This document shows positions 1 to 45,854 of a stretch of 45,854 nucleotides of DNA, piece after piece; the stretch's first letter is position 1, and every line of letters begins with the position of its first letter. Source of the stretch: Gammaproteobacteria bacterium (GTDB lineage: Bacteria; Pseudomonadota; Gammaproteobacteria; Steroidobacterales; Steroidobacteraceae). The position numbers and the translations under genes were made by a program. The notes beneath the pieces are model-generated. The model was not told the DNA's origin and did not search any database. It worked only from the letters and a program-made list of their open reading frames with translations. The stretch is from positions 1-45,854 of the forward strand of contig VBMV01000084.1 of the NCBI GenBank assembly GCA_005878835.1, read 5' to 3'.

Positions 1-2
1 CG

Positions 3-665
3 AGTTACAGCATTGGGCTGGTATTTGGCAATCAACTACGCAGCGCCGGACTCGAACAGACTCTGGCGCCCGATGCCGTCATGCGCGGCCTCAAGGAGGG
101 CTTGGCGGGCAGGGCTTTGAGCGCCGAAGACAAGGAACACGCGCTGCAGCTGGTGCGCTCCGGTCGCGACGCGATCGCGACGCGCAATCGCGCAGCGGCG
201 CGCGACTACCTGGCCAAGAACGCCTCCTCGCCTGGTGTCACTACCACCGCTTCGGGCCTGCAGTACCAGGTGATCGAGCCGGGCGAGGCGAAGCGCGCTT
301 CACCGGCACCGACCGATCGCGTAACGGTGCACTATCGCGGTCGACTGCTCGACGGCACGGAGTTCGACAATTCCGACTCTCATGGCCAGGCAGCCGCGTT
401 CAGCGTGAACTCCGTCATCAAGGGCTGGCGCGAAGCGCTACTGCTGATGAAGCCCGGCGCCAAGTGGCGATTGTTCGTGCCGCCGGAGCTCGGCTATGAC
501 CTGAATTCACCGCCTAACATTCCGCCGGCGTCCTTGCTCATTTTCGACCTCGAGCTGGCGAAGGTTGAGTCGGCCTCGGTGCTGAGCGGCCCGGCGCTCA
601 AAGGGCAGAAGGATGCCAAGCCGCCGGCGGCGAGAGCTCCTGCCAAGCCGGCCGCCGGTCAGTAA
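3..665 (+). CDS. FKBP-type peptidyl-prolyl cis-trans isomerase (5' end outside window)
   Basis: The reading frame is open from the first bases of the window, so the true start lies upstream; the ATG at 81 is internal. The visible N-terminal part (SYSIGLVFGNQLRSAGL, then VMRGLKEGLAG) matches the helical dimerisation domain of FkpA/Mip proteins. It is followed by an FKBP fold with VTVHYRGRLLDGTEFD and PGAKWRLFVPPELGYD, the segments that build the proline-isomerase pocket. The C-terminus is an Ala/Pro/Lys-rich tail (KPPAARAPAKPAAGQ). Members of this family act in the periplasm or at the outer membrane and catalyse prolyl isomerisation during folding of exported proteins. The gene converges on the cytochrome gene that ends at 691, only 25 nt away. 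A role in folding the exported redox proteins nearby is possible but not shown. Confidence 0.93.
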   Translation, partial: SYSIGLVFGNQLRSAGLEQTLAPDAVMRGLKEGLAGRALSAEDKEHALQLVRSGRDAIATRNRAAARDYLAKNASSPGVTTTASGLQYQVIEPGEAKRASPAPTDRVTVHYRGRLLDGTEFDNSDSHGQAAAFSVNSVIKGWREALLLMKPGAKWRLFVPPELGYDLNSPPNIPPASLLIFDLELAKVESASVLSGPALKGQKDAKPPAARAPAKPAAGQ

Positions 666-690
666 ATAGCGCGCAGTCGAGGACTCACAA

Positions 691-2337
691 TCAGGGCACG
701 GTCCAATCGCCCTCGGCCATGAGCTTCGCGCCGGTCGGCTCAGCAAAGTGCACCATGTAACCGCCCTTGGAAGCGAAGCGTTGCCCTGGCGCGAGCGTAA
801 GCCGGGGGTAGTAACCGGTAATGATGCGATGCTCGAGCATGCTCTCGATGCGCTCAATGAGGTAGTCACGCACAAAGGTATCCACCATGTGGTTCAGCGT
901 TTCCGACAGCAGGCCGCAGGCGAGATAGGTGTCGGCCTGTACCTGCAGATCCAGGACCGGCACCTTGCGAATCCGGAACCAGCCGAGCGGGTAATCCACC
1001 CGAATACGCCGCTTATCGGGCAGGTCGAAGGGATAGGCCATGTGTGTGCCGCTGCGCCAGGCGCTGGGGAGCGGCGCGTGCTCCAGAGCGCCCATCAGGC
1101 CGGACATCCACACGCCGTCCGCTTTGACCGGATGATTGCCGAGCGCAGCCAGATCCTTGGGCCGTAACCAAAGCACCAGGTCATCTCCGGGCCCGATGTC
1201 TTTGAGGGCGGATGAAAGACCCGAACCCGCCTCCGCCCGGAGTACGCGCCGGACGATCTCGAGCCCCGATCGGTGCGACTCGCCTGCGAGCGTCGTTGCC
1301 GCTGCCGCGCCGATATCGTCCGCGCGATACACCTGCACCAGCCGGCGCACCGCCGACCAATGGGGCTGTTCCTGGAGTTGATGAGCGATGAGCCCTGCTT
1401 CCAGCAGTACGCCGCGCGAAAAGTACAGCGCGTAAAAATCGTTCTCGGCAACTACCGGCAGGTCCACATTGGGAAACAAGCAGGGTAGTTCGGCTTGCTC
1501 GCAGAAATGGTGCACCGGCGCCCAGTTCTTGCCGCCGATCCCGGAAAGCACGGCGAACACCGGCTCGGCGGCCAGGTGCTCTTGCAACTGAGCTTCCCAG
1601 GTATTCGCCGGCCCCGTGAGCTTCCAGACATGCAGCCGCCACTTGCGCGTCGCGCGGAACATCATCTTGTGGTAACTGCGCAGGCGTGGGCTTACCGCCC
1701 GCGCCGCAGCGTTCTTCTCATCGAAATAATCGTCGAGCACGCTCAGCATGGCCTTGGCTTTGACCGGGTCGGCGTCCGGCGTGATGATCGTTGCAAACTG
1801 CAACACCGAGTCGCTGACGCCGGGCACTTGGGTCTTGGTCAGGTGCTTCAGGTAATCGACCAGCGCGGCCATCTCAGCGTCGTCCAGCGCGTAGTGGGGC
1901 ATCAGCACGCTCAGAGGTTTGCCTTCCGCGCCGATGCCTTGGCGAATCGCCCTGGCCAGCGTTTCCTCGGTGAACGGATCGCGATTGATGCGCGCGCCGT
2001 CGACGTAGGGCAGATCCGAATCGTCACGACTGCTCACGCGCGGGTGGAACAGAAACTGCCCGGTGATCGGCGGAATAAAGCCGCGTCCTTCGGCCGCGCC
2101 CAGGCCGCTGCGCCGGTGGCAGTTGACGCAGGCGGCACTTGCACCTTCCACCGGTACACCCGACGCGCGCTCCCCACGCAACGGCTCGCCGCCGGGCAGC
2201 GCGCCGAAGCGGTAGATGCTTTCGCCAATCGGGACGGCCGACGCCTGCGGCTGTGCAGGCTCTCCGGCCGCGCTCACCGCGCCCAACGACAGGGCGCACA
2301 ACGCTGCCAGCGTGCGCACGATGGTGGGCGCCTTCAC
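691..2337 (-). CDS. Secreted monoheme cytochrome c fused to a periplasmic-binding-protein-like domain
   Basis: The start chosen is GTG at 2337, 13 nt after the SCO stop; it gives a signal peptide (MKAPTIVRTLAALCALSLGA...) cut near residue 25. Upstream codons in the frame overlap the SCO gene and look like shadow. A class I cytochrome c domain has its heme motif CVNCH at residues 70-74 and a likely axial Met at about 146 (SVLMPHY). From about residue 165 onward the protein has no heme motif and resembles a type I periplasmic binding protein or receptor fold (FATIITPDADPVKAKAML, then mixed alpha/beta sequence to residue 548). It probably works in the periplasm as an electron carrier or sensor tied to ligand binding; the substrate is unknown. 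It is the last gene of a three-gene operon with SCO and a secreted protein, suggesting a copper or redox role. Confidence 0.8.
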   Translation of the reverse strand: MKAPTIVRTLAALCALSLGAVSAAGEPAQPQASAVPIGESIYRFGALPGGEPLRGERASGVPVEGASAACVNCHRRSGLGAAEGRGFIPPITGQFLFHPRVSSRDDSDLPYVDGARINRDPFTEETLARAIRQGIGAEGKPLSVLMPHYALDDAEMAALVDYLKHLTKTQVPGVSDSVLQFATIITPDADPVKAKAMLSVLDDYFDEKNAAARAVSPRLRSYHKMMFRATRKWRLHVWKLTGPANTWEAQLQEHLAAEPVFAVLSGIGGKNWAPVHHFCEQAELPCLFPNVDLPVVAENDFYALYFSRGVLLEAGLIAHQLQEQPHWSAVRRLVQVYRADDIGAAAATTLAGESHRSGLEIVRRVLRAEAGSGLSSALKDIGPGDDLVLWLRPKDLAALGNHPVKADGVWMSGLMGALEHAPLPSAWRSGTHMAYPFDLPDKRRIRVDYPLGWFRIRKVPVLDLQVQADTYLACGLLSETLNHMVDTFVRDYLIERIESMLEHRIITGYYPRLTLAPGQRFASKGGYMVHFAEPTGAKLMAEGDWTVP

Positions 2338-2350
2338 CAATGACGTCTGC

Positions 2351-2956
2351 TCACCGCGCGGCGAGCAATCGACGGTAATGGTGCAACAGTTGGTCAGGCG
2401 TGACGAAGCCCTCGATGCGCGTCCACGGCTCGCCCGGGGCTGCGCGCAGCAGCGTGAGCGGCGTGTGGCCCATCTTGTCGCCGCGGTAGGCACCGAAGGC
2501 CTGCTGGGCGGCGAGGCTGTCACGAAGTGTGCCGGTGTAGTGCTGCCACTGCGGCCCGGCGTGAAACTTGTTCGCGTAGGCGCGCAGGCGCTGCGGCGTA
2601 TCATGCTCCGGGTCGATCGAAATCGACACCATGTGCACGCGGCGGTCTTCGGGCCCGAGCCTGCTCTGAAACTGCGCGAAGGTCTGGCTTGAGAGCGGAC
2701 AGGTAGTCTCGCAGGTGGTGAAGATGAAATTCATTATCACCGGGCGCCCGTCGTCAAGCTCCTGCGTCAGCAATACGCTCTGGCCGGTTTCGCGCACCAG
2801 ATGCACCGGCGGAATGGTGTAGTTCACCGTGGTGATGGTCACGCCATCCTGTGGCATCGCACTGGCCGCATCCCTGGTCGCGTCCGCAGTAGCCACGCCC
2901 ACGAACGGTGCCGTCGATGCCAGCAACCACACGCTCACGGAAAATCCTCGCACCAT
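2351..2956 (-). CDS. SCO1/SenC-family copper chaperone / thiol-disulfide protein
   Basis: The 201-residue protein has an N-terminal signal or anchor (MVRGFSVSVWLLAS) and a thioredoxin fold with the SCO signature TTCETTCPLSS. The copper-binding cysteines are C82 and C86 (CX3C), and the distal copper-ligand histidine is H164 in DKMGHTPLTL. SISIDPEHDTP is the typical following strand. SCO proteins deliver copper to, or reduce cysteines of, copper enzymes such as the CuA site of cytochrome oxidase. No oxidase subunits lie in the window, so here it may instead serve the multicopper oxidases encoded divergently from 3915 or the azurin at 20.1 kb. An AGGAG ribosome site precedes the ATG. It sits 13 nt upstream of the cytochrome c fusion gene and 19 nt downstream of the 164-residue protein gene. 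Confidence 0.93.
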   Translation of the reverse strand: MVRGFSVSVWLLASTAPFVGVATADATRDAASAMPQDGVTITTVNYTIPPVHLVRETGQSVLLTQELDDGRPVIMNFIFTTCETTCPLSSQTFAQFQSRLGPEDRRVHMVSISIDPEHDTPQRLRAYANKFHAGPQWQHYTGTLRDSLAAQQAFGAYRGDKMGHTPLTLLRAAPGEPWTRIEGFVTPDQLLHHYRRLLAAR

Positions 2957-2975
2957 CGCCCGCTCCTAGTTGAAA

Positions 2976-3470
2976 TTACTCGACCCTCAAACCGCTGGCG
3001 TAAAAATCGCCGATCACCACATCTACGCGGTCACCTACCTTGACCAGATCGCCCTTGTTGGAGAACAGCACCCAATAGTCCTTGCCGTTCGCGAGCGCCT
3101 CCGTCTGCCGCAGCTGGCCGACGTTTTCCAGCGTCGGAACCGATAGCATCGCGTGGCTACGCAGGCCGATCAGATGCGGCTCGGCTTTCTTGTCGTGCAA
3201 TACCTGGGCTTTTTTCGCGTCTACCACGCGGTAACTGAAGCGAATCAGCTCGCCCGAGGACGTCTTCTGCACCCGCAGCTGATCCACTCCCCAGGCCGTG
3301 GCGCTGTACATGGCGGCCCAGCCGCTGTGCCCGACATTGCGGTACGGAGACTGCTTGGGGTTTCGCTGGTGCGCGCCCGCACTGCCGTGGGGGTCGGCCG
3401 GCGCCTGGGCCAGGGCGGGGAGCGTCAGCAGCCACACGACCGGGGCGCGGCAATAGCGCAATACATGCAT
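2976..3470 (-). CDS. Secreted protein of unknown function, first gene of the SCO operon
   Basis: The chosen ATG at 3470 gives 164 residues with a signal peptide (MHVLRYCRAPVVWLLTLPALAQA). A start at 3530 would add residues before the signal peptide and is less likely. The mature part has a conserved-looking core: WGVDQLRVQKTSSGELIRFS, then FSYRVVDAKKAQVLHDKK, and VGDRVDVVIGDFYASGLRVE at the end. This resembles small uncharacterised exported proteins that I recall near redox gene clusters in other bacteria, but I cannot name a family with certainty. There are no heme motifs and no cysteine pairs in the mature part. The position as the first gene before SCO suggests a periplasmic role in copper or cytochrome assembly. 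Confidence 0.75.
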   Translation of the reverse strand: MHVLRYCRAPVVWLLTLPALAQAPADPHGSAGAHQRNPKQSPYRNVGHSGWAAMYSATAWGVDQLRVQKTSSGELIRFSYRVVDAKKAQVLHDKKAEPHLIGLRSHAMLSVPTLENVGQLRQTEALANGKDYWVLFSNKGDLVKVGDRVDVVIGDFYASGLRVE

Positions 3471-3914
3471 GGAACAGGCCTCTGAATGGATTTCCGGCCG
3501 TACATTGCGGCAAGCGGATGGCAGGGTCAAGGAACCACGTCGCTGATATTGACCGGCAGAAATATCGGGTCTCAGGCGCTAGCGGGCCGGAAATCAGTTG
3601 ACTCGAAACTACCCTATTGTCCCCATCGCCCACACGGTGTCTTCGCACTATTTGCGGAGTGCCAATAGCCTCAGTCTGCATCCCAGGGGACAGCACGCTG
3701 TTACGGGTCCGCCGGGGACAACGACCAAGCGCCATGTAGGCGCCATGTAAGGGCCGGCAACTCAAGATGCTCCACGACAACACGATGAGCCAAGTAGCCA
3801 TATCTGCCGATGAAGTCTGTCTTCCGGCAGCAGGCGTTGCGCACAGCGCGCGAGATTTCCCCCACGCCATGGTTGTGAGCACCGCACGCGCGGAAAGTTC
3901 CGGACGGAGGCTTT
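3471..3914. promoter_or_regulatory. Divergent intergenic region between SCO and multicopper oxidase operons
   Basis: These 444 nt carry no convincing gene; reading frames here are short or are tails of shadow frames. The region must hold both divergent promoters. A direct repeat GCGCCATGTA occurs at 3729-3738 and again at 3740-3749 (11-nt period), and could be an operator or simply chance. The ribosome site GGAGG lies just before the ATG at 3915. I could not place a sigma-70 promoter with confidence. Confidence 0.5.
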
Positions 3915-5498
3915 ATGCTTAGTACACGTTTTTTCGGCAGCGGAATAGCCGCAGCATGTCTGGTTTTGTGCGCGCTGCCGGTGGCGGCACAGAGCTTCAA
4001 GGTGCAGTGCCCGACGGCGACGCCCTCGCATCCAAGCGATCCCGCCGATGCAGCTGCGAATCCGGCGGGCGGCCGCATCAAGTGCCAGCAGATCTCGGGC
4101 GGCGACGGCTTCGCGACCATGGGCGACGGAACGCAGACCTACCTGTTCGGCTTTGGTCCACTGTCGGGCCTCAAAAAGATGGCCAGCGGTCTGCCCGGTA
4201 CGGACGTGCAGTCCGAATTCAACGTCGACAACACCAGCGGCGTCGACCCGATATTCATCGGTGCTCCGGTAGACCAGTCCAACCTGGACGTCTCGGCGTA
4301 TAGCTTCAACGGTGCGATCGGCTTGGTCCCTGACCCGCAGTCGGAGCCAACTCCCGGAGCCTTGACCGGGCATGTCGATCCGCGGCTGATCATGGACGTC
4401 GGTGTGATGAACGCCAACCAGCCGGCGCCGCTGATGGCCATAGACGAGGACGACGAATTCTTCCTCACGCTCACGAACGTCGGCCAGGTCATGCGCCCCG
4501 ACCTGTTCGAGCAGCACACGGTGCACTTCCACGGTTACCCCAACGCTTCGGCCTTCTACGACGGTGTGCCGGATGCCTCCATCGCGATCAATATTGGCGG
4601 CAGCTTCACCTACTACTACCTGGCGCCAGATGCTGGAACTTACTTCTGGCACTGCCATATCTCCCCACCCGAGCATCTGCAGATGGGCATGGTCGGCCAG
4701 ATCTACGTAAGGCCGCGGCAGAATCGCGTGGCGACGGCTGGCGCGACAGCCGCGCAGCTGCTGCAAAGTCTCGAGGTCAGTAACTCGGATGCGGTGAGAA
4801 ACCCTGGCGCCAACGGCGTTACGTGTTCCGACATCCTGTGCACGGGCCAGACCCCGGCGCCGACGGCCGCCGGCGTCGCGGTTGCCGCGGGCACGAAGTT
4901 CGCCTACAACGACGGCGACGGTTCCACGCGTTACGACGTGGAGTATCCAATTCAGATCCACGGCTTCGATCCGAATTTCCACTTCGTCGGCATGACCTTC
5001 AATCCGGAATCCTTCACGGACATGAAGGACAAGTACTTCCTGCTGAATGGCCGCAGCTACCCGGACACGGTGGCACCGGGAACGATGGTGACTCAGTCTA
5101 CCGACGGCACGCTTCACGCTTCGCAGCCCTTGCCGAGCGTCATCAATATTCCAGTGAACGGACGTGCGCTGCTGCGCATCTCGGACCTGGACGTGACTGA
5201 GTACCAGACGCTGGCCTCGCTCGGCATTCCGATGCGTGTGGTTGGCCTCAACGCGCGGCTGCTGCGCGATATGGCTGGCAACGACATGACTTACCTTACG
5301 AACTCGATCACGCTCGCCGGTGGCGAATCGCTCGACGTGATCCTGGACGCCACGGGCTATACGGCGGGCCAGAAATTCTATCTGTACACGCCCAATCTCG
5401 ATCATTTATCGAACGACGCAGAGAACTTTGGCGGTCTGATGACCGAGGTCAACGTCTGCACTGCGGTCGATCCGTCGACCAAAGCATGCAGCCTGTAG
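3915..5498 (+). CDS. Secreted multicopper oxidase-like protein, first of a tandem set
   Basis: The protein has 527 residues with a signal peptide (MLSTRFFGSGIAAACLVLCALPVAAQ). A cupredoxin HFHG motif (H204, H206) is of the type that binds the type 2/3 copper centre. A YFWHCH segment (H246, C247, H248), followed by H254 and M259 in EHLQMGM, resembles the type 1 copper and His-Cys-His bridge. That site has five residues between HCH and the next His instead of the usual three. The second half is cupredoxin-like (VEYPIQIHGFDPNFHFVGM) but has no complete copper motif. It is probably exported and oxidises a metal or organic substrate, or transfers electrons. The stop is 10 nt before the next oxidase-like gene, so they are co-transcribed. 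A GGAGG ribosome site supports the ATG. Confidence 0.85.
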   Translation: MLSTRFFGSGIAAACLVLCALPVAAQSFKVQCPTATPSHPSDPADAAANPAGGRIKCQQISGGDGFATMGDGTQTYLFGFGPLSGLKKMASGLPGTDVQSEFNVDNTSGVDPIFIGAPVDQSNLDVSAYSFNGAIGLVPDPQSEPTPGALTGHVDPRLIMDVGVMNANQPAPLMAIDEDDEFFLTLTNVGQVMRPDLFEQHTVHFHGYPNASAFYDGVPDASIAINIGGSFTYYYLAPDAGTYFWHCHISPPEHLQMGMVGQIYVRPRQNRVATAGATAAQLLQSLEVSNSDAVRNPGANGVTCSDILCTGQTPAPTAAGVAVAAGTKFAYNDGDGSTRYDVEYPIQIHGFDPNFHFVGMTFNPESFTDMKDKYFLLNGRSYPDTVAPGTMVTQSTDGTLHASQPLPSVINIPVNGRALLRISDLDVTEYQTLASLGIPMRVVGLNARLLRDMAGNDMTYLTNSITLAGGESLDVILDATGYTAGQKFYLYTPNLDHLSNDAENFGGLMTEVNVCTAVDPSTKACSL

Positions 5499-5508
5499 GA
5501 GAGCGGAG

Positions 5509-7104
5509 ATGCGCGCCATGAAGACAAATACTTTGGTCCGGCAACTCCGGCGGGTCGCCACGATCGCCGCGGTTTCGCTGCTGGCCAACGCCGCACAGGC
5601 GGCTGCTCCCGGCATAACCGGCACGTCGTTCGCCCTGGATGCTGCGGCGGCTTATATCACGCAGCCTGACGGGTCAACCGTGTATTCGTGGGGGTATGGC
5701 TGCACGACGCCTGCCGCGGCCGGCACCTTCCGGCCGACCACCATAGCCGGGGGAAACTGCCCGACGATGCAACTTCCGGGTCCGACGTTGATCGTCACCC
5801 AGGGCCAGACGGTGACCGTAACTTTGACCAACAACCTGCCGACCCGCGCGGGTGCGACATCAATCCTGTTCCCGGGATTCACCGTAACTGCCGCCGGTGG
5901 TAGTCCGGGGCTCCTCACTCGAGAAGCGGCGGCCGGCAGTCCGGTCACCTATAGCTTTGTGGCGAGCAACGCCGGTACACATTCCTACTACAGCGGTACG
6001 CAGAGCGATTTGCAGATTGAGATGGGTCTGTACGGGGCGATCATCGTGCTGCCGTCAAGCCCTCCCGGCGTATGCACGGCCGGGCTGCCCACCACGAACC
6101 CGGGCGGGAACGCGCTGGCTAGAACCAACTCGGGCGAGGTCAATTTCCGGCTTGCCGACGCGGCCTTTAACCATAACGACAGCTGCTACGACCGCGAGTA
6201 CCTGTTTCAGTTTTCCGAGATCGATCCCAGGATCCACCGCGCCGCAGAGGAAATCGTGAACTGCACCGGCACCCGCTGCCCGGGCAACATGGATACTGTG
6301 GCCACCGAGCCCTACCTGCCCGCCTACTACATGATCAATGGGCGCTCGATGCCCGATGACATGGATCCGAATTACTCGATGCAGTATCCGCACCAGCCCT
6401 ACAACGGCAACCCGCACATGCATCCGGGCGAGCTCACGCTGCTGCGCATCATCGGGCAGGGGCGCTGGCAGCACCCCTTCCACGAGCACGGTAACCACGT
6501 ACGCGTGCTCGCCCGTGACGGCAACTTGCTGCTTGCGCCCGGCACAGTCGGTGCGACAACTCCGTTGGCCGGTCCGCTGATGTTTACGACTACGACCACA
6601 CCAGGCCAGACGATCGACGGCATCTTCCAGTGGACCGGCAAGGGCCTTAACTGGGACGTGTTCGGACATGGATCCAAGGACGGCGCCCCGGTGACCGGCG
6701 ATGTATGCGTGCCGGACGCCAACGGCTACTACACGAGCGCTCCGACCGCACAGAACTACTACGAGTGGTGCGGCGATCACAACAAGGCACTCGAAAACAA
6801 GCCCTTCGGCAGCGTCGGCAGCGGTGGTCCGGTGACGCTCCCCGACCCGAACATCGTGGCCAACGGCCCCTGGTACAGCGGCAGTCCGTATCTCGGTGGC
6901 GAGGCCACGACGCGCGCCGTCGGCAGCACGCCGATCCCGCCTTCCGGAACTGTGGCCAACAGCCCGACAGATGAAGCCGGTTTTGCTTATATGTGGCACT
7001 CGCATAACGAGCGCGAGATCACCACGAACAACATCTTCCCGGGCGGCATGTTGATGATGATGCTCGTAGACCCGCGCGCATACGTAATCGACGAATCGAA
7101 ATAG
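5509..7104 (+). CDS. Secreted multicopper oxidase-like protein, type 1 cysteine replaced by serine
   Basis: The protein has 531 residues with a signal peptide ending near AQAAAP. The C-terminal half has HPFHEH (H322, H325, H327), the motif that normally supplies type 1 and trinuclear copper ligands. The last motif reads YMWHSHNERE (H497, S498, H499): the cysteine expected in HCH is a serine, although the methionine-rich GGMLMMM follows. In the N-terminal domain the usual HWHG is absent and the second motif reads GTHSYYSG. A classical type 1 copper site and full trinuclear cluster therefore look impossible in this chain alone. It might bind a subset of coppers or combine with the preceding protein. 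It is 10 nt downstream of the first oxidase gene and 17 nt upstream of the giant gene, with an AGGAGAG ribosome site. The domain with GTHSYYSG is similar to one in the giant protein. Confidence 0.83.
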   Translation: MRAMKTNTLVRQLRRVATIAAVSLLANAAQAAAPGITGTSFALDAAAAYITQPDGSTVYSWGYGCTTPAAAGTFRPTTIAGGNCPTMQLPGPTLIVTQGQTVTVTLTNNLPTRAGATSILFPGFTVTAAGGSPGLLTREAAAGSPVTYSFVASNAGTHSYYSGTQSDLQIEMGLYGAIIVLPSSPPGVCTAGLPTTNPGGNALARTNSGEVNFRLADAAFNHNDSCYDREYLFQFSEIDPRIHRAAEEIVNCTGTRCPGNMDTVATEPYLPAYYMINGRSMPDDMDPNYSMQYPHQPYNGNPHMHPGELTLLRIIGQGRWQHPFHEHGNHVRVLARDGNLLLAPGTVGATTPLAGPLMFTTTTTPGQTIDGIFQWTGKGLNWDVFGHGSKDGAPVTGDVCVPDANGYYTSAPTAQNYYEWCGDHNKALENKPFGSVGSGGPVTLPDPNIVANGPWYSGSPYLGGEATTRAVGSTPIPPSGTVANSPTDEAGFAYMWHSHNEREITTNNIFPGGMLMMMLVDPRAYVIDESK

Positions 7105-7121
7105 TAATTGGGAGAACCTCG

Positions 7122-10100
7122 ATGAGAGCCATCCATTCCAAGGCAAGTCTGATCCGATCAGGACTTGCGGCTGCCGTTCTCCTGGTAGCGGCCACTGCGT
7201 CGTATGCGCAGACCACTGTCGGCCTGACCGCCGCACCCACCCAGGCCGTGCTGCCCGACGGGCAGTCGGTGCCGATGTGGGGTTACACCTGCGGCGCCGT
7301 CACTGCCGGCACCGGCACCTGCGTGGCAGCGAATCCGAATGCCGGTGCTAACTGGTCGCCGGTCGTCATCACCGTTCCCTACACGGAAAGTGCGCCGGGC
7401 GTCAGCAATACGATCCTGACGATTAGCCTGACCAACAATCTCTCGTTCGCGGCAGGGACCGGCACGAACACGCTGCCGACCTCGCTCGTGATCGTGGGCC
7501 AGCTCGGCGGCGGCCTGGGCGATGCGCCGGTGACGACGCTGAGCCCGACGCATGCACCTCAAGGGCCTACCTGGCCTGCCAGTGGCGGCCCCGATCCCTC
7601 GGTGACCACGTGCAGCGCCCCCGCGGATCGGATCGCTGCGGCAGCCGCCGGCACCAATTGCCCGCCGCCTCAACCGAACCGCGTCCAGTCGTTCGCCACT
7701 GAAGTGCCGTTCGGGACGACGGCTACGCCTCTCACTTGGAGCAACCTCAAACCTGGCACCTATCTGATCGAATCCGGCACGCATCCGTCCATCCAGGGCG
7801 CGATGGGCCTTTATGGCGTACTCGTTGTGACCACGGCGCCCACGACCGGTCCTACTCCCGGCGTCGCCTACTACAAAGCGGGCGCGGCTGTCGTCAACTA
7901 CGACTCGGAACTGCCCCTGGTGCTGAGCGAGATCGATCCGGTGCAAAACCGCGCTGTGGATTCGGCCGTGAAGACGGCCGGATTCAGCGAGACGAACGTG
8001 TGGAACGGCCAGCCCGGCCAGTGCGGCGACTTGCCGCCGTCTGCGACTTCGATTCCAGCGACCGCCAATACCTGCTATCCGCCAGCAGTCAACTATGACC
8101 CGCGCTACTTCCTGATCAATGGCGTGTCCTTTGACCAGAGCGCGAGCTGGAAGTCCCAGTTTGCGACCACGCCGGCGGGGGCCGCCGGCTCGATCCTCGT
8201 GCGCTTCGTGAACGCGGGCTTGCGCATGCACGTGCCTTCCATCGTGGGTGCGATCACGGGCGGCATCGCAGCGGTTCCGGGCGTCTCGCTCATCGCAGAA
8301 GACGGCAATGTTCTCCCCGGGGTTCCCAAGATCCAGTCCGAAGTGTTCCTGGCCGCGGGCAAGACGCAGGACGTGCTGGTCAATGACCCCGGCTCGTCGG
8401 CCCTGGCTGTATTCGATCGCCACCTGAGCCTGACTACCAACAATCGTCGCGGCGGCGGCATGATGGCCAATATCGCCCGCGCGCCCGGCGGTTTTGTGGC
8501 GCCGGTGGCGGGGACGGCGGCCTCCGAAACCTACTATTGCGTGGCAGGCACGACGCTGGCCGTCACCGACCCGAGCAAGGGCGTTCTCGGCAACGATCCC
8601 GGCGCGAACGGCGCGGTCCTGGGCACATCGACCTTGCCTTTGGGTTCCCTGACGTTCAATTCGGACGGCACATTTACCTATGCGCAGGCGCCTACCGACA
8701 CGACCTGCGGCGGCAGCTTCACGTACCTGGTCAATGGCCTCAACACGGCGACGGCCACGATCACCCGGTGCGACGCTGGGACACAAGGGAGCGGCTGCTC
8801 ACTGGGAGGCGCGGCGGTCGCCGGGCCTATCGAGTTTACAAGCAACGTGGCCACGCGTTACGCCTCTTCCCCTCCGGGTGTCCTCGCTGGCGTGACGAGC
8901 AATGCAGGCGGCCTCGCCTTGACGGCCGTCGGAACCGGCCTGAACGCGGACGGCTCGTTTGTCGCCACACCAGGCTCTGGTGCAGCTGTTACTTGCCCGA
9001 TCAAGACCCCCGCGCTGCCCCCTGCGACGGTTTGCCGCGACCTTCCTTATCAGGCGCAGAACGCCCAGGGAACCTTGTCGAATACTGGACACGCGACCGT
9101 CATCTTCATGCCGGCCTCGGGCCTCAATGTGGTGGTCAGGGACGCGAAGAATGCCAGTCAGATCAACGACTACCGCTGGATCATCGAAGAGGATCGCACC
9201 TTCTACGTCGATCCCAAGTGCCAGATCAATTCGACCGACCCAGCGCTGCGGCCAGCCTCCTGCCCGCCGCTGCCGGTGCAGAGCCTGGGCTATAACTTCC
9301 ACACCTCCTACATGCCCATCGTCGCAGCGGGCTGCGTCGGCGCGGTCTCGTGCGAGGCCGGACAAAGCTTCGGTGGCGGCACAACTCCCGTCGCCTGCGA
9401 CGTCGGCAACGGCGCCTGCCGGCCCGCTGCCCAGAAGACACCGCTCAATCCGAGCACTGTCTATCTCGATCCGGCCAAGCGCTATTACCTCTCCGTCCTA
9501 CCCGGTGACGGCGTCAATCCGACGCTGGCCGGTTCCGGCGGCCCGATGGAAACATCGCCCGGATCCGGAGTTTTCCGGCAGTTTAAGGTGCCGGACGATT
9601 GCACCAGCTTCGCGCCTGGCGCTGGCGACTGCGGCCACGCCATGGGCGGCGCGCAGATCTCCGGAGCGCTGATCGCAGCGGGCCAGACCACGGTCAGGGT
9701 CCCGCTGGAACAGACACCGCTCCCGACCTCCAAGATTACGGCGTTCGTGTTCGCCGACGACAACCCGCTGAACGGCGAGCATGACGCCGGTGGTCCTGCC
9801 GTGGGCGTGACGGGCCTTGCGGCGAATGAGCCGGGTCTCGGCGGCTTCAATCTGGAGCTGTTCGACCAGGCGGGCGGATTCGGCGATTCCACCGGCCAGA
9901 TCACCTACGACATGTTCAACCAGCCGGTGAGCAACGCGCTGGCGGGGACCCTGGACCCCTTTACCGGGCAGGATGCGTGTCCGATCACTGCGAGGGGCGA
10001 TGGCATGGTGGGTATGATTCCGACCTGCCCGCACTTCGAGGCGGATGGCGTGACCGAGTCGCCCCTCGAAGGTCAGGCGATCATCGCCAACCTCTACCCC

Positions 10101-13100
10101 GGCTTGTACGAAGTGGTCGCGCGTCCGAGTGCGGACCGCATCGCGCGCGGGGAGGAATGGCTGCAGACCAATACCCTCGACGGCACCCCGGCCCATGAGG
10201 CCTTCATCAAGCCGGACGAACCGTCCTACTTCCAGGAGTTCGGCCCTGGCGGCTTCCACGTCGCGATCGGCTTTGCCAACGGCGACATCATCAACGCCCG
10301 AAGGCACAAGACGGATGGCACGGGTCTGTGCGACCCGCCGAATGTTCAAGGCGGCGTTAACGTAGGTGGCGGCGGGCTGAACTGCAGCCATAGCGTGTAT
10401 GGCCGAGTCACCAGCGCGCGCATGAGCCGCACGCCCGATCAGCGCATCTACAGCAGCGGCGATTACAGCGCGTACGGCTTTACGCAGTGCTACGTGGGCA
10501 TGAGTCCGCCGGACAGCGCCGATTTCGCCTTTGCCAAGTGCGACGCCGACGGCAATTTCCAGCTCGACAACGTGCCGACCGGCGATTACAAGCTCACGGT
10601 CTTCGATCAGTGGAACGACCTCCTGGTCGATGGCCTGGTCTCGCCGCTTCACGTCGGCACTAGCGGCCCCGGCTCGAGCGACACCAACCGGCTCGTCTTC
10701 CCCGTCACGCAGTGGCGGACGAATGTGTACACGCGCACCTTCCTCGACGTGGGTGCTGGCACCGCGGGAGCGGGCGATGGCGTGTCGCAGCCCGAGGAAC
10801 CGGGCCTGCCCCTGGTGGCGACCAACGTGCGCTATCGCGACGGCAGCTTCGCGTTCTTCAACAACACCGACCTGGACGGCTATGCGGGCTTCAACGAAGT
10901 CTTCCCGTTCTTGAACTGGCTGGTAGTCGAGACCGACACCACCCGCTTCAAGTCGACCGGCACGCACGTCATCTATGACGCCGGCGGTCCCGCCGACGCC
11001 TTCGGTGGCGCCGCTTCGAACGGCATCACGGATGGCCTGGCGAACAGCATCGAACAGAACTCTCTCCCGACCGACGTGCGGGTACCGGGCGCGCGCTACT
11101 GCGCGGACGCCACCTGTCCGGCGGGCGACAGCGTCGCTGGCACCACGGGCCTCTCAACGGGTCGTGTCGATCCGCCCGGCAACACCACGGAAGGCTGGCA
11201 GGGGCTGCTCGGCCAGAACAGCTTCATCGAGTTCGCCATGACGCCCTTTGCCGCAGGAGAGAACGGCGGCATCAAGGGCCACGTCATCTACGCCTCGACG
11301 CGGCCCTTTGACGACCCGCAATTGCTGCTGCAGCTCAGCTGGGAGCCGGGTGTGGCGCGCGTGAAGCTCAACCTGTATGAGGAGCTCCCGGCGGCCGATG
11401 GCGTCACGAGCACCCTGAGACTCGTGGATACCACGACGACCAGCAGCTGGGATGACTGGGCGCAGGGTTTTGGCGGCGGTGGCCGGGCTGCTGGCACGCC
11501 CAACATGAACTGCCCGGGGCAGGATCCGACCAGCCCATTCTTCCAGACCTTGCAGGGCAGCACGCAGTGGCTCAACCCCAGCGTGCCATTGCCGCACAAC
11601 GCCCAGTTCAAGTGCTTTGACGGCTGGGCCATGTTGAACCAGGTGCAGCCGGCGCCCTACGACGGTATGTACAAGTTCCCGAGTGTGGCCACGGTCAATG
11701 CGACTACCGGCCTGCCGGCCACGTCGAACTGCACGCACTGCACCACAAATCCAGCTGACGGCACGCCGATGCTGTTCCCGGGCAAGTATGTGGTGGAAGT
11801 CATCGTGCCGCCCGGCATGGAGCTGGTGAAGGAAGAGGACAAGAACATTCTGCTGGGCGACATATATGTGGCGCCGGTCACCACCCAGTTCGCCGGCTTT
11901 GGCAACATCTTCATCATGCCGGACCAGGCGCAGGTGGGCGCGGCCTACAACGGCAACAACCCGGGCGCGCTGAATCTGACCAACAGCCTCGGGGCCGTGC
12001 CGCGTCACGAAGGTGACACCGGCAGCATCGAGACCTTCTGGCCCTGCGTCGGCGCCAAGCGCCAGGTGCCGGATTGGAACAGTCTCTACCCGACCGCGGG
12101 CCAGAACTCGCCCTTTGCGGGCGCCATCCGCAACCTGTGCGATCGCAAGGAAGTGACGCTGGAAGACCAGCACGCGGCACTGGCGAAGTTCTACGTGTTC
12201 TCCTCGACGCACGTGGCCGGCCATTTCACCGGCACGATGACCAATGACTTCGCGTCGGAATTCGACCCGTTCTCGCCGCAGTTTGGCGAGAAGTTCTCTC
12301 CGCCTAACCTGCCGGTTGGCGTGCGCGACTTTGCGGGCAAGGAGATCGCCCGCGTGTATGCCGACCAGTGGGGCATCTTCAACGGTCTCAACTTCTCGAC
12401 TTATGGCGTCAACCCGCCGAACCCGACCGGTTACGTGCCGCAGATGATGATCGCGTGCATGAACGATCCGGGCCCGATCGCGAGGACCGACCCGGTAACG
12501 GGACGCTACGTGAACGCCGCCGGCGCCTTCGTGGCAACGGCCGACCTCGCCCAGCAGATCACCGATCCCGCCTACAGCCCGGCGTATAGCAACTTCTGTT
12601 ACGAGACGCCGTTCATGCCGGGCCAGACCCAGTACATGGATACGCCGGTGATCCCGACCCAGGCCTTCGCCGACGGCTATAACCTGCCCGACAGCGAGTA
12701 CCCGGATCTGACGCCAGCCGTGTCCACCGTGACCGGCACCGCCAGTGGTGGTGGCGCGGGACCCTGGGTTAGCGCTGCGGGTCAGGCGCTGACCATCCGC
12801 TGCCTGGGCTACGACACTACGGCCAACCCGTGCACCAAGGTGGTGCCGAACCCGGCCTTCTCCGGTCCGGGCGCGACGACCGCACCGTTCAATCAGAAGA
12901 CCATTACCCGCCACTATGGGTTTGGCAGTGGAGGCACGGTCACGATCGCCGGTGTCACGGCCAACTGCGGTACGTGGACCAACTCCCAGCTGGTGTGCAC
13001 GGTGCCGGCCATTCCGGCCAACCTGAACACGACAACCGGTGTCGGTTCCACCTGCTACAACGGCACATCGAGCACCATACCGGCCGGCCAAACCCCGCCG

Positions 13101-16100
13101 CAACGTGGGGCGAATGGTGCTATTCTCACCACCGGCCTGGCCGGCTATCGCTGCGGCCAGCTGGTCATCACCACCGCGAGCGGCAAGCGCTCGATCGACG
13201 CGATCACGGTCACCGTGGCCGGCAAGCCGCCGAGCTACGTCAATGGCGAGAACGCGGCCGGCAACGCGCTGCAACTGGCGATCAACGCGGCCGCCCCGGG
13301 CGACCTGATCATCGTCGGCCCCGGCACGTACCGCGAGAATGTGTTGATGTGGAAGCCGGTGCGCCTGCAGGGCGTGGGCGCCGGCGCGACCTCGATCAAC
13401 GCCGATGCCCATCCTGCGGGCAAGCTGGACGCGTGGCGCCGGCAGGTGGTGTGTCTGTTCGGTCTCGCGGTCAACGGCGTGCCGCGCAGCACGACAAACC
13501 CGGACTTCGACCCCACCGGCACGTACAGCTGTCCGGCCTCGCAGTACCTGCGTGTCGATCGCATTCCCTTCGAAGCGATCGTCGGCTGGGATGCACAGGG
13601 CAACGGCAACCTGGCAGGGCAGCTGCAGGAGCCGACGCTGATGGGCGCCTACGAAGGTGCGGGCATCACGGTGCTTGGCCGCGGCATCCGCATCCCCGCT
13701 GACAGCAGCGACTTCTGGGGTCTAGATGGCGGCCCGCCCCCGGGCACGGTCCCGGGTACGTTCCCGGATGGCAGCGTCTACCTGACCAACAGCACGTCGG
13801 ATTGCACGTCCAGCACGACGAGCACTACCGGGCGCGACTATGGCACCAGCAACTTCCTGTGCAACCCGTCGCGCATCGATGGCCTGTCGGTCAGCAACAG
13901 CTCGCAGGGCGGTGGCGGCATCTTCCTGCATGGCTGGAACCACAACCTAGAGGTGGCCAACACCCGTGTCTTCGGCAACCACGGCACGCTGACCGGCGGC
14001 ATCAATGTCGGCAACGGCGAGACACCGCCGCTGTACGTGAATGACGGCACCCTCTGCGGCCCGGGCATTGCGGCGCCGGCGCCACTGTGCCCGCCATTGA
14101 CGGGGGTGCTGCCGAATGCGGCCATTCCGTTCCAGCTCAACACGCGGGTGCACGTCCACCACAACGCCGTGTATGACAACGCCAGCCTCGGCGACGCGCT
14201 GTTCTCCGGCACGCCTTCGGGCGCGGGTGGTGTCACGATCAGCGCCGGTGCCGACAACTACCGGTTGGATCACAACTGGGTCGCCGGAAACTTGAGCACC
14301 GGCGACGGCGGCGGTGTCGTGCACAGCGGCCTGAGCTTCAACGGCACGATCGATCACAACTACATCCTGTTCAACCAGAGCACCGACGCGACGCTGCCGA
14401 CCAACGGTGGCGGCCTGGGGATCATCGGTGCCAACGGCACGCGCACGCTCGCGAATGGTAACGAGTGCAATAGCGCAGAAGTTCTCGACTGCCCGCCAGG
14501 GCTCGGCGACGGCACGGGTGCGAATCTCATGATCGATTCGAACCTGATCATCGGCAACAGTGCCGAGAGCGGCAGTGGTGGTGGTGTGCGGCTGCAACAG
14601 GTCAACGGTACCGAAGTGGTCACCGCGCCGTACAACCTGCTGTCGATCACGTGGTACGGGGTCACCGTCCAGAACAACATCATCGCGAACAACGTCGCGG
14701 GTTGGGACGGCGCGGGCGTGTCGATGGAAGACGCCCTGAAGGTGACCATGGTCAATAACACTATCGTCTCGAACGATACGACGGCATCGGCCGGCGTGCT
14801 CTTCAAGACCCTCGGTGCGGTCGACGCCTCATCGCCGCCCCCGGGCTGCAACCCGACCACGGATTTGACCACCAATCCGCAGGATCCGAACTGCCTGCTC
14901 CACAACGCGGCGCATATTCCGCAGCCGGCCGGCTTGGTGACCATGAGGAACACGCCGAACCTGGTCGACGCGATGAATGGCCTGCCGTCTTTCCTTGGCG
15001 TACGCTGGCTGTGCCCCAGCGGCTACGGCTACTCGGGCGGCATCCTCGGCATCGCCAACGCCAATTGCGGACTGCTGTCCTTACCGCGGGCGTTCAATGA
15101 CATGTTCTGGCAGAACCGCGCCTTCCACGTCGAGATCACCGGCGCGGGCACCGGACTGCAGTCGCAGCAGAACCTGGTCAGCCTGCTGCCGACGTTGAAT
15201 CAGACGGTTACCGGCCAATGCGCCGCTGGCGCCAGCTACTGGGATGTCGGCGTGCGTGATGACACGGGCCCGACCAACCACAATGGCGGCGCGACGCTGT
15301 CACTGAGCAATTCCATCCTGACCAGCCTGGCTGGTGGGTATACGGGCAATGGCAATCGGGCCCCAAGCTCATCGCCGGTCAACGCGCAGTACTGCAACGG
15401 CTCGCGTGTGCCACCTGAGAACGGCGGCCACGGGTATCTCTCGCCTCCGGGCCGCTCGGAGACCACCGGCCTGAGCACGCTGTTCGTGTTCAACAACATC
15501 ACGCCGGCGGCGACGGTGGACGAAGGGAACAACTGGATCAACCTGAGCTACGGCCCTCTGGCGTTGTTCAACAACGCGGCGCAGTCGATGCTGGCCGCCG
15601 GGTCGAACGCAGTGGTCGCCGGTGCGTACTCGATCGGCGCCGGTTCCAATGCGGTCAACGGGGGCACCAACAGCGGTGCGCCGCCACAGGACTTCTTCGG
15701 GAACGCTCGAGCACGGACGACGTCCAATCCGGCCGATATCGGCGCGGTGGAGTTCCAGGCCGGGGCCGGGGGCGGGGGCCCCAGCGTGAGCGCCGGTCCG
15801 AATCCGCTGAACTTCGGCACCTGGGCGTTTGGGACGAGTCCGGCGCGTTCCGTGACGGTGCTCAATACCGGCAACGTGGCGGTCACGGGCTTGACGTATA
15901 CCACCGCCGGTGCCGGGTTCTCCCCGGCGACTGGCGCGGGCGGCGGGACTTGCGGGACAACTTTGAATGCCGGCGCCTCGTGCACCGTCAATCGCGTGTT
16001 CGCGCCCACGACCCCGACGACGGCCTATAACGGCACGCTCACCATTGCCGGTACTGGCATCACCTCACAAGTGGTGCAGCTGCAGGGCACGGGTGTGGCG

Positions 16101-16457
16101 AGCGTTCCGACCGTGTCAGTCACGCCGAGCACGCTGACCATCACGCTGCCCACCGGGCAAGTGACCGGTTCCGGGACGGTCACGCTGACGAACAACGCCG
16201 CGCTGGGCGGCGGACAGGTCGCGGTAACGGCTGTCAATGTGGCGGGTGGAACGCTGGGGACCTATTTCTTCAGCGCGGGATCGAACAACTGCACCGGTGC
16301 CATTCTGGCGCCCCAACAGTCGTGCACCGTATCGGTTAATTTCACGAACGTACTGTCGCCGCGTGGCCCGACTCGCAGCGGCACGATCACGTTCACCGAC
16401 AACGGCGCGGCGACCGCCTCGCAGGTCGGGACGCTGAGCGGGATTGCCACGCCTTAA
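7122..16457 (+). CDS. Giant (3111-residue) secreted protein: degenerate cupredoxins, surface domains, parallel beta-helix
   Basis: The ATG follows a GGGAG ribosome site; the signal peptide ends at about residue 30 (ATASYAQ). Residues 31 to about 450 form two cupredoxin-like domains related to the preceding oxidase (LPDGQSVPMWGYTC, GTYLIESGTHPSIQGAMGLYG, YFLINGVSF), without the copper-binding histidines. From about 467 comes a VCBS/Ig-like domain (LTFNSDGTFTYAQAP). From about 870 there are SdrD-B/carboxypeptidase-regulatory-like modules (FADDNPLNGEHD; FQLDNVPTGDYKLTVFD near 1142; FNNTDLDGYAGFNEVFP). An IPT/TIG-like domain lies near 1927 (HYGFGSGGTVTIAGV). A right-handed parallel beta-helix runs from about 2040 to 2880 (LIIVGPGTYREN, repeated NNIIANNVAG-type turns). 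Two ASH/choice-of-anchor-D-like Ig domains end the protein (PNPLNFGTWAFGTSPARSV). There is no heme motif. It is probably an extracellular or cell-surface scaffold working with the two oxidases; the enzymatic role is unknown. Confidence 0.88.
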   Translation: MRAIHSKASLIRSGLAAAVLLVAATASYAQTTVGLTAAPTQAVLPDGQSVPMWGYTCGAVTAGTGTCVAANPNAGANWSPVVITVPYTESAPGVSNTILTISLTNNLSFAAGTGTNTLPTSLVIVGQLGGGLGDAPVTTLSPTHAPQGPTWPASGGPDPSVTTCSAPADRIAAAAAGTNCPPPQPNRVQSFATEVPFGTTATPLTWSNLKPGTYLIESGTHPSIQGAMGLYGVLVVTTAPTTGPTPGVAYYKAGAAVVNYDSELPLVLSEIDPVQNRAVDSAVKTAGFSETNVWNGQPGQCGDLPPSATSIPATANTCYPPAVNYDPRYFLINGVSFDQSASWKSQFATTPAGAAGSILVRFVNAGLRMHVPSIVGAITGGIAAVPGVSLIAEDGNVLPGVPKIQSEVFLAAGKTQDVLVNDPGSSALAVFDRHLSLTTNNRRGGGMMANIARAPGGFVAPVAGTAASETYYCVAGTTLAVTDPSKGVLGNDPGANGAVLGTSTLPLGSLTFNSDGTFTYAQAPTDTTCGGSFTYLVNGLNTATATITRCDAGTQGSGCSLGGAAVAGPIEFTSNVATRYASSPPGVLAGVTSNAGGLALTAVGTGLNADGSFVATPGSGAAVTCPIKTPALPPATVCRDLPYQAQNAQGTLSNTGHATVIFMPASGLNVVVRDAKNASQINDYRWIIEEDRTFYVDPKCQINSTDPALRPASCPPLPVQSLGYNFHTSYMPIVAAGCVGAVSCEAGQSFGGGTTPVACDVGNGACRPAAQKTPLNPSTVYLDPAKRYYLSVLPGDGVNPTLAGSGGPMETSPGSGVFRQFKVPDDCTSFAPGAGDCGHAMGGAQISGALIAAGQTTVRVPLEQTPLPTSKITAFVFADDNPLNGEHDAGGPAVGVTGLAANEPGLGGFNLELFDQAGGFGDSTGQITYDMFNQPVSNALAGTLDPFTGQDACPITARGDGMVGMIPTCPHFEADGVTESPLEGQAIIANLYPGLYEVVARPSADRIARGEEWLQTNTLDGTPAHEAFIKPDEPSYFQEFGPGGFHVAIGFANGDIINARRHKTDGTGLCDPPNVQGGVNVGGGGLNCSHSVYGRVTSARMSRTPDQRIYSSGDYSAYGFTQCYVGMSPPDSADFAFAKCDADGNFQLDNVPTGDYKLTVFDQWNDLLVDGLVSPLHVGTSGPGSSDTNRLVFPVTQWRTNVYTRTFLDVGAGTAGAGDGVSQPEEPGLPLVATNVRYRDGSFAFFNNTDLDGYAGFNEVFPFLNWLVVETDTTRFKSTGTHVIYDAGGPADAFGGAASNGITDGLANSIEQNSLPTDVRVPGARYCADATCPAGDSVAGTTGLSTGRVDPPGNTTEGWQGLLGQNSFIEFAMTPFAAGENGGIKGHVIYASTRPFDDPQLLLQLSWEPGVARVKLNLYEELPAADGVTSTLRLVDTTTTSSWDDWAQGFGGGGRAAGTPNMNCPGQDPTSPFFQTLQGSTQWLNPSVPLPHNAQFKCFDGWAMLNQVQPAPYDGMYKFPSVATVNATTGLPATSNCTHCTTNPADGTPMLFPGKYVVEVIVPPGMELVKEEDKNILLGDIYVAPVTTQFAGFGNIFIMPDQAQVGAAYNGNNPGALNLTNSLGAVPRHEGDTGSIETFWPCVGAKRQVPDWNSLYPTAGQNSPFAGAIRNLCDRKEVTLEDQHAALAKFYVFSSTHVAGHFTGTMTNDFASEFDPFSPQFGEKFSPPNLPVGVRDFAGKEIARVYADQWGIFNGLNFSTYGVNPPNPTGYVPQMMIACMNDPGPIARTDPVTGRYVNAAGAFVATADLAQQITDPAYSPAYSNFCYETPFMPGQTQYMDTPVIPTQAFADGYNLPDSEYPDLTPAVSTVTGTASGGGAGPWVSAAGQALTIRCLGYDTTANPCTKVVPNPAFSGPGATTAPFNQKTITRHYGFGSGGTVTIAGVTANCGTWTNSQLVCTVPAIPANLNTTTGVGSTCYNGTSSTIPAGQTPPQRGANGAILTTGLAGYRCGQLVITTASGKRSIDAITVTVAGKPPSYVNGENAAGNALQLAINAAAPGDLIIVGPGTYRENVLMWKPVRLQGVGAGATSINADAHPAGKLDAWRRQVVCLFGLAVNGVPRSTTNPDFDPTGTYSCPASQYLRVDRIPFEAIVGWDAQGNGNLAGQLQEPTLMGAYEGAGITVLGRGIRIPADSSDFWGLDGGPPPGTVPGTFPDGSVYLTNSTSDCTSSTTSTTGRDYGTSNFLCNPSRIDGLSVSNSSQGGGGIFLHGWNHNLEVANTRVFGNHGTLTGGINVGNGETPPLYVNDGTLCGPGIAAPAPLCPPLTGVLPNAAIPFQLNTRVHVHHNAVYDNASLGDALFSGTPSGAGGVTISAGADNYRLDHNWVAGNLSTGDGGGVVHSGLSFNGTIDHNYILFNQSTDATLPTNGGGLGIIGANGTRTLANGNECNSAEVLDCPPGLGDGTGANLMIDSNLIIGNSAESGSGGGVRLQQVNGTEVVTAPYNLLSITWYGVTVQNNIIANNVAGWDGAGVSMEDALKVTMVNNTIVSNDTTASAGVLFKTLGAVDASSPPPGCNPTTDLTTNPQDPNCLLHNAAHIPQPAGLVTMRNTPNLVDAMNGLPSFLGVRWLCPSGYGYSGGILGIANANCGLLSLPRAFNDMFWQNRAFHVEITGAGTGLQSQQNLVSLLPTLNQTVTGQCAAGASYWDVGVRDDTGPTNHNGGATLSLSNSILTSLAGGYTGNGNRAPSSSPVNAQYCNGSRVPPENGGHGYLSPPGRSETTGLSTLFVFNNITPAATVDEGNNWINLSYGPLALFNNAAQSMLAAGSNAVVAGAYSIGAGSNAVNGGTNSGAPPQDFFGNARARTTSNPADIGAVEFQAGAGGGGPSVSAGPNPLNFGTWAFGTSPARSVTVLNTGNVAVTGLTYTTAGAGFSPATGAGGGTCGTTLNAGASCTVNRVFAPTTPTTAYNGTLTIAGTGITSQVVQLQGTGVASVPTVSVTPSTLTITLPTGQVTGSGTVTLTNNAALGGGQVAVTAVNVAGGTLGTYFFSAGSNNCTGAILAPQQSCTVSVNFTNVLSPRGPTRSGTITFTDNGAATASQVGTLSGIATP

Positions 16458-16479
16458 CGGAAGTCTGATACTGCACTGG

Positions 16480-16507
16480 ACCGCTCGCGGGAAATCCCGC
16501 GAGCGGT
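16480..16507 (+). terminator. Strong hairpin after the giant gene
   Basis: A perfect 12-bp inverted repeat, ACCGCTCGCGGG at 16480-16491 and CCCGCGAGCGGT at 16496-16507, has a 4-nt loop and starts 22 nt after the stop of the giant gene. The U-rich tail is poor (TCTGCC), so it may act as a weak terminator or an mRNA-stabilising hairpin before the next gene. Confidence 0.7.
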
Positions 16508-16522
16508 TCTGCCGGCAGACAT

Positions 16523-16987
16523 ATGGAGATGAAGTCCTTGGGCGGTCGGAAGATTCCCTGGCTCACTGTCGCAGCGTGCGCCTATGGCCTGGTAGTGCTG
16601 CCGGGTACTGCCGTAGCGGAGCCTGCCGCCGCCGGCGCGCAGCCCGGGCCGGCGCCCATACAGCACGAGTCCGCCGCCCTGGAGAAGCGCATCACGCTGC
16701 TATCGGCGGAGCTGAGCCTCGACGCGCAGCAGCAGGCCCAGGTGCGCAGGATCCTCGAGGACCAGCGTGAGCAGGTGATGAGAGTCTGGAATGACGGCTC
16801 GCTGGCCGCTGCCAATCGGGTGAGCGCCACGCGGATCATTAGCGACCGGACCGCGGATCGCATCAGAGCGATCCTCACAGAAGGGCAGAAGGCGAAATAC
16901 AACCGGGCCCGCAAACCACGTGCGGCCGGGGGGAATGCCGCCTCGCCCAGCGTCGAGGAGTGGATGAAGGCCGCGGCAGCGAAGTAA
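16523..16987 (+). CDS. Small exported Spy/CpxP-like (LTXXQ-type) protein
   Basis: The protein has 154 residues: a signal peptide (KIPWLTVAACAYGLVVLPGTAVA), then a helical, charged body (ALEKRITLLSAELSLDAQQQ, VRRILEDQREQVMRVWN, DRIRAILTEGQKAKY). The pattern of a short helix, a 'sLdaqQ' segment, a long helix and a 'lTegQkaky' segment is that of Spy/CpxP-like periplasmic chaperones and metal-stress proteins. This is a family-level resemblance only. It follows the giant gene by 65 nt, separated by a hairpin. It may protect or help fold exported proteins of this cluster. An ATG at 16529 is an alternative start. Confidence 0.7.
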   Translation: MEMKSLGGRKIPWLTVAACAYGLVVLPGTAVAEPAAAGAQPGPAPIQHESAALEKRITLLSAELSLDAQQQAQVRRILEDQREQVMRVWNDGSLAAANRVSATRIISDRTADRIRAILTEGQKAKYNRARKPRAAGGNAASPSVEEWMKAAAAK

Positions 16988-17042
16988 GCCTGGCAGGCAA
17001 TGCAGGGGCCAGACCCAAGTATCGACAATCGCAGGTGAGGCA

Positions 17043-17396
17043 ATGAAGACCCGCATAATTTTCGGCATCGGCTTAGCCGTCGCACTATCCTCGTCAACCT
17101 GGGCCGAGCAGCCGCTCGACCCCGCGCAGGTCGGCAGTTTCGATGGCATGTTGAACGTCTGTCGCGAGATCAATCCAGCCGGCATATCCGCGTACAACAA
17201 GCTGCGAGAGACGCTGATCGGCCAGCAGCCCGATGGTGCCGTCGAGGCCCTGACCCAGACGCCTGAGTATCGCCGGGCATACGAGGCCGCGCGACAAAAG
17301 TCCGCAGACGAGCCGCATGACAAGGTGCTCAAAGAGTGCACCCAGCTTGCGGCGTCGCTGAGCCCGCGCGCGCGCCAGGGCAACCGACGCAAATAG
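17043..17396 (+). CDS. Small exported protein, paralogue of the 17610-17999 product
   Basis: The protein has 117 residues with a clear signal peptide (MKTRIIFGIGLAVALSSSTWA). The mature part has two cysteines, in VCREINPAGISAY and KECTQLAA, which could form a disulphide. The first segment (C-R-x-[IV]-NPAG-x-SAY) is shared with the next small gene, so the two are paralogues. No family is recognised. The protein is helical and basic at its C-terminus (SPRARQGNRRK). An AGGTGAGGCA stretch lies just before the ATG. Secretion and context suggest a periplasmic accessory role; nothing more can be said. Confidence 0.65.
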   Translation: MKTRIIFGIGLAVALSSSTWAEQPLDPAQVGSFDGMLNVCREINPAGISAYNKLRETLIGQQPDGAVEALTQTPEYRRAYEAARQKSADEPHDKVLKECTQLAASLSPRARQGNRRK

Positions 17397-17609
17397 CGTT
17401 CGCCCACGATGGGCTGTGCCCGGATGGCACCGCTTGCTGCGCCGCGATTCCGGACTCACGGCGTGACACGCGCTTACGCAAATTTCGGATGAAACTGAGA
17501 ACTTCGTTGCAGAACGAGGAACAAGAAGCGGTACCGGGCTCGTGGACTCGGCACCATTCGCGGGTAGGCTGTGCGGCACTTAACCTCGTAGCAGCAGCAG
17601 GTGGTGTCA

Positions 17610-17999
17610 ATGAAAACCCTGGGTATAATTGGTCTCTGCGTCGGCCTCGGGACGGCGTCGCTGGCGGGGGCCGCTGCGCCTGTCACTCCCATGACGCTGG
17701 GCAGCGTGGACGCGGTACTCGCCTTTTGTCGCCAGGTCAATCCCGCCGGCGCGTCAGCCTACAAGGCGTTGAAGGAATCGCTCCTTGGCAAGGACGACCA
17801 TGCCCGGGAGGTGGCGACACACACTTCGGCCTATAAGAATGCGTTTGCCCAGATCAGCAGCGTGCTCAAATCGGCACCGGGAGACTGGGCGGTTCGAGCC
17901 TGCAACGATCTCCTGCCGGGGCCCGGCCCCAGGCCCGAGCACGGTCATGGATCAAGTCGCCAGAGTGACCGCCCCAACCCGGGTGAGCATCACAAGTAG
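17610..17999 (+). CDS. Small exported protein, second paralogue
   Basis: The protein has 129 residues from the ATG at 17610; a GTG at 17601 would add three residues, but AGGTGG sits at a proper distance from the ATG. The signal peptide is MKTLGIIGLCVGLGTASLAGA. The mature part has FCRQVNPAGASAYKALKESL and VRACNDLLPG, the same two-cysteine plan as the 17043-17396 product. The C-terminus is rich in Gly, Pro and His (PEHGHGSSRQSDRPNPGEHH), which could bind metal. The function is unknown. About 210 nt upstream of it carry no gene, so it may have its own promoter. Confidence 0.65.
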   Translation: MKTLGIIGLCVGLGTASLAGAAAPVTPMTLGSVDAVLAFCRQVNPAGASAYKALKESLLGKDDHAREVATHTSAYKNAFAQISSVLKSAPGDWAVRACNDLLPGPGPRPEHGHGSSRQSDRPNPGEHHK

Positions 18000-18236
18000 A
18001 GTTCGCTCACATAGCTTTGGCTCGCGGACGGTGTTGACCGGGGCGCGCAAACTGACGCATTGTGATCACAGGTATCAGGCTAAGGCCCTGGCGTTGATGT
18101 AACTGCCCAAGGCGGATGATACGGCCGAGCGCGCCAGTGCTCCTGCTGCCGCTGCGTCCGCCTCCCGCCCGAGGGTCGGACGAGCGCGCACCGGCTAATT
18201 CGGCGACACGCCAATCGATGAAGGAGTGCAGGAGTA

Positions 18237-19109
18237 ATGTCCATTATGCGAGCGTCGGGAACCACGATCGTCGGGCTAGTTCTGATGGCCACGGCCTTGC
18301 ATGCCGTCGCGGCACCCAAGCCCGCCGCCAAACCCGCGGCAGTGGCCACGCCGGCGCCCGCAACGGCTCGCGCGCCGGCGCTGCCGCCACTGACCGCCGA
18401 GCAAATTGTCGAGCGCAATGCCACCGCGCGCGGCGGACTCACCGCCTGGAAGGCGGTCGAGACCATGTCCTGGAAGGGGAAGATGGGCGCCGGTGGCACG
18501 ACTTACATGTCGGTCTCTCCCAAGGGCAAGCTGCAGCAAAAGGAACGGGAAGAAATGCAGCTGCCATACCGACTCGAATTCAAGCGGCCGCTGAAGTCCC
18601 GCTTGGAGCTCGATTTCAACGGCCAGACCGCCGTGCAGGTGTATGACGGTGTCAAGGGCTGGAAACGGCGCCCCTACCTCGGTCGAGACGAGTGGGAAGC
18701 CTATACCGCCGACGAGCTCCAGCAAGCGGCCGCCGAACCCGGTATTGACGGCTATCTGATCGACCACGCGAGCAAGGGCGCCAAGGTGCAGCTGGCCGGC
18801 ACCGACAAGGTCGAGGGCCACGCCGCCTATAAGCTCAAGGTGACGCGCAAGGACGGCCAGGTTCGGCAGGTGTGGGTCGACGGCCAGAGTTTTCTCGAGC
18901 TCAGGGTGGACGGCGCGCCGCGCAGGCTGGATGGCAAGGTGCGCGCGGTCGCGGTGTACCTGCGTGACTACAAGCGGGATCAGGGCCTGATGATTCCGCA
19001 CCTGCAGGAAACGGTCGTGCAGGGTGTCCCGAAGGCCGAGAAGGTCACGATCGACAGTGTCACCTTGAACCCGCCGCTGGATGACGCCCGATTCACCAAT
19101 GCCAAGTAA
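18237..19109 (+). CDS. LolA-like exported protein (first of a pair)
   Basis: The protein has 290 residues with a signal peptide (ASGTTIVGLVLMATALHAVAA) and then an Ala/Pro/Lys-rich linker. The fold-bearing part begins LTAEQIVERNATARGGLTAW, which is typical of outer-membrane lipoprotein-sorting (LolA/LolB-like) periplasmic proteins, followed by beta-strand-rich sequence (LELDFNGQTAVQVYDGVKGW, VEGHAAYKLKVTRKDGQ, FLELRVDG). Such proteins bind lipids or lipoproteins. An AGGAG ribosome site precedes the ATG. The stop overlaps the start of the next, homologous gene by 11 nt, so the two are translationally coupled. A role in delivering a lipoprotein or outer-membrane component of this redox cluster is inference. 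Confidence 0.75.
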   Translation: MSIMRASGTTIVGLVLMATALHAVAAPKPAAKPAAVATPAPATARAPALPPLTAEQIVERNATARGGLTAWKAVETMSWKGKMGAGGTTYMSVSPKGKLQQKEREEMQLPYRLEFKRPLKSRLELDFNGQTAVQVYDGVKGWKRRPYLGRDEWEAYTADELQQAAAEPGIDGYLIDHASKGAKVQLAGTDKVEGHAAYKLKVTRKDGQVRQVWVDGQSFLELRVDGAPRRLDGKVRAVAVYLRDYKRDQGLMIPHLQETVVQGVPKAEKVTIDSVTLNPPLDDARFTNAK

Positions 19110-19974
19110 GAATCCAGTCGGCCCATGGTTGCGAGCGGGAGCGGTTGCGCTAGTGGCGATCGGTACGAGCGCGGCCGGTGCCGAAGGGACCGCGACCGAT
19201 GCCGCCAAGGCGACCGCGGGCGCTGAGCTGACGGTGCAGCAGATCCTGGAGCGCCATGCCGCGGCGCGCGGCGGGGCGGAGCTCTGGCACAGGATCCAGA
19301 CCATGACCTGGACGGGCCACATCGAGTCAGGTCCCGGCGGCATTTCCAAGCACCCATTTCTGCTGATGTTCCGGCGGCCGGCGGCGACACGCTTCGAAAT
19401 CTTCGGCGAGGGCCAGCGCTCCGTGCGAGTCTTCGACGGTACCATGGGCTGGAAGCAGCGGCCGACCTCACAAGGCACGTTCGAAGTGAAGGAGTACGGC
19501 GCCGAGGAAATTGGCTTTGCGCGGGACGCCGGCGGACTCGACGGTCCCCTCTTCGACCCGACGGCCAAAGGCATCGGCATCGCGCTCGAGGGCGTCGGGT
19601 CGGTGGAGGGACATCGCGCGTATCACCTCAAGCTCACGCTCCCCTCCGGACAGGTGCGCGACGATTGGATCGACGCGCAGAGTTTCCTGGAGCTGCGCTA
19701 CGACCGCGCCACGCGCAACGCCGTCGGCGCGACTGGCATGGTCTCCGTGTATCTGCGTAATTACCAGACCGTCAACGGGCTCGTGATGCCGTTACTGATC
19801 GAGACCGGGGGACCGGCGAGCCGCGACACGGACAAGATGATCGTCGAAAAGATCGCGCTCAACCCGATTTTCGATAATGCCCAGTTCACAAGGCCGACCG
19901 TCCCGTCGACACGCCGCCGCGGCGCCATGGTCAATACGCAGTCGCCACCGGTCAACTCGCCCCGCGGCCGCTGA
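19099..19974 (+). CDS. LolA-like exported protein (second of a pair)
   Basis: I place the start at the ATG at 19099, overlapping the stop of the upstream paralogue, because it leads directly into a signal peptide (MPSKNPVGPWLRAGAVALVA). The body is homologous to the upstream protein: LTVQQILERHAAARGGAELW, SVRVFDGTMGWKQRP, VEGHRAYHLKLTLPSGQVRD, FLELRYDRATR. It has 291 residues. It probably shares the lipid- or lipoprotein-binding fold of LolA-type proteins. The tandem duplication suggests either a heterodimer or two different cargos. It converges on the azurin gene with about 120 nt between them. Confidence 0.75.
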   Translation: MPSKNPVGPWLRAGAVALVAIGTSAAGAEGTATDAAKATAGAELTVQQILERHAAARGGAELWHRIQTMTWTGHIESGPGGISKHPFLLMFRRPAATRFEIFGEGQRSVRVFDGTMGWKQRPTSQGTFEVKEYGAEEIGFARDAGGLDGPLFDPTAKGIGIALEGVGSVEGHRAYHLKLTLPSGQVRDDWIDAQSFLELRYDRATRNAVGATGMVSVYLRNYQTVNGLVMPLLIETGGPASRDTDKMIVEKIALNPIFDNAQFTRPTVPSTRRRGAMVNTQSPPVNSPRGR

Positions 19975-20019
19975 GTTTCTCGAACGCTCGGCGCTATTTC
20001 GGTTTGCTTTGTGCAATAG

Positions 20020-20034
20020 CCAGCCGACGGCTGG
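20020..20034. terminator. Short hairpin between convergent genes
   Basis: CCAGCC-GAC-GGCTGG forms a 6-bp stem between the LolA-like gene and the convergent azurin gene. The stem is short and has no U-tract, so its role as a terminator is tentative. Confidence 0.3.
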
Positions 20035-20098
20035 TCTCGCACGTGCGGCACGACGACGACGCGGGCAGTTCCCGCCCGCGCCGCGCGCCGGTATCAGG

Positions 20099-20578
20099 TT
20101 ATTTTCCCGCCTGCGCCACGCGCGTGGCATCGCCAAACAGGAATCTTCCGTGCATCACCGACGAGTGTCCGGGTGCGGTGCAGAAGAACACGTAGCGCAG
20201 CCCCTGCACCAGCGCCGCGGTGCTGAATTTCACCGTGGTGCTCTCGCCCCCGCCCACCACCTTGGTCGCGGCGATGATGCGCTTGTCGTTCTCGGGCACG
20301 AAGCCGTGCGCGAGGCCCGCCGCCAGGCCGGCATTGACGATCCCCGACACGTCCGAGTCCTTCGCGAGCACCCAGTCGTGGCCCATCACCTTGGCGGGCA
20401 GCCGGCCGGCGTGCCTCAGAGTGACCTCGACGTCGGCGCAGCTCGTGGGCACGGCCAGCTCGTGCGCACTGAACTGCATCATGTCGTTGCTGTCGATGGC
20501 GAGCTTGCAGGGGTCCGCATAAGCGCCTGCACTCGCTAACAGCAGCATGCCGGCGCCGATCACTCGAAGGTAAGTCAT
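20099..20578 (-). CDS. azu: Azurin (type 1 blue copper protein)
   Basis: The protein has 159 residues with a signal peptide ending at AYA-D. All azurin copper ligands are visible: H67 (MGHDW), C133 and H138 (FFCTAPGHSS) and M142 (VMHG). A Cys24-Cys47 pair matches the conserved azurin disulphide. Azurin is a soluble periplasmic one-electron carrier. It lies 25 nt downstream of the fused cytochrome/beta-barrel gene on the same strand, so the two are likely co-transcribed, and azurin could carry electrons to or from that outer-membrane protein. This resembles, in principle, blue-copper-linked Fe(II) oxidation chains, but no substrate can be read from the sequence. Confidence 0.96.
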   Translation of the reverse strand: MTYLRVIGAGMLLLASAGAYADPCKLAIDSNDMMQFSAHELAVPTSCADVEVTLRHAGRLPAKVMGHDWVLAKDSDVSGIVNAGLAAGLAHGFVPENDKRIIAATKVVGGGESTTVKFSTAALVQGLRYVFFCTAPGHSSVMHGRFLFGDATRVAQAGK

Positions 20579-20603
20579 GGAGTTTCCTCCCCGCCTGTCA
20601 TTC

Positions 20604-21962
20604 TCAGAACGCCATCCATGAGAACAGGAACAGCGAGTTGTTCTGGCTCGCCGAGCGCCCGTTCGGGACGTCGTAGTTGGACGTACCGCCGTTGAACCGC
20701 AGGTACCCGGTGTACTGCACGCCGACGCGCAGGTTGACCCACGGCCGCCCCCAGGACGTCATCTTTCCGAACGGCACGTACTCCAACTGCGCCGTGTAAC
20801 CGCGCGTGTCCGGGGAGCCGTTGTTGCTGCCCTCGAACGGGGCCGGTCCGTAGCGCGTCGCATCGCGGCCGCCGCTGGTATCGAACAGGCCGAGGCCCGC
20901 GCTCCAGGTCTGGCGATATGCGTAGGAGGCATCGATCTCCAGCGCATTGAGGTGATTGGTGGCGTTGTCCGCTAAGAGGGCGTTGAAGGTCGCGTTCAGC
21001 TGCTGCTTCTCGTGAATCAGCGATGCGTTGACGAGAATCGCGCCCGGGCCATCGGGCGTGTACTGATAGGTGGCGTCAAACGCGACATCCGTGTAGTGAT
21101 CGGTGTCGGGCACGGCCGCATCGGGCTGCATCTTCACATCCATGCCATAGGTGCCCACGGAGAAGTAGTGCTCGCCCTTCTCGCCCCGGGTGAACTGGTA
21201 GGCCGCGCGCCAATAAGGCGCAGCCCCGTTGATGTGGACGTTGTTATCCGGGTAGAGGCCCACATTGCCGAGCCAGCGGTCCGAGAGGCCCTTGTAAGCA
21301 CCCGCCTCGAGATACACGTGGTCGTGGATCATGGTGTACGCGGTCGCCCCGACAGCCACGCCGCCGAGCCCGCCGATGATCGGAGCGGCGCTGACCCCGG
21401 GCACGAGCGGTGAGCCGATGTAGGGATAGGCCCAGGCAGGCGAGGAGTGCCACAGATCCTGTACCGTGGGATTGTTGTTCACCGAGATCCCCACTACCGC
21501 GTCGGTGCCGAAGAGCTTCAGCGGCCGCGCGTACCGAACGTCGGTGTTGTCCCAGCTGAAATGCCGGTCTTCGCCACTGTAGGTGGACTGCGAAAAGATG
21601 CCGATGTGCTCGGTGAGGCGCGTCGCCAGGAATACCGAGACCTGGTCGACCGAGACGTTGTTGTTGGCGCTGAAATGCGCGGCCAGCGCATCCGGCGGTG
21701 GCGTGTCGACGCGGCTGTATCCGCCCTGCACCATGAATGCGAGCGGCATCGGATGCTCGCCCTCGCCGAAGGTATAGCCGTTCAGCTTGAACTGGCGGCC
21801 GTAAGGCGTGAGCGCCACCCCGAAGGACATCGTGTGACACTGCGAGCAGGGCATCCCGGTCTGACGCGCGAAACTCGGTACGGCGGAAGCGGTCCGCGGT
21901 AGGGCGATGATCATGAAAACCAGCAGCGCGAGAGCGCAGCCTTGATAGCGATGAATGTGCAC
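20604..21962 (-). CDS. Monoheme cytochrome fused to an outer-membrane beta-barrel (Cyc2-like architecture)
   Basis: The GTG start at 21962 follows AGGGGTG and gives a signal peptide (LALLVFMIIALPRTASA). Right after it comes PSFARQTGMPCSQCH (heme cysteines C39 and C42, H43), then LTPYGRQFKLNGYTFGEG and about 390 residues of alternating beta-strand sequence ending in an aromatic residue (SLFLFSWMAF), typical of outer-membrane barrels. The FARQTG-x-x-C-x-x-CH context and the heme-plus-porin layout are those of Cyc2-type Fe(II) oxidases and related fused cytochrome-porins. The length (452 aa) is in their range. Many uncharacterised proteobacterial proteins share this plan, so Fe(II) oxidation is a hypothesis. 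The azurin gene follows in the same operon as a possible periplasmic electron acceptor. Confidence 0.8.
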   Translation of the reverse strand: MHIHRYQGCALALLVFMIIALPRTASAVPSFARQTGMPCSQCHTMSFGVALTPYGRQFKLNGYTFGEGEHPMPLAFMVQGGYSRVDTPPPDALAAHFSANNNVSVDQVSVFLATRLTEHIGIFSQSTYSGEDRHFSWDNTDVRYARPLKLFGTDAVVGISVNNNPTVQDLWHSSPAWAYPYIGSPLVPGVSAAPIIGGLGGVAVGATAYTMIHDHVYLEAGAYKGLSDRWLGNVGLYPDNNVHINGAAPYWRAAYQFTRGEKGEHYFSVGTYGMDVKMQPDAAVPDTDHYTDVAFDATYQYTPDGPGAILVNASLIHEKQQLNATFNALLADNATNHLNALEIDASYAYRQTWSAGLGLFDTSGGRDATRYGPAPFEGSNNGSPDTRGYTAQLEYVPFGKMTSWGRPWVNLRVGVQYTGYLRFNGGTSNYDVPNGRSASQNNSLFLFSWMAF

Positions 21963-22265
21963 AGAGCACCCCTGTTGTTGTTTGAATCTCCCGGGGAGTA
22001 GAGATATCGCATCCCGGGTGGATGAGGAATAAGGCGAAGTTCGGCCCCCCACTTGGGTTGAAGGCCGAATGCGCGCGGGGGAAAGTACTACGCGGCGCTA
22101 CCGGGCCTGGCCCCCTAACACGGGAGGTATCAGTTCTAACACATTGATATTACAGTGGTTTAAAGACTTGGATTGCCGGCGGGAGGCGGCCCGTGGGGGC
22201 GGTGATCGCACCGCCGCCGGGAACGCTGGAACACTCCAAGGGAGGCGCGGGAACGCGCGCGGGCG

Positions 22266-22865
22266 CTACTGGTCACCGTGCATGTGATGCACGAAAGCCC
22301 GCAGCGCCACGCGGTGGTCTTCCCACAGCTGGTAGCTGAGCGGGGCTCCGTCGCTGTCGGCAGTCAGCGTGAGACTGCGCGCCTCCTCGATGAAGCGCAG
22401 CGTGCCGAGATCGGTTCCGTACACGTTGGGTGTCACGACGGTGCCCGGGGGCGCGTGCACCGGCACACCGATGCCCGCCTCGTGGGCCGAGTGTCCGAGC
22501 AGGGCGAGCGCAATGCGCCGGTCGTCGGCCTGCAGGACGAGCGGCTCGGGGGAGGGTAATGCGTCCGTGCGCAAGCGCGGGTCGACGGTCGACCAGAAGT
22601 ACGCGATCAGCACGTAACTCACCTTGCCATTGCGGTCCACGGCCGCAGCGGCGAGCGTCACGTAGTCGCGTACGTTCGCGGCAAGCTCCGGGCGCGGGAG
22701 GGCAAAGACCAGCGGCTCGGCCACGACGGTGACGGTGGCCGCGGTCTCCTCGTCCAGATACTCGCGCGGCTGCTTGTCGCCCGCAACGGCGACGCACGCG
22801 CCGAGCGCAGCCAACATCGCCACGGGCAAGGCCACCCGAGCCTGGTGCCCGGCCCTGAGGATCAC
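22266..22865 (-). CDS. Predicted lipoprotein of unknown function, last gene of the conduit operon
   Basis: I choose the GTG at 22865, whose GTGA overlaps the porin stop. It yields a lipoprotein signal peptide with lipobox LGAC (cysteine 24) and a total of 199 residues. Longer versions of this frame run antisense-like through the porin gene and are rejected. The mature part contains EYLDEETAATVTVVAEPLVF, YVTLAAAAVDRNGKVSYVLI and a WSTVDPR motif; it looks like a single beta-rich domain. I do not recognise a named family. It has no heme motif. Translational coupling to the porin suggests that it is an outer-membrane accessory of the porin-cytochrome complex. Confidence 0.75.
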   Translation of the reverse strand: MILRAGHQARVALPVAMLAALGACVAVAGDKQPREYLDEETAATVTVVAEPLVFALPRPELAANVRDYVTLAAAAVDRNGKVSYVLIAYFWSTVDPRLRTDALPSPEPLVLQADDRRIALALLGHSAHEAGIGVPVHAPPGTVVTPNVYGTDLGTLRFIEEARSLTLTADSDGAPLSYQLWEDHRVALRAFVHHMHGDQ

Positions 22866-25342
22866 TGGAAGCTGAGGCGGTACGACACGCTTATATAGTA
22901 GCGCGTCGTGTTCTGGGTCTGCACGAACGCCCCGTTCTGCAGCTGCAGCAAGGCTTCGCGCTTGCCCAGCTCGCCACCCACATCCAGCTGAAACAACTTG
23001 TTGCCGCGCTGATAGTCGAGCAGCATCGAGGGAATGTAGGTGGTCTCGGTACTGCCGTTGGTGGTGGTCGTGTTCAGCCGATCGATGGTGAAGCGCGGTC
23101 CGAGCCGCCAGGCTCCCCAGATCGGGAAACGGGTGGTGGCGCCGAGCGAGTCGATGCGCCCGACCTCGGTGTTGCCGTGCGTGAACGACAGCACGCTGAA
23201 ATCGCCCGGGTGCCACAGGTTGGACGAATACAGTTGCGCCTGGTAGGTGAGCAGCAGGCCGGTGGCTGGCACGGCCGCGACACCGCCCGAGGCCGGTTGG
23301 GCGCCCGTCTGCGTGGCCGAGACGATGGTGGTGAGCTGGAAGCGCGGCCCGAGCGGCCGGGTCGCCGTGACGCTGTAGTTGTCGGTGACCGGCGTGCGAT
23401 CCAGCGCCAGCTGATAGATCTGCGCGGGCGTGAACACCTGCTCGAGCTGAATGAGGTCCGTGAAATTCTGACCGATGAGGGCGTTGCGCGTGGTGAGCAC
23501 CGGCGAGTTGCGCCGTTCGGCGTCGAAGCTCAGGCTCCAGTGCGCCGGTAGCTGCAGCGTTCCGAGCACGCTGACGGTGTTGAGGGAACGGTAGGCCGTG
23601 TCGTAGTCGAGCACCGCGACCAGCGAGGCGCGCGCGGCCAGGTAGCGTCCTTCGAGTCCGACCGCCTGGCGGTCACGCAGGCCCTGGAACTGCTGCGTCG
23701 CAGCGAACACGGCGCCGTCCCAGTGGGCGCTCGGCGGCGTATAGGCCAGTGCCAGCGTCTCGAAGCGCTCCTGGGTCTGCGGGGCGACGATCAGCTGCTC
23801 GACGGGATACCCGGCTGCCGCGTTGACGGCCCAGGAGGGCTTGAACTGCCAGGAGAGGAACAGCCCGTCGAAGCTGCCGAGGATGCCGTTCGCGTTGCTC
23901 ACCTGACGGCCCAGGCGCCCCAGGAGCCCGAGCGAGCGGTCGACCACCTCGATCGAGGCAAGGCTCACGCGCGTGGGATTGCCGAGCGCGAACTGGTCCT
24001 TGCTGAAGCTCTTGTCATAGCCCGCGGCGAGCCGTCCGATCCAGTCGAGGGTTTCACCGCGCCGGCGCGCCAGCAGGTCCACGTCGCTGAAGAGGGCATT
24101 GTTGGTGACGGTCGGCGCGGCCGGCACCGGTTGGCTGTTGGGCGGCGGGGCGCCGTTGCTCAGTCGTGAGCCGTCGTAGCGCGCCAGCTGCGCCACCCCA
24201 CCCGATACCTCCCATCCCTGTGTCTCGCCGCTTGCGTCGCGACCGGTACGTGCCTTGGCTTCGGCGGCGCGCAGGATGCGCAGGCGAAAGGCCACGCGCT
24301 CGGCGGCCTCGCCGTGCGGATAGCGGCGCAGATACTCCTCGTATTCCGCCTTGGCATGCGCCAGCTGGCCGGAGCGCTCGCGCGCGAGGCCCAGCAGCTC
24401 CTGCGCATGGGCGCGGTCTGGAAACTCCGCTTGCCGCTGCAACTTGGTGAGCAGCGCGATCGCCTTCGGATAGTCGCGCGCCGCCAGCGCGGCGCGCGCA
24501 TCCGCCATCGTCGACTTGAGCACTTCCGGGGGCAGGGGCGGGTCGCTGCCGATGCGCTCGACGGGCGGGAGCGCCACCTGCGCCATGGTGGCGTTCAGAT
24601 CGCTGGTGATGGCGTCATCCCCGATGGCGAGCCAGGCACGCGGATAGTCCGGCAACGCGAGATTCAACAGGCGGTCCGCTTCCGAGCGGCGCTCGATCGG
24701 ACCCACGCGCAGCCGGTACCACTTCTCGCCGTCGACCACCGCTTCGGAGACGAACGCGGGCGCCTTGAGGCGCTGGTGCGCGAGCTCCACGTCCGCCGGG
24801 GCGAAGGGCTTGGGCTGCGAGTCCAGGTTGATCGCGAAGTTGCTGACCGCCTCGGTCGCCTGGCCGACGAGGATCTTGCCGCGTCCGCGGGCGCGATCGA
24901 TCAGCCGCAACCGCAGGCCGCGCGGATCGACTCCCTGCGCGATCACGAAGCGCTCGCTCTTCTTGAAATCGAGCGTGAGGGTGATCTGCCCGGGCGCCAT
25001 GGAGTCGACGCGGGCGGCGGTGATGATGTTCGCGCCGCCGGATACCGGCGGGGTCTCCGCCAGCAGCTGCGACAGCTGGCTCACGCCGCAGTCGGGCATG
25101 GGCGCGAGCTGAATATGCACCTGCCGGCCCTCGCTCGCGGGCAGGCTGGTGATGAAGCGCATCGAGCAATTGAACACCATGGTGAGGTCGACCTGGTCCT
25201 CGTGGTCGTTCACCTCGATGACGTTCACCAGGCGCGTCGGCCGGCTGATGGGAAGCTGCGCAATAGCGCCGCGCGCGCCGAGCGCGGCGAGCAGAATGAG
25301 CGCCAGGCGGCACAGCCGACGCTCAGCGATGGAACGTCGCAT
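22862..25342 (-). CDS. Outer-membrane beta-barrel porin with periplasmic SPOR/TPR-like domain (conduit porin)
   Basis: The ATG at 25342 overlaps the upstream cytochrome by 20 nt and begins a signal peptide (LCRLALILLAALGARGAIAQ). Longer upstream versions would be shadow of the cytochrome gene. The protein has 826 residues. Residues 30 to about 250 are a periplasmic region with an AMIN-like start and a SPOR-like segment (WYRLRVGPIERRSEADRLL). Residues of about 285-345 are TPR-like (KAIALLTKLQRQ, AKAEYEEYLRRYPHGEAAE). From about 377 to the end there is alternating beta-strand sequence finishing YYISVSYRLSFQ, a normal barrel C-terminus. With about 440 residues the barrel could have around twenty strands, large enough to sheath part of a multiheme cytochrome. 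The position after two giant cytochromes matches porin-cytochrome conduits. Confidence 0.85.
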   Translation of the reverse strand: MRRSIAERRLCRLALILLAALGARGAIAQLPISRPTRLVNVIEVNDHEDQVDLTMVFNCSMRFITSLPASEGRQVHIQLAPMPDCGVSQLSQLLAETPPVSGGANIITAARVDSMAPGQITLTLDFKKSERFVIAQGVDPRGLRLRLIDRARGRGKILVGQATEAVSNFAINLDSQPKPFAPADVELAHQRLKAPAFVSEAVVDGEKWYRLRVGPIERRSEADRLLNLALPDYPRAWLAIGDDAITSDLNATMAQVALPPVERIGSDPPLPPEVLKSTMADARAALAARDYPKAIALLTKLQRQAEFPDRAHAQELLGLARERSGQLAHAKAEYEEYLRRYPHGEAAERVAFRLRILRAAEAKARTGRDASGETQGWEVSGGVAQLARYDGSRLSNGAPPPNSQPVPAAPTVTNNALFSDVDLLARRRGETLDWIGRLAAGYDKSFSKDQFALGNPTRVSLASIEVVDRSLGLLGRLGRQVSNANGILGSFDGLFLSWQFKPSWAVNAAAGYPVEQLIVAPQTQERFETLALAYTPPSAHWDGAVFAATQQFQGLRDRQAVGLEGRYLAARASLVAVLDYDTAYRSLNTVSVLGTLQLPAHWSLSFDAERRNSPVLTTRNALIGQNFTDLIQLEQVFTPAQIYQLALDRTPVTDNYSVTATRPLGPRFQLTTIVSATQTGAQPASGGVAAVPATGLLLTYQAQLYSSNLWHPGDFSVLSFTHGNTEVGRIDSLGATTRFPIWGAWRLGPRFTIDRLNTTTTNGSTETTYIPSMLLDYQRGNKLFQLDVGGELGKREALLQLQNGAFVQTQNTTRYYISVSYRLSFQ

Positions 25343-26364
25343 CCGACACTCGATGATGCGGTCCGGGCAGACTTCTTGTAATGGTTGACTGCGTCGTATC
25401 GCTGTAGACGTGGCAGGCGCCGCTGCAGTTGGCGAGCTCCGTGGCGGTGTAGGTGAGGCCCTTGACGGTCTTCGGGTGCGCCGCGGGCTTGAAGTCCTTC
25501 GCATGGCAGCCGGCGCAGGTGCCGGCGTTCGCCGCCGAGGGGTAGGGCACCTGGTCGGTATTGGAGGTGTGGCAGCTGGTGCAGCTCAGCGCGGCGCGAT
25601 GCGCGCCCGGGTAGGCGGCGCTGGTGTGCCGGAAGCGCATGAGGCTCCAGTCCGGGTAGCTGTGACAGGTGGCGCAGTCGCGCCGGGTGATCATGTGCCC
25701 GGGGGAGAGGCCGAGGGCGCTGCTGTTGTTGTGGCAGGCGGCACAGCCGCTGATGAAGCCCGAGTGATCGACCTTCGCCGGCTTCCAGGCAAGCGTGCCG
25801 TGGCAGGTATCGCACTGCTGGGTGGTCGGGATGTGGGTGCGCGGCATGCCGATGGCCTGCACGGAGTTGTGGCAGGTGCTGCAGGTATGCGCGGCGACGG
25901 CGGCGTGATCAAAGCGCGCCGGCGTCCAGGCGTTGGTGGTGTGGCAGCGCTCGCAGCCGGCGCTGGTGGCGAGGTGGCGCGAGGGCTTGCCGCTCGCCAC
26001 GACCCCGTTGTGGCAGCTCACACAGCTGCCTCGGACCTGGGTGTGATCTACCGTCTTGACCGGCAGCCAGGCGAGCGTCGTGTGACAGCTCTGGCAGGTG
26101 TCGGTGGTCGCGATGTGAGTCGGCGGCTTGCCGGCCCCGCTTGCGGCGGTGTGACAGGTGACACAGGCGGTCCCGGCGACGGTCGCATGATTGAACGGTG
26201 CGCCGGAGGCGGCGGTGCCCGCTTGCACCGGCGCAGGCGCGCCAGTGCCGGCAGCCGGCACCACGACAGCAGGAGTTGCCGTCCCGGCGCGCAGGGCGGG
26301 GCCCACACCCGTGCGGGGGGTGACGCCCGTGGCGGGCTTGGTGGTGGTGGACGCGGTCCTCGTC
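25320..26364 (-). repeat. Long direct repeat, copy 1 (partner 41675-42714)
   Basis: About 1045 nt covering the 3' end of the 40-heme cytochrome gene and the first seven or so codons of the porin gene recur almost unchanged at 41675-42714 on the same strand. I see only scattered single-base differences in the parts compared, plus a 5-nt deletion in copy 2. Beyond 26364 the two genes remain homologous but diverge clearly. This points to recent duplication or gene conversion. Confidence 0.93.
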
Positions 26365-29231
26365 ACGGTCGCCCGCGGCCGCACCGCGAGCTTGTCACGC
26401 GTGCTGTGGCAACCCGATCCGCCGCAATCTCTGCCCTTATAATGGTTGGCGCTGTCTCGCACCCACAGGCGACCGTTGGTCTTCCACTGCATGCCGATTT
26501 CGTGGCAGCTCATGCACGTCATCGACACGACGTAGGCGTGCTTCATGACGGTGCCGGAGAACGTCGTGAACACGGCCGCCGAGTGGCACAGCTCGCAGGC
26601 GATCTTGCCGGTGCCGTTGGGCGGATTGGACGGAATGTGTCCGGTGGGCCCGGAGGGCGGCTGTTTGAGCGTGGGCGGCGCCATGTTGTAGAAGCTCAGC
26701 CCGTAGGCGTGGCACAGCGCGCAATTGCTGGTGATGCCCGCATGCCCGGTGGCCCCCATCACATAGGCAGCAAAGTTGCCCGCGGTCGTGTGGCACTGGG
26801 CGCACGGCGCGCTGGTCGGGATATGGTTCGCCGGCTTGGCGCTGCTGCCCATCTGATTGGTGGCAAAGGTCGGGGTCGTGGTGTGGCAGCCGTTGCAGTC
26901 ACCGCTGGCCGGATGGGCCTTGTCGTATGCCTGGGGACGCGAGTCGCCCCAGGAGGTCGCGGTGCTTACCATCATCCCCAGATACGGCGCGGTCTCGTGA
27001 CAGGTCGAGCAGGCGCCCACCGCCGCCACGGTGGCGTGGCCGGCGACGCTGAGCGTCGGAGCACTGACACTCGCCGCACCGATACGGAAGCCCCCGGGGT
27101 TCACGTTCGCGGTGCTGTGGCAGCCCGAGCCGTTGCAATTGAGGGTGCCGATCGGGATGTGATTGGTCGGCGTGCTGACGATCGTGACGTTGGCGAAGGT
27201 CTTCGCCACCGTCGAACCGTGGCAGGTGAGGCAGCCGGTCACGCCCTGGTGCGTGCCGGTGACGGAGTAGAGCGCGAAGTTGCCCGCGGTCGTGTGGCAC
27301 TGGGCGCAGGCCGCAGTGGTCGGAATGTGATTCGACGGCTTGCCGGCGGTCGGCAGCAGGTCGGTCGCGAACGTGGGCGTCGTGACGTGGCAGTTGCCGC
27401 AGTCGCCGGTGGTCGGATGCTTCGAATCCAAGGTGGCGTTCGGACGGGAGTCTCCCGCCGCGGTCGAGGTGCTGACCATCATGCCCAGGTACTGGGCGCT
27501 TTCGTGACAGCTCGCGCAGGTGCCCACCACGGCCAGCGTCGTATGCCCTGCGACGTTGAGTGTCGGAGCGGAGATGCTCGGGTTGCCGAGCTTGAAGCCG
27601 CCGCCGCCCGGATTGACGTTGCCCGTGGTGTGACAGCCCGAGCCGTTGCAATCCACGCTGCCGATCGGGATGTGATTGCCCGGCTTCATCATCATCGTGA
27701 AGACAGGGTTGGCGGCAATATTGAAGGCGCTGGAGCCGTGGCACTGCACGCACCCGCGCACCCCTTGGTGCGTGCCCGGGGAAGAGTAGAGCGCGAAGTT
27801 GCCCGCGGTGGTGTGGCACTGCGCGCACGCGGCAGTCGTGGGGATGTGATTCGCAGGCTTCGGAGCGCTCGCCAGCAGGTTCGAGGCGAAGGTCGGCGCC
27901 GTCGCGTGACAGGTGCCGCAGTTGCCGGTGGTCGGGTGCTTCGAGTCGAGCGTGCTGTTCGGACGGGAGTCTCCCGCCGCGGTGGAGGTGCTGGCGATCA
28001 TCCCCATGAAGGGGGCAGCCTCGTGACAGGTCGTGCACGCGCCCACCGACGCCACGGTGGCGTGCCCGGCGACATTGAGTGTCGGACTCGCAGTGCTCGC
28101 CGCGCCGATCCGGAAGCCGCCGGTATTCACGTTCGCAGTAGTGTGGCAGCCCGAGCCGTTGCAGTCGGCGCTGCCGATCGGGATGTGGCTGCTGCCCGGC
28201 CACCCCACAATCGTGATCGTGTTGCTGGGCGGCGGTCCCGCGAACGGTCCGGTGCCCGGGCCGTGGCAGGTGATGCACCCGGTCACGCCCTGGTGCGTGC
28301 CGGTAACGGAATAGAGCGCCCAGTTGCCCGCCGTGGTGTGGCACTGCGAGCACAGCGCCGTGGTCGGAACGTGGTTCGACGGGCGCGGCGTAGTGGGGTC
28401 TAGGAAGGAGGTCGTGTTATGGCACAGGCTGCAATCGCCGGTGGCGGGGTGCAGGCGATCGAGCTTCGCCGAGGGGCGCGAGTCCCCAGCGGTGGTGTCG
28501 GTGCTCGGGTGCATCCCCTGGAAGTTCCCCGTCTCGTGGCAGCTCGCGCAGGCGAGCGCCGACACCGCCGGGTGGTTGATGACGCCGGGGTTCCACGTCG
28601 TGTAGTTGGTGGGCGAGTGGCAGCTCTCGCACGGTGTTAGCGGAGTGCCGATCGGGACATGGGTCGCCGTGATGCCCGACGCGTGCACGTTGTCGTGACA
28701 GGCGGCGCAGCCGCTGGTTACCCCGACGTGATTGAACACCGCGCCGCCCCAGCTGAGCGTCGTATGGCAGGCGTCGCACTCCAGGTCGGTGACGATGTGC
28801 GTGGGCCCCTTGCCCTGCGCCTGCACGCCGTTGTGGCAGGTCGAGCAGCTGCCGCGCACCTGGGTGTGGTCGAAGTTGACCGCCGGGTTCCAGGCGACGG
28901 GCGTATGGCAGCTGGCGCACTGGTCGGTCGTGAGGATGTGGTTGGCGGGCTTGGCGGTGGCGCGCACGACGGTGCCGACGCCGTGACAGGCGCCGCAATC
29001 CTTCGGGGTGCCCTTGAATAGGGCGTTGGCGTGACAGGACTCGCAGGGCAGGTCGCGGTGCTGGCCGATGAGCTCGAAGCCGGTCGTCAGATGGTCGAAG
29101 TTGTAGCGGATCGGCGCGGCAAATCCCTGCGGCAGCAGCCCGAGGAGCAGCAGCGCCGCGAGCGCGCGTACACCCCAGCGCCGGCACTGCCGCCCGAACC
29201 GGTTATGCGTCATGGCTGTCCGTATACGCAT
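25323..29231 (-). CDS. Giant multiheme c-type cytochrome, about 40 heme motifs
   Basis: The ATG at 29231 lies just after AGGAGGG and gives a signal peptide (VRALAALLLLGLLPQGFA). The 1302-residue product has 35 CXXCH motifs, four CX4CH motifs (three CNGSGCH and one CGGSGCH) and one CX3CH (CSGACH) near the C-terminus: up to 40 hemes. The middle consists of repeated modules of about 168-173 residues carrying five motifs each (CXXCH x4 plus CNGSGCH). The N-terminal part (about residues 1-940) and the C-terminal part (about 1022-1302, 11 motifs) are joined by a Thr/Ala/Pro-rich linker. Such a protein would form a long heme wire, probably through or outside the outer membrane with the porin encoded next. 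The gene is 8 nt after the 21-heme gene and overlaps the porin gene by 20 nt. Attachment of heme to the CX4CH sites is not proven by sequence. Confidence 0.93.
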   Translation of the reverse strand: MRIRTAMTHNRFGRQCRRWGVRALAALLLLGLLPQGFAAPIRYNFDHLTTGFELIGQHRDLPCESCHANALFKGTPKDCGACHGVGTVVRATAKPANHILTTDQCASCHTPVAWNPAVNFDHTQVRGSCSTCHNGVQAQGKGPTHIVTDLECDACHTTLSWGGAVFNHVGVTSGCAACHDNVHASGITATHVPIGTPLTPCESCHSPTNYTTWNPGVINHPAVSALACASCHETGNFQGMHPSTDTTAGDSRPSAKLDRLHPATGDCSLCHNTTSFLDPTTPRPSNHVPTTALCSQCHTTAGNWALYSVTGTHQGVTGCITCHGPGTGPFAGPPPSNTITIVGWPGSSHIPIGSADCNGSGCHTTANVNTGGFRIGAASTASPTLNVAGHATVASVGACTTCHEAAPFMGMIASTSTAAGDSRPNSTLDSKHPTTGNCGTCHATAPTFASNLLASAPKPANHIPTTAACAQCHTTAGNFALYSSPGTHQGVRGCVQCHGSSAFNIAANPVFTMMMKPGNHIPIGSVDCNGSGCHTTGNVNPGGGGFKLGNPSISAPTLNVAGHTTLAVVGTCASCHESAQYLGMMVSTSTAAGDSRPNATLDSKHPTTGDCGNCHVTTPTFATDLLPTAGKPSNHIPTTAACAQCHTTAGNFALYSVTGTHQGVTGCLTCHGSTVAKTFANVTIVSTPTNHIPIGTLNCNGSGCHSTANVNPGGFRIGAASVSAPTLSVAGHATVAAVGACSTCHETAPYLGMMVSTATSWGDSRPQAYDKAHPASGDCNGCHTTTPTFATNQMGSSAKPANHIPTSAPCAQCHTTAGNFAAYVMGATGHAGITSNCALCHAYGLSFYNMAPPTLKQPPSGPTGHIPSNPPNGTGKIACELCHSAAVFTTFSGTVMKHAYVVSMTCMSCHEIGMQWKTNGRLWVRDSANHYKGRDCGGSGCHSTRDKLAVRPRATVTRTASTTTKPATGVTPRTGVGPALRAGTATPAVVVPAAGTGAPAPVQAGTAASGAPFNHATVAGTACVTCHTAASGAGKPPTHIATTDTCQSCHTTLAWLPVKTVDHTQVRGSCVSCHNGVVASGKPSRHLATSAGCERCHTTNAWTPARFDHAAVAAHTCSTCHNSVQAIGMPRTHIPTTQQCDTCHGTLAWKPAKVDHSGFISGCAACHNNSSALGLSPGHMITRRDCATCHSYPDWSLMRFRHTSAAYPGAHRAALSCTSCHTSNTDQVPYPSAANAGTCAGCHAKDFKPAAHPKTVKGLTYTATELANCSGACHVYSDTTQSTITRSLPGPHHRVSDATFHR

Positions 29232-29239
29232 GCGCCCTC

Positions 29240-30805
29240 CTAGTGCACCCGTGCACCCTTCCACGTGACCGTGGAGTGGCAGCGGTCGCACTGGCGCCCG
29301 TACTGCCCGACGTGCACGTCGTCCTTCTCGTGGCACGAGAGGCAATCCTGCTTGAGCTTCACTTCGTCCGGTGGCCGCAGGTGGCAGGCCTCGCAGGTGA
29401 GCTTGCCGTGCGCACCGGTGAGGGCAAATCCGGTCTCCTTGCCGTGGTCGAACTCCCACATTTTCCAGCCGTTCGAGGAGTGGCAGCGAGCGCAGTCCTT
29501 GCCCAGATTGCCCTTATGCACGTCGTCCTTGCGATGGCAGTCGATACACTCCTTGCCGACGTCGCGGTACTGGCGGGTCAGATGGCACTGCTCGCACGGA
29601 ACCGCGACGTGCAGACCCACCAGCGGAAAGCTCGTGAGGTCGTGATCGAAGCTCACGCTGGAGCGCCAGCCAGCCGGCGTGTGGCACTCATCGCATTTCT
29701 TGCCGAGCTTGCCGGCGTGCACGTCGTTCGGCCGGTGGCAGCTGACGCATTCGGTGGGCAGCTTCTGCGTCGCCACGCTCGCGGTATGGCAGGTATGACA
29801 CGCGACCTTCTCGTGACGGCCGACGAGCGGCCACTTGGTGTCGCGCGTATGGTCAAAGCTCGAGGGCTTCCACTTCTCGTTGCCATGACAGGTGCCGCAG
29901 TCCTTGCCGAGGCGGCCGGCGTGCGCGTCCTGCGCCTGGTGACAGCCGGAGCACTCGCGCGGCAGCTTGTCCTTGAGATTGCCCGTGCGGTGGCAGTCGT
30001 TGCAGGCGATGCGGTCGTGCACGCCCTCGAGCGCGAAACCGGTCTCCTTCTTGTGATCGAACTTCGAGTTCTTCCAGGCGCTGGTGACGTGGCACTCGGC
30101 GCACTTGACGCCCCGGTCGCCGTGGTGCACGTCGTCCGGCTCGTGGCACGAGACGCACTCTTTGGGCGTATTTTTATAACGGTTGCCGAAGTGACAGGCC
30201 GCGCAGGGCGCCTCACGGTGCTGGTCCCGCAGTGGAAACGCGGTCTTGTCGTGATCGTAGCTTATGTGGCGCCAGGCGCTGGCGTCGTGACAGGAGCCGC
30301 AGTCACGCCCCAGTTTGCCCTCGTGGGGCTCCTCCTTGCGGTGGCAGCCGATGCACTCCCTGGGCGCGTCGCGGTAACGCTTGCCGGCGGCGTGGCAGCT
30401 CTCGCACACCACGTCGGCGTGCGCGCCGCGCAGCGGATAGTCGGTGTTCTCGTGATTGAACTGCTCGTGACTCAACTTCACGATGTCCGCCTCCCGACCC
30501 AGATGTTCGGAGTGGCAGGCGCGGCACTGTGAGGTGTCGATGCCGGGGAACCGGCCGTGGAAGCCGCGTCGCTCATGCAGGTCGCCGGCGATCTCCTTAT
30601 GGCAATCGAGGCACAACTGCGTCTGGCGATTGCGGTCGGTGCGGTCGTGGCACAGCGAGCACTGCTCTTCGTATTTCACATGAGCGGCGCTCAGCTTGCC
30701 GGGCATGAGGAGCGTCTCTGGATTCACGGCCTCAGCGGGCCTCACCGATATCAGCACCAACAGCAATCCCAATGTCAGCAGCGCGTAACATCGTCGCCCC
30801 GTCAT
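29240..30805 (-). CDS. 21-heme c-type cytochrome (periplasmic partner of the conduit)
   Basis: The ATG at 30805 begins a signal peptide (CYALLTLGLLLVLISVRPAEA). The longer frame upstream overlaps the membrane-protein gene and is rejected. The 521-residue product has 21 CXXCH motifs spaced about 20-25 residues apart, from CSLCH to CDRCH, in a repeating pattern with Lys/Asp/His-rich linkers (KECVSCHEPDDVHHGDRG-like units). There is no CX4CH motif. One heme per 25 residues is dense, so it is likely an elongated wire spanning the periplasm between the inner-membrane b-type protein upstream and the 40-heme/porin complex downstream. It is the third gene of the six-gene operon. Confidence 0.94.
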   Translation of the reverse strand: MTGRRCYALLTLGLLLVLISVRPAEAVNPETLLMPGKLSAAHVKYEEQCSLCHDRTDRNRQTQLCLDCHKEIAGDLHERRGFHGRFPGIDTSQCRACHSEHLGREADIVKLSHEQFNHENTDYPLRGAHADVVCESCHAAGKRYRDAPRECIGCHRKEEPHEGKLGRDCGSCHDASAWRHISYDHDKTAFPLRDQHREAPCAACHFGNRYKNTPKECVSCHEPDDVHHGDRGVKCAECHVTSAWKNSKFDHKKETGFALEGVHDRIACNDCHRTGNLKDKLPRECSGCHQAQDAHAGRLGKDCGTCHGNEKWKPSSFDHTRDTKWPLVGRHEKVACHTCHTASVATQKLPTECVSCHRPNDVHAGKLGKKCDECHTPAGWRSSVSFDHDLTSFPLVGLHVAVPCEQCHLTRQYRDVGKECIDCHRKDDVHKGNLGKDCARCHSSNGWKMWEFDHGKETGFALTGAHGKLTCEACHLRPPDEVKLKQDCLSCHEKDDVHVGQYGRQCDRCHSTVTWKGARVH

Positions 30806-30825
30806 GTCGGTGGCGGAAGGTCGAT

Positions 30826-32157
30826 CTAGTAAACGTGGACCGCAATCACGTGAATCACCGCGGCGATCACCATGATGAAGATCAATGGTATATGCAGCGC
30901 GTGCCACAGTGAGAACAGCCGTTCGTAACCCTCGAAACCGGCTACCCGCCGCGTCGCGGCCAGCCTCCGGTCGACGTAACAGCGGGCCGTGAGCCCGAGG
31001 CGCTTGTGCTCGAGCGCGACCACCGCGGATCTGCGGGCGCCGGCGTGCAGCGCGTGGCGGATATAGCGGTGCAGCTGCCAGCGCGCCTCGAACGCTATGA
31101 ATGCGACCACGGGCGGTTTGGCGAATCCAAGGAATGACAGGTGCGGCCCGGCTTTGAGCAGACGCTGCTCGACCGCCTCGATGCGCGTCACCAGCTCGGG
31201 CAGAAAGCTGATGCTGCCGGACAGGTTGCGCAGGCCCTCGGCGCCGGTGCGCAATTCCCCCAGCTCCAGTTTGCGGCCGTACAAGCCGTGGTGGATGTGC
31301 ACGTAGATGTAGCGGCCGATGAGGCCGCTGATGGCAACGGTGAGCATCGAGAACAGCGCCACGTTGCTGTTGGTGGCGCCGATGCCGAAATTTGCGTGAT
31401 ACAGGATGCACACGGGTCCCGCGATCCCGAGCACCATGTGAAAGCGGAACCAACCCGGCGTCGAGCCGAGGAAGCTGAGCCACGTCCAGCGCTTGCGCAA
31501 CGAATACACCAGCAGCAGCAGCATCAGGCTCCCGCCGATGATGCCGAGCCAGTAACCCACGCCGCGATTGGGGCTGATGTAGCGCGCAGTCTGGGTGTTC
31601 CAGCCGAGGTACAGCACCGCGGTCACCAGCACGAAAAACAACCGGCCGCCGCTCAGCAGCCGCCTGCGCGGCGGCTGCGGCTCCGCCTGAGGTGCCACCG
31701 CCGGAGCCGCGGTGCGCTTCGCGGCCGCCGGCGGCGGCTGGGGTGACGGGGGCGGTTGCGGCGCCGGGCGCGCTTGCGGTGCCGGTTGGGGCGGTTGTGG
31801 TGCCGGGCGCGCTTGCGGCGCCGGTTGGGGTGGTTGTGGTGCCGGGCGCGTTTGCGGCACCGGCCGGGCCGCCGCCGGGGGCGGCGGTTGCGGCGCCGGG
31901 CGGGGCGGTTGCGGCGGCTGCGGTGCCGCGCGCGCCCGGACCGGAACCGTCTCCGCGGCATCCGCGGTCGCAGGGCGGGGCTTTTGCGGCGGCCGGTATG
32001 CCGCGCGAGAGCGGACCGGAACCGTCTCCGGCGTATCCCCGGTCGCAGGGCGAGCCACCCGGGGACCGAGCTCGTTCAGGCGCACGACCCTGACCTCGAG
32101 CTCCTGCAGCTCCTGCAGCTCTTCGGTCTCCGGAAGTGGTTGGCGGCGCGCTGCCAT
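30826..32157 (-). CDS. Inner-membrane b-type cytochrome-like protein with a proline-rich N-terminus
   Basis: The protein has 443 residues. Residues 1-170 are cytoplasm-type, acidic then Pro/Ala/Gln-rich (repeated RPAPQPPQPAPQA and ETVPVR units). About five membrane segments follow: near 171-186, 203-220, 238-257, 267-287 and 422-443. Histidines lie in or beside them (FHMVLG, ILYH, YVHIHHG, LWHALHIP, IHVIAVH), as in di-heme cytochrome b or ferric-reductase-like membrane proteins. It probably exchanges electrons between the quinone pool or a cytoplasmic donor and the periplasmic 21-heme cytochrome. It is 8 nt after the CcmI-like gene and 20 nt before the 21-heme gene. Heme ligation is inferred from the histidine placement. 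Confidence 0.75.
   Translation of the reverse strand: MAARRQPLPETEELQELQELEVRVVRLNELGPRVARPATGDTPETVPVRSRAAYRPPQKPRPATADAAETVPVRARAAPQPPQPPRPAPQPPPPAAARPVPQTRPAPQPPQPAPQARPAPQPPQPAPQARPAPQPPPSPQPPPAAAKRTAAPAVAPQAEPQPPRRRLLSGGRLFFVLVTAVLYLGWNTQTARYISPNRGVGYWLGIIGGSLMLLLLVYSLRKRWTWLSFLGSTPGWFRFHMVLGIAGPVCILYHANFGIGATNSNVALFSMLTVAISGLIGRYIYVHIHHGLYGRKLELGELRTGAEGLRNLSGSISFLPELVTRIEAVEQRLLKAGPHLSFLGFAKPPVVAFIAFEARWQLHRYIRHALHAGARRSAVVALEHKRLGLTARCYVDRRLAATRRVAGFEGYERLFSLWHALHIPLIFIMVIAAVIHVIAVHVY
31763..31879 (-). repeat. 39-nt tandem repeat encoding a Pro/Ala/Gln motif
   Basis: Three copies with a 39-nt period (starting about 31763, 31802 and 31841) encode RPAPQPPQPAPQA-type units in the N-terminal extension of the membrane protein. 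Such repeats expand and contract easily. Confidence 0.75.
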
Positions 32158-32165
32158 GAAAGCCG

Positions 32166-33530
32166 TCAGCCTATTTCCCGGTTGATGACGAGGGCCAGCT
32201 TCTTACCGGCAGCCGGGTGCAGCACCGGGCTGGTGACGTACAGATCACCGGCGCTCGGGGCAGCTTGTCCGCTGCGCGAGATCCGCGCTTCAACCACCAC
32301 CTTGTCGAATTGCGAGAGCCGTCGTGAGGGAATCATGGCCATGGAGTCATCCAGATGGAAACTGACCGGCCAGACGGCCGCCGTGGTGCGCAGGACCGCG
32401 AGCGGTGGACCGGGCGAGTCCACCGCTTTCGCGTAGATGAAGAGGGTCGCGTCACGCTGGACGCGGGCCGCAAGATGACTGTCGATGGAGACGGTGCCGG
32501 AAACTTCCGCGGCGCCCGTCGCAGCCGGCGCCGCCGCGGCTGCGCTCGAGGCGCTCACCGGGGCGAGACCGGCGAGCGAGGTGTCTTCCGCAATGTTGCC
32601 GTCGATGATGCGGGCGTCAGGAGAATTCGCGGGCAGGGCCGCGCGCAGCCTCTTCCACCAGGTGAGCGCATCGGTGAAATGGCGTTGCTCGTGTGCCTGA
32701 CTCGCCTTGAGCCACAGCGCCTTGGTGTTACTCGGATCGAGTGCGAGCGCGCTGTCGATGGCGCTGCCCGCGGCCCCGGTGAGCGAGCCGTCGGCGAGCG
32801 AGGCGAGCACATCCGCGTAATCGGCCCACGACTGGGCGGTCATGCCCTTCAACGCCACGACCCGCGCCAGGGCATCGCGTGCGGCACGGTTGTCGTGCTG
32901 TGCATGGTGCAGGTCGGCGAGCGCGAGCCACCCCTGCACGTCACGTGGGTTTGCCTTGACCCGCTGTTCGAGCTCCGTGACCGAGGCCGCGGGGGCAGCC
33001 GGCGCGGCTGCAGGCTCGGCAGAGCCCGGGCGGGACTCGGTGGCGGTGGCCGCGGCCACCAGCGCCCCTGCGCTCATCTGGGTGACCACCCCGGCGGCGG
33101 GGTTGGCGCCCCGCGCCCGTGCGCGGCGGGCATCGTCGGGGCGTCCCAGGAAATCGTACGCCTTGGCGAGCAGTGTCCAGTCATCCGCGCTGCCGCCATC
33201 GCGGGCGAGGCGCGCTTCGAGCGCGGCGACTTCCGACTCCATCGACTTCGCGGGGGCGTCCGATTTCGCGGCTGCGGATTTCGCGGCTGCGCCAGCGGAC
33301 GAGTCGGCAGCCGGCGCCACCATGGCCGCTGCGGGCCGGCTGGCGAGGGAGTGGCGCGAGCCGATCGCGAGATAGATGATCGCCGCGGCCCCTGCGAACG
33401 TCGCGACAAACGCGCCAGCAAGACCGTAGCGGATTCCCCCGCGGCCGAGAGCGAGCGCACTTCGCCACAGGGGCGTAGCGACCAACGTCGCACCGACCCC
33501 GACCAAGGCTCCAGCGATGAACCAGAAAAT
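32166..33530 (-). CDS. ccmI: CcmI/CycH-like cytochrome c maturation protein, probable ATT start
   Basis: The family begins with a transmembrane helix directly after the start. Here that helix (FWFIAGALVGVGATLVATPLW) runs upstream of the first usual start (TTG at 33506) and no ATG, GTG or TTG lies between it and the in-frame TGA. An ATT at 33530 stands 9 nt after GGAGGG and would give the usual CcmI N-terminus, so I use it (454 aa). A second helix (YGLAGAFVATFAGAAAIIYL), TPR repeats (VKANPRDVQGWLALADLHHA, ALDPSNTKALWLKASQAHE) and the C-terminal CcmI Ig-like domain (GTVSIDSHLAARV...DLYVTSPV) follow. CcmI holds apocytochromes for heme ligation in the periplasm. It heads the six-gene operon and is probably dedicated to the 61 or so heme motifs encoded downstream. 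Confidence 0.82.
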   Translation of the reverse strand: MFWFIAGALVGVGATLVATPLWRSALALGRGGIRYGLAGAFVATFAGAAAIIYLAIGSRHSLASRPAAAMVAPAADSSAGAAAKSAAAKSDAPAKSMESEVAALEARLARDGGSADDWTLLAKAYDFLGRPDDARRARARGANPAAGVVTQMSAGALVAAATATESRPGSAEPAAAPAAPAASVTELEQRVKANPRDVQGWLALADLHHAQHDNRAARDALARVVALKGMTAQSWADYADVLASLADGSLTGAAGSAIDSALALDPSNTKALWLKASQAHEQRHFTDALTWWKRLRAALPANSPDARIIDGNIAEDTSLAGLAPVSASSAAAAAPAATGAAEVSGTVSIDSHLAARVQRDATLFIYAKAVDSPGPPLAVLRTTAAVWPVSFHLDDSMAMIPSRRLSQFDKVVVEARISRSGQAAPSAGDLYVTSPVLHPAAGKKLALVINREIG

Positions 33531-33885
33531 AGCGATGCACCCTCCCGAGGGATCGTCAAGTCACGAGCGCAAGAAGCGCGCGGCGATGTGACAATACACA
33601 TGATCCGCGCGCCAGTAACGATGTCTCAGGCTGCCGACATCCTGTCTCCAACTACCGACAAAAACGCCGGAGAAAACAGGCAATTACACGCGTTCCGAAT
33701 CGCTGCTAGAGTGCGCAGCCGCGCCCGCCGTTGCAAGTAGGGGAAAGCCCCATTACTGGGAGTTCGGTCACAGAGTTAACGTGCCGACCACGTGTCCAAT
33801 GGCACACCCCCGGTTAATTCGGGGTGGACGTGCCGCGCCGTGTTCACGGCTGCGCAACCGATATGGCGTTGCTTCAAGGGCTTCA
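33531..33885. promoter_or_regulatory. Divergent intergenic region upstream of the conduit operon and the flavoprotein
   Basis: These 355 nt separate the minus-strand conduit operon from the plus-strand oxidoreductase and hold no convincing gene. A stem-loop can form at about 33801-33834: GGCAC...GTGCC outside, ACCCCCG-GTTAATT-CGGGGT inside. It lies in the leader of the plus-strand gene. GGGG-AAAG-CCCC occurs at 33740-33751. GGAGGG at the left edge is the ribosome site for the CcmI-like gene. I cannot assign promoters with confidence. Confidence 0.45.
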
Positions 33886-35190
33886 ATGAATTCGTTGACG
33901 ATGTACCTCATCTACGGGTTGCCCGGCCTGGTGCTGTTCGTGTTGCACGTTCGGCGCCGGCGGCGCCTCGAGCGGCAGAGTCTCAAGGCGCTGGAGAGCA
34001 CCGGTGCGGCAGAACCGGCGTCGCTTCACCCGATCATTGATCCCGCGACTTGTATCGGCTGCAGCTCGTGCGTCAAGGCTTGCCCGGAACAGGCGCACCA
34101 CACGGTCCTCGGCATCGTCGACGGGCGGGCCGTCCTGGTGAGTCCCGGGGATTGCATCGGCCACGGCGCATGCAAGACCGCCTGTCCGGTCAATGCCATC
34201 ACGCTGGTGTTCGGCAGCGAGCGGCGGGGCGTCGACATTCCCATCCTGACGCCGAAATTCGAGTCCACGGTGCCCGGCATTTTCGTTGCGGGCGAATTGG
34301 GCGGCATGGGGCTCATCCGCAACGCTCTCGAGCAGGGACGGCAGGCGGTCGAGGCGATTGCCGAGAGGCGGCGCGCGGCGGGCGGCCAGGAGCTTGACCT
34401 GGTGATTGTCGGCGCAGGTCCCTCCGGTTTTGCCGCCACGCTGACCGCCAAGTCCAAGAACATGCGCTACGTGACGGTCGAGCAGGAAGCCCTCGGCGGC
34501 GCGGTCTTTCAATATCCGCGCGGCAAGCTGGTGATGACCGCACCGGCGACCGTGCCGCTCATCGGCAAGGTCAATTTCCGCCAGACCAGCAAGGAGGCGC
34601 TGCTTGAATTCTGGAAGGATGCCGAACGCAGGACCGGCATCAAGATCAACTACCAGGAGCGGGTCGAGGAGATCACCCGCGCGGGCGAGGGTTTCATCGT
34701 CAAGACCAACCGCGGCACCTACCCCACGCGCAGCGTCCTGCTGGCGATCGGGCGCCGCGGCACGCCGCGCAAGCTCGGCGTGCCCGGCGAGGAGATGTCC
34801 AAGGTGGTCTACCGGCTGATAGACCCGGAACAGTATAAGGGTCAGCACGTGCTGGTGGTCGGCGGGGGCGACAGCGCGCTCGAGGCCGCCGCGAGCATTG
34901 CCGAAGCCGGCGGCGGCGGGGTGGTGCTGTCCTATCGCGGGGCGGAGTTCGACCGCGCCAAGGCGCGCAATCGCGAGCGCATCAATGCGGCCGCGAAGGG
35001 CGGTATTCTTAAGGTCATGATGAAATCCAGCGTGAAGCAGATCGAGGCGCAGTCGGTGGCGATTGAGGCCGACGGCGGGGTCTCCAAGGTCCGAAACGAC
35101 GCGGTCATCGTGAGCGCGGGCGGGGTGTTGCCTTCGGATTTTCTGAAGCGTGTGGGAATCACGGTTGAAACGAAACGTGGCACGGCGTAG
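33886..35190 (+). CDS. Membrane-anchored ferredoxin-flavoprotein oxidoreductase, FAD domain apparently permuted
   Basis: The ATG at 33886 follows AAGGG and opens with one membrane helix (MYLIYGLPGLVLFVLHV). A two-cluster ferredoxin domain follows: CIGCSSCVKACP (C56, C59, C62, C66) and CIGHGACKTACP (C90, C96, C100, with His93 at the second Cys position). Residues 118-165 read like the C-terminal FAD motif of thioredoxin-reductase-like enzymes (STVPGIFVAGELGG, IRNALEQGRQAVE). Only after that comes the N-terminal dinucleotide motif (LVIVGAGPSGFAA, 173-183), then the NAD(P) motif (HVLVVGGGDSALEAA). The chain ends right after VIVSAGGVLPS, without a second C-terminal motif. It probably moves electrons between NAD(P)H, FAD and 4Fe-4S clusters at the inner membrane. 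It overlaps the ankyrin gene and is divergent from the conduit operon. Confidence 0.85.
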   Translation: MNSLTMYLIYGLPGLVLFVLHVRRRRRLERQSLKALESTGAAEPASLHPIIDPATCIGCSSCVKACPEQAHHTVLGIVDGRAVLVSPGDCIGHGACKTACPVNAITLVFGSERRGVDIPILTPKFESTVPGIFVAGELGGMGLIRNALEQGRQAVEAIAERRRAAGGQELDLVIVGAGPSGFAATLTAKSKNMRYVTVEQEALGGAVFQYPRGKLVMTAPATVPLIGKVNFRQTSKEALLEFWKDAERRTGIKINYQERVEEITRAGEGFIVKTNRGTYPTRSVLLAIGRRGTPRKLGVPGEEMSKVVYRLIDPEQYKGQHVLVVGGGDSALEAAASIAEAGGGGVVLSYRGAEFDRAKARNRERINAAAKGGILKVMMKSSVKQIEAQSVAIEADGGVSKVRNDAVIVSAGGVLPSDFLKRVGITVETKRGTA

Positions 35191-37186
35191 GCCGGCACTG
35201 CTTGCCGTACTGGGCGTGCTGGCGGTGGGCGCGGCGCTGGCGGTAGGCACGGCGCTGGCGGCCCCACAACAGTTCTCACGAGCGGCGGACCCGCTCGAGG
35301 GGGTGAAGACCGCCATCCGCCTCAAGAAATTCGCCGAAGCCGCGACGGCGCTGCAAAAGCTGGCGAGCGCCGGCAACGCCGACGCGCAGTACATGCTGGC
35401 GGTGTTCTACCTCAACGGGGTGAACGGACCCCGCGATCCGGCGCAGGCCAGGGGCTGGCTCGAGAAGTCCGCCGGCCAGGGCAATGCGCGCGCCGCATTC
35501 AGCCTGGCTAACCTGTTCGCCGAATCCGACCCGCCCGACAGCCAAGCCGCGGAGCACTGGCTGGCGCGCGCGCGCCAGCTTGGCTTCAGCGCTCCGACCG
35601 CCCCGCCAGGGGCGGCCGCGGCGCAGCAGGGGCCACCGTCGAGTCTGCTGCCGGCTGCGCAGCTGAAAGACCCGGGGGTGAGACGCGATGCGCTATGGCT
35701 TGCCGCTACCGACGGTGACGTGCCGAGCCTCGAGATCCTCGCGGACCCGGCGCTGGTGTCGGCACGCGACGAGTTCGGGCGTGGCGCGCTGGCGCGCGCC
35801 GCCGAGGCGGGCTCGGCGCCGGCGGTGACGCTGCTCATTCGGCGCGGCGCAGCGGTTGACGCCGCCGATGAGCATGGCATGACGCCGCTGATGCTGGCGG
35901 CGCGTGCGGGCGAGCTGGCGGCCGTGGAAGCCTTGCTCGCGGCACACCCCAAGATCGATGCGGCGGATCGAGACCGCAACACGGCGTTGATGCACGCCGC
36001 CATCAGCGGCCGACTCGCCGTGGTCGATCGTCTGCTCACCGCCGGAGCGAGCGTCGCGCCGCGCGACGTGCAGGACTGGTCGGCCCTCGACTTTGCCGAG
36101 GTCAGAGGCGCCGCCGACATCGTCGCGCGCTTGCGCGAGAAGGGTGCGACTGCCCTGCACCGCAGCGCGATCGTGTCCGAGAGCCGGCCGACCGCCGTGC
36201 AGAGAGCCCAGCGCGATCTGTACGCCGGATGGCCGGATCTGGCGGTCGGGGCCAGTCGTGACACCCCGGAGCTGCTGCACGCGCTGCTGCAACACGGCGC
36301 GAATCCGAATGCCACCACGCCCGACGGCCTGCCGATCCTGACCGTGGCGGTGCTCGCCGGCACCCCTTCGTCGATAGAGGCGCTGCTCGCCGCGGGAGCC
36401 AAGGCCACGCGCCCCGACCGGCGCGGCAACTCGGCGCTGCTCGACGCGGTACGCGTCGGCCGGGAAGACATCGTCCTCAGCATGCTGGCGCACGGGGTCT
36501 CGCCGGACAGTCGTTGGGATCCCGAGCCGCCGGTAGTCGCGGCCGCCAAGGCCGGGCACGGCGGCATCCTGCGCGCGCTGCTCGCGGTACACGCGCAGCC
36601 CGATGTGCGTGACGAGCATGGCACCAGCGCGCTGATGCTGGTCGCGCAGAGCGCCGACTTGGAGTCGCTGCGGCGGCTGCTCGACGTCGGCGCCGCCACC
36701 GAAGGCGTGGACAAGGCGGGTCGCACGGCGTTGTGGTATGCGGCCCATGCGGGCAAGCTCGAGGCCGCCCGCCTGCTCCTGGAGCACGGCGCCAGCGTCG
36801 ACCACGCCGATGCCGCCGGGGAGAGCGCGTTTGCGGCGGCCTGCGCTGCCGGGGCCACGGCGATCGTGGATCTCATGCTCGAAAAGGGCCCGCGGCTCGA
36901 GGCGCGCACCGCGCGCGGCGACACCGCGCTGCTGCTCGCGGTGAACGCGGGCGCCGTGGAGGTCGTCGAGAAGCTGCTCGCCCGGCACGCCGACAAGGAC
37001 ACGCAGAACGAGTTCGGTGACACCGCCCTCATCATCGCCAGCCGCAACGGCAATGCGGCGCTGGTGCAGCGCCTGCTGAGCGCCGGCGCCAGCACCCGCC
37101 TGCGCAACAAGAACCACGCCAGCGCCGCCGACGTGGCCCGGGAGCGCGCCTTCACGGCCATCGCCGAGCTGCTCAAGAGCGCCTGA
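35165..37186 (+). CDS. Exported Sel1/ankyrin-repeat protein
   Basis: The start is uncertain: TTG 35165, GTG 35177 or GTG 35150, all overlapping the upstream gene, so translation is probably coupled. The signal peptide is ALLAVLGVLAVGAALAVGTALAA. Two Sel1-like repeats follow (GNADAQYMLAVFYLNGVNG, QGNARAAFSLANLFA), then about a dozen ankyrin repeats in two blocks (DEHGMTPLMLAARAGELAAV, KAGRTALWYAAHAGKLEAAR, EFGDTALIIASRNGNAALVQ). Length is about 673 residues. Ankyrin proteins bind other proteins; exported ones occur next to redox enzymes such as catalases. Here it may organise or protect periplasmic cytochromes. No catalytic motif is visible. Confidence 0.85.
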   Translation: MKRNVARRRPALLAVLGVLAVGAALAVGTALAAPQQFSRAADPLEGVKTAIRLKKFAEAATALQKLASAGNADAQYMLAVFYLNGVNGPRDPAQARGWLEKSAGQGNARAAFSLANLFAESDPPDSQAAEHWLARARQLGFSAPTAPPGAAAAQQGPPSSLLPAAQLKDPGVRRDALWLAATDGDVPSLEILADPALVSARDEFGRGALARAAEAGSAPAVTLLIRRGAAVDAADEHGMTPLMLAARAGELAAVEALLAAHPKIDAADRDRNTALMHAAISGRLAVVDRLLTAGASVAPRDVQDWSALDFAEVRGAADIVARLREKGATALHRSAIVSESRPTAVQRAQRDLYAGWPDLAVGASRDTPELLHALLQHGANPNATTPDGLPILTVAVLAGTPSSIEALLAAGAKATRPDRRGNSALLDAVRVGREDIVLSMLAHGVSPDSRWDPEPPVVAAAKAGHGGILRALLAVHAQPDVRDEHGTSALMLVAQSADLESLRRLLDVGAATEGVDKAGRTALWYAAHAGKLEAARLLLEHGASVDHADAAGESAFAAACAAGATAIVDLMLEKGPRLEARTARGDTALLLAVNAGAVEVVEKLLARHADKDTQNEFGDTALIIASRNGNAALVQRLLSAGASTRLRNKNHASAADVARERAFTAIAELLKSA

Positions 37187-37208
37187 GGCCGCCCCCCGCG
37201 ACCCGCCA

Positions 37209-37246
37209 TTTTCGGACCTGAATCTCCCGCCTTGGGCGTCCGAAAA
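37209..37246. repeat. Inverted repeat in the intergenic region
   Basis: TTTTCGGAC at 37209-37217 and GTCCGAAAA at 37238-37246 form perfect 9-bp arms with a 20-nt spacer, between the ankyrin gene and the HAF-repeat gene. It could be a terminator (the descending arm ends in AAAA, so a U-tract would be on the minus strand) or an operator for the HAF gene. Confidence 0.55.
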
Positions 37247-37320
37247 CGTCCGGGCTCTCGCCGTCTCCCGCTCTACAGTGCGGTGCGTATGCAACGGCCG
37301 ACACGGCCGCGGGAGGCACC

Positions 37321-38640
37321 ATGAAAGCGAACATCGGACTCGGAGTGCTCGCGTGCGGCATGACGATCATGGGCAGCGCCGCGTTGCCGGCGCGAGCGCA
37401 GACAGACCCTTCCCCCGCGCATCCCGCCTACGTGGTCTATGACACCGGTACGCTGGGCGGAGCCGTCGGGGTGGGCAACAGCATCAACGACATCGGCTGG
37501 ATCGCCGGCCTGAGCACCACCGCCGCGGGCGCCACGCACGCGGCGCTGTGGAGCCCCGGCCGGGTCATCGACCTGGGCACGCTCGGGGGAGCGAACAGCG
37601 CGGTGGAATGGCCGGTGAAAAACAATCACGGCCTCGTCGTCGGCATCTCGGAGAGTGCGAGGCCCGATCCCAATGGGGAGAAATTCTCCTGCGACCCGGA
37701 CTTCATCGCGACCCACGGGCACACGTGTCTTCCCTTCCTGTGGCGAAACGGCACGATCGTGCAGCTGCCGCTGCTCGGCGGCAACAACGGCTTCGCGACC
37801 GGCATCAACAACTCCGGGCAGGCGGTCGGCTGGGCGGAGACCGCGCTGCACGATCCGACCTGCGTGCCGCCGCAGGTGCTGCAGTTCGAAGCGGTGCTCT
37901 GGGGTCCGGGGGTCGGTCAGCAGCGCATCCTGCCCCCCTTTCCGGGTGACTCGACCTCCGCCGCCACGGCCATCAACGACGCCGGTGAGGTCGTCGGTAT
38001 CTCGGGCGATTGCGGCGATGCGGTCGGCGCCTTCAGTGCCCGGCACGCCTTGTTGTGGGAGAACGGCCACCCCATGAGGCTGCCGACGCTGGGCGGCCGC
38101 GGCTGGAACACTCCCATGGCGATCAACAATGCGGGCGCCGTGGCCGGCTTCTCCGATCTCAGCGGGGATGTCCGCGGCGGGGTGCTGAGGGCGAACTTCC
38201 AGGCGTTTCTCTGGACCCGCGAAGGGGGCATCCGCAATCTGCACACGCTGCCCGGCGACGTGTTGAGCGAGGCCACCGGCATCAATGACTTCGGTCAGAT
38301 CGCTGGGACCTCCTTCGATGCAGACGGCAATTCGCGGGTGTTTCTGTGGCAGGACGGGGTGATGTACGACCTCAACACCCTGGTGCAACCGGATGCGCCC
38401 CTCTACCTGCTGGCCAGCGGCGACATCGACGGCCGCGGGGTGATCACCGGGCTCGCGTGCGTGGTGGCGGGCGGCGCGTGCAGCAGCGTGCTGCATGCCT
38501 TTGTCGCCATCGTCGCGCCCGCGGTGACGGCTGCTGCCGCGCCGGGCGGCGCAGGAGCGGCCGTTCGCCCGGCCGTGCCCGCCGAGGTTCGCGCGCGCGT
38601 GCTGCAACAGCAGCGCCTGGGGCGCATGGCGCCAGAGTGA
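37321..38640 (+). CDS. Exported HAF-repeat protein
   Basis: The ATG follows GGGAGG; the signal peptide is GVLACGMTIMGSAALPARAQ. The 439-residue body is made of HAF-type repeats: GTLGG-x-n-S-x-A-x-x-IND-x-G-x-x-VG units such as GINNSGQAVGWAE, AINDAGEVVGISGD, AINNAGAVAGFSD and GINDFGQIAGTSFD. These form a probable beta-propeller-like extracellular structure. The repeat family has no agreed function. The C-terminus is Ala/Gly/Pro-rich, then RARVLQQQRLGRMAPE. It stands between the conduit gene cluster and the scrambled segment, and a link to electron transfer cannot be shown. Confidence 0.88.
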   Translation: MKANIGLGVLACGMTIMGSAALPARAQTDPSPAHPAYVVYDTGTLGGAVGVGNSINDIGWIAGLSTTAAGATHAALWSPGRVIDLGTLGGANSAVEWPVKNNHGLVVGISESARPDPNGEKFSCDPDFIATHGHTCLPFLWRNGTIVQLPLLGGNNGFATGINNSGQAVGWAETALHDPTCVPPQVLQFEAVLWGPGVGQQRILPPFPGDSTSAATAINDAGEVVGISGDCGDAVGAFSARHALLWENGHPMRLPTLGGRGWNTPMAINNAGAVAGFSDLSGDVRGGVLRANFQAFLWTREGGIRNLHTLPGDVLSEATGINDFGQIAGTSFDADGNSRVFLWQDGVMYDLNTLVQPDAPLYLLASGDIDGRGVITGLACVVAGGACSSVLHAFVAIVAPAVTAAAAPGGAGAAVRPAVPAEVRARVLQQQRLGRMAPE

Positions 38641-38643
38641 GAT

Positions 38644-38746
38644 CCTGCGTGGTGCTGGTGCCGTTGTAGGTGGGCGCCATCCTTGAAGCCGGTCTGATCA
38701 AAGAACGGCAGCAGCGCTGCGGAGGTGGTGGGGGTGCGGTTGCCAT
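38644..38746 (-). pseudogene. Fragment of a relative of the 40169-41500 gene, internally deleted
   Basis: 38644-38673 matches 40675-40704 with few differences, and 38680-38746 matches 41144-41211 (for example both share CTGATCAAAGAACG). The two blocks are in the same order and orientation as in the larger gene, but the roughly 440 nt between them and both gene ends are missing. This is a relic of a deleted paralogue. Confidence 0.8.
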
Positions 38747-38804
38747 ACCGTTTTGGCTATTCTTTACTGTTGGCGCGAGAAGGCGCATGTGCTAGAGATG
38801 GGCC

Positions 38805-39095
38805 ATGAAGCCATCCGAGGCCCTTGCTATTCACCGGATCGCTCTGCGGCGGCTCCTGAACCGTCACGGTTTCGCTCATCCGCGTGTTTTCGGGTCGGTT
38901 TTGACCAAGACAGATACGGAGGAAAGCGATCTCGACGTACTGGTGGAATCCCGGCGGGGCACCACTCTCTTCACACTGGTAGGCGTGGAAGACGAAGCGC
39001 AGCAATTGACGGGCGTGCGTGTGTCGGTGTTGACGCCTGGATTCTTGTCGCCGAAATTCCGTGACAGGGTGCTTCAGCAAGCCGAACCGCTATGA
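38805..39095 (+). CDS. mntA: MntA-type nucleotidyltransferase antitoxin
   Basis: The 96-residue protein has the minimal nucleotidyltransferase motif: GS at FGSV, then SDLDVLVE with the two catalytic Asp residues, and a later VSVLTPGF strand. This matches MntA antitoxins of HEPN/MNT (type VII) modules, which inactivate the HepT ribonuclease by adenylylating its tyrosine. The stop overlaps the start of the following HepT gene (ATGA), as is usual. The gene looks intact although its toxin partner is broken. Codon use and flanking debris suggest a mobile accessory segment. Confidence 0.88.
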   Translation: MKPSEALAIHRIALRRLLNRHGFAHPRVFGSVLTKTDTEESDLDVLVESRRGTTLFTLVGVEDEAQQLTGVRVSVLTPGFLSPKFRDRVLQQAEPL

Positions 39096-39454
39096 CGCAT
39101 CCGGACCGCGCCGAGGACTATCTCGAACACATCGCCGATGCGATACAACGTGCCACGCGCTACGTCGGAAACCTGAAGAACCTCGAAGCCCTCGAAAAGG
39201 ACGAGCAAGCCCAGGACGCGATCGTGCGCACGATCGCGGTGATAGGCGAGGCGGCCAATAGGATTCAGAAAGTAGCCCTGAATTTGTAGCGAAGCATCCC
39301 GAGCTACCTTGGAGCAAGATGCGCGGCAATTCGCAACAAAGTCATCCACGACTATTTCGATGTTGCCTGGGATGTCGTTTGGGACACCGTTAAGAGCGAT
39401 CTGCCGCCACTGTTGGAGCGAGTCAAATCACTGTTGGCGAAGCACAAGAAATGA
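39092..39454 (+). pseudogene. hepT: HepT (HEPN, DUF86) toxin inactivated by two frameshifts
   Basis: The frame starts as a normal HepT (DRAEDYLEHIADAIQRATRY, TIAVIGEAANRIQKVA) but stops at 39287-39289 after 65 codons. Adding one base near 39278 restores PEFVAKHPELPWSKMRG, and removing one A near 39328 restores IRNKVIHDYFDVAWDVVWDT and an end at 39454 (LLAKHKK). With both repairs the length (120 aa) is that of a full HepT. The catalytic and modification motif RX4HXY (RNKVIHDY) lies in the lost part, so the toxin should be dead unless the two indels are sequence errors. Confidence 0.85.
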
Positions 39455-39503
39455 TGTCAGAAGGGCACGGGGACCCAATCGGTAAAATTTATTTGCTGCG
39501 GAC

Positions 39504-39522
39504 TGCCGGGGCCGGACTCGAA
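39504..39522 (-). repeat. Inverted copy of the tRNA-Leu 3' end
   Basis: TGCC plus GGGGCCGGACTCGAA is the reverse complement of the last part of the neighbouring tRNA-Leu (T-loop, T-stem and acceptor, 39984-40003), with one base missing. No complete tRNA can be folded here. It may be an attachment-site remnant or a degraded tRNA end. Confidence 0.55.
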
Positions 39523-39625
39523 TGGAGTCGCTTCGACCCTGTACGACTCTCTAAAATTCAGTCGCTTAGAGACACTATGAGACGTTATTTCTAGCCAGCG
39601 GCAGCGTTACATCGCCGCCTTTCTG

Positions 39626-39631
39626 TACAAT
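39626..39631 (+). promoter_or_regulatory. Possible -10 element of the tRNA-Leu gene
   Basis: TACAAT lies 17 nt upstream of the tRNA 5' end and fits a sigma-70 -10 hexamer. The -35 region is not convincing (CGTTAC or TTACAT at poor spacing). Confidence 0.4.
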
Positions 39632-39647
39632 TGCGGTAGCAACCCAT

Positions 39648-40003
39648 GCCTGGGTGGCGAAATCGGTAGACGCAAGGGACTTGAAGAAATATTGAGCACC
39701 CGGCTCGGAAACGGCCGGCGTGAATGGGGTCAAATTCGGTGGAACAGTAGCGACGTCACGGCGCCTGCAATACCGAGCTAAGCCTTGGTCGACTCCTCAG
39801 CATTCATCGCATGCCGGCCAGGGAAAGTGTAGAGACTTGACGGCCCCTGCCTAATCCGTGTGCACTAATCAAGGAGTGATCACGGGACGGCAAAGGTAAA
39901 GTCCAGACCACAAATGCACGCGCTGTGTGCAGCAGCGAAAGCTGTAGTGGTATGAAAATCCCTTGGGGGAGACCCCATGCCGGTTCGAGTCCGGCCCCAG
40001 GCA
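39648..40003 (+). tRNA. leuZ: tRNA-Leu(UAA), interrupted by a group I intron in the anticodon loop
   Basis: Exon 1 is 39648-39682 and exon 2 is 39955-40003. Joined, they fold perfectly: acceptor GCCTGGG/CCCAGGC, D-stem GCG/CGC, anticodon stem AGGGA/TCCCT with loop CTT-AAAA (anticodon TAA), long variable arm TGGGG-GAGA-CCCCA (class II, as for leucine), T-stem GCCGG/CCGGC with loop TTCGAGT, and discriminator A. CCA is not encoded. The intron lies between U34 and A35 of the anticodon, the classic site of cyanobacterial and plastid tRNA-Leu(UAA) introns. Standard tRNA scanning that expects no large intron would miss the gene. The gene symbol follows general usage and is not certain for this organism. 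Confidence 0.95.
39683..39954 (+). ncRNA. Group I self-splicing intron (IC3-like) in tRNA-Leu(UAA), 272 nt
   Basis: Exon 1 ends in U and the intron ends in G (39954), as required for group I splicing. The conserved core is in order: P with TCGGT at 39736-39740 pairing Q at ACCGA 39772-39776 (P4; Q reads AATACCGAGCTAAGCC), R AGAGACTTGACGG at 39831-39843, and S AAGGTAAAGTCC at 39893-39904. GACTT of R pairs AAGTC of S (P7). A P8 hairpin has CCGTG/CACGG arms, and CAGCGAAAGCTG near the 3' end is a P9-like GNRA hairpin. The order and the R/S/Q sequences resemble the cyanobacterial tRNA-Leu introns as I recall them. No endonuclease gene fits inside. P1 and P10 pairings were not resolved by eye. Confidence 0.93.
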
Positions 40004-40131
40004 GATCAGGCCCCGTCGTTGTCTCGTTATGGGCTTAGTCGCTCGCCCGGCGCGGCTTTGGTGAAGGGCCTGCTGAACGCTGGCGTCACGCGAGGGCCAG
40101 TACTGCTGTTGGATCGGCCGACTCAAGAAGG

Positions 40132-40158
40132 GACCGGGCCCCCTGCAGGGGCCCGGTC
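40132..40158. terminator. Strong GC hairpin between tRNA-Leu and the convergent gene
   Basis: GACCGGGCCCC / GGGGCCCGGTC gives an 11-bp stem with a short loop around TGCA. On the minus strand it follows the stop at 40169 by about 10 nt and is followed by CCTTCTT, so it most likely ends the minus-strand gene; it could also stop read-through from the tRNA. Confidence 0.75.
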
Positions 40159-40168
40159 ATTGGGCGTA

Positions 40169-41500
40169 CTAGAAACTGCCGCCAGCGGAGCTGGTCCAGA
40201 TCTCGCGGAATACCGAGTCGACGTACTCTACCGTGGCACCGTCGCCCGTTATCGTGCCCGGGGCGGCCGGGACGGTGATGATCGCGCTGGTCGCAGTACC
40301 GGACAGGTCCGTGTTGATGTCCTGGCAGCCCGAAGCATTGCAGAGGAAGACATCGAGCGACCTAGCGTAAAGTGCGCTGGCCGTCGGCGCCGTCCAGCTC
40401 ACAGTCACGGTCCCGCCGGTTGGCGCAGCCGAAAGCACGCTCGGGCTGGCAGCGATGTTGCCCGCAAACAGCGCGCTGGTCAGCGCCGTCGACTGCAACG
40501 GAAGGGCCAGCATCGTCGGGTTGTAGGTGGCGACCAGAGTGTCGTCAGTCAGATCGGTCACCGTGCCATTGTCCTTGTACAGCTTCACGGTGTAGACGGC
40601 CGGCAGTGTAGTGATGCTTTGAATCTGCGCGTCCGACATCACGAACACATTGCTGTAGCTGCAGGGGACTGTCGCCTGCGTGGTGCCGGTACCGTTGTAG
40701 GTGGTCGGATCGCCGGCCGCCAGATTGAAGGAGTTGTTGCTGCCCGAGCTGTATAGCAGGACGCCTGCAGCGGGCAGGCCCGGCCCCGTCACCACGGCAT
40801 AGTTGATTCCGACTCCACCGTCGTCAACATTGAGATTCATGCCGGTGCACATTACCGAGTTGTTGTCGCCCTCGAACGCAGTGATCGCCGCCTTGGCCAC
40901 CTGCTGATTACCGAGCATCAGCCAGGTTCCCTGGCTGTTGTACATGATGAAGTCATGGCGTTCGGTGGGTGTGGTGTTTTGCAGCACCGTGAAACTCACG
41001 TCATAAGCGGTCATACCCGACGGCACCGTGCTCACCCAGCTCGGAACGCTCTCCAGCACGAGATCGGTGAACGCAAGCGAGCCACCGGCGATGACGGGGT
41101 TGCTGGTAATCTCTTGCAGGAACGCCTGGAGATTCCGGCCGTCTTCCTTGAAGCTGGCCTGATCAAAGAACGCCAGCAGCGCCGCAGAGGTGGGCGCGGG
41201 TGCGGTTGCCATCAACGCCGCAAAGCTGTTGAACCGCACCGTGATGCCTTGCAGGTCGGTCACATTGTTGGTTGTGCCGGCGGCAAGCGGTGTCGTGGGA
41301 GGCGCGCTCAAGGTTCCGGACACGGACGTGTTGTCCAGGCGATTGGTGATGGTTTCGGCCTTGGTAGTCGGGTCGATGGTCACCTTGAGGGCATCCAGTA
41401 CCGCATCGAGCCCCTGGCCATTAGGGGTGTGTGAGCGCGATCGAGAATCCTCGTTCGCGGACGCGCGAGCCGAAGAACGCCTGGATGTCAAGTGTCGCAA
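40169..41500 (-). pseudogene. 5'-truncated gene for an exported protein with a fibronectin-like C-terminus
   Basis: The frame has no proper start: the only upstream start is a TTG at 41500 leading into an Arg/Ser-rich stretch with no signal peptide. Coherent protein sequence begins near TPNGQGLDAVLDALKVTID (about 41430) and runs to the end. It includes a domain with DFIMYNSQGTWLMLGNQQ and VMCTGMNLNVDDGGVGINYA, then an Ig/fibronectin-like domain (GGTVTVSWTAPTASALYARS, DVFLCNASGCQDI). Its relatives are probably exported and larger. No family is recognised. Upstream, 41432-41674 bears no clear gene and leads straight into the duplicated cytochrome segment, so the 5' part was probably lost by rearrangement. 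A deleted sister fragment lies at 38644-38746. Confidence 0.65.
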
Positions 41501-41674
41501 TGTCAGCGCCGGATGGAATCCTGGCGCATAGCGCGCTTGTCGCGGTCGATTGGAGCCCGATGGCGGGAGCTGTAGCGCCTGCAGCGGCGGTATAGAGGCT
41601 ATTGGATAACCCGCAGTGGCTCGCCCTGGACTGCCCGGGGCCGGGGATCAGTCGCTCACCGGGCGTGAAGCCGG

Positions 41675-42714
41675 CGCTCAGCGATGGAACGTCGCATCCG
41701 ACACTCGATGATGCGGTCCGGGCAGACTCTTTGTAATGGTTGACTGCGTCGTATCGCTGTAGACGTGGCAGGCGCCGCTGCAGTTGGCGAGCTCCGTGGC
41801 GGTGTAGGTGAGGCCCTTGACGGTCTTCGGGTGCGCCGCGGGCTTGAAGTCCTTCGCGTGGCAGCCGGCGCAGGTGCCGGCGTTCGCTGCCGAGGGGTAG
41901 GGCACCTGGTCGGTGTTGGAGGTGTGGCAGCTGGTGCAGCTCAGCGCGGCGCGATGCGCTCCCGGGTAGGCGGCGCTGGTGTGCCGGAAGCGGATGAGGC
42001 TCCAGTCCGGGAAGCTGTGACAGGTGGCGCAGTCGCGCCGGGTGAGCATGTGCCCGGGCGAGAGGCCGACGGCGCCGCCGTTGTTGTGGCAGGCGGCGCA
42101 GCCGCTGATGAAGCCCGAGTGATCGATCCTGGCAGGTTTCCAGGCGAGGGTGCCGTGGCAGGTATCGCACTGCTGGGTGGTCGGGATGTGGGTGCGCGGC
42201 ATGCCGATGGCTTGCACGGAGTTGTGGCAGGTGCTGCAGGTATGCGCGGCGACGGCGGCGTGATCAAAGCGCGCCGGCGTCCAGGCGTTGGTGGTGTGGC
42301 AGCGCTCGCAGCCGGCGCTGGTGGCGAGGTGGCGCGAGGGCTTGCCGCTCGCCACGACCCCGTTGTGGCAGCTCACACAGCTGCCTCGGACCTGGGTGTG
42401 ATCTACCGTCTGGCAGCCAGGCGAGCGTCGTGTGACAGCTCTGACAGGCGTCGGTGGTCGCGATGTGAGTCGGCGGCTTGCCGGCCCCGCTCGCGGCGGT
42501 GTGGCAGGTGACACAGGCGGTCCCGGCGACGGTCGCGTGATTGAACGGCGCGCCGGAGGCGGCGGTGCCCGCTTGCACCGGCGCAGGCGCGCCAGTGCCG
42601 GCAGCCGGCACCACGACAGCAGGAGTTGCCGTCCCGGCGCGCAGGGCGGGGCCCACACTCGTGCGGGGGGTGACGCCCGTGGCGGGCTTGGTGGTGGTGG
42701 ACGCGGTCCTCGTC
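41675..42714 (-). repeat. Long direct repeat, copy 2 (partner 25320-26364)
   Basis: This is nearly identical to 25320-26364 on the same strand. Its left edge at 41675 falls about seven codons inside what was the porin gene (ATGCGACGTTCCATCGCTGAG is shared in two parts), after which unrelated sequence begins. It is 5 nt shorter because of a deletion at 42410/42411. Confidence 0.93.
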
Positions 42715-45700
42715 GTCGCCGGCCGAAGGGCGAGCTTGTCGCGCGAGCTGTGGCAACCCGAGCCGCCGCAGTCCTGGCCGGTGTGGTGGCCGCTGGGGCG
42801 TTTCCACAGGCTGCCGTTGGTCTTCCACGTCATGCCCTTCTCGTGGCAGCTCATGCACGTCATCGAGGTCACGTACGCGTGCTTCATGACGGTACCAGAG
42901 AACGCGGTGAACACGGCCGCCGAGTGGCACAGCTCGCAGGCGAGCTTGGCGGTGCCGTTGGGCGGATTGGACGGAATGTGCCCGGTGGCCCCGGAGGGAG
43001 GCTGCTTGAGGGTTGGCGACGCCATGTTGTAGAAGCTCAGCCCGTAAGCGTGGCACTGCGCGCAATTGCTGGTGATGCCCGCATGCCCGACCGTACCCAT
43101 CACATACAGGGCGTAGTTGCCGGCGGTCGTGTGGCACTGGGCGCACGGCGCGTTGGTTGGAATGTGAGTCGCCGGTTTGGCGCTGCTGCCCATCTGATTG
43201 GTGGCAAACGTCGGGCTGGTCGTGTGGCAGCCGTTGCAGTCACCGCTGGCCGGATGGGCCTTGTCGTATGCCTGGGGACGCGAGTCGCCCCAGGCGCTCG
43301 CGGTGCCGGCCACCATTCCCAGGTAGAGCGAGGTCTCGTGACAGGTCTGGCAGCCGCCGACCGCAGCCGCCACCGTGGTATGGCCGGCGACCGAGAGTGT
43401 CGGCGTGTTGACGCTCGCCGTGCCGAGCCTGAAGCCCCCCGGATTCACGTTGTTGGTGCTGTGGCAGCCCGAGCGGTTGCAGTCGAGCGTGCCGAACGGG
43501 ATGTGATTGCTCGGGTTGCTGACGATCTTGATGTTGGCGAAAGTGCCGGCGACCGTCGAGCCGTGACAGGTGAGGCACCCGGTCACGCCCTGGTGCGTGC
43601 CGGTGACGGAGTAGGCCGCGTAGTTGCCCGCCGTCGTGTGGCACTGAGCGCACGCCGCAGTGGTCGGAATGTGGTTCGCGGGCTTGGCGTTACCGGTCTG
43701 GTCGGTCGCGAACGTGGGCGTCGTGGTGTGGCAGCCGTTGCAGTCGCCAGAGGTCGGATGGGCCTTGTCGAACGCGGTCGGACGGGAGTCTCCGGCCGTG
43801 GTCGAGGTGCTGGCGAGCATCCCGACGTAGGGCGCGCTCTCGTGACAGGTCTGACAGCTCGCCACCGCCGCCGCCACCGTGGTGTGGCCGGCGACCGTGA
43901 GTGTCGGAGTCGAGATGCTCGCCGTGCCGAGCTTGAAGCCGCCCGCGTTCACGTTCGTCGTGGTGTGACAGCCCGAGCGGTTGCAATCGAGCGTGCCGAA
44001 CGGGATGTGATTGCTCGGGTTGCTGACGATCTTGATGTTGGCGAAAGTGCCGGCGACCGTCGAGCCGTGACAGGTGAGGCACCCGGTCACGCCCTGGTGC
44101 GTGCCCGTGACCGAGTAGAGCGCGTTATTGCCCGCGGTCGTGTGGCACTGCGCGCACGGCGCCGTGGTCGGAATGTGGTTCGCGGGCTTGGCGTTACCGG
44201 TCTGGTCGGTCGCGAAGGTGGGCGTCGTCGTGTGGCAACCGTTGCAGTCCCCGCTCGTGGGGTGGTTCTTGTCGAACGCAGTCGGACGGGAGTCTCCGGC
44301 CATGGTCGAGGTGCTGGCGAGCATCCCGACGTAGGGCGCGCTCTCGTGACAGGTCTGACAGCTCGCCACCGCCGCCGCCACCGTGGTGTGGCCGGCGACC
44401 GTGAGTGTCGGGCTCGCCATGCTCGCCGTGCCGAGCTTGAAGCCGCCCGCATTCACATTGGTCGTGGTGTGACAGCCCGAGCCGTTGCAATCGAGCGTGC
44501 CGATCGGCATGTGATTGGCGGGCGTGCTGACCAGGGTGACGTTGACGAAGGGCCCGACCGTGGGGCCGTGACAGGTCAGGCACCCGGTCACACCCTGGTG
44601 GGTGCCGGTGACGGAATAGAGCGCGAAGTTGCCCGTCGTCGTGTGGCACTGCGCGCACACGGCGGTCGTGGGGATGTGATTGGCGGGCTTCGGGGCTGTG
44701 GGGAGCAGATCTGTCGCGAACGTGGGCGTGGTCACGTGGCAGTTGCCGCAGTCGCCCGTGGTCGGGTGCTTGGAGTCGTACGCGGTCGGGCGAGAGTCTC
44801 CTCCGGGCGGCGCCGTGCTCGGGGTCATCCCGATGTAGGGCGCGCTCTCGTGACAGGTCGCGCAGGCGGCCACCGCCGCCATCACCGTCCCATGGCCGGT
44901 GACCGTGAGCGTCGGACTTGAGATGTTGGCCGTACCGAGCTTGAAGCCGCCGGCATTCACATTGCTGGTGGTGTGACAGCCCGAGCCGTTGCAATCGAGG
45001 TTGCCGATCGGCATGTGATTGCCGGGCGTGCTGACTAGGGTGACGTTGACGAAGGGCCCGACCGTGGAACCGTGACAGGACAGACACCCGCTCACACCCT
45101 GGTGCGTGCCGGTGACGGAATACAGCGCATAGTTGCCCGCGGTGGTGTGGCACTGTGCGCACGGCGCCGTGGTCGGAATATGGTTCGCGGGCTTGGCGCC
45201 GCCGGTCACATCGCTGGCAAAGGTCGGCGTGGTCGTGTGGCAGCCGTTGCAGTCGCCACCGGTCGGATGGATCTTGTCCAGCGCGGTCGGACGCGAGTCT
45301 CCCGCGGTGCTCGCGCTGCTCGCGATCATCCCCAGGTAGGGCGCGCTCTCGTGACAGGTCTGACAGGCAGCGACGGCCGCCGCCACCGTGGTGTGGCCTG
45401 CGATGCTGAGCGTGGGACTCGAGATGCTCGCGGTGCCGAGCTTGAAGCCGCCCGCATTCACATTGGTCGTGGTGTGGCAGCCCGAGCCGTTGCAGTCCAG
45501 GCTGCCGAACGGCATGTGATTGCTCGGGTTGGTGACCAGGGTGACGTTGGCGAAGGTCGTGGCCACCGTCGAACCGTGACAGGTGAGACACCCCGTGACG
45601 CCCTGGTGCGTGCCCGTGACCGAGTAGGCCGCGTAGTTGCCGGCGCTGGTGTGGCACTGGGCGCACGGCGCGCTGGTCGGAATATGGTTCGCGGGCTTGC

Positions 45701-45854
45701 CGGCTCCGGTCACATCGCTGGCAAAGGTCGGTGTCGTCGTATGACAGCCGTTGCAGTCGCCGCTCGTGGGATGGTTCTTGTCGAACGCAGTCGGACGGGA
45801 GTCTCCGGCCATGGTCGAGGTGCTGGCGAGCATCCCGACGTAGGGCGCACTCTC
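41678..45854 (-). pseudogene. Second giant multiheme cytochrome: frameshifted, 5' end beyond the window
   Basis: The gene is open to the window edge. Before the frameshift the visible part has 27 CXXCH and six CX4CH motifs (CNGSGCH, CNRSGCH, CGGSGCH). At 42410/42411 five bases present in the sister gene (from TTGACC on the plus strand) are missing: the frame passes from TTLAWLP into unrelated sequence and stops at 42264. The original frame resumes with TVDHTQVRGSCVSCH and runs to 41678 with 8 more CXXCH and one CX3CH, giving 42 motifs in the visible gene. A product ending at 42264 would lack the C-terminal nine motifs but keep the modular heme wire. No porin gene follows, unlike the first cluster. 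It is homologous to the 25323-29231 gene throughout. The deletion could be an assembly error, though it lies in unique context. Confidence 0.88.
43334..45850 (-). repeat. Tandem 504-nt modules within the second cytochrome gene
   Basis: The marker TCTCGTGAC (heme motif of CQTCHES-type) recurs at about 43334, 43838, 44342, 44846, 45347 and 45851: periods of 504, 504, 504, 501 and 504 nt. Each unit of about 168 codons encodes five heme motifs in fixed order: CXTCH, CNGCH, CAQCH, CLTCH, CNxSGCH. Two neighbouring units share stretches over 100 nt long with almost no change (around 43480-43610 and 43984-44114), so recent unit duplication is likely. Copy 1 has only three such units. Confidence 0.9.

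Follow-up and report, generated by a model that had tools for sequence, protein, structure and literature searches.

The group I intron of tRNA-Leu(UAA) is usually told as an old trait of cyanobacteria and plastids. A group I intron also interrupts a proteobacterial tRNA, the tRNA-Ile(CAU) of Azoarcus, after U36, and Vepritskiy et al. reportedly described in 2002 a tRNA-Leu(UAA) intron in a subsurface gammaproteobacterium. Thiomargarita and Beggiatoa, which are further hosts, we take to be gammaproteobacteria as well. Introns of tRNA-Leu(UAA) have been published for Thiomargarita Bud S10 and Beggiatoa BOGUAY (PMC4853749); the available parts of two reviews (PMC4033280, PMC11408192) name bacterial tRNA introns only in cyanobacteria, alphaproteobacteria and betaproteobacteria. 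Here, we confirm that positions 39648-40003 of the window, by which we mean the whole 45,854-nucleotide stretch of DNA analysed, are a tRNA-Leu(UAA) gene interrupted by a 272-nt group I intron.

The split gene and the fold of its intron

With introns allowed, ARAGORN joined the two exons into an 84-nt class II tRNA-Leu(UAA) with a sound tRNA fold and placed the insertion between U34 and A35, presumably the site used by the tRNA-Leu(UAA) intron family as a whole. The structure P1-P9 was drawn by hand on the window sequence, and the intron is a candidate member of subgroup IC3. Rows and cells in the list are those of the alignment described below it.

39648..39682, + strand: 5' exon of tRNA-Leu(UAA), last base U34 (ARAGORN, introns allowed)
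39683..39954, + strand: group I intron, 272 nt, terminal G at 39954 (ARAGORN; covarying structure; covariance model R1, 131 bits)
39955..40003, + strand: 3' exon of tRNA-Leu(UAA), from A35 to the discriminator, CCA not encoded (ARAGORN)
39680-39684 with 39692-39696 (39680..39696), + strand: P1; all 51 distinct rows have a U.G wobble at the 5' splice site, formed in the window by U34 (39682)
39697-39703 with 39715-39722, + strand: P2, drawn on the window and followed in the alignment
39726-39731 with 39842-39847, + strand: P3, all cells (100%) paired, 3 of the 6 pairs with changes on both sides
39735-39740 with 39772-39777, + strand: P4, drawn on the window and followed in the alignment
39745-39747 with 39765-39767, + strand: P5, 81% paired, lower than P4
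39783-39788 with 39818-39823, + strand: P6, changes on both sides in all 6 pairs; its loop is the site of the HNH gene in longer relatives
39834-39838 with 39899-39903, + strand: P7, GACUU/AAGUC, invariant; 34 of the 52 rows were fetched by the P7 motif
39848-39851 with 39889-39892, + strand: outer P8, 97% paired
39855-39860 with 39881-39886, + strand: inner P8, 80% paired
39907-39911 with 39947-39951 (region 39907..39951), + strand: P9, drawn on the window and followed in the alignment
within 39907..39951, + strand: P9a and P9b, the latter capped by a GAAA loop at 39937-39940

The alignment holds 52 tRNA-Leu(UAA) introns (51 distinct) with 10 exon bases on each side: the window's own, 17 from its genus and order, and 34 from named records, picked with the P7 pattern fixed and a 5' exon ending in U. 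They were drawn from 77 collected introns, 58 of which measure at most 300 nt; six of those 58 were omitted (L116, L127, L140, L206, L215 and L218). Across the 51 distinct introns, 93.8% of 3,139 cells in P1-P9 are paired, compared with 80.2% in shuffles and 29-43% in slid structures, over which a structure drawn on the window sequence is favoured. Changes on both sides affect 39 of 62 pairs (27.6 in shuffles) and 450 cells (137 in shuffles). The crossing helices of a group I core are both present: P3 carries such double changes, and P7, in rows partly selected by its motif, is invariant, so that covariation lends P7 no support. The minimum-energy fold of the window intron alone contains P1-P6, P8 and P9 and lacks P7; its energy lies 3.2 standard deviations below that of shuffles, none of 200 being as low. 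Every distinct row has a U.G wobble pair at its 5' splice site, the named rows having been preselected for the 5'-exon U, and a terminal G ends all 20 complete introns excised by ARAGORN from the genus and order. The initial annotation had read the exons as a class II tRNA-Leu(UAA) and the interruption as a group I intron with a terminal G, a 5'-exon U and the U34/A35 site. Both readings are borne out, now with exact coordinates, by the ARAGORN boundaries and the P1-P9 alignment; P3 and P7, whose failure to form it had named beforehand as fatal, pair in all 51 distinct rows.

Standard searches pass over this gene. Default ARAGORN, which allows no introns, reports no tRNA in the window, and Rfam reports nothing at gathering scores in the window and nothing at E<=1 in the 1,051 bases around the intron. 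RF00028 leaves the intron unmatched in its own genome even at E<=10, short of its gathering cut-off of 50 bits. The annotation had also held that the lack of a hit to the group I model would refute the intron. That miss did occur, yet the model fell below its cut-off in 10 of 11 bacterial relatives tried and passed in one; a test of so little power would have misled, and the Rfam miss weighs little against the intron. Above the cut-off were five of the six viral loci tried, and the RF00028 list for 60 relatives includes two tRNA-Leu(UAA) introns, at 37 and 29 bits, both below it. A covariance model built from 38 related introns over P3 to P7, the window's own included (R1), scores the window intron at 131 bits. 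Since both default ARAGORN and RF00028 miss the gene, genomes of this group can seem to be without tRNA-Leu(UAA).

The gene had further been described as lying amid rearranged DNA, a claim that stands only in part. Among the genus loci and the listed named-species loci, only L212, "Gammaproteobacteria bacterium 13_2_20CM_66_19", matches the window over a long stretch next to the tRNA (75% identity over 6 kb), and there about 60 nt separate the tRNA from an ankyrin gene, compared with 2.46 kb in the window. Within that interval, window positions 38805-39400 hold a nucleotidyltransferase gene (Pfam NTP_transf_2) followed by a HepT-like frame with an in-frame stop; the block is absent from L212. 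Integration at the tRNA was considered and rejected, there being no second copy of the tRNA 3' end in the window. Elsewhere in the window, two long CXXCH-rich frames at 42264-45833 and 29240-31483, both on the minus strand, appear by eye to be multihaem cytochromes, the former being highly repetitive.

Predicted splicing and the other split RNA genes of the genome

We put at about 0.93 the probability that a compact group I ribozyme, with no endonuclease gene of its own, here interrupts a tRNA-Leu(UAA) gene that is very probably functional. Splicing itself would follow established group I chemistry. The precursor would fold so that exon bases C32-U33-U34 pair with an intron GAG in P1, a guanosine bound in P7 would attack after U34, and the freed U34 would then attack just past the intron's terminal G (39954), so that U34 is ligated to A35 and the UAA anticodon is whole again.

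The 4.18-Mb genome contains 46 Rfam tRNA matches, 40 of them above the cut-off. ARAGORN run on these matches recovers tRNA-Leu UAG, GAG and CAG intact and no intact tRNA-Leu UAA or CAA in an assembly that is 95% complete. The initial annotation had called the intron essential if this were the only tRNA-Leu(UAA). Its premise agrees with the lack of a second copy among the 40 tRNAs above the cut-off in that 95%-complete assembly; the cell's need, like splicing, we infer from the same chemistry. A search of the genome with R1 (150 of 2,168 first-pass candidates scored) gave two further matches at E<=1, both split tRNAs, bringing the split tRNAs to three: Leu(UAA) in the window, Leu(CAA) on contig 14 and Ile(CAU) on contig 103.

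L348:1422-1749, contig 14: split tRNA-Leu(CAA), 241-nt intron after C34
L001:1478-1792, contig 103: split tRNA-Ile(CAU), intron after U36
L034:1-1175, contig 157: group I-like match of 20 bits, short of the cut-off, within the terminal part of a 23S rRNA match

Because the tRNA-Leu(CAA) is split after C34, its 5' splice site pair would be C-G and not the usual U.G. The C34 reading fits 11 of 12 loci tested with an expression that itself required it, and P7 of this intron, by eye GAGCA/UGCUC, differs from GACUU/AAGUC by compensating changes. For the third split tRNA, the ARAGORN label "Gln(CUG)" was rejected in favour of Ile(CAU) with the intron after U36, a reading that fits all 23 loci given to the check (20 from the genus, 3 from the order); the two remaining CAU tRNAs are by eye the elongator and initiator tRNA-Met, both intact. 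On contig 157, the 23S rRNA gene probably contains a further intron, judging from the match. If the assembly is complete for these tRNAs, decoding of UUA, UUG and AUA would all need splicing; these codons number 1, 28 and 6, respectively, among the 2,918 codons of six selected reading frames of the window. The genome seems dependent on several group I introns.

Distribution, ancestry and mobility

The intron is widespread in its genus and not a one-off. Of 37 genus genomes, including the window's own, 21 have a split tRNA-Leu(UAA) gene, clipped by a contig end in two, and 5 have an intact one; the remaining 11 give at most short weak matches. By BLAST coverage, tRNA-Leu(CAA) is split in 23 of the same genomes, intact in 8 and unseen in 6. 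Both genes were seen in 23 genomes: 16 have the two split, 4 have the two intact, 3 have a split UAA gene beside an intact CAA gene, and none shows the converse (Fisher p 0.004, shared ancestry ignored). At least 20 genus genomes have a split Ile(CAU) gene. Distances between Leu(UAA) introns do not clearly run parallel to those of Ile(CAU) introns (r 0.27 over 10 genomes, 389 of 5000 permutations as high) or of Leu(CAA) introns (r -0.19 over 7 genomes, 4084 of 5000 as high). A genus with both split and intact species offers a natural experiment.

Beyond the genus, the split tRNA-Leu(UAA) pattern occurs in 16 of 370 genomes in an even sample of the class, the window's own included, and ARAGORN agrees in 14 of the 16; a pattern for the intact gene matched 15 of the 370, was too narrow, and its figure is not used. 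Searching named species for the P7 pattern returned at least 118 loci. Among the matches listed, ARAGORN finds tRNA-Leu(UAA) at 61 of 118, 57 of them with U34/A35 boundaries; the hosts of the 61 are 41 Gammaproteobacteria, 9 other proteobacteria, 7 Bacteroidota, 2 Bacillota, 1 Chloroflexota and 1 Rhodothermota, the single odd phyla being perhaps misbinned since many source records are metagenome bins. A viral scan, with a pattern biased towards this 3' exon, returned at least 120 loci (L227-L346), and among the matches listed ARAGORN finds a split tRNA-Leu(UAA) at 94 of 120, with introns of 196-221 nt in 86. Phage-typical neighbours (PHROGs) flank three of the four viral loci tested: RIIA and RIIB at L229, endonuclease VII and ligase at L250, and, adjoining the split gene of L304, an integrase gene (L304:1842-3026); L247 has a phosphoesterase only. 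On plasmids, four conjugative Bradyrhizobium and one Cupriavidus, there are partial matches to the split tRNA, covering 25-29% of the query at 75-76% identity.

For the tree, intron cores were cut with the covariance model, a regular expression having lost 86 sources; 16 of 107 rows were dropped (8 sources with two matches each), 133 columns were kept, and there is no cyanobacterial row. On starred branches (99/93 and 100/94), the window intron is nested within a group whose source records are labelled Gammaproteobacteria or Proteobacteria. The Ile introns of the genus form a separate set, and the genus rows do not form a single clade (3 changes). We rely only on the starred nesting of the window, since the tree leaves 21 of 88 inner branches open and brings long branches together.

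Longer relatives carry endonuclease genes. Among the loci listed, 17 bacterial introns measure at least 330 nt, and 10 of these (L113, L114, L117, L126, L136, L153, L172, L183, L184 and L202; lengths 688-739 nt) contain homologous antisense frames, each 154-200 codons long from one stop to the next; the frame starts in P6, between P4 and J6/7, and in 4 of the 10 extends beyond J6/7. Pfam HNH_3 matches nine of the ten at E<=0.001, four at or above its cut-off; L184, the remaining one, shares 69% identity with L113. L119 carries a homologue of the HNH frame in sense, and the 703-nt intron of a congener (L098:1506-2295) a broken antisense HNH frame in P6. A leftover fragment in L194 (475 nt) resembles by eye the start of the HNH protein, and the introns of L097, L180, L210 and L220 show no HNH remnant. 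Viral introns L261 and L318 have homologues at the same place and in the same orientation, 50-53% identical to that of L113, and some other viral introns have them in sense. The window intron has no endonuclease gene. From this distribution of sequences, an earlier spread of the intron by homing is probable, by means of a P6-borne HNH gene that is absent from the window copy.

A recent single transfer from a cyanobacterium would agree with the gene shared with the cyanobacterial and plastid intron and with an insertion site that is presumably the same. PMC4033280, in the part available, also gives tRNA-Leu(UAA) at one exact position in both cyanobacteria and plastids. We nevertheless regard such a transfer as very improbable, given the intron's presence in 21 of 37 congeners and its well-supported nesting among gammaproteobacterial and proteobacterial records, in a tree that has no cyanobacterial row. 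Slightly less credible still is a dead relic, in which the gene no longer splices and UUA is read by another tRNA: an intact copy could be missing from a 95%-complete assembly, but the exons are perfect, the pairing is conserved and no intact copy was found.

A functional split gene could still be one that is mobile today, in trans or via phages, and not a settled resident. The empty site in five congeners, the split tRNA-Leu(UAA) genes on viral contigs and distances that do not clearly track those of the Ile(CAU) or Leu(CAA) introns all speak for present mobility; the window copy, however, is without an endonuclease gene, and the distance tests are small (10 and 7 genomes), so that we consider it unlikely. 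A broader scenario, somewhat more plausible yet tentative, is suggested by the sequences: the tRNA-Leu(UAA) intron would be one branch of a mobile family, in which antisense HNH endonucleases in P6 home into intron-free genes and phages, some apparently T4-like, carry split genes between bacteria. The window copy would then be an endonuclease-free descendant, and every UUA, UUG and AUA tRNA found in its genome would need splicing. The HNH-bearing and phage-borne relatives provide a testable route for the spread of the intron.

Comparison with described tRNA introns

The window intron presumably shares its insertion site and similar ends with the Anabaena intron. In the cyanobacterial tRNA-Leu(UAA) intron, P7 is GACUC/GAGUC, whereas it is GACUU/AAGUC here. 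A cyanobacterial intron probe found no match among plasmids. With the Azoarcus intron, the window intron shares its kind and a proteobacterial tRNA as host, and the window's genome has a split tRNA-Ile(CAU) of its own (L001); the Azoarcus intron differs from that of the window in tRNA and in site, after U36. By title and the start of the abstract, in a literature from which subscription journals are mostly absent, we found no paper on phage tRNA-Leu(UAA) introns or on antisense HNH genes in tRNA introns, and we make no claim that these are unpublished.

The initial annotation had considered proteobacterial tRNA introns better documented in tRNA-Ile and tRNA-Arg. The proteobacterial host stands, but the argument from rarity was too strong, because gammaproteobacterial tRNA-Leu(UAA) introns have been published (PMC4853749) and 61 of the 118 loci listed carry this split gene. 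The cyanobacterial and plastid intron interrupts the same gene (PMC4033280). Thiomargarita and Beggiatoa have the same gene with the same kind of intron, there too absent from automatic annotation, a likeness of description, as the available part of PMC4853749 gives neither structure nor type. The kind of intron is therefore already known, and the window copy adds one well-supported case to it; it is the three split tRNAs of a single genome, the antisense HNH genes and the copies on viral contigs that deserve to be followed up.
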